Shown: one piece after another, positions 1-38,312 of the stretch
How positions within the stretch are numbered: position 1 is the first letter of the stretch
Layout: each line of letters starts with the position of its first letter
Assembly (NCBI GenBank): GCA_028876495.1
Contig: JAGWRO010000047.1
Coordinates: 1 to 38,312 of the forward strand
DNA length: 38,312 nucleotides
Source: Bacteroidota bacterium
GTDB lineage: Bacteria > Bacteroidota > Bacteroidia > Chitinophagales > Chitinophagaceae
Direction: 5' to 3'
Made by a program: the position numbers and the translations under genes
Notes under the pieces: model-generated
Databases searched by the model: none
What the model was told of the DNA's origin: nothing
What the model saw: only the letters and a program-made list of their open reading frames with translations

Positions 1-128
1 GTTCGAACTTTTGCCGCCAGCTTCTTTCAGATTCCACCTCACGATGGACACCCTTGCTCTTGGCTAATGCTTCCGACTGTAACGGCGCATTCGGGACTTC
101 CACCCTATAGTTGATATACATGCCTAAC
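1..128 (-). mobile_element. Group II intron, 5' end (domain I), cut by the window edge
   Basis: Read on the minus strand, this stretch holds blocks typical of domain I of bacterial group II introns: GGGTGGAAGTCCCGAA, then AGTCGGAAG, GGTGTCCATCGTGAGGTGG and AATCTGAAAGAAGC, ending in GGCGGCAAA near the edge. The intron would run leftwards out of the window, so its reverse transcriptase and domains V-VI cannot be seen. The 5' boundary is placed at about 128 because GTTAGGCATG just precedes the conserved block, but the exact exon junction is uncertain. The block recognition is from memory of intron sequences, not a covariance-model search. Confidence 0.75.
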
Positions 129-402
129 ATACAAAAAGGGAAAGTAAAAACAATCCCCGTTAATTAAACTAACACTATTTGAGAAAAATTTATTTTCAGT
201 TGCTGAACTTTACCATTATTTGCAATTGCACGGCAAAACTATCACTGCTATGTTATCACTCCATTGCTTAGTTATTAAAAAATAGTTACCATTTTTAAGG
301 AGAGCGGGTTGGTTTGGTGTTGCATTAATTAAAGCGATTAAGAAAAGAGATTTCTTTCTTTTCTATGTAATGTCTTCCAACGCGAACCTTGCGTAAAGGA
401 GT

Positions 403-422
403 AAAACAGGAATTCCTGTTTT
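403..422. repeat. Perfect 20-bp palindrome, terminator-like
   Basis: The sequence AAAACAGGAATTCCTGTTTT is its own reverse complement. As RNA it folds into an 8-bp stem with an AATT loop, followed on the plus strand by TTTGTTTGTTT. That looks like an intrinsic terminator, yet no gene is visible upstream on this strand in the window. It may end a transcript of a lost gene or act in a leader. Confidence 0.4.
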
Positions 423-594
423 TTGTTTGTTTACTACAGATTGGCTGTTAAATATAATTATTACCGTAACCCGGCAACTTAAACAATTAACTTTTTAAAT
501 CTGTGCGCGCAACGCCCTTTAAGGAGAAAGGCACACTAAGAATAAGATTTTTTATTGTGTGAATGCTGTAAAAACTCTGATGGGGCTGAAACAC

Positions 595-610
595 AAAGGC
601 AATTGCCTTT
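595..610. repeat. Perfect 16-bp palindrome
   Basis: AAAGGCAATTGCCTTT is exactly self-complementary, with a central AATT like the palindrome at 403-422. It could be a protein-binding dyad or a small RNA hairpin. No U-run follows, so a terminator is less likely. Confidence 0.35.
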
Positions 611-755
611 ATAGATTTTAGTTTACCTGCAAAGCTCGCTGCATTAGACTACCTTTAATTGTAGTGGCATAAAGATGCTTTTCAATTCCCCTGTTAATTA
701 AGCCAAAACATTTATACAGAATTTTTAAAACAAAACATCTTTATACTGACAAAAT

Positions 756-2021
756 ATGAATAAACAAAAATCAGATGAGTTAATTATTGCTAAAAAAGAA
801 ATTGCTTTTCAGGATAAGGAGATGGGAAAACGGGCAGCAGAGTTAATCATTGCCAACAAAGAACTTACTTTTCAAAACGAAGAGAAAGAAAAACGGGCAG
901 CAGAGTTAATCATTGCCAACAAAGAACTTACTTTTCAAAACGAAGAGAAAGAAAAACTGGCAGCCGAGTTAATCATTGCTAACAAAGAACTTACTTTTCA
1001 AAACGAAGAGAAAGAAAAACGGGCAGCCGAGTTAATTATTGCCAACAAAGAACTTGCCTTTCAAAACGAAGAGAAAGAAAAACTGGCAGCCGAGTTAATC
1101 ATTGCCAACAGAGAACTTGCCTTTCAAAATGAAGAGAAAGAAAAACGGGCAGCCGAGTTAATCATAGCCAACAAAGAACTTGCCTTTCAAAATGAAGAAA
1201 AAGAAAAACGGGCAGCCGAGTTAATCATTGTCAACAGGGAACTTAAGCATGCAGAAGATGATATTCGGAAACTTAATGAAGAATTAGAGCAAAAGGTAAT
1301 TGAACGCACTGCACAATTGGAATCTGCCAACCAGGAACTTGGATCATTTTCCTACTCGGTATCACACGATTTACGAGCCCCTATAAGGGCTATCAACGGA
1401 TATACCAGAATTTTGATGGAAGATTACACCGAAAAATTTGATACTGACGGAACGAAAGTTCTCCATTCTATTATACGAAATTCAAAAAAAATGGGTGAAC
1501 TGATTGATGATTTGCTTGCATTTTCCAAATTAGGGAGAAAACAGGTAACTGTATCAGAAATGAATATGACTACGCTGGTAAAATTAGTAAGAGAAGAATT
1601 ATTATTTGAGGAAGGTGAAAACATTCCCGAATTTAATTTGAATGAGCTCCCAAACGCTAAAGGAGATCAGTCTTTAATTAAACAAGTGTGGATTAATCTA
1701 ATTTCCAATGCCATTAAATATTCAAAGTACAAGCCAAAAACAAGGATCGAAATCGGGGGTTATGAAAAAGACAGTATTGTTGTTTATTATATAAGAGATT
1801 ATGGAGCGGGATTTGATATGCAATACTATGATAAACTTTTTGGTGTTTTTCAGCGATTACATTCGCAGGAAGAATTTGAAGGTACGGGTATTGGCCTGGC
1901 CATAGTACAAAAAATTGTGAATCGACATAATGGAGCAGTCTGGGCAGAATCAAAAATAAACGAAGGATCTTGCTTTTATTTCAGCTTGCCAGCCTGGCAG
2001 GGAGGCTCACCAGGGTATTAA
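756..2021 (+). CDS. Cytoplasmic histidine kinase with 21-residue repeat coiled coil
   Basis: This sensor histidine kinase is predicted to phosphorylate the response regulator encoded next. Residues 8-154 are seven tandem copies of a 21-residue unit (ELIIANKEL..QNEEKEK.AA), with a partial eighth copy. Twenty-one residues is three heptads, so a long continuous coiled coil is expected. A HisKA domain follows with the H-box SVSHDLRAP (His204), then an HATPase domain with the N-box NLISNAIKYS, G1 DYGAGFD and G2 GTGIGLAI. There is no membrane segment, PAS or GAF domain, so the signal is probably cytosolic or received through a partner. The downstream regulator starts 18 bases after the stop. The kinase assignment is firm; the stimulus is unknown. 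Confidence 0.93.
   Translation: MNKQKSDELIIAKKEIAFQDKEMGKRAAELIIANKELTFQNEEKEKRAAELIIANKELTFQNEEKEKLAAELIIANKELTFQNEEKEKRAAELIIANKELAFQNEEKEKLAAELIIANRELAFQNEEKEKRAAELIIANKELAFQNEEKEKRAAELIIVNRELKHAEDDIRKLNEELEQKVIERTAQLESANQELGSFSYSVSHDLRAPIRAINGYTRILMEDYTEKFDTDGTKVLHSIIRNSKKMGELIDDLLAFSKLGRKQVTVSEMNMTTLVKLVREELLFEEGENIPEFNLNELPNAKGDQSLIKQVWINLISNAIKYSKYKPKTRIEIGGYEKDSIVVYYIRDYGAGFDMQYYDKLFGVFQRLHSQEEFEGTGIGLAIVQKIVNRHNGAVWAESKINEGSCFYFSLPAWQGGSPGY
777..1217 (+). repeat. 63-bp tandem repeat array (7 copies)
   Basis: Seven in-frame 63-bp units run at 777, 840, 903, 966, 1029, 1092 and 1155, each coding one 21-residue coiled-coil module. Inner copies are nearly identical at the DNA level and differ mainly at synonymous sites and at a few codons (K/R, T/A, R/L). 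That implies recent duplication or gene conversion. A further partial copy starts at 1218. A related single unit sits in the kinase gene at 3169-3231. Confidence 0.95.
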
Positions 2022-2039
2022 CCCATAAATCAAAAACAT

Positions 2040-2480
2040 GTGAATTACAATAACGTTGAAATTTTATTTGTCGAGGATAGTATAGAGGATGCAACTCTCA
2101 CCATTCGCGCCCTCGCAAAAAACGGCTTTACCAACAAACTTCTACACGTAAAAGACGGAGCAGAAGCGCTGGATTTTATTTATTGCAAAGGGAAATATGC
2201 TTTAAGGAATAATAATGAAAATCCTAAACTGATTTTACTCGATCTGAAGATGCCAAAAGTATCAGGAATGCAGGTACTGGAAAAAGTGAAATCCGATCCA
2301 AAATTTAAAACCATCCCCGTTGTAATACTTACATCCTCGAAAGAAGATCCTGATGTGGAAAAATGTTATGCATTAGGTGCAAACAGCTATATCGTAAAAC
2401 CTGTTGATAGCCATAATTATTTTAATGCTATAACTGGGATCGGATTATATTGGATGATATTAAGCGAGCCCCCTAATTAA
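2040..2480 (+). CDS. Single-domain response regulator (Rcp1-like CheY)
   Basis: This 146-residue protein is a stand-alone receiver domain with no output domain, like the Rcp1 regulators that partner phytochrome-type kinases. The acidic pair is Glu12-Asp13, the phosphoacceptor is Asp68 in LILLDLKMPK, the switch residue is Thr98 in VVILTSS, and Lys120 is conserved in IVKP. The start is GTG at 2040: the ATG at 2038 is out of frame and is followed at once by TGA. It follows the kinase gene by 18 bases, so it is probably cotranscribed with it and receives its phosphate. The last residues after KPVD diverge from a normal final helix, so the C-terminus may be slightly altered. Confidence 0.9.
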   Translation: MNYNNVEILFVEDSIEDATLTIRALAKNGFTNKLLHVKDGAEALDFIYCKGKYALRNNNENPKLILLDLKMPKVSGMQVLEKVKSDPKFKTIPVVILTSSKEDPDVEKCYALGANSYIVKPVDSHNYFNAITGIGLYWMILSEPPN

Positions 2481-2742
2481 TGGAAAACGATTTAATAAAA
2501 TCTGCCGGAAGATGAAACAAATCCAATTAACCAAATGATGAGATTCTTCTTTTGTCAGACAGTTCCATAGAACCGTTTCATTTTGAAACTTGTATAAAAA
2601 AGGCTACTAAGTGTTTCAAAAAATACTCACAAAATCTACCCGCTCATTCTTTCATAAAATAAACTATGGTATTAGTGGTTTTATGATCTATAAAAAGGGA
2701 TTAAAACAATTCGCTTTCCGAAGATTTTTAAATAAAAAAATA

Positions 2743-4047
2743 ATGTCACCCAATCTTAAAATACTAATTCTTGAAGACAACCAAAGTGATGCAGATTTAA
2801 TAGATCACGAATTAAAAAAATCTGAATTGAGCTTTAGCTCTGAAATTGTTCAAACCCGCGAAGAATATGAAAATGCTCTTCAAAATTTTAATCCTGATAT
2901 AATATTATCCGATTATTCCCTACCTGCTTTTGACGCAGTCACAGCTTTCCACATTAAACAAAATAAATGCCGGCATATCCCTTTTATTATTGTTTCGGGT
3001 GTAATTGGAGAAGAAAACGCAGTTGAGCTTATTAAGAATGGTATTACCGATTATACATTAAAGGATAAATTATTTACATTATCCCCAAAAATTAACAGGG
3101 CACTAAAGGACGCAGAAGAAAGAAAGGAAAGAGAAATTATTACTGAAAAATTAAAAATACAAACGACAGAATTAATCATTGCTAACAAAGAACTTGCCTT
3201 ACAAAACAAAGAAAAAGAAAAACAGGCAGCAGATTTAATCATCTTGACGGAAGCATTAAAAACTCAGAAAGAAGCATTAAGGAAGGCAAATGATGAACTC
3301 GAAAAACGGGTTTCTGAAAGGACCAGCGAACTGGAAAACCTAAACCATGAACTAAAGGATCTGAATGTATCAAAGGATAAGTTTCTATCGGTTATTTCCC
3401 ACGATCTGCGTAATCCCTTAACGGCTTTACTGATTGCATCAGATCAAGTAAGCCGCGATACAGAAAATCATATTTTTGACAACATACAGCCATTTGCAAA
3501 AATCATCCATAGCTCTACTCAAAATATTCTTCAGCAATTGAATGAACTGGTCGAATGGGCCAAAATGCAACAGGAAAAAACAACTTTAAATCCTGAAAAG
3601 CTTCATTTGGTTAGTTCAGTAGACCGGAGTTTTGAATTGTTAAAAGCAAATGCCACACAAAAAAATATTACTCTTGAAAACAAAGTGCCTCCTGATATTT
3701 ATGTAAAAGCAGATTCATTAATGCTTCGTTCTATTCTTCAAAACATTGTTACTAATTCTATTAAATATACTCCGCAAGGCGGGTTGGTAAGCGTAATTGC
3801 CAAACATATAGATAAGATGGTGGAAGTTTGTATTATTGATTCTGGTATTGGAATGGATGCAGAAGCAAAGGAAAATCTTTTCACAAAATCGAATTTTTAC
3901 TCGTTAACCGGCACCAATAATGAAGCAGGTTCAGGGCTGGGCTTAACACTTGTAAAGGATTTCGTCACCCAACACGGGGGTACTTTAAGTGTTGAAAGCG
4001 AAATAAAAAAAGGAACCTGCATTTCTTTTACCGTGCCTGGTAATTAA
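2743..4047 (+). CDS. Receiver-histidine kinase protein (REC-coiled coil-HisKA-HATPase)
   Basis: The protein begins with a receiver domain (acidic Glu11-Asp12, phosphoacceptor Asp57 in LSDYSLP, Ser85, Lys107). It continues through a coiled coil of about residues 115-205 and ends in a kinase module (His220 in SVISHDLRNP, N-box QNIVTNSIKY, G1 DSGIGMD, G2 GSGLGLTLV). Input by phosphotransfer to the N-terminal receiver would control the kinase, so it may act downstream of the two genes before it. The ATG at 2743 puts the receiver at the normal N-terminus. The frame stays open to a GTG at 2611, giving 44 more residues with no recognisable domain, so a longer form is possible but less likely. Residues 143-163 repeat the 21-residue module of the first kinase. 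Confidence 0.9.
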   Translation: MSPNLKILILEDNQSDADLIDHELKKSELSFSSEIVQTREEYENALQNFNPDIILSDYSLPAFDAVTAFHIKQNKCRHIPFIIVSGVIGEENAVELIKNGITDYTLKDKLFTLSPKINRALKDAEERKEREIITEKLKIQTTELIIANKELALQNKEKEKQAADLIILTEALKTQKEALRKANDELEKRVSERTSELENLNHELKDLNVSKDKFLSVISHDLRNPLTALLIASDQVSRDTENHIFDNIQPFAKIIHSSTQNILQQLNELVEWAKMQQEKTTLNPEKLHLVSSVDRSFELLKANATQKNITLENKVPPDIYVKADSLMLRSILQNIVTNSIKYTPQGGLVSVIAKHIDKMVEVCIIDSGIGMDAEAKENLFTKSNFYSLTGTNNEAGSGLGLTLVKDFVTQHGGTLSVESEIKKGTCISFTVPGN

Positions 4048-4078
4048 GCATACCGGGTAATTACAATAGCAAGAGATT

Positions 4079-4954
4079 TCACCTTAGTTTTTTTAAAAAC
4101 GGACTGTTCTCTATAAACAACTTGAAGTTATCCGGGTGCTGAATAATGTAGTCGTGCTCATGCGGGGTATGAATAAAAATAATTTTATTATTGCGTATAA
4201 TCGTTGGCGTTACATTGGATTCTTCAAGCGAATCTTCCGAAAGGTTAGCATCACTTACCTGTTTCATCATGATTTTTGTTTCATCAAAAGTGCCACCGTG
4301 GTCGGTATATAAATCTATAAAGCGATGATGCTTATCAGCGGTTAACCAATCGATAAATTGATCCCTGTTTGCATACAAGGCATCAAACAAAATCACTTCG
4401 TTTACAGGTACATTACCGTTTTGTAAGATGTGGGCCATAACCCTGTAACCACCACTATGTCCGGCAAGAATCACATTTCCTACACGGCCTTTAGCCAGTA
4501 TAACGTGCATGCGTACCAGATTTTGAAGCACGTCATTTACCAGGTTGTGAAACGTGTTTTTTTGTTCCAGCTTTCCACCATAACTATCGGGTGCATCTTT
4601 AGCGGTTTCTGCCAATACCAAAACCGCATTAACGTATGCTTCGGCAAATTGTCTTGATAAACCATATCTTATTAAAGCGCTGTCAATATTATTATTCCAT
4701 CCATGAAACCAGAAGATCATATTTACTTTTTTCTTCGCGACAAAATTCTTTGGGGTAATAATAATTACCGAACTATCCGAGTAATGATCTGCTGTATTGT
4801 ACATTACTTTGTTGTAAACATGTCCGTTCAATCTTCCCGTATCAGGGAAAGAAGTATTTGAAGAAGTTATTTTAAATTGATGTAGCGGAAGTTGGCAAAT
4901 ACCTGTAATATAGGTAAATAGTAAAACGGAGAGTATTGAAAGTCTTTGCATCAT
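4079..4954 (-). CDS. Exported alpha/beta-hydrolase-fold protein
   Basis: This 291-residue protein starts with a hydrophobic signal sequence (about residues 4-20). A hydrolase fold is suggested by the oxyanion-type HG in FWFHGW (residues 81-86), the nucleophile elbow AGHSGG with Ser167, an acidic candidate at Asp191 in ILFDALYA, and a late His at 265 or 267 in HEHDY. It probably acts in the periplasm or outside the cell as an esterase or peptidase-like enzyme; the substrate cannot be read from sequence. It converges on the kinase gene with only 31 bases between stops. The gene is monocistronic as far as can be seen. The triad beyond Ser167 is inferred from order and spacing only. Confidence 0.7.
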   Translation of the reverse strand: MMQRLSILSVLLFTYITGICQLPLHQFKITSSNTSFPDTGRLNGHVYNKVMYNTADHYSDSSVIIITPKNFVAKKKVNMIFWFHGWNNNIDSALIRYGLSRQFAEAYVNAVLVLAETAKDAPDSYGGKLEQKNTFHNLVNDVLQNLVRMHVILAKGRVGNVILAGHSGGYRVMAHILQNGNVPVNEVILFDALYANRDQFIDWLTADKHHRFIDLYTDHGGTFDETKIMMKQVSDANLSEDSLEESNVTPTIIRNNKIIFIHTPHEHDYIIQHPDNFKLFIENSPFLKKLR

Positions 4955-5208
4955 ACGCTTATATTTAGCAGTGATAAATATAAGAAATGAAATGGCCTGG
5001 AATATTATTTATTCAGGTCTTTTATTTCATCGATGTCTTTCAACGTAAACGTTGCTTACAAGAGCAGAATAGAAATCATTACTTTTTGCCTGCCTGCTTT
5101 CCCAGCTCCTGCAACAGCAAAACATGGTTGAATAAGATAAATAAGAAAGGTTCCGGATCGTGATCTACCCGGAACCTTTTTGTAAGAAGAAAGCAATTAA
5201 AAAATATT
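4955..5208. other. Intergenic spacer
   Basis: No gene is visible in these 254 bases between two minus-strand genes. The part near 5209 holds a strong hairpin, annotated separately. A small dyad, CAACGTAAACGTTG, is found at about 5041-5054. Confidence 0.5.
5146..5181 (-). terminator. Intrinsic terminator of the lipoprotein gene
   Basis: AAGGTTCCGG (5147-5156) pairs perfectly with CCGGAACCTT (5169-5178) around a 12-base loop. On the minus strand it lies 28 bases past the stop of the gene at 5209-6033 and is followed by TTTCTTATTT. The plus-strand side has a cleaner T-run, but no plus-strand gene precedes it. Confidence 0.7.
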
Positions 5209-6033
5209 TTATCGCCAAACAAATCCTGTAAGACTCACATAATAATTTCCGTTTGAAGCATTTCTGTACACGTTATACTGTGTAGGATAATACGTGTTCG
5301 CAGGAGCAAAATACATGGGCTGCCTGAAAAGGCTGGAACTGTATGAAGTGGCATCCATAAATGCTTTCGTGACCATGGGCTCATAGAAAGTAACGTCGCC
5401 GTTGTAGGAACCATAGATGAATGTTTTGGTGAAATGCCCGCCATTAAATTCCGGTGCAAGGATATCCAGCCAGTGAAGTCCCATTTTAGCAACACCGGCA
5501 GGCCCGGGCACATAGCCGGCGGGAATGTAACCTGCCGGAGGATGATTAGCGAACAGGTAATGGGTAGTGGCATCATCTGCAGGTATGGCCATTTGCGCCG
5601 CAAGACTTATCTTATAAAAATGAAAATCGAAATGGGGAAACGTGTAGATGCCTGGAGGCGGATGCCCCTGTGGATTCCAGTCGAGTTCAAGATGGTCAAA
5701 AGGTGTTACAGTGCCGGCCTTCTGGTGCAGCGGGATAATATAGCTGTTTTCGCCAGTAGCAGGCAACCCCACCATTACGGAATCGGTTAGTTCAAAACCA
5801 ATTTCTACCGGAACGCCGCTATGCGATATGGTAACAAAAGAACGAACCTTGCCGTCTCCCACATGTATCTCCGGGCCTTTGAAGGTGTTGCTTATTTGCG
5901 ATGGATCAACAGCTGCATTATCTGCAATTCCTTTATTGCCCTGCGGATGTAATTGATTCATTTCCTTTTGACAGGAAATTACCAGGATTGATGAAAAAAA
6001 CACCAACACCGGGAAAGATAAAATTTGTTTCAT
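5209..6033 (-). CDS. Lipoprotein resembling the DUF5602/TTHB210-like family
   Basis: The protein has a typical lipoprotein signal: a hydrophobic run, then LVIS followed by Cys21, so it is probably lipid-anchored in the envelope. The mature part has His- and aromatic-rich motifs (PHFDFHFY, MGLHWLD, FIYGSYNG and EPMVTKAF) that I associate from memory with DUF5602/TTHB210-like proteins, whose function is not established. The paired histidines could bind a metal, but this is a guess. No Asp directly follows the lipobox Cys. It stands alone, followed by its own terminator, with no clear partner nearby. Family assignment is moderate; lipoprotein status is strong. Confidence 0.65.
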   Translation of the reverse strand: MKQILSFPVLVFFSSILVISCQKEMNQLHPQGNKGIADNAAVDPSQISNTFKGPEIHVGDGKVRSFVTISHSGVPVEIGFELTDSVMVGLPATGENSYIIPLHQKAGTVTPFDHLELDWNPQGHPPPGIYTFPHFDFHFYKISLAAQMAIPADDATTHYLFANHPPAGYIPAGYVPGPAGVAKMGLHWLDILAPEFNGGHFTKTFIYGSYNGDVTFYEPMVTKAFMDATSYSSSLFRQPMYFAPANTYYPTQYNVYRNASNGNYYVSLTGFVWR

Positions 6034-6126
6034 ACTATTTAATTTTCGGTTATACTTTTTATTGGTAAGATGTTCTTGGTGTTAAAAATAATATCAAAAA
6101 AAAAAGTTCAAGGCAAATTGAGACAA

Positions 6127-6147
6127 ACGTCATTTGAAATGAGACGT
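6127..6147. promoter_or_regulatory. Imperfect dyad upstream of the LytS-like kinase
   Basis: ACGTCATTTGAAATGAGACGT is symmetrical except for a two-base bulge. It lies between the divergent lipoprotein and LytS-like genes, so it could be an operator. There is no direct evidence of binding. Confidence 0.25.
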
Positions 6148-6201
6148 AAAGCATGACAGGTTTTACCAACAACATTCAGCAAGCGTTTTATTGTTGTCCA
6201 T

Positions 6202-7347
6202 ATGGTCAATATGGTTATTAGTCGCAAATCTTTTTTGGGACCTTTAAAAATCTTAATTTTAGTATCTATCCTGAGCGGCATGAACTTTTCATTAACAGCC
6301 ATCGAAAAAAGAAAACCGGTAACCCGGGTGGTATTGCATATCATTTTCTGGGTGTGCATTGTCTTTTATTTTGCCTGGGGCTTTGGGCTAGCAAAAAATA
6401 CACGGGAAGGCTTACTATATTCCCTGCTATACCTTCCCGGAAATTTACTGATGACCTATACGCTCCTCTATTTTCTAACACCGGTATATCTTGTCAGGAA
6501 AAAATACATATATTTTTTTACCGGCCTTTTGCTGCTGCTTATTATTTGTTCCTGCTATGCTGTTTTTGCCAATATGCTAATGGGAGTTTCTCCGGGAAAT
6601 TTCAAACAAACAAGTGTGGACACCGGTCAAAACGTATTGCCGTTTATTAATGTAGCGGGTATTGCATTTTCCATAAAATTTTTAGAAAACTGGCGCATGC
6701 AAAGACGACAAACTACAGTGGCTCAAAATGCCCAATTGCAGGCAGAGCTTGAATTGTTGAAAGCACAGGTTCACCCTCATTTTTTGTTTAATACTCTCAA
6801 TAACCTGTACTCGCACACACTTGAGCAATCTGACCTTGCTCCCGGCATCGTACTGAAGCTTTCACACCTCCTTCGGTTTATGCTATACGAAAGCAAGTCG
6901 CCGGAAATACCTCTCAAAACAGAGGTGCACATCATTCAGTCTTACATGGAACTTGAACAGGTTCGTTATGGCAACAGGCTTGATGTGTCATTTGTATGCC
7001 GGGGCGAGCTTAATGATAAAAAAATTGCGCCGTTGCTGTTGTTGCCCTTTGTTGAAAATGCTTATAAACATGGACCCAGCCAGCAGTTAGACCTTTGCTG
7101 GATCAGCTTTGACCTGGCAGTTGAAGATAGCAAGATCAAGTTTAAGCTAATCAACAGTTTTGATGCAGATGAAGGAATTAAGACAGAAATGAATAATTGC
7201 GGAATGGGGCTCCAAAATGTAAAACGAAGGCTGGAACTTATTTACCCAAACAAGTATTCGCTGGACATAAGAGCAGAAGATAATATGTTTATAGTGAACC
7301 TTGACTTGCAAATAGATTGCCCTAACGAAAATATCCGGGCAGCATAG
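6202..7347 (+). CDS. LytS/YehU-type membrane sensor histidine kinase
   Basis: The N-terminal part has about four hydrophobic segments (roughly 43-62, 72-95, 103-127 and 145-160). A His_kinase (LytS family) module follows, with its H-box QVHPHFLFNTLNNLY (conserved His193) and the ATP-binding motif LPFVENAYKHG, then GMGLQNVKRRL. It should phosphorylate the LytTR regulator encoded 21 bases downstream. Such pairs are common in Bacteroidota and often control neighbouring or envelope genes. The start is uncertain: ATG 6202 is the longest form, but ATG 6280 (MNFSLTAIEKRKP) leaves the usual short cytosolic stretch before the first membrane helix and may be the real start. Confidence 0.88.
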   Translation: MVNMVISRKSFLGPLKILILVSILSGMNFSLTAIEKRKPVTRVVLHIIFWVCIVFYFAWGFGLAKNTREGLLYSLLYLPGNLLMTYTLLYFLTPVYLVRKKYIYFFTGLLLLLIICSCYAVFANMLMGVSPGNFKQTSVDTGQNVLPFINVAGIAFSIKFLENWRMQRRQTTVAQNAQLQAELELLKAQVHPHFLFNTLNNLYSHTLEQSDLAPGIVLKLSHLLRFMLYESKSPEIPLKTEVHIIQSYMELEQVRYGNRLDVSFVCRGELNDKKIAPLLLLPFVENAYKHGPSQQLDLCWISFDLAVEDSKIKFKLINSFDADEGIKTEMNNCGMGLQNVKRRLELIYPNKYSLDIRAEDNMFIVNLDLQIDCPNENIRAA

Positions 7348-7368
7348 TTACCCGCTAAATGAAATGGT

Positions 7369-8085
7369 ATGAAATGGAAATGCCTTATTGCAGATGATGA
7401 GCCTCCTGCCACCAGGATACTGGAGAAATATATTTCAATGACCCAAGAGCTCGAACTGGCAGGAATATGCCGGAATGCATTCGAGGTATTGCCCCTGGTA
7501 AAATCAACAGAAATTAACCTTATGTTTTTGGATATCCACATGCCAAAGTTGTCGGGCCTCAGCCTCATGAACTCTTTGTCAAACCCACCCAAAGTAATAT
7601 TTACTACGGCCTATAAAGAATATGCAGCCAATGCATTTGATATGGATGCAATAGATTACCTGGTAAAACCGGTTTCTTTTGAACGTTTCCTGAAAGCAGT
7701 GGATAAATTATCAAGATATGATTCCTTTCCTGCAAAGAATGCATTCCTGCAGGACCAAAACGGGTTTCTCTATTTTCGTTCAAACCGTAAAATGGTAAAA
7801 GTCTTTCTGTCTGACATATTATATATTGAAAGCCTGAAGGACTATATAAAAATTTTTCGTAGTAGTGAGCCTGCACTGGTAATTCGTCAGTCAATAGCTT
7901 TAACTGAAGCTATGTTGCCATCTACTGATTTTGTGAGAGTGCACCGTTCATTTATAGTTTCCACAAAACATATAACAGCATTTACTTCCACCGATATCGA
8001 GATCGGTAATATCGAAATTCCCGTGGGACGGCTCTATAGCGAATGCCTCAGGCAAATGCAATCAACCCGCCGGAACAATCTATAA
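7369..8085 (+). CDS. LytTR-family response regulator
   Basis: This 238-residue DNA-binding response regulator has an N-terminal receiver with Asp9-Asp10, phosphoacceptor Asp55 in MFLDIHMPK, Thr80 and Lys100 in YLVKPV. A C-terminal LytTR domain covers about residues 130-235 and contains ILYIESLKDYIKIF and FVRVHRSFIV. It is the cognate partner of the LytS-like kinase just upstream, and the two are almost certainly cotranscribed. Several ATGs crowd the start (7359, 7364, 7369); the one at 7369 fits the receiver N-terminus. Its targets are not visible here. Confidence 0.93.
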   Translation: MKWKCLIADDEPPATRILEKYISMTQELELAGICRNAFEVLPLVKSTEINLMFLDIHMPKLSGLSLMNSLSNPPKVIFTTAYKEYAANAFDMDAIDYLVKPVSFERFLKAVDKLSRYDSFPAKNAFLQDQNGFLYFRSNRKMVKVFLSDILYIESLKDYIKIFRSSEPALVIRQSIALTEAMLPSTDFVRVHRSFIVSTKHITAFTSTDIEIGNIEIPVGRLYSECLRQMQSTRRNNL

Positions 8086-8131
8086 CAAACAGCCTGGTCC
8101 AGGTCTCTGGCATGAACTATACAATATTATG

Positions 8132-8851
8132 TCAACCCATCCTCACCACTACCCCGATCACCTCTGCCGGCCTGAAACGTTCATTGTTTATTAAGGATGT
8201 TGTTCCATCATTAAAGCTAAAATAATCAAGAGCCGCAGCTACGATAGTGAGACTGCCGGCGGGCATTTGCAAAGGCAGGGTTATCGTTTGAGAGTTTATG
8301 CTTTCCGAGTTGTAGGGAATAATTATTTCGTGTGTATGTTTTTGCAGCGCTTCACCGGTTTTGATGTTACAACAGGCTGCTGCAATCTTTAATTTTAGAT
8401 GGTTTGTTAGCGGCGGAGCAATAAAAACGGTAGTGGGTTTCATATAGGGTATCAGCACGGCCGGTTGATTCTGAGCCGTAACACTAACGGTAAGCGGCAC
8501 ACGTAAACAATTGGGCAATATAGCCTCTTCATTAAAACTGATTTTGCTGATAAAAGGTATGGACGCGGGCGGCTGTAATGGCACGGGTCCTCTCTTAATC
8601 CATTTAAGTAAGGCAAGCCTTACTGCAGTTTGCATTTGCACGTTTTTGGGATACGGTATTACATCAGCCAGTAACTTCCTTAACGAGCCACCCATAATCG
8701 TAGATAATCCATTCGCATTTTTATGCGCCACTACCACCGGCGACTGATACACCTCCGCAGGAATGGTTCTCATACTGGGTATGCCTTTCCAACTGTAATA
8801 CAAGATATTGCTTTGCTTGCCTTCCACGTAAAGGCCCTGTTGTTTGCCCAT
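8132..8851 (-). CDS. Uncharacterised protein, possibly DUF6266-like
   Basis: I do not recognise a function. The N-terminal half (MGKQQGLYVEGKQSN, YYSWKGIPSMRTIP, then a stretch ending in QMQTAVRLALLKWI) resembles from memory the DUF6266 family of Bacteroidota, in which a GK..G...YY..KG..V.R motif precedes a helical region. The second half is rich in beta-prone hydrophobic strands and contains a Cys pair (AAACCNI). There is no signal peptide or membrane segment. The gene converges on the LytTR gene with about 46 bases between stops, and no operon partner is visible. The ORF is long and has ordinary composition, so it is likely real. Confidence 0.6.
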   Translation of the reverse strand: MGKQQGLYVEGKQSNILYYSWKGIPSMRTIPAEVYQSPVVVAHKNANGLSTIMGGSLRKLLADVIPYPKNVQMQTAVRLALLKWIKRGPVPLQPPASIPFISKISFNEEAILPNCLRVPLTVSVTAQNQPAVLIPYMKPTTVFIAPPLTNHLKLKIAAACCNIKTGEALQKHTHEIIIPYNSESINSQTITLPLQMPAGSLTIVAAALDYFSFNDGTTSLINNERFRPAEVIGVVVRMG

Positions 8852-8952
8852 CTTTTAATTTTAAATTATAAGAGTAACGTATTTACCCCCGCTGGCAGTA
8901 TGTAAGCCCTGTTTTTCTTACCTTTCTTTCGGGTTTTACTATAGAATTCTTC

Positions 8953-8984
8953 GGGTTTGCCATGGAAATTGCCATGGCAAACCC
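8953..8984. repeat. 13-bp perfect inverted repeat (strong hairpin)
   Basis: GGGTTTGCCATGG and CCATGGCAAACCC are exact reverse complements separated by six bases. No T-run follows on either strand, so this is not a standard terminator. It could be a regulatory dyad, a REP-like element or an RNA hairpin between divergent genes. Confidence 0.6.
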
Positions 8985-9308
8985 AGAGAAAACAATACGG
9001 AGGTAACAGGAAAAGAGGGTACAGACTAAACGAACCTTTTACAAAAAACAGCTTAGGCTATATCGGTATTAATTTACAGTTTTGTTTTAACTTCAATTAA
9101 GAATAATAAATGCCCTGCTGGTAAACCAATTTACACGACTTTCCGTTTTCTTCCAAACAGCCTGTAAAACAATTCATTTAACAACAATTAGATATAAACT
9201 ATAAATCTTTAATCTACCATGACCCGCATCATTAATTGAAAGATTTTTTGTTGATTCAAATCATAATTATACCAAATACAAAGCATCAAAACTGAGCAAA
9301 GTACAGTC

Positions 9309-9316
9309 TAATTTTG
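9309..9316 (+). promoter_or_regulatory. Bacteroidota-type -7 box for the SQR-like gene
   Basis: TAATTTTG matches the TAnnTTTG -7 consensus and lies 19 bases before the ATG at 9336. No good -33 TTTG is seen at the right spacing. Confidence 0.4.
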
Positions 9317-9335
9317 GGTTATAAAATTAATCGTT

Positions 9336-10538
9336 ATGACAACAACAGTAATAGTAGGCGGCAACTTCGCAGGAATGACCGCTGCGTTAGAAATAAAAAG
9401 AAAAGGCAAAGAAGACCATAAAGTAATTGTAATTGATAAAAGCCCTGTTTTCATGTTTATGCCATCCCTTATCTGGGTTCCATTCAAAAGAAGAGAAATA
9501 AAAGATATCAGTTTTTCAAAAGCAGCTATTTTTGAAAAACAGGGCGTTGATTTTATTGTAGCTGAAGCGCTTGAAGTAAATCCACATACACAGGTAGTGA
9601 CCACTACAAAAGGAGATTATCATTACGATAACCTGGTGATTGCCACAGGGCCAAAAGTAAAATACGATATTGCTCCGGGAGTGGCAGAATATGCGCATTA
9701 TGTAGGTACTCCCAATGGCGCAATGAAAATCAGGAAAGCACTTGACGAATTCAAGAAGAACCCCGGCCCGGTTGTAATTGGTGCAACCCAAAATGCAGGC
9801 TGTATGGGAGCCGGCTATGAATTTCTTTTCAATTTTGAAAAATGGTGCCGCGAAAATAATATACGTGATAAGGTAGATATTCACTGGATTACTCCAGAAA
9901 CATTCTTAGGCCATTTTGGTATTGACGGAATGACAGGTGCTAAATCCATGTTTAAAACTTTCTTTAAGATGTTTAAGATGCATGTGCACACCCAGGTTGG
10001 CGTTGATAAAATGGATGCAGATAATGTTTATCTCAATGACGGAAGTGTTTTGCCTTACAAATTCAGCATGTTGATGCCTCCTTTTACAGGTGTTGATTTT
10101 GTTACAAAAAGTAAGGATTTGCACGCAACAGCAACCGGTTATATGCCGGTAGGCGATGATTACCGTCACGGAGAATTTCCCAATATCTGGTCTGCAGGGT
10201 TGGCTGTAAATTTTAGTCTTCCATGGAAACCTGGTAAAGTTCCCTTTTCTGCTCCCAAAACCGGTTACCCAAGTGATGTAACAGGAAAAATTGTAGCAGA
10301 GAATATTATCAGGGTTGCAAAAGGAAAAACCAAACTGGTTCATAAATCATGGGGTAAAATTGCGGCGCTTTGTATTATGGATGCCGGGAAAAAAGAAGTG
10401 ATCATTATTTCAAATCACCTGTTTAAACCCCGTTCATTTGCATTAATGATTCCTAATCTTTTTTATGATTTCGGTAAAGTCCTTTTTGAAAAATATTTTC
10501 TATGGAAAACCCGTCACGGTTATTCACGTTTACCTTAA
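9336..10538 (+). CDS. Sulfide:quinone oxidoreductase-like FAD flavoprotein
   Basis: This 400-residue protein belongs to the two-dinucleotide-binding flavoprotein superfamily. FAD binding is shown by VIVGGNFAGM (residues 5-14) and by YDNLVIATG near 97-105. SQR features are Cys156 in NAGCMG and Cys346 in ALCIMDAG, which match the two cysteines that carry the sulfur bridge, and the amphipathic C-terminus (FEKYFLWKTRHG) that docks on the membrane surface. I see no counterpart of the third cysteine found in some SQRs. The likely role is oxidising sulfide, or a related donor, and passing electrons to quinone. A strong terminator follows, so it is probably a single-gene unit. Substrate is inferred from family. 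Confidence 0.75.
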   Translation: MTTTVIVGGNFAGMTAALEIKRKGKEDHKVIVIDKSPVFMFMPSLIWVPFKRREIKDISFSKAAIFEKQGVDFIVAEALEVNPHTQVVTTTKGDYHYDNLVIATGPKVKYDIAPGVAEYAHYVGTPNGAMKIRKALDEFKKNPGPVVIGATQNAGCMGAGYEFLFNFEKWCRENNIRDKVDIHWITPETFLGHFGIDGMTGAKSMFKTFFKMFKMHVHTQVGVDKMDADNVYLNDGSVLPYKFSMLMPPFTGVDFVTKSKDLHATATGYMPVGDDYRHGEFPNIWSAGLAVNFSLPWKPGKVPFSAPKTGYPSDVTGKIVAENIIRVAKGKTKLVHKSWGKIAALCIMDAGKKEVIIISNHLFKPRSFALMIPNLFYDFGKVLFEKYFLWKTRHGYSRLP

Positions 10539-10580
10539 TTTTTACAACCGTATATCACCACATTTTTTAATTCCTTTTTT

Positions 10581-10611
10581 AGAAGTTGCCTCTTGTGAGG
10601 CAACTTCTTTT
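10581..10611 (+). terminator. Intrinsic terminator after the SQR-like gene
   Basis: A perfect 12-bp stem (AGAAGTTGCCTC with GAGGCAACTTCT) and a TTGT loop are followed by TTT. It sits 42 bases downstream of the stop codon at 10538. Confidence 0.85.
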
Positions 10612-10762
10612 ATGCAAAAGTTATTTGAAAAAGGCAGGGAAGTTTATGTGATTACAGAAAATTGAAATAGTAAGGAAATAACTAATGAACTCTTAAAAGA
10701 ATATAGTAAAACAACTAATTCAGCCGATTTTTATTTTAGAGAAAGAAGACCCGTTTCATTTC

Positions 10763-11419
10763 TTATACCAGCGCTACCTTATAGAAAGCCACAAGATTTC
10801 CGTTTCCATCTTTTGTAACATCCATCACCAATGCATCATGCCTTGTAGTGTCTTTATCAACCCTTAATTCGATATCCTGCAATACCGGTATCGGGTTGGG
10901 TCCTTTTGGATATAACGGAGAAGCATATACGTGGTTTTCTATCTCTTTCGGAAAAAAGAAATTAGTAGTTAATAAAGTTTTACCGTTTAAATGAACTTTA
11001 CCATGCAGGTGAGTGATGCGGCCATCGTACCACCCCGGAAATACAGAAGTGAACTTACAGGTGCCGTCGGCTCCTGTTTTTTGATAACCGCGCAGCCAGG
11101 TTTCATTAATGGTATTCTCTGCTTTAAAATCTGAATAATGGCCATCGGCATCGCATTGCCAGATATCCACAATAGCGCCCTCCACCGGTTTGCAATCTTC
11201 ATCTTCTACCATGAAAACATAAGTAACAGGAACGCCCTTTTTATGTTCCGTGATGTCTACCCTGTTAAGTTGTTCATCTTTGTAATACGGACCTTCGGGC
11301 AAAGGCGGCGTAACAGGATCGTTACATTCGGTAAGCCTATTTTTCTTTCCCGTCTTTGGAAAAAAAATGACTCCCAAAAAACCTAAGCCGGCAAGCGATA
11401 AAAATTTACTTCTGTTCAT
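10763..11419 (-). CDS. Exported intradiol ring-cleavage dioxygenase-like protein
   Basis: The fold and metal site of the protocatechuate/catechol intradiol dioxygenase family are visible. Candidate Fe(III) ligands in order are Tyr95 (DGHYSDF), Tyr131 (PGWYDGR), His137 and His139 (THLHGKV), with the usual VDIWQCDADG before them. The N-terminus (residues 1-25) is a hydrophobic export signal, which sets it apart from the classical cytosolic catabolic enzymes. No ring-cleavage pathway genes lie nearby, so the real substrate is open. It stands alone between the SQR-like gene and a divergent GroES-like gene. Confidence 0.82.
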   Translation of the reverse strand: MNRSKFLSLAGLGFLGVIFFPKTGKKNRLTECNDPVTPPLPEGPYYKDEQLNRVDITEHKKGVPVTYVFMVEDEDCKPVEGAIVDIWQCDADGHYSDFKAENTINETWLRGYQKTGADGTCKFTSVFPGWYDGRITHLHGKVHLNGKTLLTTNFFFPKEIENHVYASPLYPKGPNPIPVLQDIELRVDKDTTRHDALVMDVTKDGNGNLVAFYKVALV

Positions 11420-11583
11420 AATTTCAATTTTAAAATGTAAAATAACCGCTCACCATAAACGGTAGCATCCGGGTGTTTGAGCGAAGTGTATTTCCAGGCT
11501 TATTAAAAATAAAGATTTTAATAATACGATGAGGAATATTTTTCGATACTACACAAACTGTAATTTTACGGCAAAAAAGAACG

Positions 11584-11955
11584 ATGCACATAACACCTGA
11601 TAACAAGTTGAAGAAACTGATTGTGATTGGCGACAGGTTATTGATAAAACCCACCCGTCCGGATGAACGGACTGAAAGTGGGCTTTACCTGCCGCCCGGC
11701 GTACAGGAAAAAGAGAAAGTGCAACAGGGTTTTATTATTAAAGCAGGGCCGGGCTATGCCATACCCATGCCTGTTGACGATGAGCCGTGGAAAGGAGAAG
11801 AAGAAAAAATAAAATATGTGCCGCTGCAGGCAAAAGAAGGCGATCTGGCTATTTTCCTGGTAAGCGCTGCCACCGAAGTAATGTACGAAGGCGATAAATA
11901 TTTTATTGTGCCCCAAAGCGCTATCCTGATGCTCGAGAGAGAAGAGGATCTATAA
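11584..11955 (+). CDS. GroES-like (Cpn10 family) protein without an adjacent GroEL
   Basis: The 123-residue protein shows the Cpn10 barrel pattern: GDRLLIKPTRPDERTESGLYLPP near residues 16-38, a mobile-loop position, then GDLAIFLVSAATEVMYEGDKYFIVPQSAILM to the end. It is longer than a typical GroES of about 95 residues, mainly through an inserted charged segment around residues 60-80. No groEL follows, so it is a secondary co-chaperonin-like protein whose partner is unknown. Its mobile loop differs from the canonical GGI motif, which puts GroEL binding in doubt. Confidence 0.8.
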   Translation: MHITPDNKLKKLIVIGDRLLIKPTRPDERTESGLYLPPGVQEKEKVQQGFIIKAGPGYAIPMPVDDEPWKGEEEKIKYVPLQAKEGDLAIFLVSAATEVMYEGDKYFIVPQSAILMLEREEDL

Positions 11956-12024
11956 AAATTATCATTTATGAGACATCTTTATTTTTCTCTTTAAGAAATT
12001 ACTGGCATCTTTCGCTTCAAATTG

Positions 12025-12032
12025 TACATTTG
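12025..12032 (+). promoter_or_regulatory. -7 box almost at the start codon
   Basis: TACATTTG fits TAnnTTTG and ends only six bases before the ATG at 12039. Transcription would start at or next to the start codon, suggesting a leaderless mRNA if the box is real. Confidence 0.4.
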
Positions 12033-12038
12033 TTTTAA

Positions 12039-12515
12039 ATGACTTCTTCCTACTTTTCTTACAGCCGGCCAAAAGTTTTACAGGCATTGAGGTTTCATTT
12101 CTTCAGCAGAAATGAAATCAAGATCATGATCATCATTGTAAATATTTTTGCCATCACCTCTGCTGTTTTATATTTTACCGGCAAAGTAGCTCCATTGGCT
12201 TTTTTACTGAGTTCCACGCTTTGGTTTTCTTTAATGCTGGCTTTTTGGTTTGTTCTTCCAATTATTATTTACCGAAAAGCGGCAACCTTCAAAGACCGGT
12301 TCAGGGTAAGTTTTGAAGAACAGCACATGTTTTTGGAAAACGAAAGAGGAAGCCGAAGCTGGCCATGGAAAGATTTTTCAAGCTTTGTAGAAAGTACCAG
12401 TTTTTTTCATTTATACTTCAACAGCCGCTCTTTTTTCTTAATTCCGAAAAGCGCTTTCCCAAAGGAGGACCTGCACGCAGTAAGAAAACTTTTGAGAGAA
12501 AAAATCAGGAAATAA
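12039..12515 (+). CDS. YcxB-like small membrane protein
   Basis: This 158-residue protein has two hydrophobic helices (about 29-48 and 51-77) followed by a C-terminal domain. The motifs FRVSFEEQHMFLEN, SWPWKDFSSFVES, LYFNSRSFFLIPKSAF and the closing charged helix match the YcxB-like C-terminal domain as I know it. The function of that family is unknown; the C-terminal domain should face the cytosol. It converges on the RelA/SpoT gene with 28 bases between stops. Confidence 0.72.
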   Translation: MTSSYFSYSRPKVLQALRFHFFSRNEIKIMIIIVNIFAITSAVLYFTGKVAPLAFLLSSTLWFSLMLAFWFVLPIIIYRKAATFKDRFRVSFEEQHMFLENERGSRSWPWKDFSSFVESTSFFHLYFNSRSFFLIPKSAFPKEDLHAVRKLLREKIRK

Positions 12516-12543
12516 AAATCCCGGTTATTTATAGGTTTACTGT

Positions 12544-14805
12544 TTATTCCGTATCGTATCTTTCCACACTTTCAATACCAGGTAGTGCTTTCAGGGCAGT
12601 TACCAAATCATCCAATTCATCTTTATCATGAACATATACCCTTACGTTGCCTTCAAACAATCCTTCTTTGGCTTCGATGGTAAGCGCATTGATATTTATT
12701 TTTAAAGTACCGCTTATAAGATTGGTAATTTTATTGATTACACCCACATCATCCAATCCAACGATCTTTATACCGGTAAGGAAGGATATCTCTTTATTTT
12801 TCACCCATTTGGTTTTCACCACCCTGTGGCCGTAGTTGGACAAAAGGCGCGTTGCATTAGGGCAATTGGTACGATGTATTTTCAGGCCTTCGCCCTGGGT
12901 AATAAATCCGAAAACATCATCACCCGGGATGGGTTTACAGCAATTGGCAAGCGTATACATAATTCTGTCGCTACTCTCGCCAAATATAATCAGTTCATTA
13001 TCTTTTTTATCTTTTTTGGAAACGGTTTCATGCTTTTCTTCCGGCTGTTTGGTAATTTTAGGTAGTGAGAGTTTATCTCCAAAAACCTGGAAGTCCTTTA
13101 ACTCACTTAGATCGATCTTTTTTACAGCAATATCATAAAGCAGGTCAAGGTGCGAACTTACCTTATAAAACTCTGTAATCTCATCAAGATTACCCTGGCT
13201 CATCGGAACACCCATTGCCTCCATTTTCTTTTGTAAAATTACTTTCCCTTCCTCGGCAACTGTTCTCTTTTCTTCTTTTAAAGAATCTTTTATTTTAGAC
13301 CTGGCCTTGCTGGTTACCACCATTTTAAGCCATTCGTTTTTGGGTTTTTGCTTGGAAGAAGTGATGATCTCCACCTGGTCGCCACTGCGCAATTTATGAG
13401 CAATGGGTACCAGTTTATGATTGACTTTGGCACCAATACATTTTTCACCGACTGCAGTGTGTACCGCAAAAGCAAAATCCAACGCTGAAGCACCACTTGG
13501 TAACATTTTTATATCGCCTTTAGGTGAATACACATAAATTTCCTCGGCTAAAAAAGAGGTTTTGAAATCCTGTAAAAAATCTACAGAATTAGTATCTGGT
13601 GCGGCCAGCATATCTCTGATCTGTTGAAACCAGCTATCAAAGCGGTTTTCTTCAGTAGTACCTTCTTTATATTTCCAGTGAGCCGCCAATCCCTTTTCTG
13701 CGATGTCATTCATTCTTTTAGTGCGTATCTGCACTTCTACCCATTTTCCATGTGGCCCCATCACGGTAGTATGCAGCGCTTCATATCCATTGCTTTTCGG
13801 GTTACTCAACCAATCGCGCAGCCGCTGGGTAGATGGATTGTATTCATCCGTTACCAGGCTGTACACTTTCCAGCAATCTTCTTTTTCTCTTTCCGTCGGT
13901 GAATTCAGGATAATCCTAATAGCAAAAAGATCATATACTTCATCAAATGATACGCCTTTCTTTTTCATTTTGTTCCAAATGGAATGAATGCTTTTGGGTC
14001 GGCCGTAAATTTCAAAATCAAAATTGCCCAGCTTTAGTTTTTCTTTTATCGGGCGAATGAAATCATTGATATAGCGGGTACGCTCTCTTTTGGTATTGGC
14101 TAGTTTTTCAGCGATGTAACGATAGCTGTCCGGCTCCATGTATTTCATCGCCAGGTCTTCCATTTCGGTCTTGATATTGTAAAGCCCCATCCTGTGGGCC
14201 AACGGTGCATACACATACACGGTTTCAGAAGCAACCTTTAATTGCTTCTCGCGCTTCATGCTCCCAAGTGTACGCATATTATGAAGTCTGTCGGCCAGCT
14301 TTATTAATATAACTCTTGGATCATCAGTAAGCGTAAGCAGAATCTTTTTAAAATTCTCTGCCTGCTGCGAAGTATTGGCGTCCAAAACATTTGATATCTT
14401 GGTAAGTCCATCGACAATTTTGGCAATCTCAGGTCCAAACTCCCTGGAAACCATATCAAGAGTAATATCAGAATCCTCTACTGTATCATGAAGCAAAGCG
14501 CAAATGGTACTGCGAACGCCAAGACCGATTTCCTCTACGCAAATCATGGCAACAGCCAGTGGGTGTAAAATATAAGGCTCACCGCTTTTGCGGCGCATGG
14601 TTTTATGCGCCTCAGCGGCCATTTCAAATGCAACCCTTATTTGCTCTTTGTTTCCGGGTTTTAACTTGGTTTTGAGGGCACGAAGCAAAGCACGGTATTT
14701 ACGAAGAATTTCTTTTTTTTCTTCTTCTTCGTTCATCGTGTATTTTGGAATATCAAGAGTGGTTTCCATCAGGTACAAATTTACACCAGAAATTTCTTCA
14801 GGCAT
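12544..14805 (-). CDS. rsh: Bifunctional (p)ppGpp synthetase/hydrolase (RelA/SpoT family)
   Basis: The 753-residue enzyme makes and degrades the alarmone (p)ppGpp. The hydrolase HD site is intact (His81, His106-Asp107 in LLHDTVED, Asp172 in KLADRLHNMRT). The synthetase domain (about 255-375) keeps GRPKSIHSIW, VYDLFAIRI, SNPKSNGYEALHTTV and VQIRT. A TGS domain (about 420-480, EIYVYSPKGDIKMLPSGA) and a C-terminal ACT domain (about 675-750) follow. The enzyme is therefore predicted to be active in both directions, as for most single Rsh proteins. The start at 14805 gives the longest protein; the ATG at 14769 (METTLDIPKYT) is an equally plausible start. No obvious -7 box is seen. Confidence 0.95.
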   Translation of the reverse strand: MPEEISGVNLYLMETTLDIPKYTMNEEEEKKEILRKYRALLRALKTKLKPGNKEQIRVAFEMAAEAHKTMRRKSGEPYILHPLAVAMICVEEIGLGVRSTICALLHDTVEDSDITLDMVSREFGPEIAKIVDGLTKISNVLDANTSQQAENFKKILLTLTDDPRVILIKLADRLHNMRTLGSMKREKQLKVASETVYVYAPLAHRMGLYNIKTEMEDLAMKYMEPDSYRYIAEKLANTKRERTRYINDFIRPIKEKLKLGNFDFEIYGRPKSIHSIWNKMKKKGVSFDEVYDLFAIRIILNSPTEREKEDCWKVYSLVTDEYNPSTQRLRDWLSNPKSNGYEALHTTVMGPHGKWVEVQIRTKRMNDIAEKGLAAHWKYKEGTTEENRFDSWFQQIRDMLAAPDTNSVDFLQDFKTSFLAEEIYVYSPKGDIKMLPSGASALDFAFAVHTAVGEKCIGAKVNHKLVPIAHKLRSGDQVEIITSSKQKPKNEWLKMVVTSKARSKIKDSLKEEKRTVAEEGKVILQKKMEAMGVPMSQGNLDEITEFYKVSSHLDLLYDIAVKKIDLSELKDFQVFGDKLSLPKITKQPEEKHETVSKKDKKDNELIIFGESSDRIMYTLANCCKPIPGDDVFGFITQGEGLKIHRTNCPNATRLLSNYGHRVVKTKWVKNKEISFLTGIKIVGLDDVGVINKITNLISGTLKININALTIEAKEGLFEGNVRVYVHDKDELDDLVTALKALPGIESVERYDTE

Positions 14806-14965
14806 TTATAAAATAAGAGAGTGAAATACTTCTATGTTTTAATTCTGTTAAAATAAATAAGTAACCCAATTTAAGACAGAATTGAATATAGCTAAAGTAG
14901 CGTGGTTAAAAATTATTCGTAATTTTTTTTTAAAGTTTGAGTTATTTTTTTATCAAAAAAACCAT

Positions 14966-14973
14966 TACTTTTG
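14966..14973 (+). promoter_or_regulatory. -7 box for tRNA-Leu
   Basis: TACTTTTG matches TAnnTTTG and ends 11 bases before the tRNA 5' end, as expected for a transcript that starts just before the mature tRNA. Confidence 0.55.
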
Positions 14974-14984
14974 CCGCCCCAAAA

Positions 14985-15066
14985 GCGCATGTGGTGAAAT
15001 TGGTAGACACGTCAGACTTAGGATCTGATGCCGCAAGGTGTGGGGGTTCGAGTCCCTCCATGCGCA
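14985..15066 (+). tRNA. tRNA-Leu (anticodon UAG)
   Basis: The acceptor stem GCGCATG pairs with CATGCGC, with discriminator A. The anticodon stem TCAGA/TCTGA encloses CTTAGGA, giving the anticodon TAG at 15019-15021. The T-arm GTTCGAGTCCC-type motif and a class II variable arm fit leucine. CCA is not encoded. It lies 71 bases upstream of the trigger factor gene and may share its transcript. Confidence 0.96.
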
Positions 15067-15137
15067 CTTTCTTCAACTAATTTTCTGTAAAAGAAAATGA
15101 TAAACCGTAGCTAAACGGTTTTTTAAATTTAAGAGTA

Positions 15138-16502
15138 ATGGCAAGTGTAACAAAAGAAAATCTGGGTAATCTCCACGATAAATTAACCGTAAAAATTTCT
15201 AAAGAGGATTATCTTCCTTCGTTTGAAAAAGCAATAAAGGATTACAGTAAAAAAGCAAACATTCCCGGTTTCAGAAAGGGAATGGTGCCGGCCGGCATGG
15301 TTAAAAAAATGTACGGTGCTTCCATTTTTTATGATGAAGTGATTAAATCTGTAGAAAAAGAATTGCAGGAATACCTGGTGAAAGAAAAGCCTGAAATGTT
15401 TGCCAATCCTTTACCAATGGAAAATGATTTGCGCCACCTGGATATGAATCAGCCGCAAGAATATGATTTCCCTTTTGAAATAGGTTTAAAACCGGAAATT
15501 ACTTTAGAGGCTCTTTCTGCCGCAAAACCTGTTTTTTACAAAGTGAAAACTACACAGGAAATGGTAGAGGAAGAAATTGAAAAATTAGTTACCAAAAACG
15601 GTGAACTTAAAGATGCTGAAACGGTTTCTTCACCGGAAAATGTATTGAATGTTTTGTTTGAGGAAAGCGATGCTGAAGGAAATGTTGTTGCTGAAGGCAT
15701 TTCAAAAGACAATTCTATTTTATTAAAATATTTTTCTGAAGACTATCAGCAAAAGCTACAGGATAAAAAAGTAGGTGATTCGATCGTTCTCCAGTTAAAA
15801 GACGCTTTTCCTGAAAAAGAAAGAGAATGGATTTTATCCGACCTCGGCCTGGATAAAGAAGACGCATCAGCGATAGAAAAATATTTCAAAATGTCGATTA
15901 CCAAAATCGGGCTGGTAGAAAAGAAAGAATTGAACGAAGATTTCTTTAAACTCGTTTTTCCGGATAAAGACATTAAGACTGAAGAAGATTTTCGCAAAAC
16001 CATAGAAGAAGAAATCCAAAAACAATGGGATGCCGCAGGCCACAACCAGGTGCAGGACCAATTATATCATACTTTGATCGACTCACCTGTTGAATTTCCG
16101 GAGAGTTTTTTAAAGCGTTGGCTTGAAGTTGGCGGTGAAAAGCAAAAAACCAAAGAGCAGGTTGAAGAAGAGTTCCCAAAATTTAAAGACCAGCTTAAGT
16201 GGACACTGATCAGCGATAAAATAATTAAAGAAAATAACCTTGACGTATCTGAAGAAGAATTGAGAAACAACATGAAGGAAGAAATTTCCCGCTACTTAGG
16301 CCAAATGAGCATGGGTGAAGATACTTCATGGTTGGATAGTTATGTTGACAGGATGATGAAAGATGAAAAACAAGTAGATGCTTCGTACAGAAGATTGATC
16401 ACCGAAAAATTATTCAACTGGCTCGAAACACAGGTGACGCCTGAAGAAAAAGAGATCTCTTCTGAAGAATTTCTAAAGATGCAGGAGCATCATCACCATT
16501 AA
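15138..16502 (+). CDS. tig: Trigger factor-like ribosome-associated chaperone
   Basis: The N-terminal ribosome-binding domain is recognisable by the IPGFRKGMVPAGMVKKMYG block (residues about 42-60), the trigger-factor signature. The middle (about 150-250), where the FKBP-type prolyl isomerase domain normally lies, is strongly diverged, so isomerase activity is doubtful. The C-terminal half is a long charged helical region typical of the chaperone arms. The position upstream of clpP and clpX is the classical tig-clpP-clpX order. The protein ends in four histidines, which belong to the natural reading frame. A heptamer array begins directly after its stop codon. Confidence 0.9.
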   Translation: MASVTKENLGNLHDKLTVKISKEDYLPSFEKAIKDYSKKANIPGFRKGMVPAGMVKKMYGASIFYDEVIKSVEKELQEYLVKEKPEMFANPLPMENDLRHLDMNQPQEYDFPFEIGLKPEITLEALSAAKPVFYKVKTTQEMVEEEIEKLVTKNGELKDAETVSSPENVLNVLFEESDAEGNVVAEGISKDNSILLKYFSEDYQQKLQDKKVGDSIVLQLKDAFPEKEREWILSDLGLDKEDASAIEKYFKMSITKIGLVEKKELNEDFFKLVFPDKDIKTEEDFRKTIEEEIQKQWDAAGHNQVQDQLYHTLIDSPVEFPESFLKRWLEVGGEKQKTKEQVEEEFPKFKDQLKWTLISDKIIKENNLDVSEEELRNNMKEEISRYLGQMSMGEDTSWLDSYVDRMMKDEKQVDASYRRLITEKLFNWLETQVTPEEKEISSEEFLKMQEHHHH

Positions 16503-16544
16503 TAGTTCATAGTTTTTAGTTCGTAGTTCGTAGTTCGTAGTTTG
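16503..16544. repeat. Heptamer array, left arm of inverted repeat
   Basis: Six contiguous heptamers start on the first base after the tig stop codon: TAGTTCA, TAGTTTT, three TAGTTCG, then TAGTTTG. The core 16517-16542 is a perfect 26-base inverted repeat of 17038-17063. Over all 42 bases the arms differ at about four positions. Confidence 0.95.
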
Positions 16545-16573
16545 GGCTGATTGTCATATTTTTAATAAAAATT

Positions 16574-16999
16574 ATGGCAACTATTCAAAGTTTTGAGGAT
16601 TTAAAAGTTTGGCAAAAAGCAAGGATACTTTGCTCAGAAATTTTTTCTTCAACCAGTATCGGTAATTTTTCTAAAGACTTTGGTTTAAAAGATCAAATCA
16701 ATAGAGCTTCAGGTTCAATAATGGATAATATCGCTGAAGGATTTGGAAGAAAAGGGAACCTCGAATTCATTAATTTTCTTACCTATTCCAGCGGTTCAGT
16801 TTGCGAATGTAAATCCCAATTATATAAAGCTTTCGACAGAAATTATATTACTGAAGCAAAGCGTAAAGAATTATTAGACCTGGCGGATGAAGTTGGAAAA
16901 ATGATTAGTTCACTCATGTCCTATCTTGGAGGAACTGAATTGAGAGGTGCCAAATTCAAAGCAAGAGAAAAAAAAATAAACGAGTCTATTAAACAATAG
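16574..16999 (+). CDS. Four-helix bundle protein (S23/23S rRNA intervening-sequence family)
   Basis: The 141-residue protein has family hallmarks: FEDLKVWQKAR at the N-terminus, LKDQINRASGSIMDNIAEGFGR in the middle, and FLTYSSGSVCECKSQL later. This family includes proteins encoded by intervening sequences in 23S rRNA, and the Avd accessory proteins of diversity-generating retroelements are structurally related; most stand-alone members have no proven function. It probably forms an oligomeric basic bundle that could bind nucleic acid. It lies between tig and clpP, bracketed by inverted heptamer arrays, which points to insertion as a unit. No reverse transcriptase or transposase is present. Confidence 0.92.
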   Translation: MATIQSFEDLKVWQKARILCSEIFSSTSIGNFSKDFGLKDQINRASGSIMDNIAEGFGRKGNLEFINFLTYSSGSVCECKSQLYKAFDRNYITEAKRKELLDLADEVGKMISSLMSYLGGTELRGAKFKAREKKINESIKQ

Positions 17000-17021
17000 T
17001 ATCAAATCGATCGCTGGACCA

Positions 17022-17077
17022 TGAACTAAGAACTAAGAACTACGAACTACGAACTACGAACTATAAACTATAAACTA
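17022..17077. repeat. Heptamer array, right arm of inverted repeat
   Basis: Read on the minus strand, this is eight heptamers: TAGTTTA twice, TAGTTCG three times, TAGTTCT twice, TAGTTCA once. It mirrors the left array at 16503-16544. Together the arms enclose the four-helix-bundle gene and could form a long stem in RNA or single-stranded DNA. Confidence 0.95.
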
Positions 17078-17163
17078 CTCCCTGTCCTTTTGTCTTATTT
17101 TTTTTGTTAGCATAATATTTGGAACTTCACCGCCGTAAATTGTTATTACATTAAATTTAATTT

Positions 17164-17853
17164 ATGAATACAGGAAAAGAATTTGAAAAATATGCCGTAA
17201 AACACAGAGGCATAAGTAGTAATACGCTCGATGCCTATATCAAACATAATGTTACTAACTTAACGCCGAACATCATTGAAGAAAGGCCTATGAATGTTGC
17301 TGTGATGGACGTTTACAGCCGTTTAATGATGGATAGAATCATCTTTCTGGGATACCCTGTAAATGATGAAGTGGCCAATATCATTACCGCTCAATTATTG
17401 TTTTTAGAAAGCACCGACAGGACAAGAGACGTACAGCTTTATATTAATTCTCCCGGCGGAGGTGTATATGCCGGCCTTGGCTTGTATGATACCATGCAAT
17501 TTGTAAATCCTGATGTAGCCACTATCTGTACAGGCATAGCCGCAAGTATGGCAGCAGTGCTAATGGCAGCAGGTGCTCCGGGAAAAAGAAGCGCGCTGAA
17601 ACATTCAAGAATAATGATGCACCAGCCAAGTGCCGGAGCAGCGGGGCAAGCATCTGATGTAGCCATCACCGTAAATGAAGTAAGGAAGATCAAACAGGAA
17701 TTGTATGATATTTTAAGTAATCATACAGGACAAAGTGTGGAAAAAATTGCCAAAGACAGCAATCGTGATTTTTGGATGACCGCTCCGGAAGCCAAAGATT
17801 ACGGGTTGATTGATGAAGTATTGTTTACCAATGAAAGAAAAGAAAAAAAATAG
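17164..17853 (+). CDS. clpP: ClpP protease subunit, first paralogue
   Basis: This serine peptidase subunit of the Clp protease has the full catalytic triad: Ser128 (GIAASMAAV), His153 (MMHQPSAG) and Asp202 (NRDFWM). At 229 residues it is longer than the usual 193-207, owing to an N-terminal extension of about 40 residues before the axial-loop region. It is followed 21 bases later by a second clpP and then clpX, so the three are probably one operon. ClpX would unfold substrates and feed them into the ClpP chamber. The two ClpPs may form a mixed two-ring complex, which is inference. Confidence 0.96.
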   Translation: MNTGKEFEKYAVKHRGISSNTLDAYIKHNVTNLTPNIIEERPMNVAVMDVYSRLMMDRIIFLGYPVNDEVANIITAQLLFLESTDRTRDVQLYINSPGGGVYAGLGLYDTMQFVNPDVATICTGIAASMAAVLMAAGAPGKRSALKHSRIMMHQPSAGAAGQASDVAITVNEVRKIKQELYDILSNHTGQSVEKIAKDSNRDFWMTAPEAKDYGLIDEVLFTNERKEKK

Positions 17854-17874
17854 ATTGACATAAAAATAAACGAT

Positions 17875-18501
17875 ATGAATTTTTACAAAAATAATTTAAC
17901 GCGTTTTGACCAGGAAGAAGAACCTGAAACAGGTGCACCTGAAAACCCAATCGAAAAGATGATGGGAGGAATGATGTTTGATAAAAAATTTCTTGAACAA
18001 CGTAAAGTGTTTCTCTGGGGCGAAGTTCATGATAAAAGTGCAAGAGAAATTACCAATCGCCTTCTATATCTTGAAGCAATGGACCCGGGAAAGGAAATTA
18101 CGTTTTATATCAACAGCCCCGGTGGTGTTATTACAAGTGGCATGGTTATTTATGATACCATGCAAATGATCTCTTCACCGGTAAGCACTGTTTGTATGGG
18201 AATGGCCGCCAGCATGGGAAGTATCTTATTGAGCGGCGGACAAAAAGGAAAACGATTTATATTTCCACATGGCGAAGTAATGATTCATCAACCAAGTGGT
18301 GGCGGACAAGGCACCAGTGCCGATCTTGAAATTATGGCTATACAAATACAAAAGGCAAAAGAACTGGGAGCTAAAATATTAGCAGAAAATTGCGGTCATC
18401 CTTACGATAAAATTATGGAAGATTTTGACCGGGATTATTGGATGGATGCTGAAGAAAGTAAAAAATATGGAATTGTTGATGGAATTATAAATAAATTATA
18501 A
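17875..18501 (+). CDS. clpP: ClpP protease subunit, second paralogue
   Basis: This second ClpP has an intact triad: Ser113 (GMAASMGSI), His138 (VMIHQPSGG) and Asp187 ([10 protein letters not shown]). The length of 208 residues is normal. Its N-terminal segment is acidic ([12 protein letters not shown]) and unlike the first paralogue, so the axial pores of the two rings should differ and could favour different ATPase partners. It lies 21 bases after the first clpP and 82 bases before clpX. Both copies look catalytically competent. Confidence 0.95.
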
Positions 18502-18583
18502 TGCATCATTTTGGCAGTTTTTGCTGTCATATATATAAGAAAATAGGATTAAAATAAGTTATCCTGAAAATATCTGTTACCTA

Positions 18584-19819
18584 ATGGCTAAACAACAAAT
18601 ATTACATTGCTCATTTTGCGGAAGAAACCGTGATGAAGTTAAGATCCTGATTGCAGGACAGGAAGGGCACATTTGCGAAAACTGCATTGAGCATGCGCAG
18701 GAAATCATCATGCAGGAAATTGTTCCTACACAGGAAAACGCTGCAGGCTCCAATTACAAGCTTTCAGTAAAAAAACCAATGGAACTTAAAAAGTTTTTAG
18801 ATGAGTATATAATCGGGCAGGATGATGCAAAAAAAGTACTTTCAGTAGCAGTTTACAATCATTACAAACGACTGAATCAGAAAATAGACAGTGATGTTGA
18901 AATAGAAAAGAGCAATATTATCATGGTTGGTGAAACCGGAACAGGTAAAACTTTGCTGGCCAAAACCATTGCTCGCATTTTAAATGTTCCTTTTGCTATT
19001 GTTGATGCTACCGTTTTTACAGAAGCCGGTTATGTGGGCGAAGACGTGGAAAGTATTTTAAGCCGCTTGTTGCAGGTTTGTAATTTTGATGTGACTGCAG
19101 CACAGAAAGGAATTGTATATATTGACGAGATCGATAAAATCGCACGCAAGAGCGATAATCCAAGCATCACGAGAGACGTGAGCGGCGAAGGGGTTCAGCA
19201 GGGATTATTAAAATTACTGGAAGGAACCGAAGTGCTTGTTCCGCCGCAGGGAGGAAGAAAACATCCCGAGCAAAAACTAATAAAAATAAACACCAGCAAT
19301 ATCCTCTTCATTTGCGGAGGCGCATTTGACGGAGTAGACAGGTTAATTGGCCGGAGGATTAATACCAACGCCATTGGTTTTAGTGTAAATAAAGAGTTGC
19401 AGGAATACCAGCGCAAAAATTTGTTACAGTTTGTAAATGCGCAGGACCTGAAATCTTTTGGTTTGATTCCGGAATTACTTGGAAGACTTCCGGTAGTCAC
19501 TTACCTGAATCCATTGGACGCAACCACTTTAAGAAGTATTCTTACAGAGCCCAAAAATTCTCTCATAAAACAATACAAAAAGCTATTTGAAATAGAAGGC
19601 ATTAACCTGGTTATTGAGGATGATGTATATGATTTTATGGTAGAAAAAGCGATGGAATATAAACTGGGTGCGAGAGGTTTAAGAAGCATTTGTGAAAGTA
19701 TTTTAACCGATGCGATGTATGAATTGCCTTCTCAAAAAGTAAAATCATTTACCGTTACGAAAGAATATGCTACCCGAAAATTCAGCACCAGTAAATTGAG
19801 TTTGCTTAAAGTAGCATAA
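18584..19819 (+). CDS. clpX: ATP-dependent Clp protease ATP-binding subunit ClpX
   Basis: The 411-residue AAA+ unfoldase has an N-terminal zinc-binding domain with Cys9, Cys12, Cys31 and Cys34. Then come Walker A GETGTGKT (116-123), the pore loop GYVGED (from 149), Walker B with DEID (181-184), the RKH-type loop GGRKHPEQ and sensor 2 GARGLRSI. It selects and threads proteins into ClpP. It ends the tig-clpP-clpP-clpX block and is followed by a clear terminator. Length and all motifs are normal. Confidence 0.98.
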
Positions 19820-19846
19820 GGAATTTCTTTATAATAAATAATTTGT

Positions 19847-19872
19847 AAAGCGCCGGTTTCCGGCGCTTTTTT
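19847..19872 (+). terminator. Intrinsic terminator after clpX
   Basis: AAAGCGCCGG pairs with CCGGCGCTTT across a three-base loop and is followed by TTT. It is 27 bases past the clpX stop. Confidence 0.92.
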
Positions 19873-19971
19873 AATTACAATGAACCGACCGACTTACTAT
19901 AAAATCAAAATAAGATTTCGCAAAATTTCTTGGTTTACTATGTCGTCGGATTTTTTAAAAAATATCTCTTA

Positions 19972-19979
19972 TATTTTTG
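19972..19979 (+). promoter_or_regulatory. -7 box upstream of purA
   Basis: TATTTTTG matches TAnnTTTG, 78 bases before the purA ATG. The -33 element is not clear. Confidence 0.35.
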
Positions 19980-20057
19980 CACAATTTCATCCTCATTTCT
20001 GTTTTTAATTATACTTTTACCACGTTCTCAAAATTGATGATTAAATCTGTCTAAAAA

Positions 20058-21323
20058 ATGGTTGATGTTATTCTCGGGCTCCAGTGGGGCGATGAAGGGA
20101 AAGGAAAAATTGTAGATTATTTTGCTCCTAAATATGATATGGTTGCCCGTTTCCAGGGCGGACCTAATGCAGGGCACACGCTGTATGTAGGTGGAAAAAA
20201 AATTGTGCTTCACCAGATTCCATCCGGAATTTTTCATGAAAATAAAATTAATTTAATCGGCAGTGGAGTCGTACTGGACGCGGTTACTTTAAAAAAAGAA
20301 TGTGAGGCAGTAGCAGCCTTTGGTATTGATTACAGAAAATCTTTGTACGTCAGTGAAAGAACACATTTGATTTTGCCAACGCATCGTGCTATAGACCGCG
20401 CGAGCGAAGCGGCAAAAGGAAGAGATAAGATCGGTTCTACTTTAAAAGGAATCAGCCCGGCCTACATGGATAAAACCGGCAGAAATGGCTTGCGTGTAGG
20501 CGACCTTCTCGCAGGTGATTTTCGTAAAAAATACGACCAATTGAAAAAGAAACATCAGCAAATCCTTGATACTTTTTCTTTTGATGAAGATATCTCACAG
20601 TCTGAAAATGAATTTTTTGAATCGATTGAATTTTTAAAAACTTTAAAAATAATCAATGGCGAATATTTTATAAATGATGCTATCCAATCAGGCAAAAACA
20701 TTCTCGCAGAAGGCGCTCAGGGAAGTATGCTCGATGTTGATTTCGGGACATTTCCTTTTGTTACTTCATCCAATACAATCACCGGCGGTGTGTGCAATGG
20801 TTTAGGTATAGCTCCACAAAAAATAAAAGAGGTAATTGGTATTACAAAAGCTTATTGTACGCGGGTTGGTAGTGGCCCTTTTCCTACAGAACTACACGAT
20901 GAAACCGGCGAATTGATAAGGAAAAACGGAAATGAATTTGGCAGTACCACCGGAAGGCCACGCAGGTGCGGATGGATTGACCTGGTAGCGCTCAATTTTG
21001 CCTGTATGATCAACGGCGTTACACAACTGGTAATGACAAAAGCTGATGTTCTTGATACTCTCGACGTTTTAAAAGTTTGCACCGGCTATTCTGTAAATGG
21101 AAAAGAAACCACACAGGTTCCTTTTCAAATGGATGGTATTTCAATCGAACCTTTATATAAGGAATTTACAGGCTGGCAAACAGATATTACAGGCATAAAA
21201 GATTTTCAAGCCTTGCCCCCGCAAATGGATACTTATATTGATTACATAAATTCCACTTTAGAAATATCTGTAAAGTATATTTCCAACGGGCCAGGAACTA
21301 ATCAACTGATTGTTGCTCAATGA
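20058..21323 (+). CDS. purA: Adenylosuccinate synthetase
   Basis: This enzyme joins IMP and aspartate, using GTP, to make adenylosuccinate, the first committed step to AMP. The P-loop-like LGLQWGDEGKGK contains the catalytic Asp12, and His40 lies in GGPNAGHT; both correspond to the E. coli active-site pair. RVGSGPFPTEL, GSTTGRPRRCGWID and the C-terminal SNGPGTNQ complete the family signatures. Length (421) is normal. The gene is free-standing, with a possible promoter upstream and a small hairpin over its stop codon. Confidence 0.98.
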   Translation: MVDVILGLQWGDEGKGKIVDYFAPKYDMVARFQGGPNAGHTLYVGGKKIVLHQIPSGIFHENKINLIGSGVVLDAVTLKKECEAVAAFGIDYRKSLYVSERTHLILPTHRAIDRASEAAKGRDKIGSTLKGISPAYMDKTGRNGLRVGDLLAGDFRKKYDQLKKKHQQILDTFSFDEDISQSENEFFESIEFLKTLKIINGEYFINDAIQSGKNILAEGAQGSMLDVDFGTFPFVTSSNTITGGVCNGLGIAPQKIKEVIGITKAYCTRVGSGPFPTELHDETGELIRKNGNEFGSTTGRPRRCGWIDLVALNFACMINGVTQLVMTKADVLDTLDVLKVCTGYSVNGKETTQVPFQMDGISIEPLYKEFTGWQTDITGIKDFQALPPQMDTYIDYINSTLEISVKYISNGPGTNQLIVAQ

Positions 21324-21337
21324 TTGAGCAATTATTT
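21313..21337 (+). terminator. Hairpin spanning the purA stop codon
   Basis: TTGCTCAA (21313-21320) pairs with TTGAGCAA (21324-21331), with the TGA stop codon as the loop, followed by TTATTTT. It is a possible compact terminator; the stem is short and AT-rich. Confidence 0.4.
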
Positions 21338-21354
21338 TAAAAAAAATTATTGAT

Positions 21355-21362
21355 TATTTTTG
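21355..21362 (+). promoter_or_regulatory. -7 box for the charged disordered protein
   Basis: TATTTTTG matches TAnnTTTG and ends 49 bases before the ATG at 21412. GGAGAATT occurs just upstream of that ATG as a rare Shine-Dalgarno-like match, and is also seen at 21362. Confidence 0.4.
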
Positions 21363-21411
21363 GAGAATTGAAAATGATATTGAAAATTTACATAAAAATC
21401 CTTGGAGAATT

Positions 21412-21816
21412 ATGAAAGCAAAATCTGAAAAGGAAAAAAAATTTCCACCCGAAAAAACTGTAAAAGACGCTCCCAAAGCTTCCTCGAAAAAAAAATCAGA
21501 GCCGGATGACGAAGATGATTTGGATGACGAAGATGAAATGCCAAAAAAGAAAGGAAAAGTTTCTTCTTCAAAAAAGAAGCGCGATGATGACGATGACGAT
21601 GATGATGACGATGTAGATATTGAAGATGAGTGGGAAAAATCGGATGAAGATGAGGATTTTGATCCTGATTTTGAAGAATTTGATATACCTAAATCAAAAG
21701 TGAAAAAGAGTCCTAAAAAAGGAAAAGAAGATGATTTTGAGGTAGATGACGATTTTAAATCGCTTGATTTATTTGATGACGACGAGGACATGTTTGACGA
21801 TGACGATGATTTTTAA
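21412..21816 (+). CDS. Polyampholytic, intrinsically disordered protein
   Basis: I do not recognise a function. The 134 residues are almost entirely Lys/Ser-rich blocks alternating with Asp/Glu-rich blocks, including a run of ten aspartates. The acidic C-terminus carries spaced aromatic residues (LFDDDEDMFDDDDDF). No fold is expected. The -7 box, the GGAGAATT-ATG ribosome-binding context and balanced codons make it a real gene and not a low-complexity artefact. Acidic tails with embedded aromatics suggest binding to a basic or nucleic-acid-binding partner, but that is speculation. The pabB-like gene starts 30 bases downstream. Confidence 0.75.
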   Translation: MKAKSEKEKKFPPEKTVKDAPKASSKKKSEPDDEDDLDDEDEMPKKKGKVSSSKKKRDDDDDDDDDDVDIEDEWEKSDEDEDFDPDFEEFDIPKSKVKKSPKKGKEDDFEVDDDFKSLDLFDDDEDMFDDDDDF

Positions 21817-21846
21817 GTCAAATATTTGGCGGTTTGATACCCAATT

Positions 21847-23118
21847 TTGAAAAGAAAATTCACATCATATTCATTAGCTGATTTCTATCAGTTTAAGAAT
21901 CAATTGCTGAACTTTGGAAAAAGGTTCAGCAATTTTTGTTTCCTGGATAACCACCATTACGATTTCGATAAAACATTTGAATGCGTTGCCGGTTTTGGTG
22001 TAATTAAATCATTGGTTGCATCATCAAGCAATAGTTTACAACAAATTGATCAGTTTAAAAGTGAGAACACCGATTGGATATTTGGCCATCTTTCTTATGA
22101 TCTTAAAAATGAAATAGAAGGCCTTTCATCGAAAAACGAAGACCATATAGGGTTTGAAGATTTTTATTTTTTTGTTCCTGAGATCGTTTTTATTTTATCC
22201 AGGGAGTCAGTTAATATTGGCGCTGATGAAACGATCAGCACAAAAGATATTTTTGAAAAGATCGTTTCAATAACTGCATCAGAAAATACTTTTACGAAAG
22301 CAGAATTAAAAAGCAAGTTTTCCAAAGAAGAATATTTAGCAACTGTAAAAAAATTGCAGCAACATATTTTAAGAGGCGACTGTTATGAAATATGTTTTTG
22401 CCAGGAATTTTTTGCAGAAAATATTCAAATTGACCCAATATCGGCTTTTAAAAAATTAAGCGAAATTTCCCCCAACCCTTTTTCGGCTTTTTATAAATTC
22501 TCTGAAAAATACCTAATGTGTGCAAGCCCGGAAAGGTTTCTTAAAAAGACTAATAATTTAATTATTTCCCAACCGATAAAAGGAACTTCCAAAAGATCCA
22601 CATTTTCTGATGAGGAAGAAAAATCTTTATTGAAAAGCAATGAAAAAGAACGTGCAGAAAATATAATGATCGTTGATTTAGTGCGAAATGACTTGAGTAA
22701 AATTTGCGTAGAAGGTTCTGTAGAAGTAAAAGAATTTTTAGAAATTTATTCTTTTCCGCAGGTTCATCAAATGATTTCAACCATTGCAGGAAAGCTTGCT
22801 GAAAACGTTTCTTTAAGTGACATTTTTTACGCTACATTCCCCATGGGCTCTATGACCGGCGCTCCTAAAAAAAGAGTATTGGAACTGATAGAAATGTATG
22901 AAAAAACAAAAAGAGGTTTATTCTCAGGAAGTGTTGGCTATATTACTCCCAGTGGAGATTTTGATTTTAACGTAGTGATCAGAAGTATCCTCTATAATGA
23001 AAAAAGCAAGTACTTATCCATACCGGCAGGCTCAGCAATTACCTGGAAAAGTGATGCTGAAAAAGAGTTTGAAGAATGCGAGCTTAAAATAGAAGGAATG
23101 AAAAAAACATTGGAATGA
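21847..23118 (+). CDS. pabB: Aminodeoxychorismate synthase component I-like (chorismate-binding)
   Basis: The C-terminal 270 residues form the chorismate-utilising fold: GDCYEICFCQEF, ASPERFL, QPIKGT, AENIMIVDLVRNDLSKIC, FPMGSMTGAPK and GLFSGSVGYI. Lys245 in PIKGT is the residue that marks PabB; TrpE normally has Ala there. So it should aminate chorismate for folate synthesis, with a glutaminase partner (PabA) that is not in the window. The start must be TTG at 21847, because a TGA lies in frame at 21835 and no ATG or GTG fits between them. Isochorismate synthase or anthranilate synthase is less likely. Confidence 0.88.
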   Translation: MKRKFTSYSLADFYQFKNQLLNFGKRFSNFCFLDNHHYDFDKTFECVAGFGVIKSLVASSSNSLQQIDQFKSENTDWIFGHLSYDLKNEIEGLSSKNEDHIGFEDFYFFVPEIVFILSRESVNIGADETISTKDIFEKIVSITASENTFTKAELKSKFSKEEYLATVKKLQQHILRGDCYEICFCQEFFAENIQIDPISAFKKLSEISPNPFSAFYKFSEKYLMCASPERFLKKTNNLIISQPIKGTSKRSTFSDEEEKSLLKSNEKERAENIMIVDLVRNDLSKICVEGSVEVKEFLEIYSFPQVHQMISTIAGKLAENVSLSDIFYATFPMGSMTGAPKKRVLELIEMYEKTKRGLFSGSVGYITPSGDFDFNVVIRSILYNEKSKYLSIPAGSAITWKSDAEKEFEECELKIEGMKKTLE

Positions 23119-23187
23119 CGAGAAGAACTATCTTTTCGAAAACAGAAATCTGGTTTATTTCTTCGCTTACTGGAAATAAATTTAAAC

Positions 23188-24348
23188 TTACATTTTTGAT
23201 GGTTCCCCTGCTTTTGAATCTGTTTTTACACTTTGCAACAATTGATCAACGCTTTCATTAAGAATCTGAATTTTTCTTGCTTTAAACTCATCCATTTTTT
23301 CAGAAGGCAGTTGGAGTTTGTATTCGTTACCTGTAGAAAGTACGTTATTAAACCCTGGGTTATAATGGTTAAAATCAGCAATGCTCATCGAAATATTTTT
23401 GGCAATCACTTGTGCAATATATCTTCCTGAAACTTTGATTGAATCAACATCTTTTTTTTCTGCATCTGTAAGCTGAGCAGTAATGGCACTAATGTCATTG
23501 GCCGAAAGATCAGAATAATTAAAGTTGGAATTGGCCACATTTCCATCCGTGTTACCGGTTTCCATAATATAATGCGTTGCAATAAAATTTTTCACATGAT
23601 TTCGTGATTCTTCCGGTAAATCATATTGGAGTTTCCAAAAATTATGACTCCCACTTTTTTTGATTGCGCTATGAACCCTTCCTTCGCCCCCGTTATAAGC
23701 AGCAATTACCAAAAGCCAATCTTTAAGATCTTTATATAAAGAGAGTAAATATTTTGCCGCAGCATTGGTACTTTTAAAATAATCAGTGCGGTCATCTTCA
23801 TTCTGATTCACTACTAATCCATAACCCCTTGCAGTATATGGCATAAACTGCCATGGCCCGCGTGCTCCTTTTGGCGAAAGAGCGGTAGATTTTAAATCAC
23901 TTTCAATAACTGCAAGGTATTTTAATTCTTTAGGCAACCCGTATTGAGTAAGAATGCCATCAATAAAATTAAAATACGGTTTCCCGGTTTTTCTAAGCTT
24001 TAATAAATAATCTTTATGCGCATTTAAATAGTCCTGCATGTAAGTTTCAGCATAAGGATTTACTTGTGATGCATAAGGCATTGAGGAATTATAGGAATAA
24101 TTTTTAAACAGATCCTTAAAGCCATATTTAGTAACCTTACTCAGGTATTCGGCCTTGTCTTTTTTTATTTTTTTAGATTCTATTACCTCATCAATCACTT
24201 TATTTTCCTGGTTATTGGAAGTATCAATTTTTCCTTTTGTAATTATAGTATCAGCCTGCACTTGCATAGGCACATCCATACCTGCCTCAACAAAAAAAGG
24301 CTGCAGTATTATAAAAAGAAAAAATAAAAACAGGGTGACCCTTCTCAC
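23188..24348 (-). CDS. Membrane-bound lytic transglycosylase, MltD-like
   Basis: A signal peptide (about residues 1-22) leads into a linker and an SLT domain. Its catalytic Glu149 is in YLAVIESDLKSTALSPKGARG, followed by GPWQFMP and AAYNGGEGRV. The last part (about 305-350, VSGRYIAQVIAKNISM..FNHYNPGF) looks like a divergent LysM peptidoglycan-binding repeat. The enzyme cleaves murein glycan strands in the periplasm. It begins two bases after the gatA stop, so translation is probably coupled, and it shares the tatA-gatA transcript direction. Confidence 0.9.
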   Translation of the reverse strand: MRRVTLFLFFLFIILQPFFVEAGMDVPMQVQADTIITKGKIDTSNNQENKVIDEVIESKKIKKDKAEYLSKVTKYGFKDLFKNYSYNSSMPYASQVNPYAETYMQDYLNAHKDYLLKLRKTGKPYFNFIDGILTQYGLPKELKYLAVIESDLKSTALSPKGARGPWQFMPYTARGYGLVVNQNEDDRTDYFKSTNAAAKYLLSLYKDLKDWLLVIAAYNGGEGRVHSAIKKSGSHNFWKLQYDLPEESRNHVKNFIATHYIMETGNTDGNVANSNFNYSDLSANDISAITAQLTDAEKKDVDSIKVSGRYIAQVIAKNISMSIADFNHYNPGFNNVLSTGNEYKLQLPSEKMDEFKARKIQILNESVDQLLQSVKTDSKAGEPSKM

Positions 24349-24350
24349 TT

Positions 24351-25799
24351 CTAATAACGTTTATAATTTTCCAAAAGCACTTTAGATAACTGCAACAAAG
24401 TTAACTCATCGCGCTTATTTGCCAGAAGCTGGGCTCCAAAAGGCATTCCGTTTGAATGTTTAAACAAAGGCAACGAAATACCCGGAATACCGGTGAGATT
24501 TGCATATACGGTAAAAATATCTGCCAAATAGGTTGCTATCGGGTCTTTTTCCATCATACCTGCGTCAAATGCAGTTGTAGGAACGGTGGGTAAAAGCACT
24601 ACATCAAAACTGTTAAAAATTTCTTTGGTACGCAAGGCTAACAAATTTCTAACCTGTTGCGCCTTGGTAAAATAAGCATCATAGTATCCTTCGCTTAAAA
24701 CAAAAGTGCCCAGCATGATTCGTTTTTTTACTTCTTTTCCAAAGCCTTTCCCACGATTCTTTTTGTAAAAAGTTGCCAGATCTTCCGTATTTTTTTCATC
24801 ACGATATCCGTATCGCACACCATCATAACGCGAAAGATTAGAAGAAGCTTCCGCAGTAGTGAGAACATAATAAGCAGGAACGATATAATCTATCAGGTCG
24901 AAATCTATTTCTTCAACTGTATAACCGTCTTTTCGAAGGTTTTCGATCAATTCAAAAATCGCTTTCCTTATTTCGGGATCAAGACTTTCATGGTTAATTG
25001 CATTTTTAAATAAGGCAATGCGGTATTCTTTTGGGTTGGATTTTACTGATTTAGAAGAAATAACTTCTTTTGGTATTTGTTGATTTACTGTGCTATCATA
25101 GTCGTCAGGACCACTTATAACTTCCAACACGCTTGCCACATCTTCCACATTGTTAGCAAAAACTCCTATCTGGTCGAAGGAGGAGGCATAGGCAATTAAT
25201 CCGTGCCTTGATACGGTTCCGTAAGACGGTTTCATTCCTACAATTCCACAAAAATCTGCAGGCTGCCTTACTGAGCCGCCGGTATCACTTCCCAAACTTA
25301 CCATACACAAACCCGCTTGTACAGCCACTGCCGAACCACCGGATGAACCTCCGGAAACTTTATTTTCATCTAAAGCGTTTTTCGCTCTTCCGTAAAATGA
25401 ATTTTCATTGGTATTGCCCATTGCAAATTCATCGCAATTGCAATTTCCAATGATTATAGCATCATCTTCCAACAATTTTTTTACTGCGGTAGAATCATAA
25501 ATTGAAATAAACTCTTTTAGCATATTTGAAGAAGCCGACAACTTATGATCTTTGTGAGAAATCACATCTTTAACAGTAACAATCACTCCATGCAATTTAC
25601 CCAAGGCTTTTCCCGCTTTTCTTTTTTCATCAAGAAATTGGGCTCTTTCTATTGACTCATTGACATACACCTCAATAATAGCATTAAGGTGGCTGGCGTT
25701 TTTTATTTTATCCAGATAATATGCTACTGCGTCCTTACACGAAACTTCGCCTTCATTTAATTGTTGCTGGTAAGTAGGAATATTTTGATAAGAAAACAA
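24351..25799 (-). CDS. gatA: Asp/Glu-tRNA amidotransferase subunit A
   Basis: This amidase-signature enzyme releases ammonia from glutamine so that misacylated Glu-tRNA(Gln) or Asp-tRNA(Asn) can be amidated with GatB and GatC. The Ser-cis-Ser-Lys triad is intact: Lys77 (VTVKDV), Ser152 in SGGSSGGSA, and Ser176 in SDTGGSVRQP. The length of 482 residues is typical. gatB and gatC are not in the window, which is common in Bacteroidota. It lies 86 bases after tatA and two bases before the transglycosylase gene. Confidence 0.96.
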   Translation of the reverse strand: MFSYQNIPTYQQQLNEGEVSCKDAVAYYLDKIKNASHLNAIIEVYVNESIERAQFLDEKRKAGKALGKLHGVIVTVKDVISHKDHKLSASSNMLKEFISIYDSTAVKKLLEDDAIIIGNCNCDEFAMGNTNENSFYGRAKNALDENKVSGGSSGGSAVAVQAGLCMVSLGSDTGGSVRQPADFCGIVGMKPSYGTVSRHGLIAYASSFDQIGVFANNVEDVASVLEVISGPDDYDSTVNQQIPKEVISSKSVKSNPKEYRIALFKNAINHESLDPEIRKAIFELIENLRKDGYTVEEIDFDLIDYIVPAYYVLTTAEASSNLSRYDGVRYGYRDEKNTEDLATFYKKNRGKGFGKEVKKRIMLGTFVLSEGYYDAYFTKAQQVRNLLALRTKEIFNSFDVVLLPTVPTTAFDAGMMEKDPIATYLADIFTVYANLTGIPGISLPLFKHSNGMPFGAQLLANKRDELTLLQLSKVLLENYKRY

Positions 25800-25885
25800 T
25801 TGATAAGATTTTTAATAAAAAAGGTTCAGATGTTCACCTGCTGCAGATGTGCATCTCAACCTATATGATAATTTTTTAAAGAAAT

Positions 25886-26152
25886 TTATTTAGTGGGTTC
25901 ACTTTCTTTTACCACTTCACGTTGTTCAGACGCAGTACTCGTTTTATCATTTTCTTTCATACCTGCATCCAGTTCCTTTTTAACGCTTTCTTTGGCATCA
26001 TTAAATTCTCTTACTCCCCTGCCTATCCCGCGCATCAGATCAGGAATTTTTTTGCCACCAAAAAATAATAAAACTACCAGCAAAATTAATATCCATTCAG
26101 TACCGCCCGGCATTGAAAGTAAAAATTCTGGTTTAAATAATAAAAGAGTCAT
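25886..26152 (-). CDS. tatA: Sec-independent translocase protein TatA/TatE family
   Basis: This small protein has one N-terminal membrane helix ([14 protein letters not shown]), then the family amphipathic helix [21 protein letters not shown] and an acidic, Lys-rich tail. It would form the pore-like component of the twin-arginine system for folded proteins. The upstream 13 residues before MPGGTEW are unusual for TatA, so translation may begin at the ATG at 26113. tatC is not visible here. Confidence 0.93.
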
Positions 26153-26171
26153 GGTTTTTAAAGTTAGATAG

Positions 26172-26179
26172 CAAAGATA
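26172..26179 (-). promoter_or_regulatory. -7 box for tatA
   Basis: On the minus strand it reads TATCTTTG, an exact TAnnTTTG match, 19 bases before the start at 26152. Confidence 0.45.
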
Positions 26180-26231
26180 AGGTTATTAATTTTCTCTCCG
26201 ATAAAGGCACAATCCCAGGAATATCTTTGAT

Positions 26232-26351
26232 TTAATCCAAATACCGCCCACACTTTGCTTTGCCATGGGCTGCCTGGTACGGGGTGATACCTCGAGCGCA
26301 GGAAAATAATAGCATGGATAATAAAAACACGATGAGCAGGAATTTTTTCAT
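26232..26351 (-). CDS. 39-residue predicted lipoprotein
   Basis: On the minus strand an ATG at 26351 opens a 39-codon frame ending in TAA at 26234-26232. It begins with a textbook lipoprotein signal (MKKFLLIVFLLSMLLFSC), lipobox Cys18, followed by a 21-residue mature tail ITPYQAAHGKAKCG near its centre, with a second Cys and a basic end. The signal peptide and the tail composition make chance unlikely. It resembles other tiny Bacteroidota lipoproteins that I recall only loosely. No function is known to me. It lies between tatA and rplS. Confidence 0.72.
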   Translation of the reverse strand: MKKFLLIVFLLSMLLFSCARGITPYQAAHGKAKCGRYLD

Positions 26352-26417
26352 CTTAATTATAATGGTGAGGCAAAACTTTTCTTATACAGGGGTAATATTA
26401 TAACACAAGTATATAAT

Positions 26418-26451
26418 AAAAAACCGGAAAATAAAAATTTTCCGGTTTTTT
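26418..26451 (-). terminator. Intrinsic terminator after rplS
   Basis: AAAAAACCGGAAAA pairs with TTTTCCGGTTTTTT (14 bp) around a six-base loop. On the minus strand it starts 19 bases past the rplS stop and ends in a T-run. The symmetrical A/T flanks would allow termination in both directions. Confidence 0.88.
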
Positions 26452-26470
26452 AGCGTAATATTTTAAAAAA

Positions 26471-26821
26471 TTATTTAATTCTTTTTTCTTTGATCCTTGC
26501 ACTTTTACCGCTCCTATCCCGAAGGAAATACAATTTAGAACGACGTACTTTACCCACTTTATGCAACTTGATACTTTCAATGCTTGGTGAAAAAACAGGG
26601 AATAATCTTTCAACACCCACGCCGTCACTTATTTTTCGTACAGTAAAGGTAGCAGTACCACCCTCTCCCTGGCGCTTTACAACGTCTCCCTTAAAACTCT
26701 GGATCCTTTCTTTATTACCTTCCTGTATTCTATAGTTTACAGTGATATTATCACCTGCTTTAAACTTAGGAAATTCTTTCTTTGTTGTCAACTGATCGTG
26801 AACAAAAGCAACAGCATTCAT
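26471..26821 (-). CDS. rplS: 50S ribosomal protein L19
   Basis: This 116-residue protein of the large subunit sits at the 30S-50S interface. Family features are FKAGDNITVNYRIQEGNKERIQSFKGDVV, GVGVERLFPVFSPSIESIKLHK in the middle and the basic C-terminus KVRRSKLYFLRDRSGKSARI. It has its own -7 box and terminator, so it is likely a single-gene transcript. Confidence 0.98.
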   Translation of the reverse strand: MNAVAFVHDQLTTKKEFPKFKAGDNITVNYRIQEGNKERIQSFKGDVVKRQGEGGTATFTVRKISDGVGVERLFPVFSPSIESIKLHKVGKVRRSKLYFLRDRSGKSARIKEKRIK

Positions 26822-26841
26822 GGCTATTTATTTTAGGAGTG

Positions 26842-26849
26842 CAAATGTA
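26842..26849 (-). promoter_or_regulatory. -7 box for rplS
   Basis: On the minus strand it reads TACATTTG followed by C, a strong TAnnTTTG match 20 bases upstream of the rplS start. Confidence 0.55.
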
Positions 26850-26933
26850 AGACAATTTTGATAAAATCCTGCATTACACCATTCTTTTATTCTAATTTTT
26901 AAATGTGGTAACGAAGATGCTTGTTTAACTTGT

Positions 26934-28496
26934 TTAGCGTGCTACGTTTACTGCTCTTTTTTCCCTGATCACCGTTACTTTTATCTGGCCGGGATAAACC
27001 ATTTCAGTCTGAATTTTTTGAGCGATTTCAAAGCTTAATTTATCACTTTCGCCGTCACTAACTTTCTCAGATTCTACAATTACCCTTAACTCGCGACCTG
27101 CCTGAATTGCATACGCTTTTTCTACTCCCTGGTACGCAAGCGCCAGATTTTCAAGGTCTTTTATTCTTTGCAAATATTGCTGCATTATTTCGCGCCGTGC
27201 GCCGGGCCTTGCACCACTCATAGAATCACATGCCTGTACCACTGGTGATATCACATATTCCATTTCCACTTCATCATGATGCGCGCCAATCGCATTACAA
27301 ACTGCCGGATTTTCACCATATTTTTCGGCCAGCTTCATACCAAGAAGCGCGTGGCTTAATTCAGTTTCTTCATCAGGTACTTTCCCGATATCATGTAACA
27401 AACCAGCACGTTTGGCCAGTTTTGCGTTCATTCCCAATTCGGCTGCCATTATTCCACAAAGATTGGCTACTTCCCTGCTATGCATTAATAAGTTCTGTCC
27501 GTAAGAAGAGCGGAAACGCATCTTTCCTACAATTCTAACTAATTCTTTATGAAGCCCGTGAATTCCCAATTCAATTACGGTTCGCTCGCCAATTTCCATG
27601 ATCTGGTCTTCAATTTGTTTGCGAGTCTTTTCAACCACCTCTTCAATTCGTGCCGGATGTATACGCCCATCCGCTACCAAACGCTGCAAAGAAAGGCGCG
27701 CTATTTCGCGACGTAAAGGATCAAAGCAGGAAAGAATGATGGCTTCCGGAGTATCGTCAACGATAAGATCTACCCCTGTAGCAGCTTCTATTGCACGAAT
27801 ATTTCTCCCTTCACGGCCAATAATTGAGCCTTTTATTTCATCACTTTCAAGGTTGAAAACTGTAATTGAGTTTTCTATCGCCTGCTCTGCTGCAGTACGT
27901 TGAATCGTTTGAATGATAATTTTCCTTGCTTCTTTATTAGCGCGCAATTTCGCATCGTCTACAATTTCCTGCTGAATACTAAGTGCCTGCGAATTGGCCT
28001 CATTTTTCAAAGTTTCAATCAACTGTGCTTTTGCTTCTTCAACCGATAAACCCGAAACTTTCTCAAGCCTTTTGATATGCTCTTCCTGGTGCTTTTCCAG
28101 TTCTGTTCGCTTGATATTTACCACTTCGATCTGACGGTTCAGATTTTGTTTGATCACCTCATTTTCTTTGATGATACGCTCAATATTTTGGTCTTTTTGG
28201 TTAATCGATTGTTCTCTTTGCTTAATCCTGTTTTCTGCGTCGTTTAATTTTTGGTTTCGCTGAATAACTGTCTTTTCGTGCTCGGCTTTTAGTTGTACAA
28301 AATGTTCCTTTGCTTCCAGTTGCTTTTCTTTTTTTATAGTTTCAGCTTTTGACTGTGCGTCGGAAATAATTTGTTGAGCTTGTTCTTTTGCGTTTTCTAA
28401 GAGTTGTTTTGTGTTTTTTGCAAATAATATTTTTCCCAGTATGATGCCTGCAATTAATGCTATGGCGCCCACTATTATGGGGAGAAGTTGTTCCAT
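26934..28496 (-). CDS. rny: Ribonuclease Y
   Basis: This membrane-anchored endoribonuclease initiates mRNA decay. It has an N-terminal membrane helix (residues 4-26), a long coiled coil (about 30-205), a KH RNA-binding domain with [19 protein letters not shown] (from 226), and an HD domain with LLHDIGK (His369-Asp370) plus the later HHDE motif. The length of 520 residues is standard. It is separated from rplS by about 110 bases and from fabF by about 220 bases, and seems to be transcribed separately. Confidence 0.97.
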
Positions 28497-28715
28497 TGTT
28501 TTTTAATGATTTTAAGTCGGTTCATAATCTAAGTCCACTTTTTAAATAACCAATAAGTAAATAAGTAAATACAAAATTGGTAATTAACGAAGATAATAAA
28601 ATTGTAAAGAAAGAATTGATTATAAATAATTTAATCCCACAACAAAAGATTAAATTATTGAAAAAGAAAAGCAGGGAAAAGTTTTTATAATGAATAAAAA
28701 TTTCCCAAAAATACG

Positions 28716-29969
28716 TTATTGTTTATACTTCTTGATAATAATGGAAGCGTTATGGCCTCCAAAACCGAAAGTATTACTTAAAGCGGCGTTTACTTCCCTT
28801 TCCTGGGCTTTATTAAAAGTAAAATTGAGCTTTGGGTCAAATGCAGGGTCATCCGTAAAATGGTTAATCGTGGGAGGTATCACATTTTTGGTAACTGCCA
28901 GTATGCACGCAAGTGCTTCTATTACACCAGCCGCGCCCAGGCAATGGCCTGTCATTGATTTTGTAGAGCTGATGTTCAAATTATGAGCACTTTCACCAAA
29001 TACATTTAAAATGGCTTTTGTTTCAGCAATATCACCCAGCGGTGTGGATGTTCCGTGAACATTTATGTAAGCGATGTCCTCAGGCTCCATTTTGGCTTCA
29101 GCAAGCGCATTACGCATTACATTTTTAGCACCCAATCCATCCGGATGGGGAGCTGTAATATGATAAGCGTCTGCAGTTGCGCCTCCTCCTGCAATCTCAC
29201 AATAAATTTTGGCGCCTCTTGCCAATGCATGTTCCAGGTCTTCAAGAACCAACACTCCCGCACCTTCTCCCATTACAAATCCATCACGGTCTTTATCAAA
29301 CGGACGAGAGGCAGTTTTAGGATCGTCATTTCTTTCACTCAAAGCTTTCATAGCGTTAAAACCTCCAACTCCTGATTCAGAAATCACGGCTTCGCTTCCG
29401 CCTGTAAGAATAATATCAGCCTTCCCCAAACGAATGGTATCAAAAGCGTCTATTATTGCATTAGTACTGCTTGCGCAGGCACTTACTACTGCAAAGTTAG
29501 GACCGCGAAAACCATATCGCATTGAGATTTGCCCTGCGGCAATATCTAATATCATCTTCGGAATAAAGAAAGGATTAAAGCGTGGAGTACCATCGCCACG
29601 TGCAAATTCCATTACATCATCCTGGAAGGTGGTAATACCACCTATGCCGCTGGCAAAAATAACTCCTACCCTGTCCGGGTCTACATTTTCTTTTGAAATG
29701 CCTGCGTCTTTTACCGCCTCGTCACTTGCTACTAAGGCAAATTGGGTAAAGCGGTCAAGTTTCCTGGCTTCTTTTTTTTCAAGATACTCTGTGGGGTCAA
29801 AATTTTTAACCTCACAGGCAAACCTGGTTTTGAATTTCGCGCAATCAAATTGCTGAATATAATCAGCACCAGATACACCTTTAGTTAAACCTTCCCAATA
29901 TTCAGGAACGCTTTTTCCTAAAGGCGTTATGGCTCCCAATCCGGTTACTACTACTCTTTTTAATTCCAT
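28716..29969 (-). CDS. fabF: Beta-ketoacyl-ACP synthase II
   Basis: This condensing enzyme elongates acyl-ACP with malonyl-ACP in fatty-acid synthesis. The Cys-His-His triad is intact: Cys165 (SACASSTNA), His305 (NVHGTSTPLGD) and His342 (MTGHCLGAAG). FGFGGHNAS near the C-terminus is also conserved. It begins 30 bases after acpP and is cotranscribed with it, the usual acpP-fabF pair. Confidence 0.97.
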   Translation of the reverse strand: MELKRVVVTGLGAITPLGKSVPEYWEGLTKGVSGADYIQQFDCAKFKTRFACEVKNFDPTEYLEKKEARKLDRFTQFALVASDEAVKDAGISKENVDPDRVGVIFASGIGGITTFQDDVMEFARGDGTPRFNPFFIPKMILDIAAGQISMRYGFRGPNFAVVSACASSTNAIIDAFDTIRLGKADIILTGGSEAVISESGVGGFNAMKALSERNDDPKTASRPFDKDRDGFVMGEGAGVLVLEDLEHALARGAKIYCEIAGGGATADAYHITAPHPDGLGAKNVMRNALAEAKMEPEDIAYINVHGTSTPLGDIAETKAILNVFGESAHNLNISSTKSMTGHCLGAAGVIEALACILAVTKNVIPPTINHFTDDPAFDPKLNFTFNKAQEREVNAALSNTFGFGGHNASIIIKKYKQ

Positions 29970-29999
29970 AAGCTTGCCTGCAAAGTTAAAATAAGATGA

Positions 30000-30236
30000 T
30001 TACTTAGCATGTTCTTCCAGGTATGCTACTGCCTGCCCTACGGTGGTGATGGTTTCCGCTTGCTCATCAGGGATTGAAATATTAAATTCTTTTTCAAATT
30101 CCATGATCAGTTCCACGGTGTCCAAACTGTCGGCACCTAAATCGTTAGTGAATGATGCTTCAGGTGTTACCTCAGCTTCGTCAACTCCTAACTTGTCAAC
30201 AATGATTTTTTTAACTCTTGTTGCAACGTCTTGCAT
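30000..30236 (-). CDS. acpP: Acyl carrier protein
   Basis: This 78-residue acidic carrier holds growing acyl chains on a phosphopantetheine attached to Ser37 in [13 protein letters not shown]. Helix IV and the acidic surface are normal. It precedes fabF by 30 bases and has a -7 box upstream. Confidence 0.98.
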
Positions 30237-30263
30237 GATTGTAAAGTTTAGTTAATATGGCCA

Positions 30264-30271
30264 CAAAAATA
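30264..30271 (-). promoter_or_regulatory. -7 box for acpP-fabF
   Basis: On the minus strand it reads TATTTTTG, an exact TAnnTTTG match 27 bases before the acpP start. Confidence 0.45.
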
Positions 30272-30530
30272 TACTTTTTGTGATAAAAAAAAATAATAAC
30301 TATTTCCAAAAAAATTGCTTATTGAAAGTTTATTAAATTAACCATAAAATATGGCTTATTTCACTATAATTAAATCGTTTTTACAGGATTAATTTTTCCC
30401 AATTTGTCTTTAGCGATTATTTTTCTAAATAAAAAGAGAAAATCTCTTTCTATTTTTTTTGGGATTCCTGGAATAAGTGAATAATAAAACCTGTATTTTT
30501 ATTCTTCAGAAAAAAGCACACAACTCACTT

Positions 30531-30971
30531 ATGCCCATTAAACAAATAGATTACGGCTCTAAAGAATATGATCAAATGGTTCAATTGCGCTACGAAATTT
30601 TGCGCAACCCATTGAAACTTTCTTTTAAGAAAGAAGAACTTGAAAAAGAGAAGCATGATATTTTGATAGGTGCATTTGAGGAAGATAAAATGCTGGGTTG
30701 CTGCATTTTGAAAAGAGTAGATAAAACCTGTGTACGGCTGCGGCAAATGGCGGTACAAAACAATCTCCAGGGAAAAGGAATAGGTGCAAGCATGATGAAT
30801 TTTGCAGAAAATTTAGCTCGGGATCATGGCTATAAAAAAATCATGATGCACGCAAGAAAAACTGCTATAGGATTTTATGAAAAACTCGGCTATAATGTTA
30901 CCGGCAAGGAGTTTACAGAAGTTTCGATCCCTCACTTTGTAATGGAAAAAAAACTTCGTTTTATAGATTAA
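30531..30971 (+). CDS. GNAT-family N-acetyltransferase
   Basis: The protein moves an acetyl group from acetyl-CoA to an unknown amine. The acetyl-CoA pyrophosphate loop is visible as RQMAVQNNLQGKGIG, followed by the helix ASMMNFAENLARDHGY and the C-terminal AIGFYEKLGYNVTG. It starts with MPIKQIDYGSKEYDQMVQLRYEILRNPL-type sequence, the usual N-terminus for this subgroup, so I place the start at ATG 30531. The frame runs up to a GTG at 30477, which would add 18 unrelated residues. It is isolated between acpP and the ABC/lpx operon. The substrate is unknown. Confidence 0.85.
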   Translation: MPIKQIDYGSKEYDQMVQLRYEILRNPLKLSFKKEELEKEKHDILIGAFEEDKMLGCCILKRVDKTCVRLRQMAVQNNLQGKGIGASMMNFAENLARDHGYKKIMMHARKTAIGFYEKLGYNVTGKEFTEVSIPHFVMEKKLRFID

Positions 30972-31078
30972 TCTGATTGAAGATTAAAAATATAGCCTAT
31001 TGGTTCGTTTACTGAACAAAGTTTCCGGGGCAAAATAAAAATCTGTATTTTTTGCTGGTTTACTGTAGAAGAAAATAA

Positions 31079-31696
31079 TTATTTGTATTTTCTCATATCC
31101 ACAACCTCATTGCAAAAAGAATACTCTTTTTTATCGTTGCTGCTGATGATGAGTAAACGGTTTTGGCAATATTTTTCTATTAAATAATGGTACAACGAAA
31201 CGCCTTCTTCATCAAGATTGGTAAGGGGTTCATCCAATAACACCACTGGTACATTGCTGAAAATTGCCTGGGCCAGTTTTACACGCTGTTTCATTCCGCT
31301 GCTAAAATATCTTATCTGTTTATGAGCTGCACCTTGCAAGGCAGATAAAAAAATAACTTTTTGAGTGTCCAGTCCCGGAAGCCATCCTTTCATATTTTGA
31401 TGAAAAGAAAAAAATTCGGTGAGGGTCATTTCTTCTACTACATCCAGGTAAGGAGCAGCATAAGATATCTTTTTAAAGACTTTTTCTCCTTCAAAAGGTT
31501 CTCCATTTTCATAATAAATAATATCCCCTTCATTAAAAATGGAAGACCCGGAAATAATTTGTAATAAAGTAGATTTACCTGAACCGTTGGGGCCGGTTAT
31601 TGCATATTGTTTTCCATCATCAAATTGAAAATCGAGATTCCGGAATATCCAATCCCTGTTGTAGCGTTTACCAAGTTTCGTGAGATTAATTTTCAT
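31079..31696 (-). CDS. Orphan ABC transporter-type ATPase
   Basis: This 205-residue nucleotide-binding protein has Walker A GPNGSGKST (35-43), signature SSGMKQR (132-138) and Walker B VVLLDEP (to 157). At the Q-loop position it reads SYAAPYLD with no glutamine, and at the H-loop it reads IISSND, with Asn187 in place of the usual histidine. So ATP may be bound but hydrolysed slowly. No permease is adjacent. Its start overlaps the end of lpxA by 11 bases, tying it to the lipid A operon. A role in lipid A or LPS export is possible but not shown. Confidence 0.85.
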   Translation of the reverse strand: MKINLTKLGKRYNRDWIFRNLDFQFDDGKQYAITGPNGSGKSTLLQIISGSSIFNEGDIIYYENGEPFEGEKVFKKISYAAPYLDVVEEMTLTEFFSFHQNMKGWLPGLDTQKVIFLSALQGAAHKQIRYFSSGMKQRVKLAQAIFSNVPVVLLDEPLTNLDEEGVSLYHYLIEKYCQNRLLIISSNDKKEYSFCNEVVDMRKYK

Positions 31697-32483
31697 CCAT
31701 TCCTTCTTTGAAAGAAACTTTTAAAATGCCACGTTTACTGTCTTTTATAAATTTCAGAATTTCTGATTTTTCTTCAGAATCAGGCAATTCTTTTTCTATA
31801 ATCTTTGTAGCCTGGCTGATATTCAATCCACGCAGATAAATGTTGCGATAGATCTCAGAAATACTGTTTATTCTTTCAGAAGTAAAGCCGCGTCTTTGTA
31901 ACCCAACTGAATTTACACCAACATAACAGAGTGGCGAACGTCCTGCTTTAATATATGGAGGAACATCTTTTATAACTTCGGTACCACCGGCAATGTAAGT
32001 GTGCGCACCGATTTTTGAAAACTGGATGGCAGCAGCCATTCCACCAATAATGGCATGGTCGCCAATTTCAACATGCCCGGCAAGTTGAACCGAATTAGCA
32101 ATAATTACATGGTTTCCCAAAAAACAATCGTGGGCAATGTGAGAATACGCCATCAATAAGCAATTACTTCCTACTACTGTTTTCCATTTATCCTTTGTAC
32201 CCCGGTTTATGGTAACACATTCTCTTATGGTGGTATTATCTCCTACTTCAACAAAAGTTTCTTCACCCTCAAATTTAAGATCTTGTGGAATAGCGCCAAT
32301 CACGGCGCCTGGGAAAATTTTGCAGGATTTGCCAATAACTACTTTTTTCATGATCACAACATGAGACATAACATGCGTTCCATCTCCAATGATTACATCA
32401 TCTTCAATTACTGCAAAAGGATCAACAATAATATCCTTTCCTAATTGTGCGTTTGGATGGATATGTGCAAGGGGGCTTATCAT
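31686..32483 (-). CDS. lpxA: Acyl-ACP-UDP-N-acetylglucosamine O-acyltransferase
   Basis: This enzyme carries out the first step of lipid A synthesis, moving a 3-hydroxyacyl chain from ACP to UDP-GlcNAc. Left-handed beta-helix hexapeptide repeats (IVDPFAVIEDDVIIGDGTHV and similar) fill the first two thirds. His118 in MAYSHIAHDC is the catalytic base. The C-terminal helical part follows. It begins one base after the lpxC-fabZ stop and overlaps the ABC ATPase gene at its end, so translation is likely coupled. Confidence 0.97.
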   Translation of the reverse strand: MISPLAHIHPNAQLGKDIIVDPFAVIEDDVIIGDGTHVMSHVVIMKKVVIGKSCKIFPGAVIGAIPQDLKFEGEETFVEVGDNTTIRECVTINRGTKDKWKTVVGSNCLLMAYSHIAHDCFLGNHVIIANSVQLAGHVEIGDHAIIGGMAAAIQFSKIGAHTYIAGGTEVIKDVPPYIKAGRSPLCYVGVNSVGLQRRGFTSERINSISEIYRNIYLRGLNISQATKIIEKELPDSEEKSEILKFIKDSKRGILKVSFKEGMDEN

Positions 32484-32484
32484 A

Positions 32485-33912
32485 TTAAGGATTAGGGCGT
32501 TTAACTATTTGAGCAATTAAGATGGCTTCTGTTACTACTTTGTCACCCACGTAAACGGTTCCCTTCATTTCACAGATACCACGGCGGATGGGATGTAACA
32601 GTTCCATTTTTAAAATTAAAGTGTCGCCCGGGACTACTTTTTGTTTGAATTTACAATTGTCTATCTTAAGAAAATAGGTATCATATTTATCTTTCGAATT
32701 TTGTGGTATGGCTATAAAACCACCTGTTTGGGCAAGCGCTTCAGCCAGCAGAACACCAGGCATCACTGAGTTACCGGGAAAATGTCCCTGGAAAAAAGGT
32801 TCGTTATAGGTCACATTTTTTATGGCTACCACGTGTTTATCGGTAAGCTCAATTATTTTATCCACCATCAAAAAAGGATATCGATGCGGTAAAGTTCTTT
32901 CAATATCCTGGATATCTAAAATAGGTGGAATATTTGGATCATATTTAGGAATATCCTGTCGATATTTATATTTCTTAATGTGTTCCTTTATCTTTTTGGC
33001 AAATTTAATATTTGATGAATGACCAGGCCTGTTGGCAATAATATGAGCTTTAAAGGGATAACCAACCAACGCCAGATCACCTACCACATCCAGCAGCTTA
33101 TGACGGGCAGGTTCGTTAGGAAAACGTAGCGTAAGATTATTTAAAATTCCGGCTTCACTTACTTTTACATCATCTTTATGAAAAACCTTTGAAATTCTTT
33201 TTACCTGTTCTTCATCAACCGGCTTGTCCACAACTACAATGGCATTATTAATATCGCCGCCTTTTATAAGATCATTGGCAATCAATTGTTCCAGTTCGTG
33301 AAAGAAACAAAAGGTGCGGCTTGGAGCAACTTCAGTTTTAAAATTACTTATGTTATTCAGGTCGGCGTGCTGTGTTCCCAAAATCGGCGAATTGAAATCA
33401 ATCAGGGTATTGATTCGATATCCGTTATACGGTAAAGCCACCATCTCCACTTTTTTTGCCTCATCTATAAAAGTAATGTTGTGTTGTATATTATAATATA
33501 TCTTTTCAGCATTTTGCTTTTTTACCCCGGCCTTTGAAAGATGATCAATAAAAACCTGGGAACTTCCATCCAAAATCGGGACTTCTTCGCCGTTTATTTC
33601 AATGAGTGCGTTATCAATCTGCATTCCCATTAAGGCCGCCATTAAATGTTCAATAGTACCAATTCTTGCTCCATTTGCCTCGATGGTAGTACTCCTGTTT
33701 GTTTCAATCACATTATCAACATCAGCTTTCACAACTGGTTTACCTGGAAGGTCTACCCGTTGAAAATTAATTCCGGTACCTGGCTCAGCAGGCTTAATAT
33801 TAATGGTAACAGACTGACCGGTATGAATTCCGGCTCCTGAAATAGTAACGGCTTCTTTTAGGGTATGCTGGAAATGAATCTCTTTAGAATTAAATGGTTG
33901 TTCCATGGGCAC
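32485..33912 (-). CDS. lpxC/fabZ: Fused LpxC deacetylase / FabZ dehydratase
   Basis: This is a two-enzyme fusion. The N-terminal LpxC part (about 13-315) deacetylates UDP-3-O-acyl-GlcNAc; zinc ligands are His89 (GTIEHLMAAL), His271 and Asp275 (HKLLDVVGD). The C-terminal FabZ part (about 330-473) dehydrates 3-hydroxyacyl-ACP; its pair is His377 (GHFPGN) and Glu391 (MPGVLLAEALAQ). Such LpxC-FabZ fusions are characteristic of the Bacteroidota. One enzyme uses and the other competes for 3-hydroxyacyl-ACP, so fusion may balance lipid A and fatty-acid flow. The second ATG, at 33906, is an equally good start. Confidence 0.97.
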   Translation of the reverse strand: MPMEQPFNSKEIHFQHTLKEAVTISGAGIHTGQSVTINIKPAEPGTGINFQRVDLPGKPVVKADVDNVIETNRSTTIEANGARIGTIEHLMAALMGMQIDNALIEINGEEVPILDGSSQVFIDHLSKAGVKKQNAEKIYYNIQHNITFIDEAKKVEMVALPYNGYRINTLIDFNSPILGTQHADLNNISNFKTEVAPSRTFCFFHELEQLIANDLIKGGDINNAIVVVDKPVDEEQVKRISKVFHKDDVKVSEAGILNNLTLRFPNEPARHKLLDVVGDLALVGYPFKAHIIANRPGHSSNIKFAKKIKEHIKKYKYRQDIPKYDPNIPPILDIQDIERTLPHRYPFLMVDKIIELTDKHVVAIKNVTYNEPFFQGHFPGNSVMPGVLLAEALAQTGGFIAIPQNSKDKYDTYFLKIDNCKFKQKVVPGDTLILKMELLHPIRRGICEMKGTVYVGDKVVTEAILIAQIVKRPNP

Positions 33913-33982
33913 GAAAGTATGAAAAGTAATTCTTTAAATTATCCTGTGGAGATTGAAAATTAAAATTTAATGACTATGCAAG

Positions 33983-35035
33983 TTAGTCGGTTATCTTCTC
34001 TTTTTTTAATTGTTCTATTAATTGTTCCAGGTTTTTAATCCTTTTTTCCAATTCAGGAAGATTCCTGCTTATTATTTGACTGCGCAGCGCCTGGCTATAA
34101 TCGTACGCCGGAGAGCCTGTAACTGCCGTGTTTGGCTTTTTAATGGATTTGCCTACACCACTCTGTGCATTGATTTTACTACCGTCTGCAATTTGTATGT
34201 GCCCTACAATTCCGGCCTGCCCCCCGATCATTACATTTTTTCCAATTTTGGTACTGCCACTTACGCCTGACTGAGCCGCAATTACGGTATTCATACCTAC
34301 CTCTACATTGTGCGCGATCTGAATTAAATTATCCAGTTTAGCGCCGGATTTTATAATCGTTGACCCAATGGTTGACCTATCAATAGTAGTATTAGCTCCA
34401 ATTTCCACATTATCTTCAATTACCACATTACCTATTTGGGGTACTTTTTTAAAACTGCCATCTTTTTGAGGTGCATAGCCAAATCCATCTCCTCCAATAA
34501 CACAACCTGCATGTATGGAAACATTCTTACCAATCTCACAATCATGATGGATCTTAACCCCGGGGTACAAAATACTATTATCGCCAATAGTAACATTGTC
34601 TCCCAAAAATACCTGTGGATAAATTTTTACACCTTTCCCTATGGTTACGTTTTTGCCTAAGTAAGCAAATGCGCCCACAAATACATTCTCACCCAAAGTA
34701 GCCGAAGAAGAGATATAAGAAGGTTCTTGAATTCCGGTAAGATTAGCTTTGGCAATTTCTGAATAGGCAGTTAAAATAACAGCAAAAGAAGAGTAAGCAT
34801 CTGGTACACGAATTAGCGTTGCGCTTAATTTTTTTTCTACCTCTAATGAACTATTTATAATAATAACAGATGCCTTTGTAGAATAAAGGAATTCCTCATA
34901 TTTAGGATTGGCTAAAAAAGCAAGTTGCCCTTCTGTAGCTTCTTCCAGTTTTCCAAAAGATGAAACCGCCACTTCGGGATCTCCTTCGATAGTTCCATTT
35001 ATTAATTCAGCTATTTTTTTTGCTGTAAACTGCAT
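33983..35035 (-). CDS. lpxD: UDP-3-O-acylglucosamine N-acyltransferase
   Basis: This enzyme adds the second 3-hydroxyacyl chain to the glucosamine precursor of lipid A. An N-terminal uridine-binding domain (about 1-100) precedes a long left-handed beta-helix. The catalytic His242 sits in [14 protein letters not shown]-terminal coiled helix ([26 protein letters not shown]) ends the protein. It precedes lpxC-fabZ by 70 bases and follows the HD gene by 38 bases. Confidence 0.96.
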
Positions 35036-35073
35036 CGGCCTTGCTGGTTTTTTGAATAAAAATTAAAATTAAA

Positions 35074-36285
35074 CTATAATATGAGTTCAAGGTTTATAAA
35101 ACAAATGTAAAATTTTTTTACCGTGCCTAATAAACTTTGATTTATGAGGGCATTGTCAACTCCTGAAATATCCTTTACTGAACCATCTTTAAATAAGATA
35201 TTGATGTGCTCAATTTTATGATTATACGTTTTGATCTCACTTTCGCCGGTAAATACCAGGTAAGATGCTTCATGACTATTTAATTGCAGGTATTCTTTTG
35301 CCAAATTACGTTTTTCCTCCAGCATTTTTTCAGAAACCGGTTGTGCTGAATATTTAACTTTTAACAAATGCCGGTTCACCAGGCTTTTGGAAAGAACTGA
35401 TAAAATTTTATCAGGATGAGCTACCCAGGATTTTATTGAAAATAAAATATCATAGTCATCCAACGCACAAAAATCATCCAGGTATTCTTCAATATGATCA
35501 CTTTCATATTCGTTGTGCAAAAAAATATTGAAAACCCGCGACGGAGAAACTGCTTTGATTTCCCTGGCCCGTTCAATAATTTTCACCAGCATTTTTTCTG
35601 CACATAGCACGGTTTTGTGAAGATAAACCTGCCAATACATAAACCTTCGTGAAACCAAAAACTTTTCTATAGAGTAAATTCCTTTTTCTTCTATCATTAA
35701 CTCCCCTTCATGAACGGTGAGCATTTTGATTATACGATCATACCCAATTACCCCTTCTGTTACTCCGGTAAAAAAACTATCCCTGATCAGGTAATCCATC
35801 CTATCCACATCCAACTGTCCGCTGATTAACTGGTGAAGGAATTTTTTTGAATACTTATTGGTAAAAATATCAATCGCCATCTGCAGGCCACCCTCAAATT
35901 CTTTATTAATTTTTTGCATAAGTAATAAAGAAATCTGTTCATGAGTTACCTCTTTTATCAATGTATTTTCAAGAGCATGGGAATAAGGTCCGTGGCCGAT
36001 GTCGTGTAAAAGAATAGCAATCTTAGTTGCCTGCTCTTCTTCATTTGAAATAGCTACCCCTTTGCTTTTAAGCTCATGAAGAGCAGTGCTGATTAAGTGA
36101 TACGCTCCTAAAGAATGATGAAGCCTGGAATGAACCGCGCCCGGGTAAACCAATTCAGCAAAAGCCATTTGGTGAATCCGGCGAAGCCTCTGATAATAAG
36201 GATGAGAAATGATATTATAAATAAGTTCATCATCAATTGTTATAAAGCCATAAACCGGGTCATTAATTATTTTTCTAAAAGACAT
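35074..36285 (-). CDS. HD-domain phosphohydrolase (SAMHD1/dGTPase-like)
   Basis: The 403-residue protein has an HD metal site: His in SRLHHSLGAYH, the HD pair in LLHDIGHGPYSH, and a later Asp in GQLDVDRMDYL. This arrangement, with the DRMDYL motif, is that of SAMHD1-like dNTP triphosphohydrolases, so dNTPs are the likely but unproven substrate. It is the first gene of the lpx transcription unit, 38 bases before lpxD; I recall this order recurring in Bacteroidota. A -7 box lies upstream, divergent from porX. Confidence 0.9.
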   Translation of the reverse strand: MSFRKIINDPVYGFITIDDELIYNIISHPYYQRLRRIHQMAFAELVYPGAVHSRLHHSLGAYHLISTALHELKSKGVAISNEEEQATKIAILLHDIGHGPYSHALENTLIKEVTHEQISLLLMQKINKEFEGGLQMAIDIFTNKYSKKFLHQLISGQLDVDRMDYLIRDSFFTGVTEGVIGYDRIIKMLTVHEGELMIEEKGIYSIEKFLVSRRFMYWQVYLHKTVLCAEKMLVKIIERAREIKAVSPSRVFNIFLHNEYESDHIEEYLDDFCALDDYDILFSIKSWVAHPDKILSVLSKSLVNRHLLKVKYSAQPVSEKMLEEKRNLAKEYLQLNSHEASYLVFTGESEIKTYNHKIEHINILFKDGSVKDISGVDNALINQSLLGTVKKFYICFINLELIL

Positions 36286-36320
36286 TTCTTCGAAATTGTT
36301 AAAAACATTTGCATCGCTGG

Positions 36321-36328
36321 CAAAGATA
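36321..36328 (-). promoter_or_regulatory. -7 box for the HD-lpx operon
   Basis: On the minus strand it reads TATCTTTG, a TAnnTTTG match 35 bases before the HD gene start. Confidence 0.45.
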
Positions 36329-36349
36329 AATTTTGGGAAGGGAATAAAT

Positions 36350-36357
36350 TATATTTG
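36350..36357 (+). promoter_or_regulatory. -7 box for porX
   Basis: TATATTTG matches TAnnTTTG, with the ATG of porX 63 bases downstream. It is back to back with the divergent box at 36321-36328. Confidence 0.45.
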
Positions 36358-36420
36358 TATGAATAGGCCAAAAAGTAAAAGAAAATATTGATTTTTTATT
36401 AGCAGGATAAATAAAGATAA

Positions 36421-37986
36421 ATGAACAGAGCAAAAATTTTATGGGTAGATGATGAGATGGAAAGTTTAAAATCTCAAATTATGTTTCTGGAGCACAAGGG
36501 ATATGATGTAAAATCTTTAAGCAACGGGCATGATGCAATAGATTATGTAAAGGAAAACATTGTGGATGTGGTTCTGCTTGACGAAAGTATGCCCGGAATA
36601 TCCGGACTGGAAACATTGCAGAAGGTAAAAGAAATCAATTCTCAAATTCCAATTGTTCTGATAACCAAAAATGAAACTGAGAATTTGATGGACGAAGCCA
36701 TCGGTTCACAGATAACCGATTACCTGATAAAACCAGTAAACCCAAACCAGGTATGGCTTTCGTTAAAAAAGATTATAGATAATAAAAGATTGGTGGCAGA
36801 AAAAACTACTTCTGCCTATCAGCAACAATTCAGGGATTTATTTATGGCGCTGAATGACAATCCTGATTACAATCAATGGATGGAAATTTATAAGAAACTG
36901 GTATACTGGGAACTTGAAATGAAAAAAAGTGACAGCCCTGAAATGCGTGAAGTCTTTCAATCCCAAAAAAGTGAAGCCAACCTTGAATTTTATAAATATA
37001 TATCAAAAAATTATTCCAATTGGGTCACCAATTCGGCCGCAGATGCACCTATAATGAGTAATTCTCTTATGAAATTTAAGGTTTTTCCTCATGTACAAAA
37101 AGGGACACCCACATTTTTTGTATTAATTGATAATCTAAGGTTTGACCAATGGAAGGCTGTTCAACCCCTGTTTGCTGAAAATTTCCGGATACAGGAAGAA
37201 GAAACCTTTTATTCTATATTGCCTACAGCCACCCAATATAGCCGCAATGCTATTTTTGCAGGGCTGTTGCCAATAGAGATTGAAAAACAATTTCCGGTAG
37301 AATGGAAAAATGACGATGAAGAAGGTGGAAAAAACTTGTATGAAGAAACCTTTTTTGAAGCACAATTAAAAAGGCTTCGAAAAGATGATTGGAAATATTC
37401 ATATACCAAAATTACCAACCACCAGGATGCTCAAAAATTAGTGGATAATATCCACAATTATTTAAATAATGATATAAACATTATAGTTTACAATTTTGTA
37501 GACATGCTTAGTCATGCACGTACAGAAATGGAAGTGCTTAAAGAACTGGCAGCAGACGAAGTAAGTTATCGAAGCCTGACCGCTTCATGGTTTGAGCATT
37601 CTCCGCTGCATCAGGCCTTAAAAAGGATTGCTGATAAAAAAATAAATTTAATTGTAGCAACCGATCATGGAAGTGTGCGGGTAAATACGCCACAAAAAGT
37701 AGTGGGAGATAAACAAACAACCGCGAACCTACGCTATAAACATGGCCGCAATTTAAATTACGAACCAAAAGAAGTACTCGCATTTCGCGATCCGCGACAA
37801 GCAGGTTTACCCGTTCCTAATGTAAATTCTTCTTACATTTTTGCAAAGCAGGACGGCTATTTGTGTTACCCGAATAATTACAATCACTTCGCCAATTATT
37901 ATAAGAATACTTTTCAGCACGGGGGCATTAGTCTTGAAGAAATGATTATCCCCATTATAAGAATGACAAGCAAATCCAATCCATAA
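36421..37986 (+). CDS. porX: PorX response regulator with PglZ-type phosphatase domain
   Basis: This regulator controls the type IX secretion system in Bacteroidota. The N-terminal receiver has Asp10-Asp11, phosphoacceptor Asp54 in VVLLDESMPG, Thr82 and Lys104. A helical linker (about 125-215) leads to an alkaline-phosphatase-superfamily PglZ domain, with Asp237 in FFVLIDNLRFDQW, the candidate nucleophile Thr271 in LPTATQYSRNA, and the metal-site ATDHGS near residue 415. It would receive phosphate from the PorY kinase, which is not here, and act through its effector domain and extracytoplasmic sigma factor. Length is typical for PorX. Confidence 0.95.
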   Translation: MNRAKILWVDDEMESLKSQIMFLEHKGYDVKSLSNGHDAIDYVKENIVDVVLLDESMPGISGLETLQKVKEINSQIPIVLITKNETENLMDEAIGSQITDYLIKPVNPNQVWLSLKKIIDNKRLVAEKTTSAYQQQFRDLFMALNDNPDYNQWMEIYKKLVYWELEMKKSDSPEMREVFQSQKSEANLEFYKYISKNYSNWVTNSAADAPIMSNSLMKFKVFPHVQKGTPTFFVLIDNLRFDQWKAVQPLFAENFRIQEEETFYSILPTATQYSRNAIFAGLLPIEIEKQFPVEWKNDDEEGGKNLYEETFFEAQLKRLRKDDWKYSYTKITNHQDAQKLVDNIHNYLNNDINIIVYNFVDMLSHARTEMEVLKELAADEVSYRSLTASWFEHSPLHQALKRIADKKINLIVATDHGSVRVNTPQKVVGDKQTTANLRYKHGRNLNYEPKEVLAFRDPRQAGLPVPNVNSSYIFAKQDGYLCYPNNYNHFANYYKNTFQHGGISLEEMIIPIIRMTSKSNP

Positions 37987-38035
37987 AGAATCTGCCAAAA
38001 TAAGAATTTGCGAAATTTATTGTTTTACTACGATT

Positions 38036-38312
38036 TTATTTTGAACCATTAACCTGGGTAATCCTGGCAACATATTTTCCTAAAAGGTCAAATTCGAGAT
38101 TAACAGAATCATTTTCTTTTAAAGATTGGAAATTTGTGTGTGTAAAGGTATATGGTATAATAGCCACCGTAAAATGATCCTTGGTCACATTAAAAGCCGT
38201 AAGGCTTACACCGTTTATGCATATTGATCCTTTTTCAATTATAAGAGTTGCAAAATGTTCATCATATTTAAAGGTGAATTCAACACTTCCCTTCTTATCT
38301 TTTTTATTTACA
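38036..38312 (-). CDS. ribE: Riboflavin synthase, alpha subunit (C-terminal part)
   Basis: A partial gene runs off the right edge; only about 91 C-terminal residues are visible. The minus-strand reading contains GSICINGVSLT, VAIIPYTFTHTNF and VNLEFDLLGKYVAR, matching the second lumazine-binding barrel of riboflavin synthase, and ends with TAA at 38038-38036. The enzyme dismutates two molecules of 6,7-dimethyl-8-ribityllumazine to riboflavin. It converges on porX with about 49 bases between stops. Confidence 0.9.
   Translation of the reverse strand, partial: VNKKDKKGSVEFTFKYDEHFATLIIEKGSICINGVSLTAFNVTKDHFTVAIIPYTFTHTNFQSLKENDSVNLEFDLLGKYVARITQVNGSK

Follow-up and report, generated by a model that had tools for sequence, protein, structure and literature searches.

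The window, by which we mean the whole stretch of 38,312 nucleotides that was analysed, corresponds to contig C33, one of the 99 into which a genome of 4.7 Mb is assembled. In the gap between tig and clpP it holds a small gene of the S23 family, enclosed by two arrays of heptamers that point toward it from either side. The parts lie as follows.

Positions 15138–16502, forward strand: tig (trigger factor), the upstream neighbour, with matches to TIGR00115 and Trigger_N/C.
Positions 16503–16544, forward strand: 5' array of six inward-pointing TAGTTCN heptamers, GTT cores at 16505–16540.
Positions 16574–16999, forward strand: S23 (four-helix-bundle) gene of 141 amino acids, matching PF05635 (E 5.1e-34) and TIGR02436 (E 3.4e-31).
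Positions 17023–17078, reverse strand: 3' array, eight heptamers that on the minus strand read TAGTTCN; AAC cores at 17024–17073.
Positions 17088–17131, forward strand: clpP leader, just outside the 3' array, common to 13 of 17 readable same-genus loci.
Positions 17164–17853, forward strand: clpP, the downstream neighbour, with a match to PF00574 and one to NF001368 over its cut-off.

A sequence-only reading of this DNA had described an array of six TAGTTCN heptamers that follows the tig stop directly and a second, inverted array of eight 3' of an S23-family gene, and both were found: the first begins at 16503, the first base 3' of the tig TAA, with its six GTT cores at 16505, 16512, 16519, 16526, 16533 and 16540, and the eight AAC cores of the second run from 17024 to 17073 at a spacing of 7 nt. 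The perfect inverted core of 26 bases that it claimed is TAGTTCGTAGTTCGTAGTTCGTAGTT, present at 16517–16542 on the plus strand and at 17038–17063 on the minus strand, and the longer pairing, put at about 42 bases, measured 40 nt at 95% (16503–16542 against 17038–17077, inverted). The family assignment of the gene also held, its score against PF05635 (23S_rRNA_IVP) being 117.1 bits where the family cut-off is 33.8, which makes the protein a member. Runs of GTT or AAC elsewhere in the 38-kb window do not exceed three units, whether at period 7 or at periods 5, 6 and 8–11. Between the two arrays the PF05635 gene is the only ORF of at least 80 amino acids; there is no transposase of the kind that an insertion sequence encodes, and no recombinase was found within it. 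PADLOC gave no match. At the Rfam gathering score, no rRNA family matches the window, and the element does not lie inside an rRNA gene; the matches at that score are a tRNA and a group II intron fragment, the latter (RF02001, D1-D4) at the contig edge, positions 1–48 on the reverse strand. The window also has a 63-nt minisatellite of 7.4 copies (91%) at 777–1245, within the ORF 756–2021, and 2.5 copies of an 8-nt unit, AATAAGTA, at 28552–28571, between the ORFs 26934–28496 and 28690–28986, possibly a decayed array without a gene.

The tig–clpP junctions of relatives had been named as a place to look for variation, and among the loci compared the gene turned out to be peculiar to the window: an S23 gene lies upstream of clpP in 1 of 30 clpP loci, drawn from 38 genomes with a match, and in none of the 28 other readable loci, one more (L067) being cut at a contig end. 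When 95 S23 queries were set against the clpP loci, the one other match was a stretch of 32 residues (E 0.003) inside the tig gene of L075. The nearest relative, whose tig and clpP are 93% and 97% identical to those of the window, agrees with it up to the tig stop and again from just outside the 3' array, and its gap holds array-like heptads and no S23; four other same-genus gaps carry AGTTGTC-like repeats after the tig stop. We infer that the element was either gained in this species or lost in its kin. The position of the gene, between tig and clpP and on their strand, might suggest an old, co-opted part of the operon that aids chaperone or protease work, with the arrays as incidental company; the relatives already contradict this, and elsewhere genes of the family stand between unrelated neighbours, such as cas6 and cas4 or nrd genes, so we give the idea practically no credence. 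The sequence-only reading had also spoken of an interrupted operon, and here only a part survives. The gene does sit in the gap, but the clpP leader, TTTTGTCTTATTTTTTTTGTTAGCATAATATTTGGAACTTCACC (17088–17131), whose GTTAGCA part is what the same-genus loci share, resembles what we take to be a Bacteroidota promoter (TAnnTTTG motif). As this conserved, promoter-like leader lies outside and downstream of the element, clpP may keep its own promoter, and it is doubtful that the operon is strictly interrupted.

The layout of matched inverted arrays at S23 genes is a general rule and not unique to the window. That arrays might flank other genes of the family had been raised as a further check, and they do, with a different sequence at each. 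Six S23 genes were found in the source genome: besides that of the window, four have inverted arms of other sequences and one has a weaker inverted arm. S23 was present in 50 of 59 genomes searched, and from the matches listed we fetched 95 loci in 36 genomes, the window's own included, one of which was dropped for a short flank (as was one of 80 in the window-subfamily set and one of 37 in the second-phylum set, both described below). The inverted match between the two flanks exceeded the 95% level of mispaired flanks in 74 of the 94 loci and the 99% level in 55, and when all 94 3' flanks were compared, a locus's own scored best in 46 cases and was among the top five in 77; 20 loci had no arm match by the 95% criterion. 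Direct, as opposed to inverted, flank matches passed the same marks in 14 and 9 of the 94. The best period among the 74 was 7 in 58 loci, 8 in nine, 9 in four, 10 in two and 12 in one. As controls served 251 ORFs from 400 kb of one S23-rich genome: 11 were over the 95% mark and two over the 99% mark, and one of the 11 was itself an S23 gene, leaving 10 of 250 to set against 74 of 94 (Fisher p 5e-45).

The rule extends to other samples. A scan of named genomes with the window subfamily gave 542 loci, the best 80 of which were taken and 79 were usable; 69 passed the lower score and 44 the higher. Mispaired flanks passed at 14% and 4%, because the GTT core is common to the subfamily. In a second phylum (that of a record titled Planctomycetes), S23 was found in 48 of 99 genomes, and of 37 loci, eight from one genome and the rest among the best-scoring matches, 36 were usable, with 28 over the 95% level of mispaired flanks and 23 over the 99% level. 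Three genomes of that phylum (G060, G072 and G138) have 25, 21 and 13 S23 genes, respectively. A measure that does not depend on pairing found an array in 158 of 232 S23 flanks (116 loci) and in 118 of 160 (80 loci), compared with 63 of 412 control ORF flanks in an S23-rich genome and 10 of 294 in three genomes lacking S23. Nine S23 loci submitted to Rfam returned nothing at the gathering score, and a search for S23 relatives in phages gave no match. We count the segment 16503–17078 among such S23-heptad elements, which measure about 0.4–0.6 kb and have units of 7 nt, less often of 8–9.

What varies from element to element is the sequence of the unit, and the repeat unit follows the S23 protein subfamily, not the genome. 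Between genomes, arm likeness was 0.215 for proteins below 25% identity, 0.27 at 40–50%, 0.37 at 50–60% and 0.596 at 60–80%, and for paralogues of less than 50% identity within one genome it was 0.20–0.215. The Mantel correlation was 0.19, with none of 999 permutations as high (88 loci); two loci, L133 and L008, were excluded from this test and from the mismatch test described below, as their alignments ran through long stretches. By eye, arms are of the type GTTNNNN in the window subfamily, GTGAANN with FLQLNHQ-type proteins and AATTANN with KSFAF-type proteins. One subfamily (L116, L126 and L139) has units of 9–10 nt (GTTTAGANN) and flanks common to three same-genus genomes.

Arrays also occur without a gene, and whether a genome has them, singly or in pairs, is associated with whether it has S23. 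In 800 kb from two S23-rich genomes a tandem repeat finder listed 34 rows with a period of 7 or 8; the 241 kb examined from three S23-less genomes yielded no such row, but three of period 14 (34 against none, Poisson p 3.5e-5). We then counted arrays over the 59 genomes as the sum of three core-and-spacing patterns, overlapping matches being counted apart; the reversed GTT pattern is a repeat type itself (TTG, for example at L127) and was taken as an array, not as a null. The nine S23-less genomes, two of whose assemblies are 59% and 75% complete, had a median of 0 matches and a maximum of 3, whereas the 50 S23 genomes had a median of 34, with at least five in 38 of them and fewer than five in 12 (p 2.5e-5). 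A single fixed type, AGTTGTC, was spread in only 5 of the 59. The type of array goes with the type of resident S23 to differing degrees, judged over 40 genomes and without every S23 gene of each: GTGAA arrays had a median of 17 in the ten genomes with GTGAA-armed S23 and 0 in the 30 without (p 2.7e-4), GTT arrays 35 with a matching arm against 8 without (p 0.014), and TTG arrays 20.5 against 8, which is a trend only (p 0.11). G027 has 268 GTGAA-type matches, those listed being mostly GTGAAAG or GTGAAAA, together with an S23 gene with GTGAAAG arms. G055 (109 GTT matches) and G050 (108 GTGAA matches) are rich in arrays, and no matching arm type was seen among the two and three S23 genes, respectively, found in them. 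About 88 arrays in G055 have at least five GTT cores, many of the GTTACGG type, and some form close inward pairs.

The source genome itself has TAGTTNN arrays of four units at two more places, without an adjoining S23 gene, while three exact copies of TAGTTCG in a row were not found elsewhere in it. Gene-less TAGTTCA and TAGTTCT arrays of that genome lie at L009 1483–1546 and L019 1494–1533, and at L019 a 340-aa ORF ends in a stop codon that runs on into a TAGTTCG unit. Where two arrays lie within 300 nt of each other, 14 pairs point inward, none outward and four are in tandem (161 arrays listed from six genomes, the lists giving the first places of each genome; hand-picked places gave 17, 0 and 4). 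Gene-less inward pairs thus arranged invite comparison with MITEs, though no enzyme that would mobilise them is known; they are of the resident S23 type in G027, for example, while in G055 and G050 a matching S23 is lacking. Heptameric repeats are reported as over-represented in bacteria, with slippage proposed as the source in the part of the Xanthomonas and Nostoc study available (PMC4692102), and tandem arrays plainly expand in some genomes (G046), so one might hold that the heptamers are products of slippage in intergenic DNA and lie beside S23 genes only by coincidence. The matched inverted arms at 74 of 94 S23 genes against 10 of 250 controls, the agreement of arm type with protein and the near absence of arrays from S23-less genomes already contradict such an account, and we regard it as highly improbable.

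One operon offers two junctions, each with a different S23 element that some copies carry and others lack, and the arrays are the boundaries of these elements. Plasmid relatives of S23 came from 25 records, and among the Nostoc plasmids one operon is present in nine copies (a tenth record matches over 41 bases). The junction after a 441-nt gene holds an S23 element in three of the nine, of 420, 420 and 602 nt, the annotated S23 gene of the last being short; in five it is empty, with three bases, GTT or ATT, between TAG and ATG, and the ninth copy shows a gap of 11 nt together with a further small gene. The junction after a 288-nt gene holds a different S23 element, of 505 nt, in one copy, and in the other eight the gap measures −1 to 4 bases. 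All three states are represented among three plasmids of a single strain, ATCC 53789. If slightly degenerate cores are allowed, the four inserts have five heptads per end, TCAGGAG with its complement in one element type and GGGAAAA with its complement in the other, and one end of the 505-nt insert has some 35 extra bases outside the array. The filled junctions keep the stop codon and the next start. They allow a short duplication of TTCTA or ATG that cannot be told from the heptads themselves, and no unambiguous target-site duplication was found at them; for the window, an empty counterpart that matches is lacking. In Pseudanabaena, the cas6–cas4 gap contains an S23 element with GCTTTTA arrays, and all that a relative has in this place is a short AATTACG array. 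Among the cyanobacterial plasmid elements, L401 1201–1560 lies in a cas6–cas4 gap and L399 1195–1563 between ribonucleotide reductase genes. The filled and empty Nostoc sites set the boundaries at the arrays, and the earlier proposal of a cassette delimited by them and lacking a transposase of its own is upheld.

We take the segment 16503–17078 for an S23-heptad mobile cassette, made of one S23 gene with inward arrays of about five units as its ends, and consider this probable, with room for doubt. That the cassette is mobile is argued by its coming and going at intergenic junctions and by the gene-less derivatives of the same inward layout. Close pairs of S23 genes were tried as proof of movement and rejected: in 10 of 12 chosen pairs both genes have the same flanks (one such pair spans two genera and another comes from a single MAG), so that movement is slow or the pairs are vertical. 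The 89%-identical pair L118/L124 is probably a strain mixture in a MAG.

The most serious competitor explains the arrays at the level of RNA. Those that follow stop codons or surround the S23 gene would determine where the mRNA ends, how stable it is or how the gene regulates itself, and S23 would be a post-transcriptional regulator that binds them, a ring in the manner of TRAP (trp RNA-binding attenuation protein), with nothing beyond ordinary duplication needed. TRAP is a ring that reads short cores at fixed spacing; the likeness to it is in the proposed working only, the protein being unrelated and the binding of S23 a supposition. Of 78 arrays in 53 stretches around listed arrays of five genomes, 75 lie between ORFs. 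In favour of the RNA account, own-strand arrays begin at a median distance of 4 nt from the stop (49 arrays), and some gaps between convergent genes are occupied by inverted pairs (L299, L300 and L315); the fixed inward polarity speaks for it as well, and Xanthomonas heptamer arrays are mostly transcribed, as far as the available text of that study goes (PMC4692102). Between codirectional genes, on the other hand, 26 arrays were sense and 18 antisense, and gene-less arrays show no clear strand bias relative to genes; nor does the account sit easily with the filled and empty sites in the Nostoc plasmids or with the fact that a genome may have several S23 paralogues, all differing in their repeats.

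The stem itself tells both ways. The sequence-only reading had suggested that the arms could form a large stem in the tig–clpP mRNA and so modulate protease expression; the effect on expression is a supposition only, and folding of 16490–17100 does predict a strong one (−157 kcal/mol, z −5.3 against 20 shuffles). The arms themselves give a stem maintained in RNA no support: their mismatches were G-U in 48 cases against A-C in 63 (72 loci), and 78 against 69 in another set (69 loci), and with no G-U excess the stem is not supported as a conserved feature. It is this lack of a G-U excess, in spite of the strong predicted stem, that leads us to rank a reading at the level of DNA above one at the level of RNA. 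A role of the arrays in RNA is possible, and we regard the RNA account as a whole as unlikely without being able to dismiss it. In the mobile cassette that we prefer, the position of arrays on stop codons has another explanation, namely that insertions would survive between a stop codon and the next start.

How such a cassette might work is suggested by the number of units. In the window subfamily (80 named loci), period-7 runs of RTT peak at exactly five in both arms: the 5' arm has four in 17 loci, five in 27, six in three and seven in eight, and the 3' arm four in 15, five in 24, six in four and seven in one. Runs on the other strand are mostly of one or two, and periods 5, 6, 8, 9 and 10 average below two. 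Subtraction of pattern counts in G055 gave 38 arrays of four units, 79 of five and nine of six or more. The number is not universal: a measure free of any core peaks at five in the window subfamily and at four in mixed Bacteroidota, G028 and G023 peak at four or fewer (exact core), the arrays of G046 are long, and the window has six and eight. The PDB relatives of a profile built from 14 S23 proteins are 2gsc and 2rld, with five chains each, and the window protein has a weak match (phrog_3206, E 1.6e-4) to Avd of the diversity-generating retroelements, a distant likeness in sequence. Avd is a pentamer. The S23 protein is itself described as a toroidal homopentamer in the available part of the Coxiella study (PMC4990558). 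We find the agreement between five units and five subunits suggestive.

On this basis we imagine that each subunit of a homopentameric S23 ring reads about one unit of the array, and that the ring acts both at the two ends of its own element and at the gene-less copies, bringing the ends together or marking them. Binding is only inferred, from the covariation of arm and protein, the unit count and the likeness to Avd. Strand transfer would have to be supplied by the host or by another element, the agent not being identified; a route through RNA or cDNA is one candidate, suggested by the likeness to Avd, which is the partner of a reverse transcriptase. Once transcribed, the arms could pair into a long stem open to cutting by RNase III, by analogy with rRNA intervening sequences.

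The intervening sequences (IVS) of rRNA are the closest known relatives of the element. According to the portions of the Coxiella paper at hand, the IVS of the 23S rRNA contains an S23 ORF, has a terminal stem of 28 bp and is a substrate of RNase III; before the ORF stand usually three GACAGAT heptamers (two in some strains) and a degenerate one (PMC4990558). Those portions cite an older idea that the ORF served mobility, describe S23 proteins as being without known function and the function and origin of the IVS as unclear more than 25 years after its discovery, and treat the IVS as an rRNA element without generalising the combination of heptamers and S23 (PMC4990558). The IVS of Coxiella and Leptospira share with the window an S23 ORF enclosed by inverted ends, from which a long stem can form, and with S23 elements at large a size of about 0.4 kb and a sporadic distribution. 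The window element differs in its location, between protein-coding genes instead of within rRNA, in its longer arrays and in having gene-less copies genome-wide. The rRNA intervening sequences look like the special case of S23-heptad elements that has been known so far. Among open-access papers, so far as their text was available, we found none besides the Coxiella paper that joins S23 genes to flanking arrays; subscription journals and preprints were outside the scope.

REP and REPIN sequences with their RAYT (TnpA-REP) are alike in that a chromosomal protein co-evolves with dispersed short repeats of high copy number, going by the accessible part of the source (PMC8266576). RAYT is an HuH enzyme and REPs are palindromes, whereas S23 is a four-helix bundle without known catalysis and its arrays are tandem; the criteria of an HuH Y1 transposase and a palindromic REP are not met at the window, which has PF05635 only and tandem units. 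For two Xanthomonas genomes, the text available reports 186 and 183 GGGAATC arrays, mostly of four units, with 70 and 75 convergent pairs, that adjoin stop codons on the sense strand or precede starts on the antisense strand, and it describes these G-rich heptameric repeats and those of Nostoc as G-quadruplex motifs (PMC4692102). The strings 's23' and 'four helix' do not occur in the text of that paper (PMC4692102). One of the S23 protein structures above, 2gsc, is named XCC0516. TAACTGA repeats are likewise, in the part of their description available, mostly intergenic direct repeats of a heptamer, patchy across phyla (Beggiatoaceae, cyanobacteria, Bacteroidetes), one genome having 169 sets with two to six copies apiece; unlike S23 arrays they are direct, with a single inverted one (PMC4679880). 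Neither 's23' nor 'four helix' occurs in the text of that paper (PMC4679880).

It is tempting to see in all this a separate class of mobile elements, S23 with inverted arrays of about five units, having array ends, a five-fold ring and no dedicated recombinase, with the spread over phyla, the gene-less derivatives, the IVS and the Xanthomonas, Nostoc and Beggiatoaceae repeats as its members or relics. We put this forward tentatively, as a proposal that we find slightly easier to doubt than to accept. If true, the class would take in Bacteroidota, Cyanobacteria and the planctomycete record's phylum at the least, its gene-less derivatives would reach up to hundreds of copies, and both the IVS and the heptamers so far unexplained in Xanthomonas, Nostoc and Beggiatoaceae would either belong to it or be its remnants. 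The rule that the repeat follows the protein subfamily offers a mobile element with counted arrays as its ends and a candidate source for the reported excess of heptamer repeats in bacterial genomes. It also gives the S23 protein a testable ligand, the prediction being the right core, at the right spacing, in about five units.
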